In this document: positions 1 to 64,000 of the stretch, one piece after another
Numbering within the stretch: the first letter of the stretch is position 1
How the letters are laid out: each line of letters starts with the position of its first letter
Source of the DNA: Leptospirales bacterium
Lineage (GTDB): Bacteria; Spirochaetota; Leptospiria; Leptospirales; Leptonemataceae
Direction: 5' to 3'
Assembly: GCA_019694655.1 (NCBI GenBank)
Contig: JAIBBN010000002.1
Location: 372,001-436,000 of the forward strand
Length of the DNA stretch: 64,000 nucleotides
Program-made: the position numbers and the translations under genes
The notes under the pieces: model-generated
Told to the model about the DNA's origin: nothing
The model's input: the letters and a program-made list of their open reading frames with translations, nothing else
Database searches by the model: none

Positions 1-757
1 AGATAATAGCTCCGGCGTGACCCATGCGCTTTCCGGGAGGCGCAGTCTGCCCCGCGATAAAGCCAACCACCGGCTTTTTGACATGCTGCTTGATCCAGCT
101 GGCGGCATCCTCTTCGTCCGTTCCGCCAATTTCGCCGATCATAACAATCCCTTTGGTATCGGGATCATTGTTGAGTAGTTCTATAGCATCGCGATGTTTG
201 GTGCCGATGACCGGGTCGCCGCCAATGCCGATGCAGGTCGTTTGGCCGAGGCCCTGACTGGTAAGCTGATGAACGGCTTCATATGTCAGCGTTCCGGATC
301 GAGAAACAACGCCAATATTGCCCGGCTTATGAATGAAGCCCGGCATGATCCCGATTTTGCACTGACCCGGCGTAATCACCCCCGGACAGTTTGGGCCAAT
401 CAAGCGCGTGCTGGATTCTTTCAACACCGGCCAGACGCGGGCCATATCCTGCACCGGGATGCCTTCCGTAATACATACAACCAGTGGGATTCCGGCGCCT
501 ACACACTCCAGGATTGCATCGGCAGCAAAGGCCGGCGGAACAAAAATTACAGATGCATTTGCACCTTCCTTGTCCATGGCTTCCGAGATAGTATTAAAGA
601 TCGGCGCATTGTGATGGCTCTGGCCGCCCTTGCCGGGGGTAACGCCGGCCACAACGTTTGAGCCATATTCAATCATCTGCGCGGCGTGAAAGGACCCTTC
701 CTTTCCGGTAATTCCCTGCACGACGACGCGGGTGTTTTTATCTACGAGTACTGACAT
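1..757 (-). CDS. sucD: Succinyl-CoA ligase alpha subunit, 3' end cut by window
   Basis: Alpha subunit of succinyl-CoA synthetase, which converts succinyl-CoA to succinate with formation of a nucleoside triphosphate in the TCA cycle. About 252 residues are visible from the ATG at 757; the end lies outside the window. The N-terminus reads [20 protein letters not shown], a CoA-binding Rossmann start, followed by GVTPGKGG, then [11 protein letters not shown] and the ligase-domain segment [10 protein letters not shown], all typical of SucD. It lies 27 bases downstream of sucC on the same strand, the usual sucC-sucD order. The active-site histidine region would fall beyond the edge. No other family fits. 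Confidence 0.95.
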
Positions 758-784
758 TATGTTTTTCCTTTGCCTATGGCCGTA

Positions 785-1996
785 TCAGGCTTTGAATACC
801 TTGCGAATTTGGTCCACACACTGATCCAGCGTGTCGGCGGCGATGATGCCCAGATTCGCCTCATCGAGAATCTTGCGCGCTACTTCGGCGTTTGTGCCCT
901 GCAAGCGAACAATAAGCGGCACTGATATTTTCACTTCTTGCGCCGCCTGCATGATGCCATGTGCAACCCTGTCGCACTGAACAATGCCGCCAAAAATGTT
1001 CACAAAGATGGCCTTTACATTGGGATCGCCCAGAATGATGCGAAAGCCGTTAGCAACAGTGGTAGGATTGGCGCCGCCGCCCACATCGAGAAAGTTCGCC
1101 GGATCCGCGCCGGCCAGCTTGCAAATGTCCATGGTCGCCATGGCCAGGCCTGCGCCGTTCACCATACAACCAATATTGCCGTCCAGTCGAACGTAGTTGA
1201 GATTGAACTCGGAGGCCTTGACTTCCAGCGGATCTTCTTCGGTGATATCGCGATAGGCTGCCGAATCGGGATGCCGGTAAAGTGCGTTGTCATCGATCTG
1301 CAGCTTGCAATCCAATGCGATCAGCGTGTTTTCTTCGGTAAGCACCAGCGGGTTCACCTCCAGCATGCTGGCGTCCTCTTTCGCAAAAGCCGTCCAGAGC
1401 TTCATCAGGAAGTCGACGCCCTGCTTCATGACCTCGCCCGGCAAACCCAGCCGAAAGATCAATTCTCGGGCCTGCCAGGGCTGCAATCCCAGATTCATTT
1501 CCACCGGCAATTTGATGATCTTGTCCGGATGCTTGGCCGCCACCTCTTCGATGTCCATCCCGCCTTCGGTGGAAACCATGATGATCGGCTTTTGCAGGGC
1601 CCGATCCATGAGAATGGAAAGATAGAGTTCGCGGGCAATTCGAGTTCCCTTTTCCAGATAGACCTTCAATACCTGCTTGGCAACGCCGCCGGTCTGAATG
1701 GTATGAAGGTACTTCTCCAGCATGTTGCCGCCAAACTGCAGCGCTTCTTCTCGGCTGCGCGCAACCTTGACGCCGCCATCCTGGACCTTTTTGGCCGTAG
1801 CCGGATCGGGGCCGTCATAGAGCGCGCCCTTCCCCCGCCCGCCGGCATGGATTTGACTTTTCACGGCGACGATCTCGGCCTTGAGGGCGTCATAGGCTGG
1901 ACCGAGCTCATCCATCCTGGAGGCCACGCGACCCTCGGGCACGTTAACGCCGTGCTTGCGCAGCAATTCCTTTGCCTGATACTCGTGAATTTTCAT
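785..1996 (-). CDS. sucC: Succinyl-CoA ligase beta subunit
   Basis: Beta subunit of succinyl-CoA synthetase, 403 residues, the usual length. The N-terminal ATP-grasp domain begins [17 protein letters not shown] and carries the glycine-rich loop [14 protein letters not shown] near residues 51-64. The C-terminal ligase domain shows [18 protein letters not shown] and [13 protein letters not shown], which form the nucleotide and phosphohistidine side of the active site. The ATG at 1996 is preceded by GGAGA about 11 bases upstream. It is transcribed away from the phosphatase at 2083, so the roughly 85 bases between them should hold divergent promoters, although I could not pick clear -35/-10 boxes. 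Confidence 0.97.
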
Positions 1997-2076
1997 AGAA
2001 ACGGTCGTCTCCGCGTTGCAGTTGTGACAGGATCAAGAGCGACAAGCGGCGGGGGAATTCTTTTTTTGATTTGGGA

Positions 2077-2086
2077 ACAGGGATGT
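2077..2086 (+). promoter_or_regulatory. CsrA-consensus-like sequence on the phosphatase start codon
   Basis: The bases ACAGGGATGT match the core of the in vitro selected CsrA site (ACARGGAUGU), and the AUG inside it is the proposed start codon. The self-complementary ACA/UGU stem is only three pairs, so this is weaker than the hairpin pair at 27339-27374. It could simply be an ordinary purine-rich start region. Confidence 0.3.
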
Positions 2087-2763
2087 GGATCATTGGCGAC
2101 ATTCATGGCTGTCTGGAGGAACTCGAAGAGCTGCTGGACCAGATTGACCCATCCGACTCGCTGGTCTTTCTTGGCGACTACGTAGATCGAGGCCCGGACT
2201 CGCGAGGAGTTATCGAGCGCTTGCTCCGTGAAAAGCGGCGCGCACGTTTTGTGATGGGAAACCACGAAGCTATGATGCTGGCGCATCTTGACGAATCGGG
2301 CAGCGCCGAGGGCAGGTCCTGGTTGCATCCGGCCAATGGCGGCGATGCTACGCTTCGCTCCTATGGACTGCGGCCGGGAGCTCGTCTTGAAGAGCTGCCG
2401 GCGTCGCATCGCGCCTTTCTACAAGAACTGGAACTATACGTCGAAGGGGAGGACTGGATCGCCGTCCATGCCGGCGTGCGCAACAATGGCAGTACAGCTA
2501 TGAATGAGCAGCTCCCAGAAGATCTGCTCTGGATTCGCGAGGATTGGATTCGGAGCGAGTCCCGATGGCGCGGCAAGAAAATTTATTACGGCCATACGCC
2601 GGCCCGCTATGTTCTCGGTTTGGCTCAAGCTTGCGAGCCAATCCGTGGCAGACGTTCCGTTGGTCTCGATACAGGCTGCGTCTACGGCGGCGCTCTCAGC
2701 GCAATGCACCTGCCCGATGAACGACTGCTGCAGGCGCGGTCGCGAGGCGCGGCCCAATGGTAA
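2083..2763 (+). CDS. PPP-family serine/threonine or dinucleoside-polyphosphate phosphatase
   Basis: A 226-residue metallophosphoesterase of the PPP family (ApaH/PrpA-type). The metal-binding motifs are all present in order: GDIHGC at residues 5-10, GDYVDRG, GNHEAM, GHTP, and GLDTGCVYGG near the C-terminus. The fold suits either phosphoprotein or diadenosine tetraphosphate hydrolysis, and sequence alone does not decide which. I chose the ATG at 2083 because GGGAA at 2073-2077 is well placed; a TTG at 2071 would add four residues. The last bases overlap the cca start (ATGGTAA), so the two are probably co-translated. The start lies inside a CsrA-consensus-like sequence (see the separate entry). 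Confidence 0.85.
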   Translation: MWIIGDIHGCLEELEELLDQIDPSDSLVFLGDYVDRGPDSRGVIERLLREKRRARFVMGNHEAMMLAHLDESGSAEGRSWLHPANGGDATLRSYGLRPGARLEELPASHRAFLQELELYVEGEDWIAVHAGVRNNGSTAMNEQLPEDLLWIREDWIRSESRWRGKKIYYGHTPARYVLGLAQACEPIRGRRSVGLDTGCVYGGALSAMHLPDERLLQARSRGAAQW

Positions 2764-4094
2764 GCAGCGAGGAATCAGGCGAAAATCCGGTCCAGTCGCA
2801 CCAGCCTGAACTTCTGTCCAGTCTGCCGGCGCAAACTCAGTCCGATGTCCACGCAATCTACCGCCGCCTGCACGAACTGGGCAAGGAATGCTACCTGGTT
2901 GGCGGGGCGGTACGCGACCTGCTGATGGGCCGCAAGGCTGGTGATCTGGACTTTACGACCAATGCCCGGCCTGACGAAATCATCGCCGCTTTCCGGCGCA
3001 CCGTGCCGACCGGCTTGCAGCATGGAACCGTAACCGTTCTTCTCGGCGACGCCGCTTACGAGCTAACCACCTACCGTCGCGAGACCATTTACAGCGATGC
3101 GCGTCGTCCCGACCGAATTGAATACGCTGATCGTTTGCAGGAGGACCTGTCGCGCCGCGACTTTACGGTCAATGCGCTCGCCTACGAACCGGGAGAGGCG
3201 CTGCTCCTCGACTATCACAGCGGCCTGCGCGACCTCCGGCAGCGACTGTTGCGCACGATTGGCCGCGCGGAGGATCGTTTTTTTGAAGATGGACTGCGGC
3301 CAATTCGCGCCTGTCGCTTTCTTGCCACCCTTGGCTTTCGGCTGGATTCCGCAACGGAGCGAGCCTTGCGCAGTAGCGATGTACAGCAACGCAGCGCAAT
3401 GGTGGCGGTCGAACGCTTTAGCGAAGAGCTCTGGAAGGGATTGCGCGCCGATCGGCCCAGTCTGATGATTGCGGAGCTGGAGCGATCCGGATTGCTCTAC
3501 CTTTTTTTCACTGCCGAACACGGTCGATTTGAACGCAGCTCCGGCGCCGCCCTAGAGCGTCTGGATCGATGCCCTGGAGCGCCAATCCTGCGCCTGGCTA
3601 TGTGGTGGGAGGACCTTGGCCTCAACCCGGATGGCGCCGTCGAACGATTGGCGCGTTCCCTGAAATTTTCATGGAAACAAATTCGAGACGTGGAGTGGCT
3701 GCAGCGCTATTTTCAGTTTCAGAAAGAGCTGGCCCGGCGCGGCGCCTACCTCGATGACGATGCAGTGCTCGCCGATCTGCGCCCTGAACTCTCCTATCAA
3801 TTGCGTTCCTTCCTGAGCCGGGTCCGCGAAACCTTTCGCGATGAGAGCGGCGCATTCCTGACAATGGCGGCGCACTATCCGCTGCATGCCGCGCCCACCC
3901 GGCTCTTACTCGCTGGCCTCGAAAAGGAGGCCTTGACCATTCGCGATTTGAAGATCAATGGCGCGGACTTGATGGCGCTGGGGCTCAGCGGGCCTCAAAT
4001 TGGCAATGCGCTGAAGATGCTTCTGGATCAGGTGCTCCGCAATCAAAGTCTCAATAATCGTCAACGGCTGCTGGCGCTTGCCACCGGTCAGTAG
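2757..4094 (+). CDS. cca: CCA-adding tRNA nucleotidyltransferase (poly(A) polymerase family)
   Basis: Class II tRNA nucleotidyltransferase that adds or repairs the 3' CCA of tRNAs, 445 residues. The head domain contains YLVGGAVRDLLMGRKAGDLD near residues 44-65, with the GG/RD signature and the DxD metal pair. RRDFTVNALAY and EDGLRPIRACRFLATLGF follow and match the nucleotide-selecting neck. The C-terminal half is helical, with no HD phosphohydrolase motif, so repair activity like that of the E. coli enzyme is not expected. The start overlaps the stop of the upstream phosphatase by seven bases. Poly(A) polymerase specificity cannot be excluded from sequence. Confidence 0.9.
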   Translation: MVSSEESGENPVQSHQPELLSSLPAQTQSDVHAIYRRLHELGKECYLVGGAVRDLLMGRKAGDLDFTTNARPDEIIAAFRRTVPTGLQHGTVTVLLGDAAYELTTYRRETIYSDARRPDRIEYADRLQEDLSRRDFTVNALAYEPGEALLLDYHSGLRDLRQRLLRTIGRAEDRFFEDGLRPIRACRFLATLGFRLDSATERALRSSDVQQRSAMVAVERFSEELWKGLRADRPSLMIAELERSGLLYLFFTAEHGRFERSSGAALERLDRCPGAPILRLAMWWEDLGLNPDGAVERLARSLKFSWKQIRDVEWLQRYFQFQKELARRGAYLDDDAVLADLRPELSYQLRSFLSRVRETFRDESGAFLTMAAHYPLHAAPTRLLLAGLEKEALTIRDLKINGADLMALGLSGPQIGNALKMLLDQVLRNQSLNNRQRLLALATGQ

Positions 4095-4726
4095 CTGGAG
4101 TCTGCGTCGGCCAGCTCGTCCAGGCTGACTTCAGATTCAGGGGCCCAGCCATTGTGAATGGAATGCTCAGGAAAATACTGAAAGAATGCGGCGCGGGGTA
4201 CAATACGGTAGCCCGTTCCGTAGTTCTCCATCCAGGCCTTGCTGTATTCAATTTCTGGAATCATGTGAAAGGGAATTTCGTTTTCGAATCGATTCATCAT
4301 ATCGACAGTAACGCTCATTCCTGGAGATAGTTGCGTTTTCATAAACGCCCAGTCGCGCTTGAAACGCAGGGGATCGGGGCGCATATCGGGCACGCGCTCT
4401 TCAAGCATCAACAGGCGCTTTAGCGGACAGCCAATATCTGAATAAGGAGCAAGATTCACCTTAACAAAACGGTTGGCCAGTCCTAAGTTTTCTGTTACGG
4501 GGAGCGTGATCCTGGTCTTGTGGATGCGAGCCTTGCGCAAATCCTGATGTAGGTTTTCCAGACTGAGGTCGATCACATGGCCGCCGATGCCATACTCGCC
4601 CTCGCGTACCCAGCGATAGATGTCTCGCGGCTCGGCAAAGGCATAGCGATCCAGAAACTGCTCCGAAATGAACATGCGCTCTTCGAAGCTGACGCCCTCC
4701 CCCAGTCGTTCAACGTTCAAGTCCAT
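4088..4726 (-). CDS. Unrecognised cytoplasmic protein, last gene of the long reverse-strand run
   Basis: I do not recognise this 212-residue protein. It has no signal peptide or membrane segment and is rich in charged and aromatic residues (for example DIYRWVREGEYGIGGHVIDL, and EYSKAWMENYGTGYRIV near the C-terminus). The GGHVIDLSLENL stretch followed by alternating strands suggests a compact beta-rich domain, but I cannot assign a family. It starts at an ATG 17 bases after the plsY stop and is probably the last gene of the der-plsY run. Its stop codon overlaps the end of cca, which converges from the other strand, by seven bases. Confidence 0.75.
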   Translation of the reverse strand: MDLNVERLGEGVSFEERMFISEQFLDRYAFAEPRDIYRWVREGEYGIGGHVIDLSLENLHQDLRKARIHKTRITLPVTENLGLANRFVKVNLAPYSDIGCPLKRLLMLEERVPDMRPDPLRFKRDWAFMKTQLSPGMSVTVDMMNRFENEIPFHMIPEIEYSKAWMENYGTGYRIVPRAAFFQYFPEHSIHNGWAPESEVSLDELADADSSY

Positions 4727-4743
4727 GGCAGCTTGACAATCAC

Positions 4744-5388
4744 TCAGCGTCTGGAATGCGCCATTCCCAACTCTTCGCCGCGCCAGAGCCGCCGGATATT
4801 TTCGCTGTGTCGATAGAGCGTAATCAAAACGGCCGCTACTGTCATCCAGAGAATCGGCAGATGATCGGAGCGCCAGGGTTCATCAACATAGAGGAAATAG
4901 GCCAGGGGGAGAATGCTCACGCCAACCAGGCTGCCCAACGAGAAGTATCGAAAAATCCCTATGACAATGACGCCAGCGCCGGCGGCCGCCAGAATACCCA
5001 GCGGGAACAGTGCTGCAAAGACGCCGATCAATGTAGCCACGCCCTTGCCTCCCTTCCAGCCAAGAAAAGGAGTCCAGACGTGGCCAGCCACGGCGGCCAG
5101 ACCAAAGGCGATTTGTAGCCAGACCAGTGCGGCGGCGCTCAAATCGTTGCGCCAGGGCAGGACCAGCAACACGGCCGCCGCTCCTTTCCCTGCATCGAGG
5201 ATCAGGGTGGCCACGCCCGCCGCTGGCCCGACCACTCGATAAACGTTGCTTGCGCCGGGATTGCCGGAGCCTTCCTGTCGGATGTCAACGCCAGCCAGCA
5301 GGCGCGCCAGCAAATAGGAAAAGGGAGTCGAGCCCATCAAAAAGGCGACCGGCGCGCCGAGCAGCAGCAATCCTTGCGTCTCTGTCAT
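4744..5388 (-). CDS. plsY: Glycerol-3-phosphate acyltransferase PlsY
   Basis: Membrane acyl-phosphate:glycerol-3-phosphate acyltransferase, the first acylation step of phospholipid synthesis. The protein is 214 residues with about five hydrophobic segments. The three PlsY motifs are visible: GSTPFSYLLARLLAGVDIR with GSGNPGASNVYR, then DAGKGAAAVLL, then GHVWTPFLGWKGGKGVAT. The ATG at 5388 overlaps the der stop as ATGA, so translation is probably coupled. The reading frame is open upstream inside der, but the family start is clearly the MTETQ methionine. Confidence 0.95.
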   Translation of the reverse strand: MTETQGLLLLGAPVAFLMGSTPFSYLLARLLAGVDIRQEGSGNPGASNVYRVVGPAAGVATLILDAGKGAAAVLLVLPWRNDLSAAALVWLQIAFGLAAVAGHVWTPFLGWKGGKGVATLIGVFAALFPLGILAAAGAGVIVIGIFRYFSLGSLVGVSILPLAYFLYVDEPWRSDHLPILWMTVAAVLITLYRHSENIRRLWRGEELGMAHSRR

Positions 5389-6797
5389 TTTCGATCCGCC
5401 CCGCTCTCCCGGACATAGAGGCGCAGCGGAATCCCGTCCAGCTTGTATTCCTTGCGCAGCCGATTTTCGATATAGGCGCTCAAGTTGGGCCGAAAGTCCT
5501 TGCGCCGGTTCACGAAAAGGGCGAACACCGGCGGCTCGGTTTCCGGCTGCGTCGCGTAGAGAATTTTCAATCCGGCGCGCGTTCCTGGCGCTCCGCGAAA
5601 CCAATTTTGAACGCGATTGTTTAACTCAGCGGTAGGAATACGCAGTCGCATACGCTGGTCCAGATCAAAGGCGGCTTCCAGTAGATCTCCGATCCGCTGT
5701 CCGCTCAGGGCCGAACAGAAGACAACCGGAAAGCGCCGGGCGTGGGGAAAGAGAAACTCGAGCCGATCCCGGTATTCGCTCATTGTCTTCTGGTTCTTGT
5801 TCGGAAGCGCATCCCACTTGTTTACGGCCAGAATAGCTGGCCGACGCATTTCGTTGACCATGGCGGAAATCTTTTTGTCGAAATCGGTAACGCCGGCAGT
5901 TGCATCCAGTACATGGATGACAACGCGCGCGTCATGGATTGCACGACGCGTGCGCGTCGTAGAGAAAAAATCTACTCGCGCCTTCTCTTCGCGCAACTTA
6001 GCCGTCCGGCGCAAACCAGCTGTATCGACAATTCGCGCCTGGCGTCCCTGGTAGGTTAAGATGGTGTCCACCGTATCACGCGTTGTGCCGGGGACCTCGG
6101 AAACAATCGACAGATCTTTTCCAGCCAGGCGATTGAAGAGCGAAGATTTGCCAGCGTTGGGTCGACCTACGATTGCAATACGCGTCTCTTCGGCATTGCG
6201 CTCGGGAAAAACCGTTGAATCGTCTTTGCGCTGCCCCTTCGCATGCGAGCGAAGCGGCGCGCCATTGCCGCGACGCAAGGACGGCGCCTGTTCGGCCATG
6301 GACTCCAGCAATGCTTCCAGATTCCAGCGCCCGCGGGCCGATATTGGCGTGGCATTCAGAAGACCCATTTCAAAAAATTCGGCAAGGCCTTCAGCGGCGT
6401 GGGACGCGCCATCGATTTTGTTAACGGCAAATGCTACTGGCGCCTTTGATCCGCTGCTACGAAGCAGAGCGAGAAAATCATAGTCAAAAGCGGCCGGGGC
6501 CGGCGCTTCCAGCAAGAAGAGCGTGAGGTCGACGCTGGCGATGAAGTCTCTGGCTCGCTTGAGAACTGTCGCCTCCAGCTCGTTTGGATCTTCGATGTCC
6601 AGTCCCGGCGTATCGCAAAGCACAAAGTGGTAGGGACCGCGCTCAATTTCAACTTCTAGAATATCGCGGGTCAAGCCTGGCGTATCATCGGTGATCGCCC
6701 GTCGCCGGCCGTAGAGCGCATTAAGCAACGTGGACTTTCCAACATTGCGGCGTCCCACGAGCGCGACGCGCGGCAGTTTTTTACGTTTTCCAGACAT
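5385..6797 (-). CDS. der: Ribosome assembly GTPase Der (EngA)
   Basis: Double GTPase needed for late 50S subunit assembly. It is 470 residues with two G domains. The first has GRRNVGKST, DTPG and NKID; its P-loop carries Arg where Pro is usual. The second has GRPNAGKSS, DTAGLRR and NKWD. A C-terminal KH-like domain follows, with YIENRLRKEYKLDGIPLRLY. I chose the ATG at 6797, giving MSGKRKKLPRVALVG; a TTG at 6803 is also in frame. It overlaps the smpB stop region and is followed by plsY with an ATGA overlap. Confidence 0.95.
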   Translation of the reverse strand: MSGKRKKLPRVALVGRRNVGKSTLLNALYGRRRAITDDTPGLTRDILEVEIERGPYHFVLCDTPGLDIEDPNELEATVLKRARDFIASVDLTLFLLEAPAPAAFDYDFLALLRSSGSKAPVAFAVNKIDGASHAAEGLAEFFEMGLLNATPISARGRWNLEALLESMAEQAPSLRRGNGAPLRSHAKGQRKDDSTVFPERNAEETRIAIVGRPNAGKSSLFNRLAGKDLSIVSEVPGTTRDTVDTILTYQGRQARIVDTAGLRRTAKLREEKARVDFFSTTRTRRAIHDARVVIHVLDATAGVTDFDKKISAMVNEMRRPAILAVNKWDALPNKNQKTMSEYRDRLEFLFPHARRFPVVFCSALSGQRIGDLLEAAFDLDQRMRLRIPTAELNNRVQNWFRGAPGTRAGLKILYATQPETEPPVFALFVNRRKDFRPNLSAYIENRLRKEYKLDGIPLRLYVRESGADRK

Positions 6798-6799
6798 AA

Positions 6800-7276
6800 T
6801 CAACGATTCGCTTCGCGCAAAGCGCGCTCCATCTCGCGCTTCGCTTCGCTCTTCTTTTCACTTTCGCGTTTATCGGCCATCTTTTTGCCGCGGCCAACGC
6901 CCAGCAGCACCTTGACCCGGCCGCGCTCGTTGAAGTACATCTTCAGCGGCACTACACTCAGGCGTTTTTCCTGGATCCGCGAACTCAAATCCGTAATTTC
7001 GTTGCGATGCAGCAGCAACTTACGCGGACGCGATTCCTCGTGATTGAAATGCGTTGCATTGGCATAAGGTTGAATCTTGAGATTGATCAAGAAGAGTTCG
7101 TTTTGCCTGGGCTGCGCGTAGGCGTCGGTCAGGTTTGCCTGGCCAGCCCGCAACGACTTCACTTCCGTTCCCCGCAATTCCAGACCGGCCTCAATCGTCT
7201 CCAGGATCTCATAGTTATGGCGAGCCTTGCGATTCTCGATCGCCGGCGGCGCCTTCCTTGATGCATTCTGAGCCAT
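6800..7276 (-). CDS. smpB: tmRNA-binding protein SmpB
   Basis: Small protein that delivers tmRNA to stalled ribosomes. It is 158 residues, the normal size. Recognisable segments are NRKARHNYEILETIEAGLEL, RGTEVKSLRAGQANLTDAYA, and a basic C-terminal tail with GRGKKMADKRESEKK, which becomes helical in the decoding centre. The ATG at 7276 is preferred over an in-frame TTG at 7282. The tmRNA gene (ssrA), often nearby, is not visible in this window. Downstream is der on the same strand. Confidence 0.97.
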   Translation of the reverse strand: MAQNASRKAPPAIENRKARHNYEILETIEAGLELRGTEVKSLRAGQANLTDAYAQPRQNELFLINLKIQPYANATHFNHEESRPRKLLLHRNEITDLSSRIQEKRLSVVPLKMYFNERGRVKVLLGVGRGKKMADKRESEKKSEAKREMERALREANR

Positions 7277-7315
7277 AGTCAATGCAGGCCCGCGAGCTGA
7301 AGTCTGCTACTGGAT

Positions 7316-8827
7316 CTAAGGCCGCGGACCTCCGGCCTCGCCAGGTCCGCCCTCCAGAAATTCGATCCCGTAGCGTTGCCTGACTTCCTGGTCGGCGCCC
7401 GCAATCTGCTCCGCCGCAAGTGCAATCGTCGCTCCGCCTTCCAGTCCAATGATCAAATCCTGTCGTTCGCTGAGTCGTTGAATCGCCAGCCGCTTCAATT
7501 GTCGGAGGTTTCGCACTGCAACGCCGTTGACGGTCAGCGTGAGGCAGGCGTCGCACTGGTAGCCCGCGGCTGCCTGCGTCTGCAAGACCCGATCCAGAAC
7601 AACAAAGCGTTCGCCATCTGCGGCGGATTGCAGCCGCTGACTCTGCGCCAGGTAGCGCAGCCGCCAGGGAGCATCCGGATTTTCGCGCAGATATCGATCG
7701 CTCAACTCAACAAAGACCAGTCCGCCGACAACCCAGTAGGCGGGGAAGTCAAACTCGCGCGGGCAACGCAGCTGGCGGCGATCAAATGCGCCCAGTTTCA
7801 GCTCTACACTGCGACGCTCGCCGCCGCGAACAACGTCCAGAAGCAAGCGATCGCCAGGAGCTGCCAGCGAACCGCGCTGAAACAGGGCGGCCAGCGGCGG
7901 AAGCTGCGGACCGAAGGGACCGGCGGCAAGCATCGCCGAATCAGGCAGGCGGCGGCCATTGATGCCTACGATCACGTCTCCAGGCGTCAACGAGGCGCCG
8001 GTCAGGTCCGGCCCGGCCTCCGTTACAATGCAGGCCCCGGAACGCGCCTCGACGCCGTAGTGCGCTCTGCTCTCTGCGTCGCTCAGCGGGCGACAGTGGA
8101 ATCCCGCCCATGGCAGCGCGCTGTACATTTGCTGCTCTGTGGATTCTCTGGAAGTCCCTTCCATACGCAAGGCGCGTTGCCAGAAGGCCTGTATCAGTTC
8201 AGCTGGCAGAGCATAGGCCGAGCCTCCTTGCTCCTCGAAGACTACGCCAACCAGTTTCCCCTGCAGTAGCAAGAGCTCGCCAGGTCCCGACTGGCGCTGC
8301 CAACCGCTCAAGCGCAAAGCTGGCAGAGGCGTTTCACCCCACGGAGTGTGGCGAACGACTATCTCCTCGTAGACCACGCTCCGGCGGGGCAAGCGACGCT
8401 CAACGGCGCCGACCGCTTCAAGCGTCTGGCCGCTGCGGCCGTAGTCCATGCGACCGAGCTCCAATCTACCAGGCATGCTCTCGCCAGCGCCGGCATCGAC
8501 CTGAAGCAAGGAAAGACCCAGCTCTGGATCGAACCAGATGTAGTTGAGTGAATAGTCGCTGGCCCCCGTCGGTCGAACGAGGGCGCCGGTGCTCTGTAGC
8601 ATTCTCGGATTCAATGCAGCCAGACGACGACCGTCCAGGCTGAAGGCCGGCACGCTGAAAGAAGACTGCTCGCGTCGCCAGGGCTCGCGATGTGAGATTT
8701 CACGAACGCCAATCCGCAACTCAACGGCGGGCGGCGGCGACTCCGCGCCGATCGGCCAGAACGCCAGGGCGGCCAGCAGGAGCAGGAAAGGATTCAAAAT
8801 CGAAGATGTCTTGCCATCAATGAACAC
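7316..8827 (-). CDS. Exported HtrA-like PDZ protein without protease triad (second of pair)
   Basis: A 503-residue exported protein that starts at GTG 8827 with a hydrophobic signal segment (FLLLLAALAFWPIGA). Residues of about 45-250 resemble a trypsin-like HtrA domain, but the usual His region reads LNPRMLQSTG and the Gly-x-Ser-Gly-Gly region reads QRQSGPGELLL, so I see no catalytic triad. A PDZ domain follows (EAGPDLTGASLTPGDVIVGI). The C-terminal part contains WVVGGLVFVELSDRYL, as in the last domain of Deg-type proteases. It overlaps its upstream paralogue by 11 bases. It is probably periplasmic and non-proteolytic, perhaps a scaffold or chaperone; function unknown. Confidence 0.75.
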   Translation of the reverse strand: MFIDGKTSSILNPFLLLLAALAFWPIGAESPPPAVELRIGVREISHREPWRREQSSFSVPAFSLDGRRLAALNPRMLQSTGALVRPTGASDYSLNYIWFDPELGLSLLQVDAGAGESMPGRLELGRMDYGRSGQTLEAVGAVERRLPRRSVVYEEIVVRHTPWGETPLPALRLSGWQRQSGPGELLLLQGKLVGVVFEEQGGSAYALPAELIQAFWQRALRMEGTSRESTEQQMYSALPWAGFHCRPLSDAESRAHYGVEARSGACIVTEAGPDLTGASLTPGDVIVGINGRRLPDSAMLAAGPFGPQLPPLAALFQRGSLAAPGDRLLLDVVRGGERRSVELKLGAFDRRQLRCPREFDFPAYWVVGGLVFVELSDRYLRENPDAPWRLRYLAQSQRLQSAADGERFVVLDRVLQTQAAAGYQCDACLTLTVNGVAVRNLRQLKRLAIQRLSERQDLIIGLEGGATIALAAEQIAGADQEVRQRYGIEFLEGGPGEAGGPRP

Positions 8828-10289
8828 GACCGGCCTCCTGTGGCTGGTAGCGAGCTTCGATACGTCGCTCTATAGCTCCCGCTTCCTCGATCCCAAGAAT
8901 CAGGGCATCGCTTCGATTCAGAAACTGAAGCACGACTCGCGTCGCTCGCAGTTCGCGCCACTCGCGGGCAAGGTCGCGCAGGCTGCGCACGCGACGGCCA
9001 TTGATCGACTGCACGACGCCGCCAACAAAGCTTGCGGCGCCTGCATTGGCGCGATCCTCCAGGCGATTGGTCAGCAGGACATCGCGGTCCGCTTCCTCAT
9101 TGAGTTGGTCAGCGGCAAAGTAGCGATAGCGATACTCGGCCAGCGCGCTGCTCCCCTGCATTTGCCGAATCAAATCGTAGTCCAGTTCCTGAAAAACCAG
9201 CCCCGCCGCCAGAAAATAACTACGCACGCTTTCCATGGAGCGACGCAATTGCGGCGGACCACTGTAACTGCTCTTCGGCAACTCAACGCTCTGCTCTACG
9301 CCGTTGCGCAGCAGCCGAATCCTCAGTCCTTGCGGCGCCAGGGAATAGCGAAGATCCAGCGGTATTGCTCCCGCAGCGGTCATTACCTGACCGTCTGGCG
9401 CGATCATGTCTCCGCCGGCCTCAACCAGTACATCGCCGGCCTGCAGCAAACGATAAGCGGGCGAACCAAACTCGATGCGCGCCGCCAACGCGCCGCCAGG
9501 CTTTCCCTCGATTCCCAGCCAGCGACGAAGCGCACTGTGTCGGGCCGGAAGAAGGTCAATTCCCGTCCGCCGTAGACCATCGTAGGCGCCGTCGGCAACA
9601 TCATCGAGGACGCGCTGAATCACGGACGCTGGCATGAATCGACCGCTTTGACGATCATCCCAGTGAATGACGCCCAGAGCCCGACCTTCGCTCATTGCAA
9701 CGGCGCTGGCGTAGATTTGCTCTCCGTCCGGCAATTCGCCAACCATCGCAACCTTGCCCTGCAAAGCGAAATCTATATCGCTGCCAGAAACGCCCTCGCG
9801 GCTCAAACCGCGGAATACCGCCGGCAATGCACTTTCATCCTCGCCGCTGCGGGGAAAGCCAACAACCGTTAATCCGGCGCCTGCACCGGGCGGCGCTGAT
9901 ACCATTCGCCGGGGCGTCGTTGTGCCATCGGTCCGCTGCAGCAAAGCCAGCGCACAGTCTGTGGCCGCATGTTTCAAACGCAACGTGCGCCACTGCGACT
10001 GATCGTATACCTCGATGACTTGAGCGTAGCGTACAGCATCTAGATCTGTAAGCAGATAATCGCCAAGTTCCAGGGCAACCGCGCGCCGTTCTTGCAAGCG
10101 GCTGGCAAGCCAGGGCGCGTCGACACGCGGCAGCTTCTGTACAATGCGTAGTTCGCGAAGCGCAGAACTCGCGACGCCAGACACGGGTTGCCCTTCGGGC
10201 GGCCGCGAGGAATCCTCGCCGTACAGCGGCGCGCGCAAGAATAGCACAAGGGCCAGAGCAGCAGCAAGCGGCCAGGGACGCACTCTCAT
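8817..10289 (-). CDS. Exported HtrA-like PDZ protein without protease triad (first of pair)
   Basis: A 490-residue paralogue of the following gene, with signal peptide LAAALALVLFLRAPLYGE. The HtrA-like domain retains the Asp region (ATDCALALLQ), but the His position reads YLLTDLDAVRYA where TNAHVV is expected, and the nucleophile region reads SAVAMSEGRALGVI instead of GNSGGP. Both key residues are therefore lost. A PDZ-like stretch (IEFGSPAYRLLQAGDVLVEA) and the segment AAGLVFQELDYDLI follow. The ATG overlaps the preceding stop as ATGA. It is likely periplasmic and catalytically inactive. Its position after gspN suggests a role linked to type II secretion, but that is inference. Confidence 0.75.
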   Translation of the reverse strand: MRVRPWPLAAALALVLFLRAPLYGEDSSRPPEGQPVSGVASSALRELRIVQKLPRVDAPWLASRLQERRAVALELGDYLLTDLDAVRYAQVIEVYDQSQWRTLRLKHAATDCALALLQRTDGTTTPRRMVSAPPGAGAGLTVVGFPRSGEDESALPAVFRGLSREGVSGSDIDFALQGKVAMVGELPDGEQIYASAVAMSEGRALGVIHWDDRQSGRFMPASVIQRVLDDVADGAYDGLRRTGIDLLPARHSALRRWLGIEGKPGGALAARIEFGSPAYRLLQAGDVLVEAGGDMIAPDGQVMTAAGAIPLDLRYSLAPQGLRIRLLRNGVEQSVELPKSSYSGPPQLRRSMESVRSYFLAAGLVFQELDYDLIRQMQGSSALAEYRYRYFAADQLNEEADRDVLLTNRLEDRANAGAASFVGGVVQSINGRRVRSLRDLAREWRELRATRVVLQFLNRSDALILGIEEAGAIERRIEARYQPQEAGRVH

Positions 10290-11248
10290 CGCAGTTCCTC
10301 CACGGCACGGATCTCATCAATTGTAAAAGCCAGGCGATTGCCATTCATCTGAAAGGGTCCCGGTAGAATTTCCGCTGTGTAGCGGCGGCCGCCGCGAAGC
10401 AACTCCAGTCGGCTGCGGCGATACTCAGCTTCGCCAATGAGCAAGGGCGGCGGCGTCGATTGCAAACATTCGATCCGCAGCGGCAATCGGTAGAGCTCGC
10501 GACCGCTTTCACGGCGCGCCGCAAGAAAGAGGCGAAGCGGGCAGCCAGCATCCAGCTTGAGCCAGCTGCCGGGGGCCACAACGGCCTGCCAGTCTTCTAA
10601 CAAATTGCGGTGCTTTCTGTAGACCTGATCCTGCTGTGCCAGCTGCAATGTGCGCAGCAAAGCGCCGCCGGCGCGTTGAACAAAAACTGGATTGAGCAGC
10701 TCCGGCGCCGGCGCCCGCGGCTGTGCGGCGTGCAGCGCCTCAAGAAAGGGATTGGAGAAGCGAAGCTGACCCGGCGTCCAGCTCCAGCTGATTTGCCCTG
10801 TCGACGTAAGGTCAATTCGTTGCAGATAGAGTACGCCCAGTACACTTTCTCGGGCGCCGCGAAATCCGGAGAGTTGCTCCTCGGCAGCAGCCTCGCTTAA
10901 CTGGATGCCCGGCGCCAGGCTGGAACAGCCGATGATCAACTGCAGAGAGCCGGGCGGCGCAGCCTCCGGCTGTCCTCGCAAGGGACAGGAAAAATCAAAA
11001 CGATAGGCGCGACGCGGCAGCAGAACGCGCAGTTCTCGGCGCTCAGCCTCAACATTTGAAGGGCCAGGAGCGCGGCTGCGGCTCAACCAGGCCTGCAGGC
11101 GCTGCGCCGGAAAGTCGGCGGCCGCCGGCGATTGGATCTGCGGCGCCGCCGACTGCCGATCTCCTGGCAACGCGGCCGGCGTAGCGCAAAGCGCCACAAG
11201 CAGCGCGGTTTTCAGCAACGCGGTAGATTTCGAATCGCGATGGGTCAT
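10286..11248 (-). CDS. Unrecognised exported protein coupled to gspN
   Basis: A 320-residue protein with an N-terminal hydrophobic segment (LLKTALLVALCATPAALPG) and no further membrane span, so probably periplasmic. It is rich in Arg, Leu and Ala and contains two lone cysteine regions (DFSCPLRG and LIIGCSSL) that could form a disulfide. I do not recognise the family. Its start overlaps the gspN stop as ATGA and its own stop overlaps the start of the first pseudo-HtrA gene the same way. It is therefore translated as part of the secretion operon, and an accessory role there is a reasonable guess. Confidence 0.7.
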   Translation of the reverse strand: MTHRDSKSTALLKTALLVALCATPAALPGDRQSAAPQIQSPAAADFPAQRLQAWLSRSRAPGPSNVEAERRELRVLLPRRAYRFDFSCPLRGQPEAAPPGSLQLIIGCSSLAPGIQLSEAAAEEQLSGFRGARESVLGVLYLQRIDLTSTGQISWSWTPGQLRFSNPFLEALHAAQPRAPAPELLNPVFVQRAGGALLRTLQLAQQDQVYRKHRNLLEDWQAVVAPGSWLKLDAGCPLRLFLAARRESGRELYRLPLRIECLQSTPPPLLIGEAEYRRSRLELLRGGRRYTAEILPGPFQMNGNRLAFTIDEIRAVEELR

Positions 11249-12240
11249 TGGCTGCGACCCTCAGGCGGAGCTGCAGCTGGCGTCGATCCTTCCGGCGGCG
11301 ATGCGCCTGGCACAATCGGAGCGGCGGGGATCGACGGGTTGCTGTTGGTAGTTTCGTCGCCGCCTCCTTTTACCTGCGGATTTGCAAGCGGGCCAGTGAT
11401 TTCCTTGCAGAGCTGTCCCCCGGCTGCGCCGCCTTGAAAAATGTAGATTTGAAAAAGGTCAGGATCAATCCGCTCCAGATCCGCAGCAGGCTTGATACAA
11501 ACATTCAGATTGAGAGTGCTGCTGGCAGCGGAGCCGCCCAGCTGTATCTGGCCATCGATTCTGATCCGAAATCGGTTGCCGCTCAATTCCAGCGGCGAAT
11601 TAAATCTCAGGTTGTTGCCGCTTGCAGTCAACTCGGCCTGTAGACTATCGAAAATCCCTCGGTCGCCTCCAAGAAAATCCCCTGCCAGCCCCGGCGCCTG
11701 CAGAATTCTAATTCCGCTGGCTTCAATGCGCAGCCTTCCGCGCAAGTTTCCCAGACCGCGGCCAAACTCAAGGCCATCAGCGCGCAATTTCAAGCTAACG
11801 ATACTGAGGTCGAGACTGCCGTTTTGCAATTGCAATTGAAGAGCGCGAAGGCCGCCGTCCGCAGTTCGCGCAAAGAGCGCCATCCACCCGAGGCTCGAGG
11901 ATATGCGGTCCGCGCGCAATGTAAGCCCGCTATGCAAGGAGACGCGAGGAGACTCGACCTCATCATCTCGGAAAAGATTCAAATCCAGATTGGCATATTC
12001 AAGCCGCGCTTGCCCGCCCAGGCCCCGAGCAAGCAGCGGTCGAACAATATCTGAATAGGGCAGGAATAGAAAAAAGGAAAGCAAGAAGGCTGCCAGAAAT
12101 GCGCCGAATACGATTACGCGCTGACGAAGCGAGAGCCGCGGCAATGGCTCCTCCTCCGCCATCGGGTCATCTGCATCAAGCGACGCCTCGGGCGGCGGCA
12201 AAGCCTCCTCAGCTTCTACAGGATACTCCTCATCGCCCAT
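11245..12240 (-). CDS. gspN: Type II secretion protein GspN
   Basis: A 331-residue inner-membrane protein of the GspN type found in spirochaete and deltaproteobacterial secretion operons. An acidic cytoplasmic tail of about 45 residues precedes one membrane helix (VFGAFLAAFLLSFFLFLPYS). A periplasmic domain of AsmA-like strands follows, and a Pro/Gly/Ala-rich low-complexity end (PAAPIVPGASPPEGSTPAAA). Position directly after gspM supports the call. The ATG at 12240 is 11 bases after the gspM stop, and the end overlaps the next gene as ATGA. Confidence 0.8.
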   Translation of the reverse strand: MGDEEYPVEAEEALPPPEASLDADDPMAEEEPLPRLSLRQRVIVFGAFLAAFLLSFFLFLPYSDIVRPLLARGLGGQARLEYANLDLNLFRDDEVESPRVSLHSGLTLRADRISSSLGWMALFARTADGGLRALQLQLQNGSLDLSIVSLKLRADGLEFGRGLGNLRGRLRIEASGIRILQAPGLAGDFLGGDRGIFDSLQAELTASGNNLRFNSPLELSGNRFRIRIDGQIQLGGSAASSTLNLNVCIKPAADLERIDPDLFQIYIFQGGAAGGQLCKEITGPLANPQVKGGGDETTNSNPSIPAAPIVPGASPPEGSTPAAAPPEGRSQ

Positions 12241-12251
12241 AGCATTCCCTG

Positions 12252-12764
12252 TTAGCGCGCCGCGCCCGTCAGCGTGATAGTCATTGTTACCTCGTAGACC
12301 TCGCGGCCCGAGGGCGCCCTCTGAATCTTGATATTGTCCACTACCGGCGCCGGCAGTTCTCTTGGGTACTCCATCTCATGCAGAAATTTGATCAGGTCTT
12401 CCAATCGCACCTGCGCCAGTCGAATGTTTACGCCGTAGGTCGTTTGCCCGTTCTGAGTCTGCGTTCCCGTTTCCTGAAATGAGCTGGAATTCAGATTGAA
12501 CTTGGTCAGCGAGTTGTTAACATTTTGAAGGAAGGAAGATTGCTCCGGCAGTGGATTGGCGGCTTGCATCGACAGAATCTGACGCTTCAGCTGCGTCATT
12601 TCGCCGGCGATTACCCGGCTTTGCTGAACGCGCTGAGCAATTTGAGCTCGGGCGCGTACAAACCAGCTGCCGCCCAGAAACGCCAGCGCTAACAGAGCGA
12701 CGACCGCGCCTCCAATAACAACTGTTCGTTCGCGCGGTTCAAGTTTTTCCAGCATCTCAGCCAC
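12252..12764 (-). CDS. gspM: Type II secretion protein GspM
   Basis: A 170-residue bitopic inner-membrane protein of the secretion platform. The short N-terminus MAEMLEKLEPRERTVVIGGA leads into one membrane helix, then a coiled periplasmic segment and a ferredoxin-like fold (VNIRLAQVRLEDLIKFLHEM), as in GspM. It interacts with GspL in known systems. The start is GTG 12764, with an in-frame ATG at 12755 as alternative, and it overlaps the gspL end by eight bases. Confidence 0.85.
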   Translation of the reverse strand: MAEMLEKLEPRERTVVIGGAVVALLALAFLGGSWFVRARAQIAQRVQQSRVIAGEMTQLKRQILSMQAANPLPEQSSFLQNVNNSLTKFNLNSSSFQETGTQTQNGQTTYGVNIRLAQVRLEDLIKFLHEMEYPRELPAPVVDNIKIQRAPSGREVYEVTMTITLTGAAR

Positions 12765-14418
12765 AACTCCCGGCCTGACTGCTTTCCGCCCGATTAAAAC
12801 TCAATTTGATAATCACGCGCCAGCGCCTGTTTGGTTGCTGCTGCCCTTCCACCTTTACATCAGAGAACATTGAGCTGCGCTTCAACGCTTCAGCCAGGGC
12901 CTGTCGCTGATTCAGGTCAGCGACCTCCACATCGATGTCCGCCGTCTTACCATCATACCGAACGCTATTGACCCGCAGATCAATGGCGCTTCGATCCGGA
13001 GTCAGTTCGCTCAGCGTCTTCAGGAAATCCACGAAGCGCGGACCTCCGCTCTTTCCGCGTACCGCCTGCAGACGATCCATGCAGATCTTGCTCGCCGCCT
13101 GGCGCATAGCCGCCGGGTCGCCATTAGACGGCATACCCGGAATGCCGCGGGCAAGCTCGGCAATCTGCTGTCGATAACTTCGGATGAGAGTCGTATCCTT
13201 GTAGATGCTCAAGAAGAAGCCGGCCAGAAAAAGTATGATGGCCCCGAGGCTAAGGATGGCCGGCGTGGAGAAGAAGCTGAAATTGAATTTTCCTCCGCGC
13301 AAGTTAGCGCCGAATGCGCCGCGCAAGAAATCAAAACGTTCCGGCGCCTTGAGCGCATAGTGCTCGGCGGCCCCAAGCGCCGTGGCCCACAAGGCGGGGT
13401 CCTCGCCGTTCGAAAGCTCCAGCGGATACTGGCGAACATGGACGCCCAGCAAATCCTCAAGGTAACTCGCCGTCCCGCCCAGCTGCGATCCGCCGCCGCT
13501 CAAATAAATTGCCTGTACTTCGCCGCCGGGCGCCGCCAGGACGCTGCGCCGTACGTCCTCGGCCAGTTCTGCGAAGGCGGCTCGTATTTCTTTGGCCAGG
13601 GCAGCGTATTGTTTGCGATCGATACGATTGCGACGATAGAAGGCTTCGGTCCGATCAGCACGACGTTCATCATACTGCAAATCGAGCTCGAGCTGCATCT
13701 TGCGTTCTTCGGCCGCCGCCGGATCAAGCTGCAATCGCTCGCCCACCAGCCGCGTGATCTCCTCCCCGCCGAAGGGAATCTGACGGGTGAAGGCCAGCTT
13801 TCCGTTTTGTACTATGTTGAAGATAGAGATGCGACCGCCAATATCAAGCTGGGCGATGCCAGTACCGCTGGTTCCCTCGGGGCCCAGGAAATTGAGGAAT
13901 CCGGCAAGCGCCGGGGCGTCAATGGTCAGCATTCGAATGGATGCATTGCCGCGCAGCAAGGGCGCCACGGCCTGCTCCAGACTTTCGTGAGTCGCCATAA
14001 AACTCAGGACGCTGGCATTTTCTTCGCCCACCTCCCAGGGCTGACCAATCACTTCAGCCTCCTCCAGGGAGACAGGCGCGATGCTTTCGACCTCATGCGG
14101 GATGATCTCGGCTATTTGTTTCAGGTTGGAAGCCGGCACCGAAATATCGCGCACGTAGACGCGGTCATTGGGAATGACCATTACAAAGTTCAATTCGTCG
14201 GGAAAGAAAGATTGTACATAGCGAACGAGATTGTATTCATACTCGCTCACGCCGCTGAGATCGTCATTGTCCTGGCCTGAATCTCGCCGGATATTGACCA
14301 CCGGCAGGCTTTCCAGGCGCAGCACCCGACGGCGGCCAGCGCTCAGCTCGACCAGAGCGCCCTTAATCAGTGCGCTGCCATAGTCAATGATCAGAGCCTT
14401 TTCAGTAAAAATCTGCAC
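12757..14418 (-). CDS. gspL: Type II secretion protein GspL (actin-like fold)
   Basis: A 553-residue platform protein that couples the GspE ATPase to the membrane. The cytoplasmic part is an actin-like/PilM-like domain starting ALIIDYGSALIKGALVE, with TGIAQLDIGGRISIF and the sugar-kinase-like IYLSGGGSQLGG. One membrane helix (LSLGAIILFLAGFFLSIYKD) is followed by a periplasmic ferredoxin-like domain (RVNSVRYDGKTADIDVEV). It starts with GTG immediately after the gspK stop (TGA then GTG). Confidence 0.9.
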   Translation of the reverse strand: MQIFTEKALIIDYGSALIKGALVELSAGRRRVLRLESLPVVNIRRDSGQDNDDLSGVSEYEYNLVRYVQSFFPDELNFVMVIPNDRVYVRDISVPASNLKQIAEIIPHEVESIAPVSLEEAEVIGQPWEVGEENASVLSFMATHESLEQAVAPLLRGNASIRMLTIDAPALAGFLNFLGPEGTSGTGIAQLDIGGRISIFNIVQNGKLAFTRQIPFGGEEITRLVGERLQLDPAAAEERKMQLELDLQYDERRADRTEAFYRRNRIDRKQYAALAKEIRAAFAELAEDVRRSVLAAPGGEVQAIYLSGGGSQLGGTASYLEDLLGVHVRQYPLELSNGEDPALWATALGAAEHYALKAPERFDFLRGAFGANLRGGKFNFSFFSTPAILSLGAIILFLAGFFLSIYKDTTLIRSYRQQIAELARGIPGMPSNGDPAAMRQAASKICMDRLQAVRGKSGGPRFVDFLKTLSELTPDRSAIDLRVNSVRYDGKTADIDVEVADLNQRQALAEALKRSSMFSDVKVEGQQQPNRRWRVIIKLSFNRAESSQAGSCG

Positions 14419-15633
14419 TCAATCCTCGGCATAGTAGATCAGCTGCCGCCCCTGTCGGTCCCAGATGCCCCAGACCCGACGGACAGCCTGCACATCCTGC
14501 TCATCGACATTATTATCGACCCGCCGGATCACTGTCCCCAATCCAACCACACGATAATACTGTCCCTCCGTACGGACCAGGCCGGAAATATCGCCCCCGG
14601 AGCCGGCCAGCTCATCGTAGAGCGTAAGCCGATCGCCGACGCTGGACTGAAACTCTGGCAAGGAGCGCAACTCGGACAGGCTTTTGATATAGCCCTGGGA
14701 TTTTCGCCGTAGCTTCAACAGCGCGCGAACGGCCGAATCATTCATATGTTCGGAAAGCGAAAGCAATGTGTAGTAACGGGCGCCATTGATATTGATCTTA
14801 TCGTCTATGCTCTCGCTGGCGGGGACATAGGCCGTTACGTTGTTCGAAAGAATCCAATCCTCCGGCGCCAGAGCGTATTTCTCGTCCTCGCTTTGAAAAC
14901 TGGCGGCATGATAGTTCTCCACCCAGCCTTCAGGCGCACGGCTCTCGTAGACTATTTCGCGGTTAAAGTCTTTCACCAGACATAGCTCGGACAGGGAGAA
15001 CAATCGGAAATTCTTGATTTCACGCGGCGGGCGCAGCGCTCGATAGGCGCTGGCTTCGGCCCCGCCGCTGGAAATATCATTGGCATCAATCCAGTCGACT
15101 AGGTTCTCCAGATTGCCCTGCGGTATTTGAAACGACGAAAAGAGTCTGGCAACTATGCCCTTTTGAATGAGATTGCTCTCATCGTTGTAGGCAACCAGAT
15201 TGTTCAGATTGATTTTCCCGTCCTCCGGTAGTATGCGAAAACTAACAAAGTATATCAGACAATTTTCTTTCTTTTCGTCCTGACATTCCTCCGCCAGCTT
15301 CAGTTCCGGCGCCTTGCCAATAAAACCCTGGGTATAGAGGTACTCCTCAGGGATGGTCTGCACTGCGCCCAGGGCGGCGCGGAAGCCAGCCATGGCAACT
15401 TCTCGGGCGCGCATTCCATCCGCAGCCGAACGAACAGCGAAGTAGTCGTCGGTGACGCTGTCCATGAATTGCTCTGCAATCAGGTAAGAGGAGAAGCTGA
15501 CCATAAATATGGCAAGCAACACAACCGCGCCGCGTCGGCTGAACGATATTCGCCGGCCAAAAGAAAGCAGGCGCCGCTGCGGCCGCTGTGCGTCCGGCCG
15601 CGGGGAGCGGAAGCCAAAGGACGGCAGCTTCAT
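14419..15633 (-). CDS. gspK: Type II secretion minor pseudopilin GspK
   Basis: A 404-residue minor pseudopilin that caps the pseudopilus tip. The prepilin N-terminus reads SRRG followed by AVVLLAIFMVSFSSYLIAEQ. The usual Glu at +5 is missing, which is characteristic of GspK. A large globular alpha domain follows with GKINLNNLVAYNDESN, DWIDANDIS and INGARYYTLLSLSE, matching the GspK signature of repeated helix-hairpin-like units. The ATG overlaps the gspJ stop as ATGA. Confidence 0.93.
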   Translation of the reverse strand: MKLPSFGFRSPRPDAQRPQRRLLSFGRRISFSRRGAVVLLAIFMVSFSSYLIAEQFMDSVTDDYFAVRSAADGMRAREVAMAGFRAALGAVQTIPEEYLYTQGFIGKAPELKLAEECQDEKKENCLIYFVSFRILPEDGKINLNNLVAYNDESNLIQKGIVARLFSSFQIPQGNLENLVDWIDANDISSGGAEASAYRALRPPREIKNFRLFSLSELCLVKDFNREIVYESRAPEGWVENYHAASFQSEDEKYALAPEDWILSNNVTAYVPASESIDDKININGARYYTLLSLSEHMNDSAVRALLKLRRKSQGYIKSLSELRSLPEFQSSVGDRLTLYDELAGSGGDISGLVRTEGQYYRVVGLGTVIRRVDNNVDEQDVQAVRRVWGIWDRQGRQLIYYAED

Positions 15634-16313
15634 CGGATATAGATCCCCGGCGCTGCAACAGATTCGAAGAGTTCCGTGCGGTCGCCAATACGCGCCTTGA
15701 TTTGAATTTGAATTAAACGCGGGATCTTTCGATCTCTGCTGCTATCCCACTCGTCCAGCCAGTCCTTGCCGTTTCGCGAATATCGCAACCGGAAGCTTTC
15801 GATGTTACGCGCCAGTGGATAGTTGGCCCCGCCTTCGCCCGGTTTTGCGCCAACGATGTAATTCTCGCGTCGAACCAAAACGTAGAGTTGATCCGCCCCG
15901 TTTTGTCCGCGCGGTTGTTCCTGCAAGAAGTAGGTGATATCGCGTACAGCGGCAAGACCAGCTTCGTCAGCGTACGGATTCACGCAAGAGAAGGTCAGAT
16001 GATCGATGCGCTGTCCCGATCTTGAGTCTTTGTCGCCCTTGAATGACAGACGCGCGACTTCTCTGTTGAAGTAGGTCATGGCCAGCGACGAACGGACATT
16101 TTCCAGGGCAAGGAAGGCCTGGCCGCGCTCCTTGCTTTCCGGCCCGGCATTGCCAGTAATGCGTACCATACCGCCGACGATTCCGAAGACCAGCAGCAGG
16201 AGCATACCCGACACCAGAAGTACCAGACTGATTTCCGTCAAAGTTACGCCGCTGCGATGCTCGCCGCTTAAAGCGCGCAGTCTGTGCAGCCTTCTGGCGC
16301 TTGCCGCGCTCAT
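15630..16313 (-). CDS. gspJ: Type II secretion minor pseudopilin GspJ
   Basis: A 227-residue prepilin-like protein. The cleavage site reads SG followed by VTLTEISLVLLVSGMLLLLV with Glu at +5, after a basic leader of about 22 residues. The globular domain (FRLRYSRNGKDWLDEWDS) matches the GspJ pattern. Assignment as GspJ rests on size, the position between gspI and gspK, and this segment. It is coupled to both neighbours through ATGA overlaps. Confidence 0.85.
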   Translation of the reverse strand: MSAASARRLHRLRALSGEHRSGVTLTEISLVLLVSGMLLLLVFGIVGGMVRITGNAGPESKERGQAFLALENVRSSLAMTYFNREVARLSFKGDKDSRSGQRIDHLTFSCVNPYADEAGLAAVRDITYFLQEQPRGQNGADQLYVLVRRENYIVGAKPGEGGANYPLARNIESFRLRYSRNGKDWLDEWDSSRDRKIPRLIQIQIKARIGDRTELFESVAAPGIYIR

Positions 16314-16897
16314 GATTCGTTTGCTGCCTCGGGCCGTCGCGGCTGCATCGTATGGATGATCAATTTGCCTGTTTCACTGCCAATAGGGTAGCTGATTTCC
16401 AGTCGGATCTTCTTCACCGGGATAATTCCGCCGGTAACACTGCGTTCGCTGACGCCCTGGGACTCGGCTGCGCCGGCGCTGTTCTGAGGCCCGGCCGGCG
16501 CTGCATCGTCAAGCGCCGGCGTCGCCAGATCGCCCGATGCTTGAACCTTCGCCAGATCGATCTCGCTATTGCTAACTTGTAGCTTGTACTGCATGCCCTG
16601 GAAAACTCCGCCGCCAATTGCCCCCTCCTTTTCGCTTGGCTCAGGATCGGGATCGGTGCGCAGGATAGCCATCCGCAACTGGGCCGCAGCAGCTGCTGCT
16701 TGAAGCTTCTCCGACTCGACAAGCATGCCAAGTCCTTCAGCGATAAAGGAAAGCACCATCACCGTAAATGTCGAAGCCACCATCATGGCCATGACTACTT
16801 CCATCAGCGTATAGCCAGCGGCAGCGGCCCTCGTCCGCAGCAATATCTGAATGACCCGCCAACGGCGATTGATTCGCTTCAGAGATATTCGCCTCAT
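16310..16897 (-). CDS. gspI: Type II secretion minor pseudopilin GspI
   Basis: A 195-residue prepilin-like protein with a long basic leader and processing site AAAG followed by YTLMEVVMAMMVAS, Glu at +5. The central part is a low-complexity Ala/Pro/Gln insertion (PALDDAAPAGPQNSAGAAES) that is unusual for GspI and may be disordered. GspI is assigned by order between gspH and gspJ and by the C-terminal beta strands (KKIRLEISYPIGSETGKL). Start and stop overlap neighbours as ATGA. Confidence 0.78.
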   Translation of the reverse strand: MRRISLKRINRRWRVIQILLRTRAAAAGYTLMEVVMAMMVASTFTVMVLSFIAEGLGMLVESEKLQAAAAAAQLRMAILRTDPDPEPSEKEGAIGGGVFQGMQYKLQVSNSEIDLAKVQASGDLATPALDDAAPAGPQNSAGAAESQGVSERSVTGGIIPVKKIRLEISYPIGSETGKLIIHTMQPRRPEAANES

Positions 16898-17487
16898 TGG
16901 ACGCCCCCGGACAAATGCGGAGCATCCTGGTACAATTCGAAACAGCCGTGCTCGGCGCCCGCTTCATCGCCGCGTAAGAGCCGCGTCTCCCCGGTAAATC
17001 GGCCGTAGCAAAGCAACTGCGGCGCTTCGCCGTCCGATGAAAAGCGGAACTGCAGCTCTTCTGCAACGCCCGAAGGCAGAAAATAAACCTGAATTCCTCC
17101 GCTGCTGATGCTCGCACTGTAGGCGGTACGCACCTCTTCGATGGGGATCTCCACCTTTTCGATAAGCTGCCGACGCCTGGGTTTGTCCTGCTCGCGGTCG
17201 AAGGTGTAAGCCTCGTACTCTCGCTTATCAAGGTCCAGGCGCAAAATTACAATCTGATTGGACTTGATCGCGGTGCTGCGGCAAAACTGCAGGTGTCCGG
17301 CCAACAGTGTTGCTGGCGCATCGCTGCTCAGACTGGAGAAGAACTGGGCAATGACTGGCGCAAAAATCAGCGTCAAAAAGGACAACAAGAGAACTACAAC
17401 AATAATCTCAACGAGCGTCATGCCGGCGCGCAGTCGAGGCGCAAGCCGGCGGCGGCAGCCGACTTGCGGCAGAGCTCGGGCGCTCAT
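16894..17487 (-). CDS. gspH: Type II secretion minor pseudopilin GspH
   Basis: A 197-residue prepilin-like protein. Leader RLRAG is followed by MTLVEIIVVVLLLSFLTLIF with Glu at +5. A GspH-like beta sandwich follows, including LAGHLQFCRSTAIKSNQIVI, the segment that distinguishes GspH from other pseudopilins. It lies 11 bases after the gspG stop. Confidence 0.85.
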   Translation of the reverse strand: MSARALPQVGCRRRLAPRLRAGMTLVEIIVVVLLLSFLTLIFAPVIAQFFSSLSSDAPATLLAGHLQFCRSTAIKSNQIVILRLDLDKREYEAYTFDREQDKPRRRQLIEKVEIPIEEVRTAYSASISSGGIQVYFLPSGVAEELQFRFSSDGEAPQLLCYGRFTGETRLLRGDEAGAEHGCFELYQDAPHLSGGVQ

Positions 17488-17498
17488 CGTCCGACGAC

Positions 17499-17975
17499 CT
17501 ACTGCTCCTGCGGCTTGTCTTCCGGCCGAAATTCCGATGGCCAGCTACTGCGCTGCGTTATAAAGAAGCGCGTGCTGCTATTCTCGCCGTCGGCGCCCCA
17601 GGAACAGATCTGGTTCACCCGACCATCGCTGCCGGCACAGGCAAAGTAGGGATGACCCCACGGATCCTTCACTTCGGCGGGATCATCGGTAATCTGCTCC
17701 AGGGAGGCCCCGTCGGCCAGCGAGCCGTGAGTTAACTCCCAGCGCTGCAGTTTAATCGGCAGGGTCTTGGCTTGCCCGGTGAAAACCAGGACTTTGGCGT
17801 CGTCGATTACGTTCAGATTCAAGTTAGAGTAGACGAGCACAAAAATCAATGCCAGCACAGCGATGACCACGGCCATTTCTATCAGGGTCACGCCGGCTCG
17901 CAGCCGAGCGCGGCAGCGCGCTGCCAGGCGTAAGGAGCGAGCTCTTGATCTTGAGAAGGAACTTTCGCGTTTCAT
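17499..17975 (-). CDS. gspG: Type II secretion major pseudopilin GspG
   Basis: Major pseudopilin that polymerises to push substrates out. It is 158 residues from the ATG at 17975, chosen over a TTG at 18011 because GAGG sits five bases upstream. The prepilin site is LRAG followed by VTLIEMAVVIAVLALIFVLV with Glu at +5. The C-terminus has the GspG signature DPWGHPYFACAG and SWGADGE; the aspartates of this loop bind calcium in characterised GspG. A prepilin peptidase (GspO) is not in the window. Confidence 0.93.
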   Translation of the reverse strand: MKRESSFSRSRARSLRLAARCRARLRAGVTLIEMAVVIAVLALIFVLVYSNLNLNVIDDAKVLVFTGQAKTLPIKLQRWELTHGSLADGASLEQITDDPAEVKDPWGHPYFACAGSDGRVNQICSWGADGENSSTRFFITQRSSWPSEFRPEDKPQEQ

Positions 17976-18014
17976 TGGGACCTCGGCGTCCGCTGTGCGG
18001 GCGCAGTTCAATTT

Positions 18015-19241
18015 TCAATGTCGAATCTGACTGGTCAAGTTGTACATGGGAAGCAGCATAGCCAGCATAACCATTAATATCGTCATCCCCATGAGGACCA
18101 TCATCAAGGGTTCGAGCAAACTGGCCAAACGCTGCACCGCCGAATCAACATCATTGTCCAGGACGTCCGCAATTCGCGCCACCATTTGGGGCACGGAATC
18201 TGATATCTCGCCGGCCGCAAGCATGCCAAGGGTCATTTGATTGACCACGCGCGAATCGCGAAACGATTCCGAAATTCGCGCCCCCTCTTTGATGCGGTCG
18301 ATGGCAGTATGGATTTCTTCCCGAAAAATGCCGGAATCCACCACTTCCCCCACCACCTGAAGCGCCGGGATCAAGGGGACTCTGTTTTCCAGCATGACGC
18401 CCAGATTGCGTGCAAAGCGCGCCAGCAATGCCTTTTTGTAGAGCGTTCCGGTGACGGGCGGGCTCATCTTCCAGAGCTCCCAGCGCCGGCTGCCGCTGGG
18501 CGTATTCTTCCAGCGATAGAATATATAGCTGCCGACAATCGCCATGCCCAGAATCAAAAAAATGTAGGGCGGTCCCAGCAATTCGGAGAGGGCGAGAAAG
18601 ACGCGCGTGATCAGCGGGAGCTTGGCATCGAGCTGCGTAAAAAGCCGCTGCATCACCGGAAAAACGACGCGCAGCAAAAATACTACAATGCCGCCCAGCA
18701 TCAACAACATGACTCCTGGATAGGTGAAGGCAGTTGTAATCTTGTTGCGCAGTTTCAGGTTGGCCTCTTCCAGCTCGGCCAGCCGAAGCAAAGCGCTGTC
18801 GTAAGCGCCCGTTTTTTCGCCGACGGAAACAATGTGGTGGTAGACCGCCGGGAATATTGCGGGATGCTTCTTCATTGCATCGCTCAGACTTTCGCCCTCA
18901 ATGATCCCGGCGCGGATTTCAATGAGCGCCTTCTTGAGATACTCGTTCTCGGTCTGCTCTACTATGTTGGCGATCGACCGATCCAGCGGAAGCCCCGCGC
19001 CAACCAGCGTGCCCAGCTGCCGCGTAAAAAGGGCGACATCGCGACGCGGAACGCGATAGAGCAGCCTGGTCAAAAACGGAAAGAGGTCGCGGTCCTTCTT
19101 TTCTGTATCCTGGGCAAGAGCTCGCACGTAGTAGCCGCGAGCTTTCAGGTTTTTTCGCGCCTGAATTGGATTGGGGGCGTCGACAATCCCCTTTTCTTCC
19201 TTACCCTTGCGATTGAGGGCCGTATATCGATAGATTGCCAT
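18015..19241 (-). CDS. gspF: Type II secretion platform protein GspF
   Basis: Polytopic inner-membrane platform protein of 408 residues with two repeated GspF/PilC domains. The N-terminus [20 protein letters not shown] is the family start, followed by TRQLGTLVGAGLPLDRSI and, in the second repeat, FARNLGVMLENRVPLIPALQ. Three hydrophobic segments are clear, the last in LMMVLMGMTILMVMLAMLLP. The ATG shares one base with the gspE stop (TGATGG-type junction); the TTG three bases earlier is less likely. Confidence 0.96.
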   Translation of the reverse strand: MAIYRYTALNRKGKEEKGIVDAPNPIQARKNLKARGYYVRALAQDTEKKDRDLFPFLTRLLYRVPRRDVALFTRQLGTLVGAGLPLDRSIANIVEQTENEYLKKALIEIRAGIIEGESLSDAMKKHPAIFPAVYHHIVSVGEKTGAYDSALLRLAELEEANLKLRNKITTAFTYPGVMLLMLGGIVVFLLRVVFPVMQRLFTQLDAKLPLITRVFLALSELLGPPYIFLILGMAIVGSYIFYRWKNTPSGSRRWELWKMSPPVTGTLYKKALLARFARNLGVMLENRVPLIPALQVVGEVVDSGIFREEIHTAIDRIKEGARISESFRDSRVVNQMTLGMLAAGEISDSVPQMVARIADVLDNDVDSAVQRLASLLEPLMMVLMGMTILMVMLAMLLPMYNLTSQIRH

Positions 19242-20917
19242 CAAGTGACCCGCAGTACTTCTTCTACCGTAGTAACGCCCTCGATGACCTTCCAGCGGCC
19301 ATAATCCTGCAAGCTTCGCATTTGCTGCCGCTCCTGGGCGGCCCGCCCAATTTGCTCGGAATCGTCGCCGCGTAAGACCGATTTCTGCACATCGCTATCC
19401 ATCAGCATGAGCGAATAGATTCCAGCGCGGCCCCGGTAGCCGGTTTGAACGCACTCCGTGCAACCGGCGCCGCGATACAATTGGCCGCCATGCAATTCGC
19501 TTTCGCGAATTCCAGCATCGCTGAGCTCTTCTCGACTGGGCTTGTATCCGGTCTTGCAATGCGGGCAGATGACTCGAACCAGTCGCTGAGCCAGGACGCC
19601 GCGCACCGTAGAAGTGATCAAATAGGGTTCAATGCCCATATCAATCAATCGCGTCACCGCCGAAGGCGCGTCATTGGTGTGCAGCGTTGAAAGAACCATG
19701 TGACCGGTAAGCGCCGCCTGGATGGCGATGCGCGCTGTCTCCTGATCACGCACCTCGCCTACCATGATCACATCAGGGTCCTGGCGCAGCATCGCGCGCA
19801 ATGCGGTAGCGAAGTTGAGGCCGATCTTTTCCTGCATTTGCATTTGCCCGACGCCCTCGATCTCGTACTCTACCGGATCTTCCGCCGTCAAAATGTTACG
19901 CTGCTCCTGGTTGAGCTCTGTCAGAACCGCATAGAGCGTAGTCGATTTCCCGGAGCCAGTTGGACCGGTGACCAGAAAGATTCCATTTGGCTCGAAGATC
20001 ATCTTTCGGATCTGCGCTTCGAGCTCGGCGGCAAAACCCATGGTCTCGATCGAATAGCGAACATCACTCTTGTTCAACAGACGCATCACTACCCGCTCGC
20101 CATGGCGCGTAGGGACAGTGGAAACGCGAATGTCAACATCATTGCCGGCCAGCTTGATTTTGATGCGCCCATCCTGGGGCATGCGGTTTTCGGCAATATT
20201 CAGATTGGCCATAATCTTGATGCGCGAAACAAGGCCGGCATGAATCAGCTTCGGCGGCTGAAGGCGTCGATGCAAAATGCCATCGACGCGATAACGCACA
20301 TCGAGATGCTTTTCATACGGTTCTATGTGAATGTCGGAGGCGCGATCCTGTACGCCCTGTGTGAGCAAGGCGTTTACCATCCGAATGATCGGGGCCTCAT
20401 TGGCCATGTCCAGGGTATCTTCGCTGAGCTGACTGAAGTCGGCATACTCTTCTTCGCGGATGCCCTCAATCACATCACGAGCCGCGGCCGCCGCTTGATC
20501 AAAGCCGCCGTGGATCACGCGCAGGATCTCGGCCTCGGGCGCCAGGATGAAGCTGACTTTCAAATCGCGCAGACAGCTGCGGATATCGTCCATCGGATGA
20601 ATGTCCGTCGGATCGGAAACGGCCACTTGAACTGTGCGGTCCTTACGCCAGACCGGCACGATTCTGGAGCGGTGGATCAGGTTGACCGGAATCCGCTGGA
20701 AGCTTTCATCGAAGGCAAAGTTGAGCTTTTCGTGAAACTTGTAGCCAAACTGGCGGGCCAGCAGTTTGAGCAGCTGCTCTTCATCAAGCAGCCCCTTCTT
20801 CAGCAGAATCTGCCCCAGTTTGAGCGGCGATCGCGACTGGATTTTGAGCGCATCATCGAGCTCGTCGCGGCTTACCGCGCCCTCATCGACCAAAAGATCA
20901 CCCAGGCGCTTCTTCAT
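19241..20917 (-). CDS. gspE: Type II secretion ATPase GspE
   Basis: Cytoplasmic AAA-type ATPase that powers pseudopilus assembly, 558 residues. An N-terminal MshEN-like domain ([20 protein letters not shown]) is followed by the core ATPase. Visible motifs are Walker [10 protein letters not shown], the Asp box region [11 protein letters not shown], Walker [16 protein letters not shown], and the His box [12 protein letters not shown]. The four-cysteine zinc module is intact (CPHC, then CTEC about 28 residues later). It is downstream of gspD by 32 bases. Confidence 0.97.
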
Positions 20918-20949
20918 GACGCAATCAGCCGCAGCGAGAGGCCTCGCGG

Positions 20950-22728
20950 TTAGTGTTCTAAATCGTCCTCGATTCTGTCAAAATCTTCCTGGCGGCCGCC
21001 GTCAATGGATTGTTCCGGCCAGAGAATAATATCATTGTGCCGCTCCCGGATTTGGCGCGATTGTTCCTCGCGTTTGTATTCCGTAATACGATCGGCTTCC
21101 TCGCGATTGTCCAGAATGTGGGGGGTGATGAACAGCATCAGATTGGTGCGGCGCACTCGCTCCGTATTGCGGCGAAACAAATGCCCCAGCAATGGGATGT
21201 CGCCAAGCAAGGGGATTTTGGTGATCTCTTGCAGCTTTTCCGTGAAAACCAGACCGCCAATCACAATCGTCTGCTGGTCCTGGACGGTGACGAAGGTCTT
21301 AATGTTACGCTTGTTGAATGTTGGATTGGTTGTTGAGCTGGCGCCGCCCTCAATGGAGGTTACTTCACTGAACAGGTCCAATCCTATCTGACCCTCGGCA
21401 TTTACATAGGGAGTGAATTTTAATTTGATGCCGGACGGCCGGTATTCGAAGGAGTTTACCGTCGCTTCGGCGTTGCCGCCGCCGCTCGTTCGCTCCTGTG
21501 TGCGCACCGGCACATCCTGACCCACATTGATTTCTGCTTCCTGGTTATCAAGCGTCAGCACCTGCGGACTGGACAGAACATTGAAGTTCCGATTGTTCAT
21601 GTTCGCATTCAAGATTGCCAGCAGATCGCCGCTCTGGCGCAGAAATCCAAGACTGAATCCGTTGAGCGTATTGTTGCCGGTAATCTGCCCTTCGGAGTCC
21701 AGCAGATTGCCCTCGACCGCCAGGCCGGTGTTGAATTGTCCATAGGGGGCGTTGGGTTGCGCGGCGCGCCAGTCGATGCCAAAATCATTGAGTGATGATG
21801 AGGTAACTTCGGCGATCAGCACTTCCAGCAGGATCTGTTTGCGTTCCTTGTCGAGTCGCTCAATGATCTGAACGATCTCGGACCATTCAGCGGAGGTTGC
21901 GGTGACTACGATAGAATTCGATTCCTTGTGCGCAACGGCGCGGATCTTCCCTCCGGCCGGTCTGGGGATGGAAGGGGGCACTCCGGCCGGCGGAGCCGTT
22001 CCTGGCGCTGCGCCCGGCGCCGCCGGGTCCGCCGAACCGACCGGCGTATCCAGACGGGTGAGGACATTGGCAAGGCTCTCTGCCGTCATGTTACGCGCAC
22101 GGTAAATGTGAACGCTTTCCGTGCTGGCCACGCCGCCGTCGCCCTGACGCATGGAGTTCATCACTTCCTTCATCACTTCCACGGCGCGGCGCACATTGAC
22201 TGCGTAGCCAGTGATCACCAGTGTATTGCTTGGCGGATAAGGAATTACCAGGGTGTTCTTGCCGGCAATCTGACGCAGCAAGTTGGCCATTTCCGTCAGA
22301 CTCACACCGCCCGGTAGTTGAATGACGCGGGAAACGACGCCGGCCTCTCCTTCCACCGGATCGCGATCAGCAGGCTGCGACGCATCGCGCGCTACATCAA
22401 TTGGCACCACGCGAAGCAGATCGCCATCTTCAATCAGTCCGTAACCCTTGACCTCCAGGACCTGACGCATGAAGTCCAGGGCGCGGGAGCGCGGAATCGG
22501 TCGATGCGATACAATCGTGATCTTTCCTTTCACAGCATCATCGACCAGGATATTGCGGCGGGTAATCTGGGCCATGGTCTTCAAGAAGTCTTTGATTTCG
22601 ACGTCGTTGAAGTTAGCCTCAAAGGTCTGTTCCCGCGGCCTTGGTTGTGAGCCCACTGGCTGCGCAAGAATCGCCAGCTGAGTCAAGAACAGAGCAAGCA
22701 GGGCCAATCGCAAAAGTCTGTGAGACAT
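20950..22728 (-). CDS. gspD: Type II secretion secretin GspD
   Basis: Outer-membrane secretin, 592 residues. A signal peptide ([18 protein letters not shown]) precedes an N0 domain ([20 protein letters not shown]), N1-N3 repeats ([40 protein letters not shown]) and the C-terminal secretin domain with the family signature [20 protein letters not shown], then [16 protein letters not shown]. It lacks a long C-terminal pilotin-binding S domain, ending in a short charged tail. A Gly/Pro/Ala linker sits in N3. It lies 97 bases after gspC, the largest gap in the operon. Confidence 0.97.
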
Positions 22729-22825
22729 CGTCGTACCCGCCCTGGTCCAGGCAGTCGGTATTGTATCGGAAAGGTCCCCGGCGGGAATCCAATGGCGATG
22801 GTCAAAAAAGGCGGGAATTCGCGGA

Positions 22826-23683
22826 CTATTGAATGCTTATGTCAAAAGTCATAACCTGGCCCCCGCGCTCGAGATCGACGGTTACCTGGCTTGAGCTACG
22901 CAAAGCGTTGACCACTTCCAGCATCTTTTCGTTCGATTCCAGACTCTGTCCGTTGAAACGCCGGATAATATCGCCGCTTCGCGCGCCCAGTTGATAGAGC
23001 AGACTGTTCGGCGGAACAAGCACCAGCTGCAAACCCATGGTTCGTCCGCCGCGCTGGAAGGGACGCATACCGGCCTGCCCCAGGGCTCGCGGATCCTGCA
23101 TGATTTCGTTGAGCTTGCTACGCTGGACAACGATTCGCTGCACGTTGCCGCCTGATGCCGCGGGGCCGGGGGCCGGCTGCTGCGCCTGAGCCTGGCCCGA
23201 TTTTTCTCCTACCTTAATCTTCAGGCGCGCGCCGCCGCTTTCCACCAGTACATAATCCGATCCGATGCCAACAATCCTGAACCCGGCCACCGTCTTGCCA
23301 AGGCCGTAGCTCTGCGGATCGCTTTGACCGGTCTCCTGAATCAGAGCGCGCGCAAAATCCGCTGACCCGGCAAGAGTGCCAACCAGAGTAATCTCGCCGC
23401 CGCCGCTGGGACCGCCCTCGCCAGGCGTGGGAGCTGCAGCGCCGCTATCGCGAAAGAAGGCGCCAGTCGGAATGGAAGCGTACTCTTCCAACGGTCGCGT
23501 AGCAAAAACCGGCGCGGGAAGTCGCGCGCCGGGCGGCGCCTCGGCTGCCAGCGAGCTGGCCGAGACAAGGAAGAAGCGGACCAGGGTAGTTCCAAGGTAC
23601 GCAAGGGCCACGCCCAGCAATGCTGCTGAAGCCACTGTGATGGCGAAGACGTTCTTCTGCAGTTTGAGAATGTACTCGGCCAG
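22826..23683 (-). CDS. gspC: Type II secretion protein GspC, probable CTG start
   Basis: Bitopic inner-membrane protein linking platform and secretin. From CTG 23683 it is 285 residues: a short basic cytoplasmic tail (AEYILKLQKNVFAI), one membrane helix (ASAALLGVALAYLG), an HR domain (ITLVGTLAGSADFARALIQE) and a C-terminal PDZ domain (NSLLYQLGARSGDIIRRFNG). The first standard start codon is GTG 23635, inside the helix and without a ribosome site. CTG 23683 has AGGAG at 23692-23696 with eight bases spacing, and no ATG, GTG or TTG occurs between it and the upstream in-frame stop at 23705-23707. ATT 23671 is the other candidate. Confidence 0.88.
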   Translation of the reverse strand: MAEYILKLQKNVFAITVASAALLGVALAYLGTTLVRFFLVSASSLAAEAPPGARLPAPVFATRPLEEYASIPTGAFFRDSGAAAPTPGEGGPSGGGEITLVGTLAGSADFARALIQETGQSDPQSYGLGKTVAGFRIVGIGSDYVLVESGGARLKIKVGEKSGQAQAQQPAPGPAASGGNVQRIVVQRSKLNEIMQDPRALGQAGMRPFQRGGRTMGLQLVLVPPNSLLYQLGARSGDIIRRFNGQSLESNEKMLEVVNALRSSSQVTVDLERGGQVMTFDISIQ

Positions 23684-23727
23684 AAGCCTGTCTCCTGCGC
23701 CCGCTCAAGCGCCCAATTGCCGCCTGG

Positions 23728-24849
23728 TTACCGCGCTGCTACCTGATTGGCGCGAACCAGTTCACGCATATTCAGCGCACCAATTGGATTGATTGGATTT
23801 CGCCACTTACGAACTTCAAAGTGCAAGTGCGGCCCGGTCGCCGATCCTGTTCGACCTACCAGGCCAAGTCGTTGTCCGCGCTTGATTACGTCGCCAGCCT
23901 GGACCAGCGTCTTCATACAGTGCGCATAGACGGAAACAAAACCATTGGTATGGCGTAGAAAAATGGCATTTCCATAGCCGCCCATACGGCCGCTGAAAAT
24001 TACAATACCATCGCGAGAGGCGCTGAAGGGCGTCCCCATTGCCGCGCCGATATCCAGGCCCTTATGAAATTGCGTCGCGCTGCGCACAAAGGGATTGAAG
24101 CGCCGGCCAAAGCCGGAAGTAATCACGCCGCGCAGGGGCCATTCGAAGAGCGCTTCGTAACGGTAGCCGGGCGGCGGACCTGATTGTCTTCCAACAACCA
24201 GTTGTTGCCCGACGCTCAGTTGATTGCTACGCAGATTGTTCAGCCGCTTTAGCGCTGCCAGACTCAGTCGAAATCTCCGGGCTACGCTGGACAGAGTATC
24301 TCCGCGTTTGACCTGATACATCCGATTCTGTAGCGCTGCGGGCGCCGGCGTCTGAATGATATTTGAAATCAGAATTTCTTCGCCAATGTAGAGCGGGCGG
24401 CTGCGCAGCTCCGGATTGTTATCAACGATACTATCCGTACTTACGTTGTATCGCCGGCTGATATTCCAGATCGTGTCGCCAGTGGCCACGCGGTGCGAAT
24501 GCATATCCTGGTCGTCAGCATTTGCCTGATTGTTGAATCGAAAGGTGTCTGCGTCAGATTGGTCGTTGCCATGATCCGCCGGAGCTCCTGAACTTCCAAA
24601 GAGTCGGTCCAGCCGCTGTGCGTCCAGATCTGTTGACCCTGTGTTTTGCAGGTTGGCGAAGTAGCGCTCAATTTCCTGATCGATTTCGTCGCTCTCCTGC
24701 TGTCCGCTCAGGCCAGAACGTAGGTCCTCTGGCGGCGCCACTGCGCTGCGATGCAGCATATCACTCTGCGATTGCGATCTGGCGGCGCTGGCCATCAGCA
24801 AAAAGCCCGCAACGAGCGCCAGTGGACGCAGCTTGGTCACCAAAGTCAT
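23728..24849 (-). CDS. LysM and M23 peptidoglycan endopeptidase
   Basis: Exported 373-residue protein predicted to cut peptidoglycan cross-links. A signal peptide (LALVAGFLLMASAARS) is followed by a Gln/Asp-rich linker, two LysM domains (VATGDTIWNISRRYNVSTDS and VKRGDTLSSVARRFRLSLAA) and a LytM/M23 domain. The metal and catalytic residues look intact: HKGLD, then the HLHFE motif late in the domain. It is therefore likely an active enzyme rather than an EnvC/NlpD-like activator. The ATG has AGG about eight bases upstream. It precedes gspC on the same strand by 44 bases, so it may be co-transcribed with the secretion operon. Confidence 0.9.
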   Translation of the reverse strand: MTLVTKLRPLALVAGFLLMASAARSQSQSDMLHRSAVAPPEDLRSGLSGQQESDEIDQEIERYFANLQNTGSTDLDAQRLDRLFGSSGAPADHGNDQSDADTFRFNNQANADDQDMHSHRVATGDTIWNISRRYNVSTDSIVDNNPELRSRPLYIGEEILISNIIQTPAPAALQNRMYQVKRGDTLSSVARRFRLSLAALKRLNNLRSNQLSVGQQLVVGRQSGPPPGYRYEALFEWPLRGVITSGFGRRFNPFVRSATQFHKGLDIGAAMGTPFSASRDGIVIFSGRMGGYGNAIFLRHTNGFVSVYAHCMKTLVQAGDVIKRGQRLGLVGRTGSATGPHLHFEVRKWRNPINPIGALNMRELVRANQVAAR

Positions 24850-25033
24850 AGACTACCTATCGGCGCCCTCTGCTCCAAAACTTCAGATGAGCGGCAGCGG
24901 CGACAGCAGTCAGCTCGGCGCCGGCCAGGCGGGCGTCAATGCCGAATGGCAGAACAGTCCCGCCGGATCGGATTTTCGGCCAGGGGACGCCCAGGCCCGC
25001 CGCTCAGCGGGCATTTCCTTGCTGATTCAAGGG

Positions 25034-25453
25034 CTAACGATCAGCGGGCGCCAGCAATTTGTCCAGTTCAGCATGAAATCGCTCGACTGAAATGTACTCC
25101 GGGGGCTCTTCATCGCTGCCTTCGGGGACCAGCAGGGAGCGGACCAGGTAGAGAATCACCTTCCCAGGATTCTGCTCCAGGCTTTCCTGCGCGGGAAGTG
25201 CGCGCACTCGCAGCCAATCGTCATTGTTTTCGAGCACGATTCGGACTCGGTCGCCGCGCTTGAACAAAACCTCGCGCTGCCCCTCGCTTTCCCGGCTGAA
25301 GGGGCTGTAGATATTTTCCCGTACGCGATAGATTCTGGCGCCGGACTCGGCCACTACAACCTGGTAGTCGGGCTCGCGCATCATTCGGGTGCTGCAAAAG
25401 GACAGCGCAGCCGCCGCCAGCGAGATGAAAGCCAAGCGCGGAGAGGTCTTCAC
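25034..25453 (-). CDS. Small lipoprotein with SH3-like character, function unknown
   Basis: A 139-residue protein starting at GTG 25453 with a lipoprotein signal: FISLAAAALSFC, the Cys being the likely lipidated residue. Mature sequence has DYQVVVAESGARIYRVRENI and RGDRVRIVLENNDDWLRVRA, a pattern like bacterial SH3 domains that bind cell-wall peptides. That assignment is tentative. It lies upstream of the LysM/M23 peptidase on the same strand, which would suit a cell-wall role. The 184 bases between them hold no gene that I can support. Confidence 0.7.
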   Translation of the reverse strand: MKTSPRLAFISLAAAALSFCSTRMMREPDYQVVVAESGARIYRVRENIYSPFSRESEGQREVLFKRGDRVRIVLENNDDWLRVRALPAQESLEQNPGKVILYLVRSLLVPEGSDEEPPEYISVERFHAELDKLLAPADR

Positions 25454-25531
25454 AGCTCCAACGTGGAATCGGGGCGGCTCAGGGCAACCGCAAACGCGGA
25501 ACGACTCTGCTCCCCTTAACGCCGGATAGCT

Positions 25532-27082
25532 ATGGATGGCTATGCGAAACTGGCTGCTCTTGATCTTTCCACTTCAGAATCCGGAGGTCAAACTCTGGTC
25601 GAGGCATCATTGCGGCGAGGTTTGCCAGGGGTGCAAATCTCGGGGATCAGCCGCGGCGCCCGCGAGATGCAAGAGCGCTTGCGCAGCGCTTTGCACCGCA
25701 GCGGAGTGCGAATGCCGCTGGCCTCGCTGTCAATCAACGTAGCGCCACAGCTCAGCGGGCGTCGCGCTTCGGAACTGGAGTTCAGTTGCGCAGCGGCCAC
25801 TTTGCTGGCGATTGGGATGACGCCGCCGGGCTCGCTCCTGCGGCGCATCGCGGCAGGCGAGGCCATTGCACTTTTTGGGGAACTTTCTCTCTCAGGCGAA
25901 TTGCTGCCGGTAAGCTGGCTCTCGCGCCGGCTATGGCTGGCCAGCATTGCTGGATTTGCGTTGGCCATCGTCCCCGAAATGCAGGCTCAGGAAGCGCAAG
26001 CTGCTGGCGCCTTGCCGGTGCTGCCAGCCAGGGCGCTATGCAGTCTCTGGGAGGAACGTCACCTTCGCACCCTGGCGCCAGCGCCGATCGCTGTGGCTCA
26101 TCGCGGCTCGCGACTGGAGGGCGCCCTCGTCCGCAGCGATGCACTGCGCGCCGCGACGCTGGCCGCCGCCGGCTGGCATGGCCTGCTCTTTTTAGGACCG
26201 CCGGGCGTTGGCAAGAGTGCGATGGCGGCTGAAATTGGAGCCTTGCTGCCGGCGCCAGATCAACGCGAGGCGCGCGAGATTCTGGCGTGGGCGGATGATC
26301 TATCCGAAGGCAATTTGCAGCGGCCGCTGCGACAGCCGCATCATTCTGCAACCCGACGCGCCATGATTGGCGGCGGCGCATCGCTCGAGCCGGGAGAGGT
26401 CACGCGCGCCCATTGCGGCCTGCTGTTACTCGATGAACTTGGCGAATTTCAACGGGAGACTCTGCAAGCGCTTCGCGAGCCCGCTGAATCCGGAATGGTT
26501 GAGCTCAGCCGCGGAAGATTGGCGCGCCGGCTGCCTGCGGGTTTTCTGCTGGCCGCAACCAGCAATGGCTGCCCCTGCGGATATGGCAGCATAAACAGTC
26601 AACAGCGTTGCCAGTGCAGCCCGGCGGCAATTCGCGCCTATCGTCTGCGGTTGCTTGGTCCGCTGGCCGACCGATTGGATATGCTTGTTCAACTGGACTA
26701 TGAGCAGCCTGGCGCCGTTCCCACAACGAGACTCGATGCGACACGGCTGCGCGCTGCAATCGTCGAGTGCTGGGACCGACAGGCGGACCGCTGGAGCGGC
26801 CAGCGCTTTCGCCACAATGGCCTGAGGTCTCTGGACCAGTTAGAGCGCGCCGCGCCGCTACAAAATCGCTCCGCCCTTCGCTTTTGCAATCGCTGGCTTC
26901 AATCCGGGTCTGTCAGCTTACGGCAGATCGCCGGCGTTCGACGTTTGGCACTGACGATTGCTGACCTGGAGAAATCGGAGGAGACGCGCGAGGAGCATTT
27001 ACTGGAGGCCAGCCACTTGCGCGGTCTGGAGGTCAGGCTGGATTGGAGAGAGGATGAAGCGCGAAGAAAAGTTCCGTTGTGA
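25532..27082 (+). CDS. comM: ComM/YifB family Mg-chelatase-like AAA+ ATPase
   Basis: A 516-residue AAA+ protein related to ComM, a hexameric branch-migration helicase used in natural transformation. The N-terminal ChlI-like domain has RRGLPGVQISGISRGAREMQ and FGELSLSGELLPV. The ATPase domain has Walker A LGPPGVGKSAMAAE, Walker B GLLLLDELGEF and ATSNGCPCGYGS. The C-terminal Mg-chelatase domain follows (NRWLQSGSVSLRQIAGVRRL). Whether this organism is transformable is unknown. Its stop codon lies inside the left arm of a 12-base inverted repeat shared with the converging small gene. Confidence 0.92.
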   Translation: MDGYAKLAALDLSTSESGGQTLVEASLRRGLPGVQISGISRGAREMQERLRSALHRSGVRMPLASLSINVAPQLSGRRASELEFSCAAATLLAIGMTPPGSLLRRIAAGEAIALFGELSLSGELLPVSWLSRRLWLASIAGFALAIVPEMQAQEAQAAGALPVLPARALCSLWEERHLRTLAPAPIAVAHRGSRLEGALVRSDALRAATLAAAGWHGLLFLGPPGVGKSAMAAEIGALLPAPDQREAREILAWADDLSEGNLQRPLRQPHHSATRRAMIGGGASLEPGEVTRAHCGLLLLDELGEFQRETLQALREPAESGMVELSRGRLARRLPAGFLLAATSNGCPCGYGSINSQQRCQCSPAAIRAYRLRLLGPLADRLDMLVQLDYEQPGAVPTTRLDATRLRAAIVECWDRQADRWSGQRFRHNGLRSLDQLERAAPLQNRSALRFCNRWLQSGSVSLRQIAGVRRLALTIADLEKSEETREEHLLEASHLRGLEVRLDWREDEARRKVPL

Positions 27083-27134
27083 GCGACCGACGCCGCAGCG
27101 CAGGTCTGCTGCAGCGACGAAGCGCTCACAACGG
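27074..27134. repeat. 12-base inverted repeat at a convergent gene junction
   Basis: Perfect arms CCGTTGTGAGCG (27074-27085) and CGCTCACAACGG (27123-27134) are separated by 37 bases that themselves contain GCAGC/GCTGC complementarity. The element spans the comM stop and ends six bases before the stop of the converging 65-residue gene. There is no T-run after either arm, so it is not a classic intrinsic terminator, but it could act as a bidirectional transcript end or RNA stabiliser. Confidence 0.6.
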
Positions 27135-27139
27135 CGGAT

Positions 27140-27337
27140 TCACCGGGCGAGGAAGTGCATCAACTCAAGAGCAATGCGGTTGATTGCATGATCCATGTAG
27201 CCATCATCAGAAATCTTACGTTTGAATTCTGCGATGTTGCGATGCGGATACGGAAGTCCCCGTTTCTTGAGCAGCACCGGATCCAGACCAAAGTCCTTGG
27301 CCTCGACTGGCGCCTCCTGGTCGAGCAGCGTTTTCAT
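27140..27337 (-). CDS. Small unknown protein under a CsrA-like leader
   Basis: A 65-residue soluble protein (MKTLLDQEAPVEAKDFGLDP and then LLKKRGLPYPHRNIAEFKRK, ending in a helix NRIALELMHFLAR). I do not recognise it. Support for a real gene comes from a well-placed AGGGA ribosome site seven bases before the ATG, protein-like composition, and a structured leader. Two hairpins with GGA loops lie immediately upstream, one containing the ribosome site. It converges on comM and lies about 200 bases after yraN. A regulatory or motility-related role is possible but only a guess. Confidence 0.65.
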   Translation of the reverse strand: MKTLLDQEAPVEAKDFGLDPVLLKKRGLPYPHRNIAEFKRKISDDGYMDHAINRIALELMHFLAR

Positions 27338-27338
27338 G

Positions 27339-27374
27339 GTTACATCCCTGTAACATTTATTTCCATCCGTGGAA
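27339..27374 (-). promoter_or_regulatory. Two GGA-loop hairpins resembling a dual CsrA-binding leader
   Basis: Reading the reverse strand, GTTACA-GGGA-TGTAAC (27354 to 27339) forms a six-pair hairpin whose loop carries the ribosome site of the 65-residue gene. Its core ACAGGGATGT equals the selected CsrA consensus ACARGGAUGU. Directly upstream, TTCCA-CGGA-TGGAA (27374 to 27361) forms a second hairpin. The two GGA triplets are separated by 18 bases, a spacing that suits both sites of one CsrA dimer. No csrA gene is in the window. Confidence 0.6.
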
Positions 27375-27541
27375 CGCCGGAATCATTGACCCCGACGCTT
27401 TTCAGGATCGACGCGGCTCGAAGCTTGCCCGGTAACAAAACAATTGGGCGCGTTGATTTCAGGCCGCGGCGGGATTTTATTACGACGGCGCTTATGTCGC
27501 AGGCTAGAGCCGCAGCCCCTTCGCCCGCCCATTGACTGCCA

Positions 27542-27967
27542 TCACAATTCCCCTTCCAGATATTGGACGATTTGGCCGCCGCTGACAAGCGCAAGATCGA
27601 AGGAGATCTCCGGAAATTTACCGGACCGCAGTTCGCCGGCAATGCTCTCCGCTACTTTGCCGGAAGAATCCTCCGACTGCCACTCGCCCTGCTGAAGTCT
27701 CTCTAGAAACAGCAACGCCGCCTGACGCATGCGCTGGCGTCGCTGGCGGCCAAGCAGAGTTGCCGGATGGAAATCAGGATCAATACGCAGACAATGCTTG
27801 ACCTCGACAAAGTGCAGCCGTCCGCCCGGGGCCCACAAGCAAAGATCCAGCTCCGTGCGACCGAGCCGGAGGTTGTGTCCCAGGAGTTGCCAGCCGCGTT
27901 CGCGCAGCCAGGCGGCGACCTGTTCCTCCCCTGGATCGCGGAATCTTCCGCTACGCAGCCGCTTCAG
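27542..27967 (-). CDS. yraN: YraN/UPF0102 nuclease-like protein, probable CTG start
   Basis: YraN family protein with a PD-(D/E)xK nuclease-like fold, often found near rnhB. From CTG 27967 it is 141 residues and complete: RSGRFRDPGEEQVAAWLRER, then GHNLRLGRTELDLCLW (the ExD active-site element; GEIDLI in most members), then LHFVEVKHC (ExK), then a C-terminal FDLALVS strand. The first ordinary start, TTG 27838, would remove the N-terminal third including the ELD acidic residues. CTG 27967 overlaps the stop of the upstream HD-GYP gene as CTGA, mirroring the ATGA overlaps elsewhere here. An unusually long acidic/Ser-rich insert follows the ExK region. Confidence 0.8.
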   Translation of the reverse strand: MKRLRSGRFRDPGEEQVAAWLRERGWQLLGHNLRLGRTELDLCLWAPGGRLHFVEVKHCLRIDPDFHPATLLGRQRRQRMRQAALLFLERLQQGEWQSEDSSGKVAESIAGELRSGKFPEISFDLALVSGGQIVQYLEGEL

Positions 27968-29202
27968 ATCTCCGCTTCCAGATCGATACTGGCAGCCGCA
28001 GGGTCCAGGGCGCGAACAATGTAAAGATCCGCTTCCTTGATTAGATCCAGGAACTGTAGATTGGGCGGCGTTGCGCCGTCGGCGCCGCGCATCACGCGCA
28101 ATACAGGCCGCAGAGGTTTTTCCGCCCGTGAGCTGACAACCATGCCAACAAATTGATTGCTGAGCTGGACCAGCGATCCCAGCGGATAAATGGAAATGCG
28201 ACCAAGAAACGTACGCAGCAAGCGCGGGTCGAAATGGTGCATCTGCACCGAAAGCATATGCTTCATTGCGTCGTAGGGTAGATGACCCTTGCGATACGGG
28301 CGGCGCTCGATCATTGCTGTATAGACATCGGCGATCGTCGCAATGCGCGCGGTCTCTTCGATCTGACCGCCTTTGAGCGATTGCGGATAGCCCTGCCCGT
28401 CAAAGGATTCCTGGTGCTGCAAGGCAACAGTGGCAAGCGAGGCCTTTACCTTGCCGTTTTTGACAAGCAATTGGTAACCAATGAGCGGGTGCGTCTTGAC
28501 CGTGGACCGTTCCGCCTCATTCAATTCGCTGCTTTTGTCGCGAACGTGCAATGGGATGCGCAGCATTCCGCAATCCATCAGCAACACCGCAAAGACAAGC
28601 TCGTGCAGGCGAGGTCGCGAATAGCCCAGCGCTTGTCCAAGGACGGCAGCGTAGGACGCAGCATGAATCGAATGAAAAAGATGCGCTGGTCCGCTGAAGC
28701 GCAAGCCATGAAAACCGATCAGTTGCAGAGGCTTGCCCAGCAATTCATCGGCCAGCCTGCCCGCTGTGCGCATGACGGATTGATTGTCGAAGGCTTTGCC
28801 ATCCATCAATTGCTGCAAATTTGTCTGCAATCCGTCCGCACATTCCTGCACCATGGTGCGGAATGCGCGTCGCGCCTTGCGAAAGGCCTCGTATTCCAGG
28901 GCCAGCTGTTTCAATTCCGGATCATTCGACGATGCCCGCGGCATCTCGGCCACCATTGACGGCTGTTCCGCCGTCGTCGCCGTTGGCATGGCAGCTGCGC
29001 CGCTTGCCGGCGCTTCTACAACATTGAGGTTGATCGGATTGCCATTGGTTTCAACCTCAAGAATTCCCCACTTTTTCAAGCGCTCGATATCCTTGTCGAG
29101 GATCTCCTGTCGGCTCTGGACCAATACGTTGTTAGGATCAATATAAACTGGCTGGTCGAAGGCCATTCCGGCGCGGAGCTCGCTGACTTTGATGCGCTTC
29201 AT
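27964..29202 (-). CDS. HD-GYP-type signalling protein with degenerate metal site
   Basis: A 412-residue protein with an N-terminal DUF3391-like domain (MKRIKVSELRAGMAFDQPVY) and a C-terminal HD-GYP domain, a fold that usually degrades cyclic di-GMP. GQGYPQSLKGGQI and IADVYTAMIERRPYRKG match the family, but the metal ligands are altered: the HD pair reads VLLMDCGML and the HHE box reads LQHQESFDGQGYP. It is probably not a functional phosphodiesterase and might act as a c-di-GMP sensor or scaffold. It follows flhX and precedes yraN, which it overlaps. Confidence 0.85.
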   Translation of the reverse strand: MKRIKVSELRAGMAFDQPVYIDPNNVLVQSRQEILDKDIERLKKWGILEVETNGNPINLNVVEAPASGAAAMPTATTAEQPSMVAEMPRASSNDPELKQLALEYEAFRKARRAFRTMVQECADGLQTNLQQLMDGKAFDNQSVMRTAGRLADELLGKPLQLIGFHGLRFSGPAHLFHSIHAASYAAVLGQALGYSRPRLHELVFAVLLMDCGMLRIPLHVRDKSSELNEAERSTVKTHPLIGYQLLVKNGKVKASLATVALQHQESFDGQGYPQSLKGGQIEETARIATIADVYTAMIERRPYRKGHLPYDAMKHMLSVQMHHFDPRLLRTFLGRISIYPLGSLVQLSNQFVGMVVSSRAEKPLRPVLRVMRGADGATPPNLQFLDLIKEADLYIVRALDPAAASIDLEAEI

Positions 29203-29212
29203 CTGCTCTCAG

Positions 29213-29521
29213 TTAATCCTTCTGTCGTCGACGCTCTTCGTCCAGTCGATATATCAGCGAAAAGACAGCCGCCAGCGCTCGATACAGCGTTTCCGGAGCT
29301 TCTTTTCCCGGCGGCGTGGCCCGCAACGCCTCGCTCAAACCCGCGTCTTCGACCACCGGCACGCCGGCCGCCCTGGCCGCAGCCAGAATGCGATCGGCGT
29401 CGGCGCCTCGGCCACGCGCGACAACACGCGGGCCGCGATCGCGCGTGCGGTCGAAACGGAGGGCCTGGGCCAGCCGATAGCCGACTTGCTTTTCCCTGCT
29501 TCTTTGATCGGGCGCCAGCAT
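29213..29521 (-). CDS. flhX: FlhX: free-standing FlhB C-terminal domain homologue
   Basis: A 102-residue cytoplasmic protein equivalent to the C-terminal domain of the flagellar export switch FlhB. Matching segments are YRLAQALRFDRTRD, GPRVVARGRGADADRILAAA, AGVPVVEDAGLSEAL and PETLYRALAAVFSLIYRLDE. The membrane part of FlhB and the NPTH autocleavage motif are absent, as in B. subtilis YlqH and other FlhX proteins. It follows a YlqG-like gene and rnhB, the same order as in Bacillus. Start ATG 29521. Confidence 0.9.
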   Translation of the reverse strand: MLAPDQRSREKQVGYRLAQALRFDRTRDRGPRVVARGRGADADRILAAARAAGVPVVEDAGLSEALRATPPGKEAPETLYRALAAVFSLIYRLDEERRRQKD

Positions 29522-29569
29522 TGCTGAAATTAATGCATGATTTCAAGGATCTGCAAGGAAAAGCCGGTT

Positions 29570-30373
29570 TCAGACCGTAAGATCTAGAGGCGGCGGCGGC
29601 GGGAGGATACGAGCCGTTGCAACTTCAAAGCCCTGCTGTCGCAGTTCAATCAGCCATGCATCCCATGAAGACTCCAGGAGCCCAATCACGGGCCCCCTGC
29701 CGGAGGCCAGGATATGCAGGGCCTCCGGGCGTTCACGGGAGGCCACGAGCGCCACCATCAGTCTTTCCTCCTCGCTCAAGCGCAAATGCACGCAAACAGC
29801 GCTCTCCCCTTCTCCGTCGAGGACGGCACAGCTAACCTCGTCGGGTTGCGGCTGCTCCTCTCCGCTGACCAGCGGTATGATCCAGGCGGCTGCCAGCCAA
29901 TCCAGCTGCGCCTCGATCCATTGCAGGCTTTCCGGGGAGGCGCGCAGCTCCAGGTTCTCCGCCCCCTGAAATACAAAGGCCGAACGCACGCCGGCCGCTG
30001 AAGGCTCGGCGCTTCCGCCGCCGCGGGGCCGTCGTTGCAGGCCAGCATGGAGCGCGCGCCACGCCTTTTCCAGCGTAAGCGGCAACGCCGCCGCGCCCCC
30101 GGAGTCCATTGGCCCAGGCGGCGGACTTTGCAGCCTCAAACGGAAGCGGCCCGCGCCTCGCGCCTCGACGAAAAGCTGCAGGCGCTGCCGCTCCTGAAGC
30201 TGCAGGCCCTCGCCAACAGCCGGAAAAATCCAGCGCCCAATTTTCAGCTGAACGCGAGATCCGTCGAGGCGTAGAACAGTCGCGCTCACGCTCTGGTTAC
30301 GCATCGATTGAAGGAAGCGCAAGGCGCCTTCATCCAGCTGTCTGAGCAGCAGACGAATTCTGCTGATCTCCAC
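29570..30373 (-). CDS. YlqG/FliK-like protein upstream of flhX
   Basis: A 267-residue soluble protein starting at GTG 30373. Residues of about 25-90 (QSVSATVLRLDGSRVQLKIG, then GLQLQERQRLQLFVEARGAG) resemble the beta-rich N-terminal region of Gram-positive FliK-like proteins. The C-terminal half (VCVHLRLSEEERLMVALVAS) could correspond to the FliK C-terminal domain that meets FlhB. The position between rnhB and flhX equals that of ylqG in B. subtilis. The functional call is tentative: a partner of FlhX is plausible; hook-length control is not shown. Confidence 0.55.
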   Translation of the reverse strand: MEISRIRLLLRQLDEGALRFLQSMRNQSVSATVLRLDGSRVQLKIGRWIFPAVGEGLQLQERQRLQLFVEARGAGRFRLRLQSPPPGPMDSGGAAALPLTLEKAWRALHAGLQRRPRGGGSAEPSAAGVRSAFVFQGAENLELRASPESLQWIEAQLDWLAAAWIIPLVSGEEQPQPDEVSCAVLDGEGESAVCVHLRLSEEERLMVALVASRERPEALHILASGRGPVIGLLESSWDAWLIELRQQGFEVATARILPPPPPLDLTV

Positions 30374-30402
30374 ACAGTCATACCAGGGCCGGGGCGTAAA
30401 GA

Positions 30403-31041
30403 TTACCAGCGAAAGCTTCGACGGTGTAGCGGACTTGGACCCAATGCGCCGATCTGTCGCCGGTGGAAAGCAGTTCCATATCCCTTGTGCTTTTCCAATC
30501 CGTATCCCGGAAAGTAGCGGCTGTAACGCAACATACGTCGATCGCGTCGCTCCTTGGCGACGACCGAGGCGGCGGCGATAGAGGCCGCGCGGCTGTCGCC
30601 GCGCACCACAGACTCAATGACAATTTGCGGCCAATCCCGGCGCAGCTTGGTCAGCAAGTAATTGCCATCGACAGCCAGGCCGCGCAGATCGGGGATTCGC
30701 TGCATAGCGCGACGCAGGAGTCGATCGATCCCCAGTTCTATGGCCGGATTGATGCCGAGCGAATCTATGGTCCTGCTGGAGATGTGTACGCAAAGGGAAA
30801 GCTTTGCGTTGGTCTCGATAAGCGGCAGTAGACGAGCGCGCTCCGCCGGCTTGAGTTTCTTGGAATCGTCAAGGCCCTCAAGAGCGTGCGGCAAACCATC
30901 CGCCATTTCGGGGAAGACGACAAGCGCTACGCTTACCGGACCGGCCAGCGGGCCGCGACCGGCCTCGTCAATTCCGGCCATCGGCCAGCGACCAAGTCGG
31001 CGCCACCGGGCTTCGAAATCCTCGAAGCCGAGGACGGACAT
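30403..31041 (-). CDS. rnhB: Ribonuclease HII
   Basis: RNase HII, which cleaves RNA in RNA-DNA hybrids and removes misincorporated ribonucleotides. It is 212 residues. The catalytic carboxylates are present: GIDEAGRGPLAGPV, then LAVDGNYLL, with DDSKKL and SRAASIAAASVVAKERRDR typical of the family, and the C-terminal YGLEKHKGYGTAFH. The ATG overlaps the rplS stop as ATGA, placing rnhB at the end of the ribosomal-protein operon. Confidence 0.96.
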   Translation of the reverse strand: MSVLGFEDFEARWRRLGRWPMAGIDEAGRGPLAGPVSVALVVFPEMADGLPHALEGLDDSKKLKPAERARLLPLIETNAKLSLCVHISSRTIDSLGINPAIELGIDRLLRRAMQRIPDLRGLAVDGNYLLTKLRRDWPQIVIESVVRGDSRAASIAAASVVAKERRDRRMLRYSRYFPGYGLEKHKGYGTAFHRRQIGALGPSPLHRRSFRW

Positions 31042-31589
31042 CAGCGCGCGCTTGCTTTCGCTGCCGTCTTCCGGGCGCCGGACGCCGGCTTCTTGGCGCT
31101 GGCTGCGGTTTTCTTGCGGGCCGCCGCCTTCTTGGCCGGCGCCTGAGCGCGAGTTGCGTCAAACGCTTCCTTGATACGCCCCTCTTTTCCGGACTTGTGG
31201 CGAAGGTAGAATAGCTTGGCGCGGCGTACCCGTCCGCGACGAACAACATCCACTTTCTGGATGGCTGGCGAGTTGTAGGGGAAGATTCGCTCCACGCCTA
31301 CCTCGTGCGATACGCGCCGAACCACAAAGGATTTGCTCCAGCCAGCGCCGCGCATGGAGATCACCGTGCCTTCGTAGACCTGAATGCGCTCTTTGTCGCC
31401 TTCCTTGATTCGGTAGTGAACTTTGATCACGTCGCCGACCGAGAAGACCCCCGGCGCGCGCTCCTGCTGGGCAAGTCCAAGCGCAGCCGTGATGCTGCCG
31501 CCGTTGAGCGGGAGGCTGTGACGCTCGACCTCGGTCGTCGCTGCCGGGCTGGCGCTTTCTGTTTCATTTGCTGTTTCATTCTCGGACAT
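31041..31589 (-). CDS. rplS: Ribosomal protein L19 with long acidic N-end and histone-like C-tail
   Basis: 50S protein L19. The core ([60 protein letters not shown]) is normal. The protein is 182 residues against about 115-120 usually. The extra sequence is an acidic Glu/Thr/Ser-rich N-terminus of about 25 residues and a C-terminal tail of about 41 residues rich in Lys and Ala ([20 protein letters not shown]), like histone H1. ATG 31589 is preceded by AGGAAGG and overlaps the trmD end by 14 bases. The frame is open upstream, but that part is trmD. Confidence 0.95.
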
Positions 31590-32247
31590 TGTTGGCCTTC
31601 CTGAGTTCTGTAAGAATCCTGCTTTGTTCCCTGCGCCACTCGCGAATGCGTTGATGATTGCCTTCCAGCAATACTGCCGGCGCATTCATCCCATCATACT
31701 CCGCCGGTCTTGTATATTGCGGATATTCGAGCGTATCTTCCTCGTGACTTTCCTCGGCCTGGCTCTCTGCCGATCCCATGTATCCGGGCAGGAGGCGCGT
31801 AACCGCTTCTATCAAACAGAGCGCGGCAAGATCGCCCGAGCCCAGTATGAAATTGCCGATGGAAATCTGGTAGTCTGAGTATTTATCTGCGATCCGTTGA
31901 TCGACTCCTTCATAGTAGCCGCAGATCAAGGTCAGCCCTGACAGCGTCGAGAAGCTTCGCACGCGCCGCTGCGTGAGCGCCTCGCCTCCCGGGGTCAGCA
32001 GCACAACAGGCAATCGATGAACCAGCGATTGCAGCGCGCGATGAACCGGACCAATCTGCACTACCATACCTGGACCGCCGCCATAGGGACTATCATCGAT
32101 GCGGCCCTTTCGGCCCTCATCGGCAAAATCCCGCAGCTGTACCGGGTATATTTCAAACAAGCGTCGGGAATGGGCCCTGGCTGGCAAGCCCGATTCCAGA
32201 TAACTACGGTAGCGCTCAGGGAACTGAGTCAATACTTGAAAAATCAT
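31576..32247 (-). CDS. trmD: tRNA (guanine-37-N1)-methyltransferase TrmD
   Basis: Methylates G37 of tRNAs to prevent frameshifting. It is 223 residues with the trefoil-knot fold. Family segments are [33 protein letters not shown] and [14 protein letters not shown], then [17 protein letters not shown]. The knot loop that binds S-adenosylmethionine reads [16 protein letters not shown] where most proteins have IGDYVLSGGELPA, so two or three knot residues differ. The gene overlaps both rimM (ATGA) and rplS. Confidence 0.94.
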
Positions 32248-32816
32248 GACAGCTCGAAATACTCCTGCAGATAGCGCAGCGTGAGTTTTCCTGCGACGAG
32301 GTCTGCCTTCGCCTGATCTGGATGAAACGGCGCCATCGCTTCCCGCCCATCTTCGAGAGATTCCAGCACCAGCACTCCTCCGCCGGCCGCCTCAAAGTAG
32401 TCTTTGACTCTGGCCCGAGGCTGTGACTCGTCTTCGGCGAACACGGGAAGGCCAATCAATTGAAATACATAGAGATCGCCGCTGGCCGCGAGGCGCTCGC
32501 GTTCAATGCATAGCCAGCATGAGCTCAGGTTGGCAAGCTCGCCGGAGACGACCTGCGCCGCTCCCTTACCGGCGCTTCCCAGACGAAGCGACTGCAAGTT
32601 GCCCTCAATCAGACGACCCTGTGGATCCAGTTGCGGACGCACGCAGCGCAAGATTGCTGCAAGATCGCTGCCCTGGTATGGAGGTCGGTAGATCGCGATA
32701 GGCTCCGGGGGGCTCAAAGAGCTCAGGCCGTCGCCGCTGTAGGTGATGGAGTACCAATCCGCTGCGGCTCGCCGACGGGCCAGCCGGGCGATTGCAAGCA
32801 AAGCCGTCAGGCGCAT
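32244..32816 (-). CDS. rimM: Ribosome maturation factor RimM, divergent
   Basis: A 190-residue protein at the position of rimM between khpA and trmD. The C-terminal PRC-barrel is recognisable (LYVFQLIGLPVFAEDE and VKDYFEAAGGGVLVLE, matching the YYVxDLIGLxV pattern). The N-terminal RimM barrel is weak: LLAIARLARRRAAADW stands where VGRIxKPHGIRGE is expected. The function (30S head assembly with S19) is assigned mainly by locus and the PRC-barrel. Start ATG 32816; the stop overlaps trmD as ATGA. Confidence 0.82.
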   Translation of the reverse strand: MRLTALLAIARLARRRAAADWYSITYSGDGLSSLSPPEPIAIYRPPYQGSDLAAILRCVRPQLDPQGRLIEGNLQSLRLGSAGKGAAQVVSGELANLSSCWLCIERERLAASGDLYVFQLIGLPVFAEDESQPRARVKDYFEAAGGGVLVLESLEDGREAMAPFHPDQAKADLVAGKLTLRYLQEYFELS

Positions 32817-32818
32817 GA

Positions 32819-33067
32819 TCAGTCGATGATTTCTAGGGTGTAGATCTTCTTCTGCTGTGCGCCAAGATTGGAAAGCAAGGTGCGCAGCGCCCGAGCGACG
32901 CTTCCGTTTTTTCCTATGACTTTGCCGACGTCATCGTCCGCCACGCGAAGCTCAATTACGACCTCCTCGCTTCCGGGAATCGTCTTGATCTTCACTTCGT
33001 CGGGATGATCCACGAGGCTGTGGACAACGTACTCGATCAAATCCTGCGGTGCGGGGGCCTCGGCCAT
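32819..33067 (-). CDS. khpA: KH-domain RNA-binding protein KhpA
   Basis: An 82-residue single KH-domain protein found between rpsP and rimM in many bacteria (YlqC/KhpA), thought to bind RNA with KhpB. The GxxG loop is in DVGKVIGKNGSVARAL near residues 45-60. The ATG shares a base with the rpsP stop (TAATG). Confidence 0.95.
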   Translation of the reverse strand: MAEAPAPQDLIEYVVHSLVDHPDEVKIKTIPGSEEVVIELRVADDDVGKVIGKNGSVARALRTLLSNLGAQQKKIYTLEIID

Positions 33068-33321
33068 TACTTCCTGACCGATGGAGCAATTCCGTTCTTG
33101 CGCAAGAGGCTGAGCACAGTCTCGCTGGGCTGGGCGCCCTGACCAAGCCAGTAGCGTATGCGATCTTCTTTGAGCGAAGCCTCGCCCTTCAGGCTGGTCG
33201 AACTAAAAGAGCCCAGAATTTCAATGAAGCGGCCGTCGCGGGGAGCGCGGATGTCCGCAGCCACAACCCGGTAGAAAGGCCGGTTCTTGGTTCCATAGCG
33301 TTGGAGGCGAATTCTTACCAC
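33067..33321 (-). CDS. rpsP: Ribosomal protein S16
   Basis: 30S ribosomal protein S16, 84 residues, starting MVRIRLQRYGTKNRPFYRVV, which is diagnostic. It heads the rpsP-khpA-rimM-trmD-rplS-rnhB run; each gene overlaps or abuts the next. The C-terminus SVLSLLRKNGIAPSVRK is normal. The 34-base gap to rpe may not hold its own promoter, so transcription could come from fmt-rpe. Confidence 0.97.
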   Translation of the reverse strand: MVRIRLQRYGTKNRPFYRVVAADIRAPRDGRFIEILGSFSSTSLKGEASLKEDRIRYWLGQGAQPSETVLSLLRKNGIAPSVRK

Positions 33322-33355
33322 AGAGTCAGGTTTATCGGAGCCCTGCCGACGTCAA

Positions 33356-34015
33356 TCAGCTACCGGGGGAGGCCGCAGCCGCTTCCTTCAAGGCCTGGAC
33401 CCGAGAATTGATGCTGTCGCCCTGGAAGCAGAAGGCGCCGGCAACCACAATGCTGGCGCCATTTTGTGCCAGTGCTGCAATGTTAGCCGTGTTGATCCCG
33501 CCGTCCACCTGGATGGCAACCGGGCGTCGGCCAATCATTTCGCGCAGCTGCCGCACCCGCTCCACGCTCTGGGGAAGAAACTTCTGACCGTAGAAGCCGG
33601 GTTCCACGCTCATTACCAGGGCCAGGTCAACGTGATCGAGCAGCGGCGCGAGGCGCTCAACAGGCGTTCCCGGATTGAGCGATACGCCGGCGCCAATCCC
33701 CTGCTCGCGAATGCTCTGGGCAAGGCGCACGCCAAAGTGCGTGGCCTCTGCATGGAAGGTCAGGTAGGCGGGATGGAGATCGAAGTATTTGGGGCACTCG
33801 CGTTCCGGCGCGGCTACCATCAAGTGAACGTCCAGCGGAATGCTGGTGGCGGATTTGACGGCACGCGCATAGGCTTCGCCAAAGGATAGCTGCGGTACGT
33901 AGTGACCATCCATTACGTCTAGATGGATTAGATCTACGATCGAAGGATCCATCGATTGCAGACTGCGTCGCAGATCGATGAGATCGGCGGCAAGGACGGA
34001 GGGTGATACGCGCAT
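33356..34015 (-). CDS. rpe: Ribulose-phosphate 3-epimerase
   Basis: Interconverts ribulose-5-phosphate and xylulose-5-phosphate in the pentose phosphate pathway. It is 219 residues from ATG 34015 (a TTG at 34024 overlaps the upstream stop). Motifs are VSPSVLAADL, HLDVMDGHYVPQLSFG with metal-binding His and Asp, LVMSVEPGFYGQKFLPQ, and IQVDGGINTANI. In one visible variation FHAEAT stands for the common IHxEA. It follows the PASTA protein, as rpe follows prkC-rsgA in Bacillus. Confidence 0.95.
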   Translation of the reverse strand: MRVSPSVLAADLIDLRRSLQSMDPSIVDLIHLDVMDGHYVPQLSFGEAYARAVKSATSIPLDVHLMVAAPERECPKYFDLHPAYLTFHAEATHFGVRLAQSIREQGIGAGVSLNPGTPVERLAPLLDHVDLALVMSVEPGFYGQKFLPQSVERVRQLREMIGRRPVAIQVDGGINTANIAALAQNGASIVVAGAFCFQGDSINSRVQALKEAAAASPGS

Positions 34016-34020
34016 CCTGC

Positions 34021-35055
34021 TCAACTCAAATCATCCGGCTTATATCGAGAACGATGGACACGATCCTCTCCGCAGTAAACTTCGAGGCGTGAAAGGCCAG
34101 TACGAAAGAATACCAGACGGACGGTCTCATCCTCCGAATGCTGGCGTGAGACGAAGAGCAGGCGCGGCTCGCTGACACTGAGTGGCTGATCCTCCTGCGC
34201 TTCGGGAATCAAGGTAGCGCGGCACTCGCCCTCCTCCAGATCAAATTCCGCCAGTTCATAACCATTTCGATAGCGGACTTCTGGCGCCTGATAGTATACA
34301 GCAAGCTGCAAGATGCCGTTAGCCTGCTGGATGGCATGGACCTGGCCGATGAGTTCCGGCGTCGGCGGCGAATCCAGAGAGACGATACGATACTCCCGGC
34401 CGCGACGAGCCAGCAGCTGTCCCAGCACGGTTACATTCTGGCCGATCCATTGGTCAATGCTCTCCTCAGTAGCGGGAGCAGTCGCCGGGGCGGCCGCCGC
34501 CAGCAAATACACGCGTTCTCCCGGCGATACAGTTTGACCCGCTGGCGGTTGTTGCGCCAGCACCGTCCCGGCGGGCGCCTCTTCTGTCTCAATCTCGCTG
34601 ACGGCTGCGACTGTTAGACTGTAAACACGGTCTTCGCTGGTCAGTCGTTCCACGGAAGCCCGCGCAGCAGAAAGTGAACTGCGAACAAGGTCTGGCATGG
34701 TCAGCAGAGGTTCCGGTTGATTCACGACCAGCTCCACTTTATCGCTGTGTTCGATTCGCTTTCCAGCAGGAATGCTCTGGAATAAAATCAATCCGGAGTT
34801 TTGATCGGGAAATTGGCGTCGCGTGATCGATACGCGCAGCTGCAACCGCCTGGTAAGGTCGTCATGTACATCAACGTAGTAGCGCCCTGTTACGTTGGGC
34901 ATTGAATTGTACTCTGGCGTTTGCCCGCGCAGAGCAAAGACCAGAACCGCAGCCGCAAAAAATAGCGCCAGCGCCAGCGAAAAGTAAACCCACAATCGCG
35001 CGCCGCCGATCAAGAATTGGAGCCCTGGTTTTTCATTGGTCTGCATCGGTTTCAT
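34021..35055 (-). CDS. Membrane-anchored PASTA-domain protein without kinase domain
   Basis: A 344-residue protein with one membrane helix (FSLALALFFAAAVLVFAL, about residues 26-43) and a periplasmic part of at least two, probably three, PASTA domains. Clear features are the start MPNVTGRYYVDVHDDL with LFQSIPAGKRIEHSDKVELV, and MPDLVRSSLSAARASVERLT with VLAQQPPAGQTVSPGERVYL. PASTA domains bind muropeptides in PrkC-type kinases and PBPs, but no kinase is present; the N-terminus has only about 25 cytoplasmic residues. It sits between fmt and rpe, the position of prkC in Bacillus-type clusters. Overlaps fmt as ATGA. Confidence 0.85.
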   Translation of the reverse strand: MKPMQTNEKPGLQFLIGGARLWVYFSLALALFFAAAVLVFALRGQTPEYNSMPNVTGRYYVDVHDDLTRRLQLRVSITRRQFPDQNSGLILFQSIPAGKRIEHSDKVELVVNQPEPLLTMPDLVRSSLSAARASVERLTSEDRVYSLTVAAVSEIETEEAPAGTVLAQQPPAGQTVSPGERVYLLAAAAPATAPATEESIDQWIGQNVTVLGQLLARRGREYRIVSLDSPPTPELIGQVHAIQQANGILQLAVYYQAPEVRYRNGYELAEFDLEEGECRATLIPEAQEDQPLSVSEPRLLFVSRQHSEDETVRLVFFRTGLSRLEVYCGEDRVHRSRYKPDDLS

Positions 35056-36008
35056 CCATTTCCAAACTTGTAGGGCGCAGGCAAACGAAGTCCATTAACG
35101 AACTCGCCGGCCTGCTGCCGGCGTCGTCCTTCAGCCTGCAACTCCAGAATCTCAAGCAGATCCTTGCCGCAGCGCACCCAGAGGCGCTGTTTGCTGGCCA
35201 GGCCCTCGCCGCAGTTCAGAGCCTGAAGCTCCTCCGGCCCGTCCGGGGAGATCCTTGTCCGCCATACCTTCACCAGGCCGCCGTCGAGGCTGGTTCGCGC
35301 CGCAGGCGCTGGATTTAAGGCTCGCACCTGGTTATGAATCTGCAGGGCATTTTCACGCCAATCGATAATGGCTTCCCTGGGTCCGATTTTGCGGCAATAG
35401 CTGGCTTTGCTGTGCTCCTGCGCCGTCGCCAGCGATGCCAGGGCCTGGAAATCATCAAGCGCCGACAGGGTCAGTCGTATTCCTTCTGGCAACATGCGTG
35501 CGGTCAGTTCGCCCGCTGTTTCCTCGGGATCCACGTCCATGGAACGTTGTGCGATAATCTCGCCTGAATCCAGCTCCCGGGCCAGCTTTTGAAGACTCCA
35601 GCCGGTGTGAGTCATGCCGCGCCAGATGGCCGACTGGATTGGGGAGGCGCCACGCAATTCCGGTAACAGCGAAGCATGCAAATTGACCATCCCTGCCGGC
35701 AGGGAATGCACCATGGACATCGGAATCAGCTGACCATAAGCGAAGACAACGCCGATATCCGCTCCGCTTTGACGCAGCAGAGCCAGATCCTCTCTGCCGC
35801 CGGGCTTTTCTGATCTGGACAGCGGAATCCCTTGCTGCTGCGCCAGCAGCGAAACCGGAGTTGCCTGCAGCTGAGAAGAACGGCCTCGAGGCCGGTCGGG
35901 GTTTGAAAAAACGCAGACCACCCGATGCTGGCTGCTATCTAGTAACGCTGCCAGCAACTCTGCCGAAATGGATGGGCTGCCGAAGAAAGCGACCTTCAAC
36001 GAACCCAT
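35052..36008 (-). CDS. fmt: Methionyl-tRNA formyltransferase
   Basis: Formylates initiator Met-tRNA, 318 residues from ATG 36008 (MGSLKVAFFGSPSISAELL). Motifs are VVFAYGQLIP, then NLHASLLPELRGASPIQSAI with the catalytic His, and THTGWSLQKLARELDSGEII (normally TGVTxMxxxxxxD). The C-terminal domain carries NQVRALNPAPAA. A GTG/ATG further upstream (36065) is in frame but extends past the family start. It is transcribed away from the LON-domain gene. Confidence 0.95.
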   Translation of the reverse strand: MGSLKVAFFGSPSISAELLAALLDSSQHRVVCVFSNPDRPRGRSSQLQATPVSLLAQQQGIPLSRSEKPGGREDLALLRQSGADIGVVFAYGQLIPMSMVHSLPAGMVNLHASLLPELRGASPIQSAIWRGMTHTGWSLQKLARELDSGEIIAQRSMDVDPEETAGELTARMLPEGIRLTLSALDDFQALASLATAQEHSKASYCRKIGPREAIIDWRENALQIHNQVRALNPAPAARTSLDGGLVKVWRTRISPDGPEELQALNCGEGLASKQRLWVRCGKDLLEILELQAEGRRRQQAGEFVNGLRLPAPYKFGNG

Positions 36009-36064
36009 GCCAGACCTGCGTTCACTTTCTTGACTGAGGCGCGGCGCGCCAACGGAATGCTGCA

Positions 36065-36718
36065 ATGCAAATCATTCCGATTTTTCCTCTGCACACTGTG
36101 CTGTTTCCCGGAATGCCGCTCCATTTGCACATTTTCGAAGACCGCTACAAGCTGATGATTCAACAATGCATGGACCAGCAAAGCGAATTTGGCGTTGCAA
36201 TGATTCAGGAAGGCCGCGAGGCTCTTGGCCCCGTGGCCACGCCATACGATCTCGGCTGTACGGCGCGCATCGTACAGGCGGAGCGTTTGCCCGGCGGCCG
36301 CATGAATATCAAAACGATTGGCCAACATCGTTTTCGGCTTGATTCCATTCAGAGCGCGGCGCCCTATTTGAGCGCGGCGGTTCGAATTGTCGATTTGCCT
36401 GACGATGCCAACGCTCCGACCCTTGCCCGCGAGCTGGAGCCGCTGCTGCGCGAGTATCTCAATCTGCTGAGCGTTCGCGCCGGCGCCGCCCTTGAGAGAG
36501 CTACGCTTCCAGAGGCGCCTGAACAGTTTATTTATGCGTGCGCCTACTTGTTGCAGGCGCCGCAAATCCAGAAGCAAGAATTCCTTGAGGCTTCGACGCT
36601 GTCGGAGCTCAGCGCTTGCATTCGGCAACACTATCGAAAGCAAATCGATTTGCTGCACATTCTGCAAAGTCGACATGCCCAGGCGCCGCAGACTCCTGAA
36701 GGCTTTCATCTGAATTAG
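36065..36718 (+). CDS. Free-standing LON substrate-binding-domain protein
   Basis: A 217-residue protein equal to the N-terminal domain of Lon protease, without ATPase or protease parts. It starts MQIIPIFPLHTVLFPGMPLH, then LHIFEDRYKLMIQQCMD, GVAMIQEGREALG and GCTARIVQAERLPGGRMNIK, all hallmarks of the PUA-like LON domain. Helical C-terminus. Such proteins are widespread; their function is unclear, possibly adaptor-like. It is isolated between two genes of the opposite strand and converges on gcvP with a 16-base gap. Confidence 0.9.
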   Translation: MQIIPIFPLHTVLFPGMPLHLHIFEDRYKLMIQQCMDQQSEFGVAMIQEGREALGPVATPYDLGCTARIVQAERLPGGRMNIKTIGQHRFRLDSIQSAAPYLSAAVRIVDLPDDANAPTLARELEPLLREYLNLLSVRAGAALERATLPEAPEQFIYACAYLLQAPQIQKQEFLEASTLSELSACIRQHYRKQIDLLHILQSRHAQAPQTPEGFHLN

Positions 36719-36734
36719 AACGGACGCCTGCAAA

Positions 36735-39659
36735 TCAGTGCATCGATTTGGCGCTGGCAGCCGAAAACTCTTGTTCGACGTAATCTTCTACTGGCGGACA
36801 GGAGCACACCAGATTCCGATCGCCATAAACATTGTCCACGCGTCCCACCGGCGACCAGAACTTATTCTCTCGCAGGGCGGCATCAGGGAAGGCAGCCTGT
36901 TCGCGGCTGTAGGCATGGGTCCACTCGCTGGCGGCAATTGCCAGCGCAGTATGCGGCGCGTTCTTCAACGGATTGTCAACCGCGTCAAGACTTCCCTCTT
37001 GCACTGCCTGGATCTCATCGCGAATCGAGAGCATGGCGCGCACAAATCGGTCCAATTCCTCGCGTGGCTCGCTCTCCGTCGGTTCAATCATCAGGGTACC
37101 CGGCACCGGCCAACTCATCGTCGGCGCGTGAAATCCATAGTCAATCAGTCGCTTTGCGACATCTTCCACTTCGATGCCGAACTTCTTGAAGGCTCGCAAA
37201 TCCAGGATTAATTCGTGCGCAACGCGACCCTGCTCGCCTGCGTAGAGAGTATCGTAGGAGCGCTGCAGCCGCGACTTCAAATAGTTTGCATTCAGGATTG
37301 CGTAACGCGTGGCCTCGGTAACACCGACAGCGCCCAGCATGCGAATGTAGCCGTAGGATATCAGCAAAATGCTGGCGCTGCCCCACGGCGCGCCGGCCAC
37401 AGCTGGTATGGCTCGCTCTCCGCCAACACGATCGCTTTGTACGTGCCCCGGCAGATACGGTTCAAGATGTTCAGCCACACAGATGGGCCCCATGCCGGGT
37501 CCGCCGCCGCCATGCGGAATACTGAAGGTTTTATGAAGATTTAAGTGACAAACATCGGCGCCAATACGACCCGGGCTGGTCAAACCGACCTGAGCGTTCA
37601 TGTTGGCCCCATCCATGTAAACCTGTCCGCCGAAGCTGTGCACGATCCGACAGACTTCCTGGATCTGTTCTTCAAATACGCCATGGGTCGATGGGTACGT
37701 AACCATGACGCAGGCCAGTCGCTGCGCATACTGCTCCGCACGCTGGCGGAACTGCTCCATATCGATATTGCCCAGAGAATCGCAGGGTGCGACCACCACC
37801 TCGAAGCCGGCCATGGCCGCGCTGGCCGGATTGGTGCCATGAGCGCTGGAAGGAATGAGGGCGACATTGCGCTGGGGTTCGCCACGATCGCGGTGGTAGG
37901 CGCGAATCACCAGCAGCCCGGAATACTCGCCCTGTGCGCCGGAGTTCGGCTGCAGCGAAACAGCCGCCAGTCCGGTAATTTCTGCCAGATATTGCTGCAG
38001 GTCCTCAAAAATCTCAAGATAGCCGTGCGCCTGGTCGGCCGGCGCGAAGGGGTGCAGCCTGGCAAACTCGGGCCAGGACAACGGAATCATTGCCGTGGCG
38101 GCATTTAGCTTCATGGTACACGAACCAAGCGGAATCATCGACTGATTGAGGGCCAGATCGCGCCCTTCCAGTTTTCGAATGTAGCGCATCATCTGCGTTT
38201 CGGAGCGATGGCTGTGGAAGACCGGATGCTGGAGGTAGGAGCTGTTGCGCATCAACGTATCCGGCAGTCGTCGCGGAGCGGCGGCAGCCAATTCCTCAAT
38301 TCGTTCAAAGCCCCATTGTTCGCCCACAGTGCGTGCAAAGACCTGAATGATTACATCCAGATCCCAGATGCTAACCGTTTCATCGAGAGAGATGCCCACT
38401 CGCTGCTCGTCGTAGATTCGAAAGTTCACCGCGGCATTTTCGGCCTCGGCCAGCAAACGCGCCATATTGTCGGCCCCAACCTCTACCAGCAAAGTATCAA
38501 AGTAGCTCTCATTCAACTGTCGGAAACCCAGCGAACTGAGCGCCGCCTCCAGCGTGGAGGCCAATCCATGAATCCGCTCGCTGATCTGACGCAGACCATC
38601 GGGACCGTGATAGATTGCGTACATTGAGGCCATAATGGCAAGGAGCGCCTGCGCCGTACAAATGTTTGAAGTGGCCTTTTCCCGCCGAATATGCTGTTCT
38701 CTGGTCTGCAATGCCAGACGGCAGGCCGGTTTGCCATGGGCGTCGACCGATACGCCAACCAATCTGCCGGGCATCGCTCGCTGGTGCTCCGCGGCCACTG
38801 CAAAGAAGGCGGCATGCGGCCCGCCGTAACCAGGCGCGACGCCAAAGCGCTGGGCAGAACCCAGTACAACCTCTGCGCCCCACTCGCCAGGCGGCGCCAG
38901 CAACGTAAGCGAAAGCAAGTCAGCAGCAACTGCGACGCGTACGCTGCGCGCGCGGCAACGTCCGACCAGCGCCCGGTAGTCCGGGGTCGAACCATCTTCC
39001 GACGGATATTGCAGGAGAGCCCCAAAAAAACGATCGGTCGGATCAAAGGTCGAAGCATCTCCGACCACAACTTCAATACCCAACGGTTCCGCGCGACCGC
39101 GCAGCACGTCGATGGTATGTGCATAACAGCTATCTGCTGCGAAAAAGGTATGCGCCCCGCGTTGTACGCACTCTGGGGATCGAATGCGATGCAGCAGGGT
39201 CATGGCCTCCGCCGCGGCCGTCGCCTCATCAAGGAGCGACGCATTGGCAACCGGCAGGCCGGTCAAATCGGCGATCATTGTTTGAAAGTTGAGCAAAGCC
39301 TCCAGGCGCCCTTGCGATATCTCCGCTTGATACGGCGTGTACTGCGTATACCAGCCCGGATTCTCGAAGATGTTCCGCTGAATGACGCTTGGCGTAATGC
39401 AATCGTAAACGCCGAGGCCGATGTAGCTTTTGTAGACGCTGTTCTTGCTGGCCAATCGGCGCATTTCCTGCAGGAATTCCGATTCAGAAAGGGCTTCAGG
39501 GAGCTCAAGCTGACGGTCCAGGCGGATGCTCCTGGGAACGGTCTGTGCCACGAGCTCTTCAACCGAGGCGACGCCGATGACGCGGAGCATTGCCTGGAGT
39601 TCTGCCGGGCCGGGTCCGATGTGACGGCGCTGGTAATGGTCGGTTAGGTCGAGTTTCAT
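36735..39659 (-). CDS. gcvP: Glycine dehydrogenase (decarboxylating), P protein
   Basis: PLP-dependent P protein of the glycine cleavage system, a fused single chain of 974 residues (the full-length form). Segments are [40 protein letters not shown], and the PLP lysine in [20 protein letters not shown]-terminal [20 protein letters not shown] 39659 gives the family start [16 protein letters not shown]; an in-frame ATG at 39713 would add 18 unrelated residues and overlaps a likely -10 box. There is no obvious ribosome site. gcvT and gcvH are not next to it. Confidence 0.96.
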
Positions 39660-39711
39660 TGCGGTTGCGGGTCGGACGGACCCCCCTTTCCGACCAGCAA
39701 ACGGCCTGTGC

Positions 39712-39746
39712 ATTATGTCTAAAAGGGAATTTCAGCCTAAAATCAG
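39712..39746 (-). promoter_or_regulatory. Candidate gcvP promoter
   Basis: On the reverse strand CATAAT (39717 to 39712) matches five of six bases of TATAAT and lies in an AT-rich stretch unusual for this window, with a weak -35 (TTAGGC) 17 bases upstream. A transcript from here would start near 39705 and leave a leader of about 45 bases before ATG 39659. Just upstream, GGCTGA occurs twice (in GGCTGATTTT and GGCTGAAATT), a possible operator. Confidence 0.35.
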
Positions 39747-39793
39747 CCAATTTTGGCCATTTTTCGCGGGACATAAGCGCACGCTTGAGTTGC

Positions 39794-41788
39794 TCAGAGC
39801 AAGTCCGCAGGATCAAAATCGATCTCCAGGCGAACAGCTGAATCGAGGGCGCGATCCAGCAGGTGACGTCTGGCTATGGAGCGCAGCCGCGACGCTTCCG
39901 TCGTCTTTATGATCAGGTGCCAGCGATGGTCCCCTTGCAGGCGTTCCAGCGGCGCTGGCGCCGGCCCAAGCAAGCGGTCAGAGGCTTCGTTCCAATCTCG
40001 ATCGGATTGCAGCGCCGCGGCAACTCCGGCCAGCAGTCCTTCGGCGCGCTCTGCATCTTCGGCACGCGCCACCAATCGTAACAGCCGTACGAAAGGCGGA
40101 TAGCCGGCCTCTTTGCGTAGCTGCACCTCGCCGCGATAGAACGTTTCATAGTCCTGATGCGCTGCTGCTTGCAGCAGCGGATGCTCGCGGTTCAAACACT
40201 CAAAGATGACCCGTCCCGGCCTCTGGGCCCGGCCGGCGCGACCGGCCACCTGGGTCAATAGTGCAAAGGTTCGCTCGGCGGCGCGAAAGTCCGTCATCGC
40301 CAGACCGAAGTCCGCCTGCAGCACGCCGACCAGAGTCAGCCCTGGCGCGTCTAGCCCCTTGGCAATCATCTGCGTGCCCACAAGTATATCCAGCCGTCCT
40401 TCCAGCAGCTCAGCGATCACCTCCTGGATGACCCGGCGGCGACCGACGGCGTCCTGGTCGAGGCGCTGCAATCGGGCCTCTGGAAACAACTCCAGCAAAC
40501 GCTCCTCCAGACGTTGCGTACCACTGCCCAGAGTCTGCAGAGATCCATTGCAAGTTGGACAGATCCCTGAATAGGCGCTCGCATAGCCGCAGTAGTGACA
40601 GAGCAATCGCTGCCCACGGTGCAAGGTAAGCGAAACGGAACAATTCGGACAGCGCAAGGTATCTTTGCAACTGCGGCAATAGACAAAGGGATGATAACCG
40701 CGCCGATTCAACAACACCAGAGTCTGCTCGCCGCGCTGCAGATTCTGATGAATGGCGTGGATCAACGCTCCGGACAGCGGAATATCGGGCGGCGGCGCAT
40801 CTACCAGTTCCACCTTCGGCAGGCTGGCGCCGGTGGCGCGCCGGCTCATCCGATGGTACTGGAAGCCAGCGCTCGCTCCCAGGGCGCGAGCAAAGTAAGC
40901 GGACTCAACGCGCGGCGTTGCCGAACCCAGCAGGACCAGTCCTCCGTTTTGGCCGGCGCGCTGCAGCGCGATCTGGCGCGCATCGTAACGCGGAGATTGT
41001 CGCTCTTTGAAGGAGCTGTCGTGTTCCTCGTCGACTATGAAAAGCAAGGGCCGATGGACAGGAGCAAAAACTGCAGAACGCGCGCCAAGTGCGATGCGCT
41101 TGCGTCCGTAGAGGGCGTCAACGTAAGCGGTGAATCGTTCTTTTGCCCCGAGGGCGGAATGCAACAGAGCGAGTTCTTGCTCAAAAGTGGCGCGCAAGCG
41201 CAGGATCAGCTGCACCGTCAGGCTGATCTCCGGTACAAGCAATATTGCGCCGCGGTCTGCCGCCAGACAGCGGGCAATCAAGCGCATGTAGATTTCCGTT
41301 TTTCCGGCCCCCGTCACGCCGTGCAACAGATGGACCTTGCAATGCGGCGCTTGCCCCTGGAGAGATAGATCGAGATCGGCGCTGATCGCCCGCAGGGCCG
41401 CCTCCTGCTCCTCGGTCAACGGCAGCGAAAATTCTGGCGCAGGCCGCGACGGTGCATCCAGCCGCGGGCGATAGCGGCGCGCTGCGGGCGCCATGCGCAG
41501 GAGACACTCGCCAGGAGCAGCCAGGTAGTGTTCTGCCATCCAGCGCGCCAGTTCCATTTGCTCCGTTGTAAAGACCGGGTACTCATCGCAAAGCTCGCTG
41601 AGCTCCGCTATCCTGCCCGGAGGCGCATTGCGATGCAGGGCGACGATCGCTGCTTCCTCTTCCTGACCGCGCAGCGGCGCACGAACACGCCATCCGGGCT
41701 GCAGTTCCGGAAAGCCGGAAGGTACGCGATAGGTGTACGCCTGCTGAATTGGCCGCCGAAACCAGAGGTCGGCGTAGAGTTCAAACAT
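39794..41788 (-). CDS. priA: Primosomal replication helicase PriA
   Basis: 3'-5' helicase that reloads the replisome at collapsed forks, 664 residues. The N-terminal DNA-binding domain starts LWFRRPIQQAYTYRVP. The helicase has Walker A GVTGAGKTEIYMRL, the DEEH box IVDEEHDSSFKE and motif QVAGRAGRAQRPGRVI. Zinc-binding cysteines are present as CRSC, CPNC, CHYC and CPTC. The ATG overlaps the end of the UDG-like gene by eight bases. Confidence 0.96.
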   Translation of the reverse strand: MFELYADLWFRRPIQQAYTYRVPSGFPELQPGWRVRAPLRGQEEEAAIVALHRNAPPGRIAELSELCDEYPVFTTEQMELARWMAEHYLAAPGECLLRMAPAARRYRPRLDAPSRPAPEFSLPLTEEQEAALRAISADLDLSLQGQAPHCKVHLLHGVTGAGKTEIYMRLIARCLAADRGAILLVPEISLTVQLILRLRATFEQELALLHSALGAKERFTAYVDALYGRKRIALGARSAVFAPVHRPLLFIVDEEHDSSFKERQSPRYDARQIALQRAGQNGGLVLLGSATPRVESAYFARALGASAGFQYHRMSRRATGASLPKVELVDAPPPDIPLSGALIHAIHQNLQRGEQTLVLLNRRGYHPFVYCRSCKDTLRCPNCSVSLTLHRGQRLLCHYCGYASAYSGICPTCNGSLQTLGSGTQRLEERLLELFPEARLQRLDQDAVGRRRVIQEVIAELLEGRLDILVGTQMIAKGLDAPGLTLVGVLQADFGLAMTDFRAAERTFALLTQVAGRAGRAQRPGRVIFECLNREHPLLQAAAHQDYETFYRGEVQLRKEAGYPPFVRLLRLVARAEDAERAEGLLAGVAAALQSDRDWNEASDRLLGPAPAPLERLQGDHRWHLIIKTTEASRLRSIARRHLLDRALDSAVRLEIDFDPADLL

Positions 41789-42608
41789 CTGCTGCGTCCA
41801 GCGCAGTCAGAGACTCGCGTAACGCCTGCAACATGGCTGCCTTGATTGTTTTTTCCTCGGCCGCCAGCGACTGTCGCGTCTCCTCATCGCCGCGCTGACG
41901 AGCATCGCTGCGCTTCTTCTCAAGCGCCACAAGCGCCGCAGGACTGCGCAGGACGAGGGTCGACGCCGACTGATCTCGCCAGCGGAGCTCGCTGAGCAAG
42001 GGATCGCGCGCCAGCTGCTGAGCGCGCTCTGCGCCAAAAAGCAGAACCGCCGCCGGCCCCACGGCCAGAATCAATTTGATTCTTTCGCGCCGCACAGTAT
42101 CAAAAACATGGCTCAAACAGCGTTCGCTGCGCGTCCGCCAGTCTTCTTCCGTACTGCGCGCGGCGTTGAAGTGGCAGGCGGTGAATTCCTGGTAATGCAG
42201 ATCGGCCAGCTCCCAACCGACGGCAGCAAGCATCCTGCCAAACAGTTCGTCCTCTGCAGCGTCGCCGAAAATAAACTGGCGACTTCGATCCATGCGATTC
42301 TGCGTCGCAAAAGGACCGCTGTGATGCAAGACCAGACAGGCCCGGCGCCCTTGCCGGTAATAGCGTCGAACCGGATACATGCGATCGGCACAGGACGTAC
42401 AGCGAAAATTGGCCGGCAAGTCGATGCTGGAGGGAGGCGTCGCAGCCGAAACAGAAGGGACAGGCGCCGCAAGTCGCGGTCGTAGCAGGGCGATATCCTG
42501 TGGCGGCGCTTCACTTTGCAGATGAGCAATGCACAGGTCGCCCTCGCGCTCAAACGCCTCCGCCAGCGCCGCGGCCAGTGCGGCAATCTGTCCAATATCC
42601 GCGCCCAC
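41781..42608 (-). CDS. Uracil-DNA glycosylase superfamily protein, family 4-like, altered active site
   Basis: A 275-residue protein starting at GTG 42608. The fold order matches family 4 UDG (FIFGDAAEDELFGRMLAAVG, then ILAVGPAAVLLFGAERAQQL), and four cysteines placed like the iron-sulfur ligands are kept: CTSC (residues 70 and 73), C145 and C164. The catalytic loop, usually GEAPGxxE, reads LVLHHSGPFATQ, and the terminal HPS loop reads LRSPAALV. It is therefore probably not a normal glycosylase. The first 60 residues and a charged helical C-terminus (KKRSDARQRGDEETRQSL) are extra. Lies between ntrX and priA. Confidence 0.75.
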   Translation of the reverse strand: MGADIGQIAALAAALAEAFEREGDLCIAHLQSEAPPQDIALLRPRLAAPVPSVSAATPPSSIDLPANFRCTSCADRMYPVRRYYRQGRRACLVLHHSGPFATQNRMDRSRQFIFGDAAEDELFGRMLAAVGWELADLHYQEFTACHFNAARSTEEDWRTRSERCLSHVFDTVRRERIKLILAVGPAAVLLFGAERAQQLARDPLLSELRWRDQSASTLVLRSPAALVALEKKRSDARQRGDEETRQSLAAEEKTIKAAMLQALRESLTALDAADV

Positions 42609-42611
42609 CGC

Positions 42612-43970
42612 TCAGATTTTCTCCGGATCAATCCCCAAAGACTTCAATTTTCGATGCAAGTTGGTGCGTTCGATGCCAAGAAATCGCGCCGCCCGGCTGA
42701 TATTCTTTTCGTGTTTGCGTAGAGCTTCGATGATATAGTTGCGCTCGAAGTCCTCTCGGGCTTTGCGCAGATCGCCGCTCAACTGTATTCCTTCGCGCGG
42801 AGCCCGTTCGCGCGGATCATTCAGCTGCGCCGCGGCTATGTCTGCGCTGATCTCCTCTTCCTTGGCCATGATGCAGAGGCGCTCCACGACGTTCTTGAGT
42901 TCGCGAACATTCCCTGGCCAGGCATGCTGCACAAGCAAATCGACAGCCCGAGCATGGAATCGCTTGATCGGCAATTGATGTTCGGACGCCGTCTCGCGCA
43001 AAAAGTAGTCCATGAGCATTGGAATGTCCGCTGGTCTTTCGCGCAGCGCAGGCATATTGATGGGAATCACATTTAAGCGGTAGTAGAGATCTTCGCGAAA
43101 TCGACCCTCGCGAATCGCTTCCTCGGGCCGGATATTTGTCGCGGCAATGATACGCACATCGACCTCAATGTTTTCCGAGCCGCCGACTCGCGAAAATCGC
43201 TGTTCTTGAAGGGCGCGCAGTGTGCGCGCCTGAGTCGCCAGCGACATATCGCAAATCTCATCGAGAAACAGCGTACCGCCATGGGCTTGCTCAAATTTTC
43301 CGATTCGCGTTTCCGTCGCTCCGGTGAATGCGCCTTTTTCGTGCCCGAACAGTTCGCTTTCGATCAATTCCTCAGGGATGGCCGCGCAGTTGACCTCGAC
43401 GAAGGGCTTATCGCGACGACGGCTGTTGCGAAAGATGGCGCGCGCCACAAGTTCCTTGCCAACGCCGTTTTCGCCATAGATGAAGACCCTGGCATTGGTG
43501 CCGGCAGCCTGGGCGATGGCCTGCTTTACTCCCTGAATTTCTGGAGAGCGACCGATGATCTCGTCGAACTCCAGAACAACCGGTTCGGCGCCCTTTGCGC
43601 TGCGGCCATTGCGTTCCCGCTGCAATGCACTGTTTACGCGGTCCAGAACTGTATCGAGCGAGAGCGGCTTTTCCAGAAAATCCACAGCGCCTTTCTTGGT
43701 GGTCTGTACCGCCTGTTCGATGGTGCCGTGGCCCGAAATCATGATTACCGGAAGCGTCGGATAGATTTCTTTGACTCGGTCGAGCAGATCGACTCCGTCT
43801 TCTTTTCCCAGCCACACATCCAGTAAGACCAGCGCCGGACGTTGCTTGTTCAGCGCCTTGAGCATCGCCCGGCCGCTGGCAAAGTCTTCCACTTCAAAAT
43901 CCTCGTCTTCCAGAACCTGGCGAAGGGTCTCGCGGATACTGGCATCATCGTCGACAACGTAAATGATCAT
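42612..43970 (-). CDS. ntrX: NtrX/NtrC-type sigma-54 activator response regulator
   Basis: A 452-residue response regulator acting with sigma-54. Receiver domain: [16 protein letters not shown], phosphorylated Asp in LVLLDVWLG, and [15 protein letters not shown]+ domain: Walker [16 protein letters not shown], the sigma-54-contacting GAFTGA loop, and [12 protein letters not shown]. Fis-type helix-turn-helix: [20 protein letters not shown]. The start is ATG 43970, since upstream open sequence does not resemble the family. It follows the NtrY-like kinase by 55 bases, and rpoN itself is about 3.5 kb upstream in the same run. Confidence 0.92.
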
Positions 43971-44025
43971 CGTGCAATAGACCCTGTATCGCCGGGTCCG
44001 CTTACTGTCCGCCGCTTTCCAGGCC

Positions 44026-45837
44026 TTACTGACGGCCGCGATCGCCGCCAGCGATTCGGAAAAGTACCGAAAATTCGGCGCCGCCAAGCTCCGAGCGTCC
44101 CAGGACAATGCGGGCCTCATGTTCCATGGCCGCCCGTTCCACCAGGCTGAGCCCAAGGCCGCTTCCGTAGCCGCCCTTGGTCGAAAAGTAAGGCTCAAAT
44201 ATCCGATCACGCAGTCCCTCGTCTACCCCAGGTCCGGTGTCTTCCACTGACATGCTGACAAATTGCCTGGGCCCCTGACGCAAGAGAGAAGTAGATATTC
44301 GGATTCGCGCCGGCGTACGCCGCAAATCGTCGCTGGCGCTGAGGATTGCTTCCGCCGCATTCTTCACCAGGTTGTTGATCATTCCTACCACGATTGTGCG
44401 GTCCACTTCTACTTCCGGCAGATTGCCGTTGAGCTGGGTTTCCAGAGAGATCCCCGGTATGGCCCCCTGAAAGCCCTGCACCGCTTCGGCGACGATTGCA
44501 TCCAGCGATTGGCGCGCGGGTCGCGCCTTGGGTAATCGGGCAAAGGCGGCAAACTCATCTACAAGCTGTTTGAGCGCTTTGACCTGTTCGACGATTGTCC
44601 CACAGCCGCTGCGCACCACTCGTTCCAGATCGCCGCGTCCGGGATGGTCCAGGCGACGCAACATACGATCGGCGGAGAGCTGGATCGGCGTCAGCGGGTT
44701 TCGAATTTCATGCGCCAGGCGACGCGCCACCTCCTGCCAGGCCGCCAGTCTTTGCGAATGCAGCAGCCGCGCCCGAAGGCTGCGCAATTCTGCCGTCATC
44801 TGATTAAAACTCTCAATAAGAATGCCAAGTTCGCCGGCTGACTTGAACTCGATGCGAGCGTCAAGGTCGCCGTCGGTCACGGCGCGCGTCGCCGCCGCCA
44901 GAGCCACAATCGGCATTGAGATCTGGCGCGCGATGAGGATCGAGAGCAGCAGCGCTGAACAAACCATGAACACATAGAGCAACGCGATACCCAACCGAAG
45001 GGTATTTGGTGCATGGCCGCGCCAGAAATCCTCCGATTCAATGCTGATCGTCAGCTGTTGCAGGCGGGAGCGCTCCGAATCCAGTTCGGGATGCAATCGA
45101 CGCGCCAGAAGCAAGCGATCGCCCTCAGAAACATTGTAGCCTAAAATCAGGTACTCGCCGTCAGCCAGCATCCTTCGATCGGCGCCGGGGCTCGATGCAT
45201 GAGTTGCGGCGGCCAGATCCTCGGGCAAATGCTCCGGAAATACTGGACGGGACTGGGTCCGTCGCCGCCTGCCGCGATAGATCGCCCAGGCATCTCGCCC
45301 CGGATCAAAAGCGCTGGATTTCAGGTAGTTCTGCGCCACGGCAAGCGCCGGCAGCCAGCTCAAATTAGCATTCGCATTGGCAGCCTCCGCTCCCTTGCGA
45401 AAGGCGTTCAGCTCGCGATCTTCATAGTAGCGAACCAATCGATCAGCAGCACGAACGCCGCGAACCACGTTAATATTGAACAGTCCCTCCAGAGCTGCAT
45501 CAACATTGTTGGCCGAAACCAGAAAAATGGGCAAGGATGGAATGATCGCAATAAGCATGAAGGCGATGCTCAATCGGTAGCGCAAACTGGAGCGCAAATT
45601 GCCGGTAATTCTGATCCGCCGATTGCGGTAGTAATAGTGAGCAATCAAATTGATTGTTCCGAGCGGAACAAACAGTAGCAGATAGGTGAAGATGCGGTCC
45701 ACAAGCGACGCATCTGACTTAAGCAACCACTTCTCCGATACAGCAATGCTCACCAGCACCATTGCCAGCAAGAAAAGAACGTCGCGCAGATAGATTTTGC
45801 GCTCCTCTTGCAGCCAGAGCGGTCCGCGCGAGATCAT
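44026..45837 (-). CDS. ntrY: NtrY-like sensor histidine kinase
   Basis: A 603-residue membrane kinase. Two or three hydrophobic segments at the N-terminus, a periplasmic/extracytoplasmic loop, another membrane helix (LGIALLYVFMVCSALLLSIL), a HAMP domain (ISMPIVALAAATRAVTDGDL), then the DHp His in VARRLAHEIRNPLTPIQLSA and the ATPase with NNLVKNAAEAIL, EDTGPGVDEGLRDRIFEPYF and GSGLGLSLVER. The NPLTPIQLSA box is typical of NtrY. The ATG overlaps the HPr stop as ATGA. The partner regulator follows directly. Confidence 0.92.
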   Translation of the reverse strand: MISRGPLWLQEERKIYLRDVLFLLAMVLVSIAVSEKWLLKSDASLVDRIFTYLLLFVPLGTINLIAHYYYRNRRIRITGNLRSSLRYRLSIAFMLIAIIPSLPIFLVSANNVDAALEGLFNINVVRGVRAADRLVRYYEDRELNAFRKGAEAANANANLSWLPALAVAQNYLKSSAFDPGRDAWAIYRGRRRRTQSRPVFPEHLPEDLAAATHASSPGADRRMLADGEYLILGYNVSEGDRLLLARRLHPELDSERSRLQQLTISIESEDFWRGHAPNTLRLGIALLYVFMVCSALLLSILIARQISMPIVALAAATRAVTDGDLDARIEFKSAGELGILIESFNQMTAELRSLRARLLHSQRLAAWQEVARRLAHEIRNPLTPIQLSADRMLRRLDHPGRGDLERVVRSGCGTIVEQVKALKQLVDEFAAFARLPKARPARQSLDAIVAEAVQGFQGAIPGISLETQLNGNLPEVEVDRTIVVGMINNLVKNAAEAILSASDDLRRTPARIRISTSLLRQGPRQFVSMSVEDTGPGVDEGLRDRIFEPYFSTKGGYGSGLGLSLVERAAMEHEARIVLGRSELGGAEFSVLFRIAGGDRGRQ

Positions 45838-46094
45838 GAACGTCCGCCCGCCAGAATAACGGCCAGTTGTTGCACAGCATTTTCTTCATCGATGCCATCC
45901 GCGGCAATCGTAACCACGGCGCCGGAGCAAAGGGCGAGGGTCAAAAGCCCCATGATGCTTTTGCCGTTGACGGAAATTCCGTCCGCCGTCACTGTAATTT
46001 CCGACCTGAACTTGCCGGCTTCGCGTACGAACAACGAAGCCGGCCGCGCATGCAATCCGTCCTCGCTCAGAATGATTACTTCCGCTGTGCGCAT
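45834..46094 (-). CDS. ptsH: HPr phosphocarrier protein
   Basis: An 86-residue HPr-like protein. The phosphorylated His is in DGLHARPASLF (position about 15) and the regulatory Ser in VNGKSIMGLLTLAL (about 46), the site used by HPr kinase, which is encoded immediately upstream. No enzyme I, EIIA or sugar permease is in the window, so a regulatory PTS-like role, as in bacteria with incomplete PTS, is likely. Confidence 0.93.
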   Translation of the reverse strand: MRTAEVIILSEDGLHARPASLFVREAGKFRSEITVTADGISVNGKSIMGLLTLALCSGAVVTIAADGIDEENAVQQLAVILAGGRS

Positions 46095-46154
46095 AGGAAC
46101 AGGGGGCTGTGGCCTTGTGCAGTGGCAACGAAAACAACGGCGGGCCGACGCGCT

Positions 46155-47102
46155 TCAGTCGCTGTCGCGCAAGGACTTACGGTGGATTTCGCGATTGATG
46201 CGGTTTGAGAGTTCTTGCGCGGCATGATAGCCCATGCGCTTCGAACGATGGTTCATCGCCGTTGTTTCGATTAAAATGGGAACATTCCGTCCGGGTCGGA
46301 CTGGTATCAAATGACGCGGAATACTGACGCCCAGTATATCGACCGTTTCCTCCGTCAGGCCCAGGCGCTCGTACTCCTTGGCTTCGTCCCAGTCTTCCAG
46401 TCGAATTACCAGATCCAGGCGACAGCGACCGAGGATAGCGCCTACGCCAAACAGGTCCTTTACATTGATGATGCCAACGCCGCGCAACTCCATATGATGC
46501 TGTACGATTTCACTGGCCTGACCAAAGAGCTCTGTTTCGCCAATGCAGCGAATGTGCACGATATCGTCGGCGACCAGTCGGTGGCCGCGTTCCACCAGTT
46601 CTAGCGCGGTTTCTGATTTGCCAATTCCGCTGGGACCCATTAGCAAAATACCCACGCCAAAAACATCAATCAACACCCCATGGATCGCCGTCTGCGGCGC
46701 CAGCGACTCATCCATGACATGAGTAAACTGAACGATAAAATTGTGCGTGGACAGCGAGGTTTGTAGAATTGGTATCCCGACCTCTTCGCCGGCCTGCAAG
46801 AATGTGTCCGGGGGCGGGCTGCTGTGCGTAAAGACAATGGCGGGAAAGCTATAGCGAAAAAACTCGGCGCGTACGCGACTTAGATTGGCTGCGTCGCAAT
46901 CGCGCAAGTAGGCGGCCTCGCCTCGGCCAAAAACCTGGATACGATCGCTGGCGAATTCTCGATAGTAGCCGGCAAGCGCCAGGCCTGGACGGTTGACATC
47001 AAGAGAAGTCAACCGTCGTTCCAATCCGCGTTCGCCTGCTCGAAGTTCAAGCGCCAGCTCCGGTCGCTCGCGCAGCAGCTGGCCGACTTCGATATAACTC
47101 AC
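46155..47102 (-). CDS. hprK: HPr kinase/phosphorylase
   Basis: Bifunctional enzyme that phosphorylates and dephosphorylates HPr on Ser46, 315 residues. Walker A is LLMGPSGIGKSETALELVER, followed by RLVADDIVHIRC and the signature GVGIINVKDLFGVGAI. The C-terminal helix region NVPILIETTAMNHRSKRMGY is also conserved. Start is GTG 47102 with GGAAG about nine bases upstream. It lies 27 bases after hpf and 60 bases before HPr. Confidence 0.95.
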   Translation of the reverse strand: MSYIEVGQLLRERPELALELRAGERGLERRLTSLDVNRPGLALAGYYREFASDRIQVFGRGEAAYLRDCDAANLSRVRAEFFRYSFPAIVFTHSSPPPDTFLQAGEEVGIPILQTSLSTHNFIVQFTHVMDESLAPQTAIHGVLIDVFGVGILLMGPSGIGKSETALELVERGHRLVADDIVHIRCIGETELFGQASEIVQHHMELRGVGIINVKDLFGVGAILGRCRLDLVIRLEDWDEAKEYERLGLTEETVDILGVSIPRHLIPVRPGRNVPILIETTAMNHRSKRMGYHAAQELSNRINREIHRKSLRDSD

Positions 47103-47129
47103 GCCAGGGACTTCCGCGAAGCCAAAAGA

Positions 47130-47432
47130 TCAGCCGTCGCGATGACGTCGCCCGAGGGCCTTGTCTTTGTGACGACGGATCTGCTTTGCCAGCTTGTCCT
47201 CGGCAAGGTCAATGGCGGCATACATGTCGCTATTTGCCTCGGAGGCTACGAACTTTTCGCCATCCGCATCGATTACAAATTCGACGATCTGATTGATGCG
47301 CTCAACCTTAAAGTGAACCACAGCGGAGAATAGCTTTTCAAAGTGCGCTGAAAGCTTTTCAATCTTCTTGCGGGTATATTCTTTGAGGGCGTCCGTAGGC
47401 TCCATGCCCTGGAAGTGGAATTGAATGTCCAT
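47130..47432 (-). CDS. hpf: Ribosome hibernation promoting factor (short form)
   Basis: A 100-residue HPF/RaiA-type protein that binds idle ribosomes: MDIQFHFQGMEPTDALKEYT, then KKIEKLSAHFEKLFSAVVHF, and MYAAIDLAEDKLAKQIRRHK with a basic end. The C-terminal dimerisation domain of long HPF is missing. The ATG at 47432 is the family start; GTG 47483, with GGAAT in front, would add 17 residues and overlap rpoN by 20 bases, so the start is not settled. It follows rpoN as in enterobacteria. Confidence 0.9.
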   Translation of the reverse strand: MDIQFHFQGMEPTDALKEYTRKKIEKLSAHFEKLFSAVVHFKVERINQIVEFVIDADGEKFVASEANSDMYAAIDLAEDKLAKQIRRHKDKALGRRHRDG

Positions 47433-47463
47433 GGCAGCATGGGCCCCGGCAGGCGTCGCTGTG

Positions 47464-48939
47464 TCAATTGTTTCGATCGCCACGCGCCGATTCCGGCCGG
47501 GCGTTTAGCTGATTGACCTTTTTCCTGCGATCTGCGGCCGGAATTCGCAACAGTTTTCGGTATTTGGCCACGGTTCTCCGGGCGATCTCAACGCCCTCCC
47601 GGCGCACCAATTCGACGATTTGCTGGTCGGATAGAGGTTCGGCAATATCCTCCTGATCGACCAGCTGCTTGATTCGATCCTGGATGCTGCGGGAAGAATG
47701 AGCGGCATCTCCCGTAGAGCTGCGCAACGAACTGGAAAAGAAATACTTCAATTCAAATACGCCCCAACGCGTCTGAGCATACTTATTTGTAGTGATTCGG
47801 GAGACCGTCGATTCATGCAACTCAACCTTTTCGGCAACCATCCGCAAGGTTAGAGGCTTCAATGCCGATGGTCCGTGCCGGAAGAATTCATCCTGAAATT
47901 CAGTGATCGATCGAGTTACTCTATACAGCGTCGCTCGACGTTGACGAACGCTCTTGATCAACCACTGTGCAGAGGCAAGACGCGCCTGCAGATACTCGCG
48001 GTCGGCGGCATTGCCGCCGCCGCGCAGCATGCTCTTGTATTCCTCATTGACCCGCAGACCGGGAAGCCAGTCGTCATTAACAATAACTTCAATAGCGCCG
48101 TCGATCTCGGCAATGACTACATCTGGAATGATGTACTCCGGCGGACGCTGAGCATACAATGTGCCTGGATAGGGCTCCAGCGTACGGATAAAGGATAGCG
48201 CTGCTTCAATGCGCTCCCTGTCCAGACCGCTGATACGTTCGATGCGTTTGTAGTCGAGCTTCTCCAACTCCTCAAAGTGACTTTCCAGGAGCAGTAGCGC
48301 ATCGCCTTCCTCTGGCTTGAGCAATCGCGCCTGGACATACAGCGATTCCTGGATATTACGAGCGCCGCAGCCAATGGGATCGAGCTGGTAAATTGCTTGC
48401 AGTGCAGCCTCGGCATCGGCTGCGGAAATTCCGGAACCTGTCAGCAATTCTTCGGGCGGTTCTACGAGAAAGCCGCGATCGTCAATCGCCGAAATAAGAA
48501 CTTCGCCGGCGCGCATTTGCGCTTCGTTGATTTCTGAAAGTCGAAGCTGCCAGAGCAGGTGATCGGAAAGCGATTCTCCCGATCGAACGGAGTTTTGCAG
48601 GAACTGATTCTTTCGTTCCGATCGCTCTGCAGCGGCAGCGCGGTCTTCGGCAAATTCACGCGAATGGCTCTGCCAGTTGTCCTCTCCCTCAAACTCGTGG
48701 CGCGTTTCGACCGCGTTTGCAGCCTGCTCGATTGCCTCGGGCGCCTGATCCGTCTCGCTGCTGGGAGCGGCCTCGCTCTCCGGCGCTTCCTCAAGTAACG
48801 GATTTTCCAGCAGTTCCTTCTGGATTCGATCCTGGAGTTCAAGATTGGAAAGCGGCAAGAGCTCAATGGACTGGCGCAGATCCTGTGTAATGATCAGGCG
48901 CTGTGTTTGCTTCTGGACTAAATGTTGACTCAGCGCCAT
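47464..48939 (-). CDS. rpoN: RNA polymerase sigma-54 factor
   Basis: Sigma-54, 491 residues. Region I is Gln/Leu-rich (LIITQDLRQSIELLPLSNLE), then an acidic region II, the core-binding domain (DPIGCGARNIQESLYVQARL), and the C-terminal helix-turn-helix (LHESTVSRITTNKYAQTRWG). The RpoN box is recognisable as ARRTVAKYRKLL. It lies between lptB and hpf, a gene order shared with many Gram-negative bacteria. It requires activators such as the NtrX protein encoded downstream. Confidence 0.96.
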   Translation of the reverse strand: MALSQHLVQKQTQRLIITQDLRQSIELLPLSNLELQDRIQKELLENPLLEEAPESEAAPSSETDQAPEAIEQAANAVETRHEFEGEDNWQSHSREFAEDRAAAAERSERKNQFLQNSVRSGESLSDHLLWQLRLSEINEAQMRAGEVLISAIDDRGFLVEPPEELLTGSGISAADAEAALQAIYQLDPIGCGARNIQESLYVQARLLKPEEGDALLLLESHFEELEKLDYKRIERISGLDRERIEAALSFIRTLEPYPGTLYAQRPPEYIIPDVVIAEIDGAIEVIVNDDWLPGLRVNEEYKSMLRGGGNAADREYLQARLASAQWLIKSVRQRRATLYRVTRSITEFQDEFFRHGPSALKPLTLRMVAEKVELHESTVSRITTNKYAQTRWGVFELKYFFSSSLRSSTGDAAHSSRSIQDRIKQLVDQEDIAEPLSDQQIVELVRREGVEIARRTVAKYRKLLRIPAADRRKKVNQLNARPESARGDRNN

Positions 48940-48958
48940 GAATCACGCCTGAATCGGT

Positions 48959-49738
48959 TTAGAGTTTGAAGTCCTCGCCCAGATACTTTGAGCGAATCTC
49001 CGGATCGGCCACCAATTCCGCGGGCCGACCGGCGCGAAGGATCCGGCCGCCATACATGATGTAGGAGCGGTCCGTAATTCGGAGCGTCTCCCGAACATTA
49101 TGGTCCGTTATCAAAATACCCAGGCCCCGTTCGCGCAGCTGTACGACCAGCTGCTGGATATCCTTCACGGCAATAGGGTCTACGCCGGCAAATGGCTCGT
49201 CCAGCAGAATAAAGTCCGGCTCTACGGCAAGGGCGCGGGCGATCTCGCAGCGCCGACGCTCTCCGCCCGAGAGCGTAAATCCTTTTTGATTTACCACATG
49301 GGAAAGGTGGAGTTCTTCCAGCAGGGCGTCCCGGCGCGAAGCGATTTCTGCTCGATCGCGAAACCGCATTTCAAGCACGGCTTCGATATTTTCGGCAACG
49401 CTCAGCTTCCGGAAGACGGAGTCCTCTTGCGCCAAATATCCAATTCCAGCCCGGGCGCGCTTGTACATTGGCAGCGCAGTGACATCGTCCCGATCGATGC
49501 GCACAGTCCCCTCATCCGGTGCGACCAGTCCTACGGCCATGTAGAATGATGTAGTCTTGCCTGCGCCGTTCGGTCCAAGCAAACCTACAATTTCTCGCTG
49601 CTGAATGGAAAAACTTACGCCGTCCACGACCCGGCGACGCCCGTAGGTTTTGGAAAGGCCTTCGCAACTCAAGGTTCGCCCGGACGGCTCGTTATGGGCT
49701 ACTGTGCGTGCTGCAGCTTTTCGTACGTTTCTGGTCAT
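48959..49738 (-). CDS. lptB: LPS export ABC transporter ATPase LptB
   Basis: ATPase of the LptB2FGC complex that pulls LPS out of the inner membrane, 259 residues. Walker [21 protein letters not shown], the Q loop in [20 protein letters not shown], the ABC signature [16 protein letters not shown], Walker [21 protein letters not shown] and the switch His in [11 protein letters not shown] are all present and typical of LptB. The ATG overlaps the lptA stop as ATGA. LptF and LptG are not in the window. Confidence 0.96.
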
Positions 49739-51246
49739 TGCGCGCCGCCGCCCAGATATCCCCGAATCCGGTTGTAGAGCAAGATGCGATTTGTCTCTGG
49801 ATAAAAAAGAATCTTTTCGGAGTGAATCCTGCTGACGCCGCTGCGGATCGAAGGATCCCCCTCAAGAATAATGACGCCCTGTTCTTCGAAGTAATTTGCC
49901 AGCTCTCCAGTCGCCCGGTATTCCTCGCGCTGTATTTCCACGCTTCCGTAAGCAGTAGTTCGATGTTCAGCAAAACTACGTTCAATGGCGGCCCCGCGCA
50001 AGGCGGCCTGAACCTCGGCGGAGCCCGGGCGCAAGAAACCGATCTCTGGCGATCCTTCCAGCCGCAGTCTCTGGAGCTGGCGGTCGTATTCCATAACTCC
50101 CGCTCTCACCGAAATATTTTCGTTTCGATCCAGCATCTCGACGCCCCGATCCGTATGAACCAACGCCAGATCACGGCCATAGGCGCTCACCGCAGGGGTA
50201 GCAATGCGCATTCCGGCGCGAGTGATCAACACCTGGCCCTCGGCGATTGTGCGCACCCCCGCGCCAGCCGCCGGGGCGTAGCGGATGGAGTCCGCGCTGA
50301 GGGCCGTTGGGCCGACCTCGGCCGCCACTGCCGAGCGCTGCAATTCGCCGCCGCTGCGCAGGAATTCGTCGACTGTTTGATCGTCGGCAGCCACGATTGC
50401 CGGCGCCGTATCGGGACGATCCGACGAAAGAAAGATTGCCCGACCGTCAAGACCTGCCTCGCGGCTGGCAGTGTTATAGGTCAATTGGTCGCCGGTTAAA
50501 AATTGGGTGCGCCCAAAGATCATCGGGGCGTTGGCCATCGTCAAAATTCGCGTTGCATCTTCGTAGACAGCGCGATCGCCGACGATCGTCCATTGATCCT
50601 GATGGATGCGTACGTCGCCATCCAGACTGGTAGTCCGTCCGGCAAGATCTCGTTTCATTGCTGTGCAGGTCAACAAAGCGGGCTGCTGGCCGGCCGGCGA
50701 CGATAGCAGCTGTGGATTTCCGATCAACTGTACGATCTGCTCTGATCGTGAATACACCGCTTGCGCTGCGCGCAAACGTGCGCCGCTATCACGGTCGATT
50801 ACCGTCACCCCGCCTTCCAGCCGGCCGGATTCGCCGCCTTCGATTACCATGCGCGCTGCGCTGATTTCGATCCTGTTATGGCGTATCTGTGCGCCGCCCT
50901 GAATGGTAATGCGCACAACTTCCGCTCCGTCCCGTTCAATGATTTCGCGCAGCAGTTCGGCGCCGCTGAAAATCGTGGTCAGGGGCCGCCCGCGACGGTC
51001 GCGGCGCTCGTCGCGCAATCCGTCCTGCAATGCGCCTGCCTCCTGCTCGGAAGTTTTCTCCGCCTGTTCGACTACCACGTTTTCCAGAGCGGCGGGCGGC
51101 TGCTCTGGATCGGCCGCCGGCTGCGTTTGCTGCGGAATCGCAACGCATAACAAAAGCTGCCCGGCGCAGACTGCGGATAGCGCAGCGCAGCCAGCGCGTC
51201 GCAGTGCAATCTCCGGCGCCCGAAGAAACGGCCGACGACTTTTCAT
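49735..51246 (-). CDS. lptA: LptA/OstA-like LPS transport protein, enlarged
   Basis: Periplasmic bridge protein of LPS export. It is 503 residues against about 185 in E. coli LptA. After the signal segment ([18 protein letters not shown]) come several OstA-type beta repeats: [20 protein letters not shown], then [20 protein letters not shown], then [20 protein letters not shown], then [20 protein letters not shown]. The extra length may give a longer bridge from one chain. ATG 51246 overlaps the lptC stop as ATGA; 28 open upstream codons belong to lptC. Confidence 0.85.
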
Positions 51247-51854
51247 TCGAACAAATCCAGCGGATTGGAGTTTTCGCCAGCGTGATTGGAAGCGTCGCTT
51301 GATTGGGCGGCCACCACTGGGGCGCGGCACAACTGCCGATTGTTCTGATTGTCGATCTCTGCGCCGCGCTGGCAGAGCGTCACATTGCCGCGCTCTATGA
51401 TTTTAAGAGGCTGCTCGGATTGCAGAATCTGCGTCTCCCGATCGTATTCTAGAGATTCGGCTTCGACCTGTCGACCGCTGGCGCTCCAGAAACGCACTGC
51501 TCCGCTCACCTTGACGATTGCGGCGTTGTAGTCGATTTCACCCCGTTCCGCGATCAGGCGATCCATGACCTTGCCCTGATCGTCGTACTGTACAAAACGA
51601 AACTCATAGGCGATGACGCGATTGTCTTCTTCGCCGCGATCAAAGATGAAGGCCTCGCCGGCATCGACGCGCCACTCAGTCCGACCATCCGCTCTGATTG
51701 ATTCGCGAACGAAGTCCTTGATTCGGATCGTAGCGCCGGGCTCGCGAACCTGCTCCTCGATCACTCGGTCGCCAGCAGGACAGCCAATAGCAAAACCGAA
51801 ACTGAGAAAGAGTATTGCTGTCACTGCGACGAAGCCGCGCATCAATCCGCTCAT
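51243..51854 (-). CDS. lptC: LptC-like LPS export protein
   Basis: A 203-residue protein with an N-terminal hydrophobic anchor (FVAVTAILFLSFGFAIGCPA; a Cys at the end could be a lipobox) and an LptC-type jelly roll (YEFRFVQYDDQGKVMDRLIA, then GAVRFWSASGRQVEAESLEY, then ILQSEQPLKIIERGNVTLCQ). Position directly before lptA and lptB supports the call. It starts nine bases after kdsA. Confidence 0.85.
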   Translation of the reverse strand: MSGLMRGFVAVTAILFLSFGFAIGCPAGDRVIEEQVREPGATIRIKDFVRESIRADGRTEWRVDAGEAFIFDRGEEDNRVIAYEFRFVQYDDQGKVMDRLIAERGEIDYNAAIVKVSGAVRFWSASGRQVEAESLEYDRETQILQSEQPLKIIERGNVTLCQRGAEIDNQNNRQLCRAPVVAAQSSDASNHAGENSNPLDLFE

Positions 51855-51863
51855 ACCGCGCAG

Positions 51864-52724
51864 TCAACTGCGACCTGGCTCCGTCGGAGCAAGCAGCTCT
51901 TCCTTGGCCAGGCGGTCCAGCTTGTACAGTCCGCGCAGTAAATCTGGCGCCTGGTCAAGGTAGTATTGATTGCTTGAATCGGACCAGGCGCGCGGCGGAT
52001 CAGGGTGCACTTCCATAAAGATTCCCTCGACGCCAACGGCGACGGCCGCCCGCAGCAAAGTCGCAGCAAAGTGCCTGGCGCCGCCCGATTGTTTGCCGCC
52101 GCCTGGCAGTTGCGTAGAATGCGTGCCATCCATGATGACCGGAATGTTCATGGAATGAAGGATCTCCGGAGAGCGCGGATCAAAGACCAGATTGTTATAG
52201 CCGAAGGTCGCGCCACGCTCTGTCAGCAGATACTTCTGACTGCCGGCGTTGATGATCTTGTTGGCTATCTCGCCGCAGTCGGCGGGCGCCATAAACTGAC
52301 CTTTCTTTACATTTACCCAGCGGCCGCTCTCGGCACAGGTCGTCAGCAAATCGGTCTGTCGACATAGAAACGCGGGAATCTGCAAAATATCGACTGCCTG
52401 CGCCACAGCCGCCACCTGGGCGCTCTCATGGACATCGGTCAGTACCGGCACGCCGAATTCGTTGCGAATGGCTTCCAGATCGCGCAATCCTTCTTGCATG
52501 CCGGGTCCACGGGGGCTCTCGGCTGAGGACCGATTGGCTTTGTCGAAGCTGCTCTTGAAGATGTAGAGAATGCCCAGCTCGTCCGCCAGGTTCTTCATCT
52601 TCTCGCAAACGCGCCGCAGTAGATCGCGACTTTCGATTACGCAAGGACCAGCGATCAAAAAAAATGGCTGCCGACCGCCAATGCGACGTCCCTGCAGAAA
52701 TTCTCTTTCCTCAATTAACGCCAT
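51864..52724 (-). CDS. kdsA: 3-deoxy-D-manno-octulosonate 8-phosphate synthase
   Basis: Condenses phosphoenolpyruvate with arabinose-5-phosphate to make Kdo-8-phosphate for LPS, 286 residues. Segments are FFLIAGPCVIESRDLLRRVC, YIFKSSFDKANRSS, VLTDVHESAQVAAVAQAVDI and VIMDGTHSTQLPGGGK. The Cys in GPCVIES marks the metal-dependent class II enzyme, in contrast to the Asn of the E. coli type. It lies 60 bases after pyrG, which makes the CTP needed to activate Kdo. Confidence 0.97.
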   Translation of the reverse strand: MALIEEREFLQGRRIGGRQPFFLIAGPCVIESRDLLRRVCEKMKNLADELGILYIFKSSFDKANRSSAESPRGPGMQEGLRDLEAIRNEFGVPVLTDVHESAQVAAVAQAVDILQIPAFLCRQTDLLTTCAESGRWVNVKKGQFMAPADCGEIANKIINAGSQKYLLTERGATFGYNNLVFDPRSPEILHSMNIPVIMDGTHSTQLPGGGKQSGGARHFAATLLRAAVAVGVEGIFMEVHPDPPRAWSDSSNQYYLDQAPDLLRGLYKLDRLAKEELLAPTEPGRS

Positions 52725-52784
52725 TCAGAGCTCTCTTCCCAGAAAAGGATCGGACCGGGGGACAGGCAATCCGTATTCGTTGCT

Positions 52785-54479
<1,695 letters not shown>

Positions 54480-54551
54480 TTAGAAGTTGCGGCTGGCTTT
54501 GAAGCCTTTTTGTCGGGTGCGATTCGAAATTGGACGCCCGCCGGAAGAGCT

Positions 54552-55049
54552 TCAGCCAAGCGAGCGGATGCGATCGACCAGCGCCGTCGTGGAGTAGCCG
54601 GTTACGAAGGGCAGTATCTCAATGCGTCCGCCGCCGCTCTCGACCACGGCCGCCTCCGGCAGCTGCTCCGGCTGGTAATCTCCGCCCTTGCAGTGGATAT
54701 CCGGGCGCAGGGTTCGAATGTTCCGCTCTGGAGTCGCTTCGCCAAAGAAGCAGACACAGTCCACACAGGCCAGAGCGGCCAGAACCAGCGCGCGGTCTTC
54801 GGCGCGATTCAAGGGCCTCCCCTCGCCCTTCAGCCCGCGCACCGAGGCGTCATTGTTTAGCGACACTACCAGAAGATCGCCCAGATCGCGGGCCCGCGCC
54901 AGATAGCTCACGTGACCGCTGTGCAAGATATCGAAGCAGCCGTTGGTATGTACTATGATCCGTCCAGTGCGCAGCTCCGCCAGTCGCCTGGCCAATTCAT
55001 TGACCTCGGCGAAAATTTTCGCCTCCAGGGAATTGGCAAAAGCGGACAA
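54552..55049 (-). CDS. hldE2: D-glycero-beta-D-manno-heptose-1-phosphate adenylyltransferase
   Basis: A 165-residue nucleotidyltransferase matching the C-terminal half of HldE (RfaE domain II), making ADP-heptose for LPS core. The HxGH motif is in HTNGCFDILHSGHVSYLARA, with VSLNNDASVRGLKGEGRPL and HCKGGDYQPEQLPEA. It starts at TTG 55049; I see no ATG nearby. It is a separate gene five bases after the kinase, so the two HldE activities are split. The second signature ISTT is present as YSTTALVDRI. Confidence 0.93.
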   Translation of the reverse strand: MSAFANSLEAKIFAEVNELARRLAELRTGRIIVHTNGCFDILHSGHVSYLARARDLGDLLVVSLNNDASVRGLKGEGRPLNRAEDRALVLAALACVDCVCFFGEATPERNIRTLRPDIHCKGGDYQPEQLPEAAVVESGGGRIEILPFVTGYSTTALVDRIRSLG

Positions 55050-55054
55050 GTTCG

Positions 55055-56029
55055 CTACCCCGCTGCAGCAGCGGCGCCCAGTTGCGCTGTGCTGACGGTT
55101 GCGGCGCCCAGCTGCGCCACCACGATACCCGCAGCCAGATTGGAGAGTCGCACCGCCTCCTCGGGGGCAGCGCCCGCCGCCATGGCAAGCGTAAAAACAG
55201 AGATCACCGTATCGCCGGCGCCGGTAACATCAAACACTGAGCGCGCCTGCGTCGGGAAATGGCGCGCCGTGGCGCCCTGCGGACCAAAGAGTGTCATGCC
55301 TTTTTCGCCGCGCGTGATAATCAGCATCTTGCATTGCAGGCGCTCCATGATTTCCCAGCCGCCGGCAACCACGGCCTCGTCCTCCACGAGACTGCGCTTC
55401 AAGTAGCGACCGGCTTCATGATGATTTGGCGTCAACACGCCAACCTGCTGGTAGGAATCGAAATGCGTGACCTGCGGGTCGACAGAAATAAAGCAACCTC
55501 GCCGATTGCCGCACTCCACCGCATACTGAATGATATCCGGGGTTACGACGCCTTTGTCGTAGTCCGAGATAATCATCGCCTGTACCTGCGCCGCCGCCCG
55601 TTCAATAAAGTCCATCAGTTCGCGCCGGGCATGGGCCGAGACCGGGGTCAGACTTTCGCGATCCAGGCGACAAATTTGCTGCTGACCGGCAAGGATGCGC
55701 GTCTTTCGCGTGGTCGGCCGATCGATCGCCTCGACCAGGCCTCCGTCCTCGGCAGACAGACCCTGATCGCTCAACAATCTGCGCAGCGATTGCCCCGCTT
55801 CATCATTCCCGACAATTCCGCATACCAGAGTGCGGGCGCCCAGGGCGCGCAAGTTGCGCACCACATTGCCAGCGCCGCCCGGAACCAGACGCACGCTCTG
55901 CTCCAGCACTACTGGAACAGGGGCCTCCGGTGAGATGCGCTCCACGCTGCCATGCACATATTCATCAAGCATGAAGTCGCCAAGTACCAGCACGCTTTGA
56001 TTGGAAAATCGTTCGAGAATTTGCTGCAC
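55055..56029 (-). CDS. hldE1: D-glycero-beta-D-manno-heptose-7-phosphate kinase
   Basis: PfkB-type kinase equal to the N-terminal half of HldE (RfaE domain I), 324 residues. Segments are VLVLGDFMLDEYVHGSVERI, VVLEQSVRLVPGGAGNVVRN, IISDYDKGVVTPDIIQ and the anion hole/catalytic Asp in VTGAGDTVISVFTLAMAAGA. I chose GTG 56029, which shares its G with the upstream stop (TAGTG); the frame is open further up, but that belongs to the previous gene. Confidence 0.93.
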   Translation of the reverse strand: MQQILERFSNQSVLVLGDFMLDEYVHGSVERISPEAPVPVVLEQSVRLVPGGAGNVVRNLRALGARTLVCGIVGNDEAGQSLRRLLSDQGLSAEDGGLVEAIDRPTTRKTRILAGQQQICRLDRESLTPVSAHARRELMDFIERAAAQVQAMIISDYDKGVVTPDIIQYAVECGNRRGCFISVDPQVTHFDSYQQVGVLTPNHHEAGRYLKRSLVEDEAVVAGGWEIMERLQCKMLIITRGEKGMTLFGPQGATARHFPTQARSVFDVTGAGDTVISVFTLAMAAGAAPEEAVRLSNLAAGIVVAQLGAATVSTAQLGAAAAAG

Positions 56030-56970
56030 TACTGAGCGCTCGCCTTCAGATTCTGCGGATTGACAATGATAACTACGCCACAACGACGCAACGCTGTACG
56101 TCCGCTTTCGTGGCCGAGGATTCGCTCGACATCTTCAGAGTCGAGATATATATCGCTGCGCCCTGGTCCAAGAATTCCTCCGGCAAAGGTATAGAAAGGA
56201 CGCTGGCCCACACGCCGATCTTCTCGCGCCCGATCCACGGAAGAATGATAGGCGGCCAATCCGCGACGTACGGCGCAGGCGCGGCTGACAACCTCCGGCC
56301 CATAGATCAATCGTCCGCGGTCGGTAAAGATGCGCGGCTCCAGGGATGGTTGAAAATCCGGCTCCTCGCTGAGATCGACAATCAGACCGCTGATCGGGTC
56401 GAGCGCATCCACCGGGCCGGCCTGTGGAATTGCTTCGCTGGCGTAGCTGGACCGAGCGAGAACGGAATACAGTCCCTGGGCGCCAAGGAAAGGCAATGTA
56501 AGCGTGACTGTGACCTGACCCTCGCCCGTATTTCGCGAGGCGACTCGAAAGCGATCGCCCAGATTGCCAAGACGCTCGCGCAATTCTCGGTCCTCATGCA
56601 TCCGTTCGCCAAGGGTCCGGCGACCATCGAGTCGCAACGCGGAAAGAGCGCCCATCAATCGCAATGCCGCCTTTTCACGCGCTTCGGAGCGCGCTATCGC
56701 GCGTGCGTCAGTCAAAGAGGACGCGCTCCGTTCGCCGGGCGCCCCATTGGCGCTGATGTGCGGCAGTTCCACGGTGGCGCGGGCGTAGACCGCGCCATTG
56801 CTCCAATCCACGCGAGAATCCGGACCGCTTTGCACCAGACGACGCGGATCGGATTCCGGCCAGACGCCCGAGGCCGGCTGGGCCTGGAGCGCACAGGCGA
56901 TGAAGATGCAGCAACAGGATAGACGACGAAGGCTCACTGCTATACTATCGGAATTCCGGCGGGAAAGCAC
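56029..56970 (-). CDS. LPP20-like exported protein
   Basis: A 313-residue exported protein starting at GTG 56970 (a GTG at 56937 would give a shorter signal peptide). The signal region has CCCIFIACALQAQPASG. The central segment ARAIARSEAREKAALRLMGA resembles the LPP20/FlgT-type domain found in outer-membrane and flagella-associated proteins. The C-terminal half has EPDFQPSLEPRIFTDRGRLI and CGVVIIVNPQ, which I cannot name. It is coupled to hldE1 by a one-base overlap. Its relation to LPS or motility is unknown. Confidence 0.7.
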   Translation of the reverse strand: MLSRRNSDSIAVSLRRLSCCCIFIACALQAQPASGVWPESDPRRLVQSGPDSRVDWSNGAVYARATVELPHISANGAPGERSASSLTDARAIARSEAREKAALRLMGALSALRLDGRRTLGERMHEDRELRERLGNLGDRFRVASRNTGEGQVTVTLTLPFLGAQGLYSVLARSSYASEAIPQAGPVDALDPISGLIVDLSEEPDFQPSLEPRIFTDRGRLIYGPEVVSRACAVRRGLAAYHSSVDRAREDRRVGQRPFYTFAGGILGPGRSDIYLDSEDVERILGHESGRTALRRCGVVIIVNPQNLKASAQ

Positions 56971-56981
56971 CTGCTGGAAGC

Positions 56982-59003
56982 TCAGCCAAACAATTGCTTC
57001 CAGGCGCTCTGGAACTCGGCCAGGCTATGGACCGGGCGTGCGGGCGGCAGGCTCTCCAGCAGCCGGGCCCCGTAGGCGCGTTGACGGAGGCGCGGATCGA
57101 GGATGGCTACTGCGCCGCGATCCTCAATTCGACGCAGCAATCGCCCGAAGCCCTGTTTCAGGCTGAGCGCCGCCTGCGGGATTTGCAATTCATGGAAAGG
57201 ATCTACGCCTTCTTCGCGCAGGCGCTCCATTCTGGCCTGAAGCAGCGGCTCGTCGGGCGGCCGGAATGGAATGCGCATCAGCACCACCAGACGCAGTTGA
57301 TCGCCGGGAATATCGACGCCTTGCCAGAACGTCGCCAGGCCCAGCAGCACGCCGTTAGCCGTCTCACGAAACCGGGCCAGACTGCGCGCGGCGCCAAGCT
57401 CGGTTTGCAGCAGAAGTTCGCGCTCCGGATCCAACTGCCGCAAAAGACGGGCGCCCTGCTCCAGTGCGCGGATCGACGTATACAACAGGAAGGCGCCGCC
57501 GCCTGTCGTCTGCAGCAGCGCATCGCAGATCTTCGCACTGGCCTCCCCGAATTGCTGATCGTCTTGCGGATCGGGCATTCGCTGCGGCAGATAGATTAAA
57601 CAGCGATTGGGAAAATCAAAGGGCGAATCCAGGATCAATTCTCCGCCCGCTCTGCCGCCGCGTTGAATGAGCGCCTCCAGCCCAGATTCACGCCGAAAAA
57701 ATCGAAACGGATCGGCGCCGCTGGCCGCCAGGGTCGCCGAACAAAACACCACGCTGCATTTATCGAGCAGCCGCTCGGCCAGGATTTCGCCGGACTCCAG
57801 AGGCGCCAGGTACATTGTGATGTCGCTACGGTCAGAGTTTATCTCCATCCAGAATGCTTCGTTCTTTCTTGGTCCTCCGCCCAGGGCACCTAACAGTCGC
57901 TCGTAGACTGCCAGTCTGTCGATTTCGGTCTGAATTTCCAAACGCTTCAATTGACGGGCGCCCCGTTCTTCGGCCGGCAATCCTAGCTCCAGTTCCTGCT
58001 CGCGCTCCGTAGATTCCAGCTGGAAGGACAAATCTTTGCGCAGCGCTGCCAATTGTTCGATCAGAGCTACAAGGGAAGGCCATGAAAACGATTGCCTGGG
58101 CCGCAGGCGGGTGGCGCCAGCTCCGGCCATTTCCGATTGCAGTTCACGCAGCAGTGCGTCGAGCGCCTGCAGGGCAACGCCGGCCGAAGGCCCCCGGCGC
58201 AACAATGCATCGTGCATATCTTTGTATCCCGCTTCGGCGGTAAAGGATCGAACAATCGTCTCCGGCAACCGGTGCGCCTCATCCACTACCAGCGCATCAA
58301 ACTCCGGCAGCAATTGACCGCCCACTGCAAGATGTGCGGAAAGCAAACTGTGATTTACAATCAGAAGCCTGGCCTGCCGCCAACGCTCGCGAGCCACAAA
58401 GTAAAAAGATTCCGAATAGTTTGGACAGCGCGAGGCCAGACAATCGTCAGGATTTCGAACGATCTGACGCCAGCTGCGCGCAGCGACGTTGCCATGGTAC
58501 TCCTCCCGAATACCGCTGGCGCTTGCCGAAGCCCAGGCGTTCAAGTCGGCAAGATCGATTCCGGGATCGGCGGCCAGACTCCCATCACGCAGGGCCAGGT
58601 CCAGCTTTCGCTTGCAAACATAGTTCGCGGCGCCCAGGCAAATCTCGGCGCGCAGGCCTCGCCCCAGCAACGATTCCACCGCTGGCAGTTCATTTTTTAG
58701 AATTTGGCTCTGCAGTGAGCGCGTATCAGTAGAGACTACAACGCGCACGTCCTCTCTGGCTGAGAACTGAAGCAGCGGCAGCAGATAGGCCAGGGTCTTA
58801 CCCGAACCGGTTCCAGCTTCAACGAAAAGATGCCCGCCGCGACGTAACGTATCTTGAACTGCCCGCGCCATCTCCCATTGGGCGCGGCGCGGAACAAAAT
58901 CAGGCCAAAGATCCGAAAGCTGACCGCCGGCTTCGGACAGGGCCCGCAGCGGATCTTCCGCAAGACGTTCGTTGCCGGCGTCAGGCTGGTAAATGGCAGA
59001 CAG
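56982..59003 (-). CDS. dinG: DinG-type iron-sulfur helicase, probable CTG start
   Basis: XPD/DinG superfamily 2 helicase of 673 residues from CTG 59003. The N-terminus ILSAIYQPDA and LSDLWPDFVPRRAQWEMARA supplies the Q-motif region. Walker A is EAGTGSGKTLAYLLP, the DEAH box is ALVVDEAHRLPE, and motif VI is LKQGFGRLLRRIEDRGAVAI. The iron-sulfur ligands appear as YVC, DDC and SRC, but the fourth position is Ser (SESFYF). The first ordinary start, ATG 58871, would cut into the Q-motif region and has no spaced ribosome site. CTG 59003 has GGAGGG at 59010-59015, and no ATG/GTG/TTG lies between the upstream stop and 58871. Confidence 0.88.
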   Translation of the reverse strand: MSAIYQPDAGNERLAEDPLRALSEAGGQLSDLWPDFVPRRAQWEMARAVQDTLRRGGHLFVEAGTGSGKTLAYLLPLLQFSAREDVRVVVSTDTRSLQSQILKNELPAVESLLGRGLRAEICLGAANYVCKRKLDLALRDGSLAADPGIDLADLNAWASASASGIREEYHGNVAARSWRQIVRNPDDCLASRCPNYSESFYFVARERWRQARLLIVNHSLLSAHLAVGGQLLPEFDALVVDEAHRLPETIVRSFTAEAGYKDMHDALLRRGPSAGVALQALDALLRELQSEMAGAGATRLRPRQSFSWPSLVALIEQLAALRKDLSFQLESTEREQELELGLPAEERGARQLKRLEIQTEIDRLAVYERLLGALGGGPRKNEAFWMEINSDRSDITMYLAPLESGEILAERLLDKCSVVFCSATLAASGADPFRFFRRESGLEALIQRGGRAGGELILDSPFDFPNRCLIYLPQRMPDPQDDQQFGEASAKICDALLQTTGGGAFLLYTSIRALEQGARLLRQLDPERELLLQTELGAARSLARFRETANGVLLGLATFWQGVDIPGDQLRLVVLMRIPFRPPDEPLLQARMERLREEGVDPFHELQIPQAALSLKQGFGRLLRRIEDRGAVAILDPRLRQRAYGARLLESLPPARPVHSLAEFQSAWKQLFG

Positions 59004-59202
59004 GATGCGCCCTCCGCTGCAGTCCCACTGGCAGGATCGGGCTGCGCGCTGGAGGCCAGGCTATGGAAGGGCCAGGACGCCGCAAGAGAAGAAACAGGCG
59101 CCGCTACCGTGCGCTGCGGGAAAGAATATTCTCTCGGCGCCCCGGCTGTCGCGGCCGCCCGCCGTCATTGGAAGCTTTTTGAGCAGCGAAGGGCGCCCCT
59201 GG

Positions 59203-59703
59203 CTATAGATCTGCGCGATCGCTTTGTAGCGAAGAGAGTTCGCCTTCGATATCCTTGAGCATGGCGCGAGCCCGCGCAAACTCAGGATCGATCTTTAGTG
59301 CCAGATTCAGGAAGCGTCGGCTTCGCTCCGGACGATTCCAGCGGCGGTAAACAATTGCGAGATTGTACAGCGTCAGGTGACGTCGAGTGCACTCCGGACA
59401 ACGCAAGGCGCGGAGAAACCATTTTACGCTCTCCCGCGCTCGACCGGCTTTTAACAGCAACGCGCCACAATCATTGAAGTGATCGCCATTCTCTGAATTC
59501 AGTCGAATGGCGTTGCGAAAGCAACGAAATGCAGAGTGTTCTTGCTTCAGCACGGAGCCGTAGAGCCAACCGAGGGACGCGTAGGCGCCGCCAGTGGCAT
59601 CGATCTCAATGGATTTGAGCAAGAAGAATTCGGCGGCATCATAGTTGCCGGCCTGGGCCTCGCTAACGCCTTCCTGGTAAAAGGCCCGCGCTTCCGGGAT
59701 CAT
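59203..59703 (-). CDS. Tetratricopeptide repeat protein
   Basis: A 166-residue soluble protein built of about four TPR units (GNYDAAEFFLLKSIEIDATG, AFRCFRNAIRLNSENGDHFN, ESVKWFLRALRCPECTRRHL, RSRRFLNLALKIDPEFARAR). TPRs mediate protein contacts; the partner is unknown. A CPEC pair sits between the third and fourth units. ATG 59703 has GGAGG five bases upstream. It lies between dxs and dinG. The 199 bases between its stop and the dinG start contain no supported gene. Confidence 0.85.
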   Translation of the reverse strand: MIPEARAFYQEGVSEAQAGNYDAAEFFLLKSIEIDATGGAYASLGWLYGSVLKQEHSAFRCFRNAIRLNSENGDHFNDCGALLLKAGRARESVKWFLRALRCPECTRRHLTLYNLAIVYRRWNRPERSRRFLNLALKIDPEFARARAMLKDIEGELSSLQSDRADL

Positions 59704-59745
59704 AGTTCCTCCGCGTCCCGCCGCCGAGCCGCGGCCGCGGACAGA

Positions 59746-61674
59746 TTAAATTTCGGAGGGTTTTGCCAGCGGGGTGTAAACTTTTCCTTCCAGGCCTAGC
59801 GCTTCCGCCACCCGGGCTACAATTCGCTCGGCGGACAGCCCGTAGTCGGCCATGATCTCTTCGCGCCCGCCATGCTCGATGGCGGTTTCGGGGAAGGCAA
59901 AGGTATGCAGGCGTTTAGCAGACAGAACCGGCCCGATCTGATCGCAGACGTAGGATGCAGCGCTGGAATAGATATACGAATCCTCCAGCAGGATAAAATG
60001 ATCGCAAGCCCGGATCTCCGTCTGCAGCGCTTCAACGTCCAGCGGTCGAATCCAGCGCAATCCAACACAGCGCGAAAGCAGCCCGTAACGATTGCGCAAT
60101 TCTCTTTCGACGACCTGGGCCATATCCCACAATACGCCCACCGCTACGATGGCCAGATCGCGCCCGTTTCCGAAAATCTCCGGTCGCAGCGAACGAACAT
60201 CAGGCAAAGTTTCCAGACTGGCCAGGGAGCAGCTGGCCTTGGGAAAGCGCACTGCAATTGGACCTTCTTCATAGCTTTCCATGAAATGAAGGATTGCTTT
60301 GAGTTCTCCGCCTGTCGCTGGCGCGTAGACGCGAACGTTCGGCGTCGAAAGTAAAACGCCAAGATCGTAGAGTCCCTGGTGTGTTTCGCCGTCGGGACCG
60401 ACACAGCCGCCGCGATCAACGATCATGCGCACCGGAAAGTTCATCAGGCCTACGTCCTGAATTAGCTGATCGTAAGCGCGATTCAAGAAGGTAGAGTAAA
60501 TGCAAAGGTATGGTATGACTCCGCCGGACGCCAGACCGCCGGCAAAGCTCATGCTATGCTGTTCGGCGATGCCTACATCGTAAACGCGCTCCGGCATTGC
60601 GTCATACAAAGGACGCAATCCTGACCCTTCGATCATTGCCGGCGTAATAGCGACCACTCGTTCATTCTGGCGAGCCAGTTCAAGCAGAGTCGCGCCAACA
60701 ATTTTACTAAAGTCGATCTGGTCGCTGGCCGCTTTGCTGGCGAAATCGCCATTCTCGCGGTTGAAAGTAGTTACGCTGTGGTAGCGAATCGGATTGGTCT
60801 CTGCCGGCTCATATCCTTTGCCCTTCTGGGTATAGACATGAAGTAACACCGGGCCTTTCAGTTCCAGACTCTTGCGCAGAGTACGAACCAGATCGCGCAC
60901 ATCGTGGCCGTCCACCGGTCCGACATAGCGAACGCCCAGGTCGGCAAAAAATCCGCCGGGCGTCATCAGATCTTTGAACGACTTCTCAAATTTGCGCGAC
61001 ATTGTTCGCAGCGCAGGCCCAATCACCGGCAGCCAGACCAGAAAGGCGTACCACACGCGTTTCCAGAAATTGTAGGCAGGCGACATGATCAATCGATTGA
61101 AATACTGATTGAGTGCACCCACGTTGTGGGAAATGGACATGTCATTGTCATTCAGGATGATCAAGCAATCAGCGCCCGCATGACCGCCATGATTCAGCGC
61201 TTCGAAGGCCATGCCGGATGCAATTGATGCATCGCCGATCACGCAGGCGCACTTATGCTTCAGACCGCGCACATCGCGAGCGATCGCCTCGCCAAGAACT
61301 TGTGATATAGAGGTTCCGGCGTGCCCGGTATCGTAGAGATCGTAGGGCGATTCGCTGCGCTTTGGGAAGCCGGAAAGGCCGCCCTTGCGCCGGACGCTTT
61401 TGAGGCGCTCGCGCCGTCCAGTCAGGATCTTGTGCGGATAAATCTGGTGACCGACATCCCAGATCAATTTGTCTTCCGGCGTCTGCAATACGTAGTGGAG
61501 AGCGACGGTGAGTTCTACGACTCCCAGATTTGAAGCAAAGTGACCGCCGACCAGGGAAAGCGTATCGATAATATACTCGCGTAGTTCCTGGCAGACCTGC
61601 GGCAACTGCGCTTCCTTGAGCTGCCGCAAGGCAGATGGGTCGTCAATGCTTCGCAGTAGCGCGTAGTCGCTCAT
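59746..61674 (-). CDS. dxs: 1-deoxy-D-xylulose-5-phosphate synthase
   Basis: Thiamine diphosphate enzyme of the MEP isoprenoid pathway, 642 residues. Segments are GGHFASNLGVVELTVALHYV, DVGHQIYPHKILTGRRE, the ThDP motif VIGDASIASGMAFEALNHGG ending in NDNDMSIS, and YDVGIAEQHSMSFAGGLASG. The later segment reads VDRGGCVGPDGETHQGLYDL where DRAGLVGADGPTHQG is common. ATG 61674 is preferred over TTG 61695. It lies 38 bases after the cyclase. Confidence 0.96.
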   Translation of the reverse strand: MSDYALLRSIDDPSALRQLKEAQLPQVCQELREYIIDTLSLVGGHFASNLGVVELTVALHYVLQTPEDKLIWDVGHQIYPHKILTGRRERLKSVRRKGGLSGFPKRSESPYDLYDTGHAGTSISQVLGEAIARDVRGLKHKCACVIGDASIASGMAFEALNHGGHAGADCLIILNDNDMSISHNVGALNQYFNRLIMSPAYNFWKRVWYAFLVWLPVIGPALRTMSRKFEKSFKDLMTPGGFFADLGVRYVGPVDGHDVRDLVRTLRKSLELKGPVLLHVYTQKGKGYEPAETNPIRYHSVTTFNRENGDFASKAASDQIDFSKIVGATLLELARQNERVVAITPAMIEGSGLRPLYDAMPERVYDVGIAEQHSMSFAGGLASGGVIPYLCIYSTFLNRAYDQLIQDVGLMNFPVRMIVDRGGCVGPDGETHQGLYDLGVLLSTPNVRVYAPATGGELKAILHFMESYEEGPIAVRFPKASCSLASLETLPDVRSLRPEIFGNGRDLAIVAVGVLWDMAQVVERELRNRYGLLSRCVGLRWIRPLDVEALQTEIRACDHFILLEDSYIYSSAASYVCDQIGPVLSAKRLHTFAFPETAIEHGGREEIMADYGLSAERIVARVAEALGLEGKVYTPLAKPSEI

Positions 61675-61712
61675 CCCAAACTCAGTTTGCTGCAAACTTC
61701 AAGATAGATAGA

Positions 61713-64000
61713 TCAAGCGCTGGCCCCGACTGCAGTGCGAACGTCAATCAGCCGATCCAGGTCGCTTTCATCTTTCAAACCCATCAGTTCATAGATTCGA
61801 ACCGGCTCATGCTTTCCTTTCACCCGGACTACGTCCAACTCGCGGGCAAACACGCGGTCTTTGACATGAGCGTAGGTAAATTCAGAGATACAGATCTTGA
61901 CGCCGTAGGTTTTGGTAATGCCCTCAAGACGCGACCCGAGATTGATCGTATCGCCCATGGCCGTGTAGTCCATCCGACGGCTGGAACCCATGTTGCCAAC
62001 GACGGCAAAGCCGGTATTGATGCCAATACCAATGTCGATAGAGAAGTTTCCTCGCTCCTTCCAGACCTGCTGCAGCTCTTTCAGTCGCCGCGATTGTGCC
62101 AGCGCTGCCACACAGGCAAAGTATGCGTGCTCATCATTGTGCACGGGGGCGCCCCAGAAGGCCATGATTGCGTCGCCCATGTATTTGTCGATGGTTCCGC
62201 GGTAGTGAATGATTAGCTCCGTCATCTCGGAGAGGTATTCGTTCAGCAACTGAACCAGATCTTCCGGCCCCAGAGCTTCAGAAATGGTCGTAAAGCCGCG
62301 CACGTCAGAGAAGAATACGCTGATCTCCTTCTTTGATCCGCCGAGAGCGATCGCTTCCGGATTGGCGAGAAGCTCGTTTACCACATCCTGAGACACAAAT
62401 TTGGAGAAAGTATTTCTAATGTACTTAACGTTCTCCTCTTCGGCAAAGATTCGAAAGCCGATGAAGGCCACGAGTATTACAATCTGCTCAACAAGAACGG
62501 TCGGCAGGGTGTGAATGTAGCTATATACGCCAAAGGTTAAGAGCACCGTCAGCGCCAGATACAACGCCATAATTCCGATGGAGATCAAGAAGCTCAATCC
62601 GGTGGAGACCCTCGGCTGGAACCAGGCGGCCAACAAGGCAACAGCGACCAGAATCAGCAAATTGACCCAGGGCGGCGCCTGCAGGGCAAAGTCCTGGTTG
62701 AGGATCGTATTGATGGCGTAGGCCTGGTGTTCAATCCCAGCCATATTGCCGTAGGGAGAAAGGTGAATGTCCTTCGCCGTATCAACTCCGGTCGCATAGT
62801 ACATTGCCACCAGAACGATCTTATCTTTCATCGTACTGGCGATATCGGCCACGCTCTTGTCACGAGCAATGTTGAACACATTATTGTAGCGGAAACAGTA
62901 GAGGCCTCCGCGAAAGTTGATGTTCATGAAGCCGTCTTGATCGATAGGAATGCGCAGACTTCGATCAGGCGTTGGAAAGCGCATGATATCGCGATTCACG
63001 ACTTCCAGTCGGACGTTATCAACTTCCTGAAAAGTACGCTCGGGAATATTCTTTATAAGAACATATCCTTTGAGAAAGTCAATTTCAACATCCTTAACAG
63101 GGTCGACGCCGAAGTAGGTGAGCGCAGCGGAGAGCGCAACAGAAGGATAGTAACGGTCATCGACCGATGGATCATAGGCTTCCGGGGATGCGTTTAGCTT
63201 TTCGAGATTGGGCACCCTCAACACCAGGGGCACCCGTCGGTTGATCTTCGTATCCTCGTCTGGAAACACATTGGCATAACCCATCGTGTCCATCTGTTCG
63301 CCGAGCACGGCAATGGGCGGCACCGGCAGCTGCGCTTGAATGCGAGCGATGTCGCCATTGTGCACATTCCGAATTGCAGACTTCTGATCCAGAATTCGCA
63401 GCCGCTCGGAGTAGTTCTGCAATTGTCCAAACTGCTCGGTGGTCGATTCGATCGGGTAGTCGGCAATGACCTTATTGGGCGAATTGTGCATCGCCTCGGC
63501 AAACAGTTCATCTTGCCGGCGAACCACAACACCTGGACGCGGGCTGCAAACCATCAGACTCTCGCAGGCGCCGGCGCCGAAGACGCCCTTGGCATCAAGA
63601 AAGTTAATGTCAAATACCAGGATGTTGTTCTCCGCTTTAGCCATGCGGTTGGTAATGTCGGCGTAAAGCTGCCAGTCCAGCGGCCAGCCGCCGTTGCGTT
63701 CAATATCCTGGGTGGTTACGCCAATGATTCGAATGTCTTCGCGCACCCCCGGCGGAGTCGGAAACTCTTCAAGCACAACCGAATAGGGACGATTTTCGGC
63801 TAGAGCTTGCTGCTCTTCCTGCTTCAAGGCCGCTTCATATCTCGCAATTAGCTCCTGTGTCGGGCAGTAGGGAAGTCCATTCGGCCCGTCTTCCCCCTGG
63901 TAGTTGCGGGTATACTGGTAGAGTAATGCAACAGAAGACTCCTCGAGGTAGCGAAAGACGCCAGCGCGCGCCAGCCCAAGAGCCAGGGCCACAGCGATAA
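61713..64000 (-). CDS. CHASE2-domain class III adenylate cyclase, 5' end cut by window
   Basis: At least 760 residues; the frame runs off the window edge, and the first residues seen (ALALGLARAGVF) look like a membrane helix, so the true start is probably outside. A long extracytoplasmic CHASE2 sensor domain (IRIIGVTTQDIERNGGWPLD, then KIVLVAMYYATGVDTAKDIH) is followed by three membrane helices and a class III cyclase domain. Metal-binding Asp residues are in SVFFSDVRGFTTIS and IDKYMGDAIMAFWGAP; the transition-state Asn and Arg are in DTINLGSRLEG; GIGINTGFAVVGNMG is typical. Likely makes cAMP in response to an unknown signal. Confidence 0.93.
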   Translation of the reverse strand, partial: IAVALALGLARAGVFRYLEESSVALLYQYTRNYQGEDGPNGLPYCPTQELIARYEAALKQEEQQALAENRPYSVVLEEFPTPPGVREDIRIIGVTTQDIERNGGWPLDWQLYADITNRMAKAENNILVFDINFLDAKGVFGAGACESLMVCSPRPGVVVRRQDELFAEAMHNSPNKVIADYPIESTTEQFGQLQNYSERLRILDQKSAIRNVHNGDIARIQAQLPVPPIAVLGEQMDTMGYANVFPDEDTKINRRVPLVLRVPNLEKLNASPEAYDPSVDDRYYPSVALSAALTYFGVDPVKDVEIDFLKGYVLIKNIPERTFQEVDNVRLEVVNRDIMRFPTPDRSLRIPIDQDGFMNINFRGGLYCFRYNNVFNIARDKSVADIASTMKDKIVLVAMYYATGVDTAKDIHLSPYGNMAGIEHQAYAINTILNQDFALQAPPWVNLLILVAVALLAAWFQPRVSTGLSFLISIGIMALYLALTVLLTFGVYSYIHTLPTVLVEQIVILVAFIGFRIFAEEENVKYIRNTFSKFVSQDVVNELLANPEAIALGGSKKEISVFFSDVRGFTTISEALGPEDLVQLLNEYLSEMTELIIHYRGTIDKYMGDAIMAFWGAPVHNDEHAYFACVAALAQSRRLKELQQVWKERGNFSIDIGIGINTGFAVVGNMGSSRRMDYTAMGDTINLGSRLEGITKTYGVKICISEFTYAHVKDRVFARELDVVRVKGKHEPVRIYELMGLKDESDLDRLIDVRTAVGASA

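Follow-up and report, generated by a model that had tools for sequence, protein, structure and literature searches.

What is the function of two small RNA hairpins, each displaying GGA in its loop, that stand directly before a 65-residue reading frame in a Leptospirales bacterium, and what does this reading frame encode? Both are found in a stretch of 64,000 nucleotides, here referred to as the window. The original prediction, made from the sequence alone, was that the hairpins likely form the leader of a CsrA-repressed mRNA and that the gene behind them, of unknown identity, may belong to the CsrA regulon of motility and lifestyle.

A conserved pair of GGA hairpins

Both hairpins lie on the minus strand, upstream of an ATG start codon at 27335-27337 (minus strand). 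The upstream hairpin, hairpin 1 (27361-27374; TTCCACGGATGGAA, i.e., TTCCA-CGGA-TGGAA), has a CANGGANG-type hexaloop and is supported by its sequence, its fold and covariation over 63 distinct sequences. Hairpin 2 (27339-27354; GTTACAGGGATGTAAC, i.e., GTTACA-GGGA-TGTAAC) rests on its sequence, its fold, its near-constancy across the class and the paired changes of the locus L058 (see below); a single C separates it from the ATG, as read from the sequence. Its loop, AGGGAU, includes the Shine-Dalgarno-like AGGGA that forms the ribosome site of the reading frame, and the segment ACAGGGATGT within the hairpin matches ACARGGAUGU exactly and the SELEX consensus RUACARGGAUGU at 11 of 12 positions. 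The two GGA motifs start at 27368 and 27347, respectively, i.e., 21 nt apart from start to start with 18 nt between them, and the latter begins 10 nt from the start codon. Two claims of the original prediction, that adjacent GGA-loop hairpins lie 18 bases apart at 27339-27374 and that one of them combines an exact ACARGGAUGU with the ribosome site, both held, the former on sequence and fold and the latter, for hairpin 2, on sequence.

RNA folding of the 58-nt leader returned both hairpins, and exactly these two, while in a 141-nt stretch the minimum-free-energy structure gives hairpin 1 a different, competing pairing. The folding energy is ordinary (z -1.2 for 58 nt and z -1.5 for 141 nt) and stability therefore does not count as evidence for the leader. 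There are 43 CANGGANG sites in the window (both strands), only 3 of which have a stem of >=4 bp, and 2 of these 3 are hairpins 1 and 2; after mononucleotide shuffling (20 replicates) a window held on average 1.85 single hairpins of this kind and no pair of them. Rfam returned no matches in the window at gathering score.

That the paired GGA hairpins are real is settled by their conservation in dozens of genera. Both recur before homologues of the small gene in families f1-f6. Hairpin 2 is nearly invariant in the class (GTTACARGGAWGTAAC, with ACARGGAWGU in nearly all members), and its GGA is found 9-12 nt from the ATG. In hairpin 1 of f1-f6 the CANGGANG motif is constant and the stem is variable, the variants including TTCCA/TGGAA, CCCA/TGGG, TTTTCA/TGAAAA, GTTCTC/GAGAAC, TGACTC/GAGTCA, GGCCA/TGGCC and GAACCA/TGGTTC, among others. 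The 63 distinct hairpin 1 sequences were gathered by the CANGGANG motif and pairing was not a criterion. At least four contiguous pairs were present in 53 of the 63, compared to 10% of 355 other CANGGANG sites from the same loci. Paired cells amounted to 86.8% (57.3 +- 1.9 upon shuffling), double-changed cells to 122 (43.1 +- 6.2 upon shuffling), and the covariation score was 0.742, compared to 0.206 +- 0.024 for shuffled sequences and <=0.247 for slid registers. Because related hairpin 1 sequences are not independent, these shuffle counts are not probabilities. Covariation in hairpin 2 is confined to the two outer pairs, with one paired change each; since this hairpin hardly varies, its stem rests on conservation, without independent proof by covariation. 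Selection at the RNA level is shown by covariation for hairpin 1 and by near-invariance for hairpin 2, i.e., the leader is a conserved, structured RNA element in a dedicated position.

A covariance model that covers the two hairpins (R2), which replaced a model with a misaligned hairpin 1 arm (R1), was run over 61 whole genomes and gave one strong match per genome of the class, ending at the ATG of the homologue of the 65-residue gene. In the genome of the window this match has E=3e-12, and the next best has 0.25; relatives also gave weak secondary R2 matches. Because R2 is biased to sequence, it is the exact element that is single-copy; the architecture has not been shown to be so. Outside the class, L058 (GGCTACACGGAGGTAGCC, genome G057 of another family) has both hairpins with an altered hairpin 2 stem. 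In several other classes hairpin 1 is found as CTGTTCATGGAGGAACAG-type hairpins ~30 nt before the start, and hairpin 2 is replaced by an unstructured GGAGG. In other families, which are taken here to be Treponema-like and Brachyspira-like, the gene is kept and the leader is absent; CsrA control is thus not essential to the function of the gene.

Variations in the leader were also observed. In some members of family f3 (L045, L047, L050, L053) a variable insert, which here and there forms a hairpin lacking GGA, is found between the two hairpins, with hairpin 1 at 47-81 nt before the start (81 nt in L045 and L053). L003 has one more hairpin with GGA, its third, located upstream of hairpin 1 and ~69 nt before the start codon (GCATCAGGATGTATGC).

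The small protein, FlgM and sigma-28

The reading frame, here called "mini-FlgM" (27140-27337, minus strand; 65 residues, stop codon included), follows yraN (UPF0102; 27542-27961 with an approximate 5' end, minus strand; Pfam PF02021, 45.4 bits). An intergenic stretch (27375-27541, minus strand) extends from the yraN stop to hairpin 1 and is the place where a promoter of its own would lie. At loci where the upstream gene is readable, the gene upstream of the homologues is usually yraN, as it is in the window, and in the Treponema-like and Brachyspira-like families the small gene is located directly behind yraN and apparently coupled to it. In families f14 and f22 (within L141-L176), which have no GGA leader, the gene likewise lies directly behind yraN, often overlapping it or a few bases away. 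In the window, an HD-GYP gene (27964-29202, minus strand) abuts yraN directly upstream, and a gene for FlhX (FlhB C-terminal-like) is found further upstream (29213-29521), which places c-di-GMP turnover beside a FlgM-like gene.

A sigma-28 (late flagellar) promoter, defined as TAAA-N15/16-GCCGAT-like, was not clearly present before the window gene in its own genome, nor in most of its family. In other classes a sigma-28-like TNWW-N15..17-NYCGAW is found ~35 nt before hairpin 1 in 23 of 26 loci, and in f3-f6 sigma-28-like matches are located 21-24 nt before hairpin 1 in 5 of 12.

A search for related loci that started from the window protein alone returned nothing, and an alignment was needed for that purpose; the named genomes then found with the protein are Leptospirales, Leptospiraceae and Spirochaetia MAGs, from which membership of the window's genome in the Spirochaetota is inferred. 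Among related genomes, homologues were found in 54/61 at E<=1. A profile detected the small protein in nearly the whole class (46/48 genomes) and in 205/296 genomes of the phylum (Spirochaetota). Most members are 41-84 residues long, and Y47, A51 and A56 (window protein numbering) are invariant in 39 diverse members. AlphaFold predicts two confident helices, residues 35-43 and 45-64. A Foldseek search with this model gave no match, which says little for a 65-residue, mostly helical model; a PDB sequence search with the small protein yielded nothing relevant, and neither Pfam nor NCBIfam recognized the protein above cut-off.

The similarity that does emerge is to FlgM and is confined to the C-terminal ~45 residues of the small protein (residues about 30-64 in the window). 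Comparison by hhalign with spirochaete FlgM, using 99 members, gave a score of 32.0 (P 8.8e-6, probability 83%), while 100 column shuffles gave 9.1 +- 1.9 with a maximum of 14.3 and the reversed control gave 9.1; an earlier profile comparison with 29 members was suggestive (P 0.0014). The match remains without four possible intermediates (P 1.7e-5); it is weaker with leader-bearing members alone (P 0.001) than with leaderless members alone (2e-6). No tested member passes the gathering cut-off of Pfam PF04316 (25 bits), the best reaching E 0.012-0.017 at 16 bits, and the window protein alone has no Pfam match. The profile similarity as such is shown, and from it the small protein is inferred to be FlgM-like, not FlgM; binding to sigma-28, which together with export through the flagellum would be a further mark of the FlgM family, is likewise inferred.

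Identity of the 65-residue protein with canonical FlgM was considered and rejected, as a separate PF04316 FlgM is found in the same genome (G000:C19, 28.0 bits), which makes the small protein a paralogue at most. This canonical FlgM (G000:C19:23927-24112, L240, 99 aa) has just upstream of its gene a segment, GGCCGATAATG, that resembles a sigma-28 -10 element, and autoregulation of FlgM is therefore possible. In another genome (G073), the short yraN-linked protein L156 starts with MDKINNIGNI, like canonical FlgM, and is the best scorer against the FlgM profile; such an intermediate form may hint at descent of the small family from FlgM.

FliA (E below 1e-60) is found in 241/296 genomes and FlhA in 278/296. 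The small protein is present in 195 of the 241 FliA-containing genomes versus 10 of the 55 without FliA, and most of the latter 10 are draft genomes, in which FliA could have gone undetected. It is absent from all 31 genomes of f38, which are flagellate and have no FliA, and from all 12 of the non-flagellate f49. Family f38 is taken here to be Borrelia-like from its fit to the description of Borrelia, which, unlike other spirochaetes, is without sigma-28 (PMC11607428). While the co-occurrence itself is shown, it is a likely conclusion, drawn from a pattern with few independent losses behind it, that the gene is tied to sigma-28 and not to flagella as such.

A putative CsrA operator and competing readings

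The genome of the window has one csrA (87.5 bits), located directly behind fliW, and csrA is found in nearly all leader carriers. Its product, as read from the sequence, has LVLARKV (N-terminal) and VSVHRSEV segments; these segments carry RNA-contacting residues of CsrA. Flagellin leaders were collected from related genomes of the same order, 34 distinct ones in all; a CANGGANG hairpin with >=4 bp, typically GTTTCANGGAGGAAAC, covers the ribosome site in 17 of them, and 6 have a second, upstream CANGGANG hairpin. Leptospira CsrA binds the flaB3 and flaB4 leaders via a GGA hexaloop (PMC8668096). This binding, together with the architecture shared with flagellin leaders, is the best indirect evidence for CsrA as the ligand; there are no binding data for the window leader. 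None of 20 canonical flgM leaders, that of the same genome included, has such a hairpin.

Examples of the GTTTCANGGAGGAAAC hairpin over the ribosome site are the flagellin leaders L222, L226, L227, L212, L233, L237 and, in the genome of the window, L231, and in several genomes the second hairpin of the flagellin leader lies 24-44 nt upstream, i.e., in the layout of the window leader. Another near-perfect CsrA-type hairpin of the same genome, GTACAGGGATGTAC (G000:C1:221553-221566; L036:1501-1514), lies between fliA, on its upstream side, and flagellin genes; as a further leader-type consensus match it was set aside because of its position inside a flaG-like coding region.

The leader is likely a two-site CsrA (RsmA/RsmE-type) translational operator that represses a FlgM-like sigma-28 regulator, where CsrA binding, repression, relief by FliW and binding to sigma-28 are inferred. 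A CsrA dimer would dock on the CANGGANG hexaloop of hairpin 1 and reach across 18 nt to hairpin 2 with its ACARGGAUGU loop, where it would cover the Shine-Dalgarno sequence and block initiation of the 65-residue reading frame. CsrA is known to bridge distances of 10-63 nt between its sites and does so best at around 18 nt (PMC7652899), and the window leader meets this geometry, with 18 nt between the GGAs and one site over the Shine-Dalgarno sequence. If Bacillus and Campylobacter are a guide, FliW would sequester CsrA during flagellin export and thereby lift the repression. The predicted product, a short FlgM-like protein with the sigma-28-contacting C-terminal region and without the canonical FlgM N-terminal part, would then adjust the activity of FliA (sigma-28) together with flagellin synthesis. 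It might inhibit FliA or stabilize it; a stabilizing effect of FlgM has been reported in T. denticola (cited in PMC12655853).

The original prediction fared well against these data. It would have been refuted by the absence of csrA or by loss of the stems or GGA loops in relatives, and neither was the case: csrA is present beside fliW, stem covariation is strong for hairpin 1 (hairpin 2 is too invariant for much of it), the GGA loops are conserved and the same leader stands before homologues throughout the class, in modified form in other classes. The claimed architecture of a CsrA-repressed leader, with a dimer bridging two sites, is supported by conservation, geometry and csrA, with CsrA binding itself inferred. 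The link to a motility regulon is supported by the FlgM-like C-terminus, the tracking of sigma-28 across the phylum and the similar flagellin leader hairpins. The claim that the gene is unknown held only in part: no family matches above cut-off, but the product is a FlgM-like, yraN-linked small protein.

Of the alternatives, the one that survives best is that CsrA does target the leader, while the 65-residue protein has no relationship to FlgM and serves the flagellum or the envelope in some other way. In its favour, the likeness is limited to a simple helical stretch of about 45 residues and stays below the Pfam cut-off, and Foldseek found no match. Against it stand the profile-profile score, which greatly exceeds those of 100 shuffles and of the reversed control, the FlgM-like start and best FlgM-profile score of the yraN-linked L156, and an occurrence that follows FliA and not merely the presence of flagella.

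Two further readings keep CsrA as the ligand and change its effect; both appear unlikely. In the first, the leader is an abundant CsrA sponge and the small reading frame is secondary. The near-ideal consensus and the hexaloops in both hairpins would fit, and the C. jejuni flaA leader does titrate CsrA (PMC4894983). However, hairpin 2 lies exactly on the ribosome site at a nearly fixed spacing to the ATG in the class, and the reading frame is conserved phylum-wide, even where the leader is missing. In the second, CsrA activates by opening or stabilizing the mRNA instead of repressing, for which there is precedent in leaders with two sites, i.e., ymdA and flhDC (PMC7652899). Here, however, the Shine-Dalgarno sequence is displayed, unpaired, in the loop of hairpin 2, so that CsrA would cover it, which is the classic geometry of repression.

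It is very unlikely that the hairpins control translation without CsrA, either through another RNA-binding protein or as an intrinsic thermometer-like structure. The lack of binding data and of an Rfam match in the window leaves room for this reading, but the invariant part is the CANGGANG loop and not the stem of hairpin 1, whereas a thermometer or a stem that sequesters the Shine-Dalgarno sequence would keep that sequence paired; moreover, csrA is present in nearly all carriers. A transcription factor that uses the inverted repeats as operators at the DNA level, as two short palindromes near a start codon might suggest, is all but excluded, because the stems vary freely with compensation and the asymmetric loop GGA is constant on the coding strand.

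The preferred reading, repression of a FlgM-like protein by CsrA, can be extended: Spirochaetota would have a second, truncated FlgM-type regulator of sigma-28, its translation locked by a double-hairpin CsrA operator, through which the FliW-CsrA flagellin sensor would feed sigma-28. This bolder reading remains tentative, and the balance tips slightly against it. No description of such a FliW-CsrA to sigma-28 loop was found in the open-licence literature searched. The control of sigma-28 in spirochaetes and the existence of a functional FlgM in Leptospira have been named as open questions (PMC12655853); LEPBI_I1327 is a proposed Leptospira FlgM (PMC4863578), and the genomes searched here included no named Leptospira species. 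If true, the reading would join the CsrA-FliW flagellin checkpoint to sigma-28 across much of a phylum. The leader also adds an RNA element that Rfam does not match, and the gene a family of small proteins unrecognized by Pfam and NCBIfam.

Relation to known systems

The closest parallel to the leader is the C. jejuni flaA 5' UTR (PMC4894983), a 45-nt leader in which two ANGGA hexaloop stem-loops stand side by side and the second occupies the ribosome site. It shares with the window leader the 21-nt GGA spacing and compensatory changes in relatives; it is repressed by CsrA, relieved by FliW and part of the sigma-28 regulon. However, it controls flagellin, whereas the window leader precedes a FlgM-like protein, and it has been described within Campylobacter, whereas the window-type leader spans several Spirochaetota classes. 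The Leptospira flaB3 and flaB4 leaders (PMC8668096) come from the same class and also have a GGA hexaloop near the start codon, where CsrA binding is abolished by changing GGA to AAA. These are flagellin genes, though, the flaB2 and flaB3 sites have 4 mismatches to the consensus, and the study does not mention flgM or an anti-sigma factor. In the E. coli glgC leader a high-affinity upstream hairpin tethers the CsrA dimer, which bridges to a Shine-Dalgarno site (PMC7652899), as proposed here, but the gene is unrelated and the downstream site is described as a Shine-Dalgarno overlap, not as a conserved hairpin.

As for the protein, its C-terminal helical region aligns with the C-terminus of FlgM (PF04316), from which it differs in being shorter (41-84 aa), in having mostly no recognizable FlgM N-terminus and in its separate locus next to yraN; a canonical FlgM coexists with it in the same genome. 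Control of an anti-sigma factor by CsrA has precedents. In E. coli, CsrA acts on the mRNA of the anti-sigma factor Rsd (PMC10746276), which, however, targets sigma-70. The C. jejuni flgM mRNA is bound by CsrA in vitro (PMC4894983) and is likewise an anti-sigma factor mRNA; it differs in encoding canonical FlgM, and the passages of that study on flgM report no double-hairpin leader dedicated to it. For T. denticola, an interaction between FlgM itself and CsrA has been reported (cited in PMC12655853).
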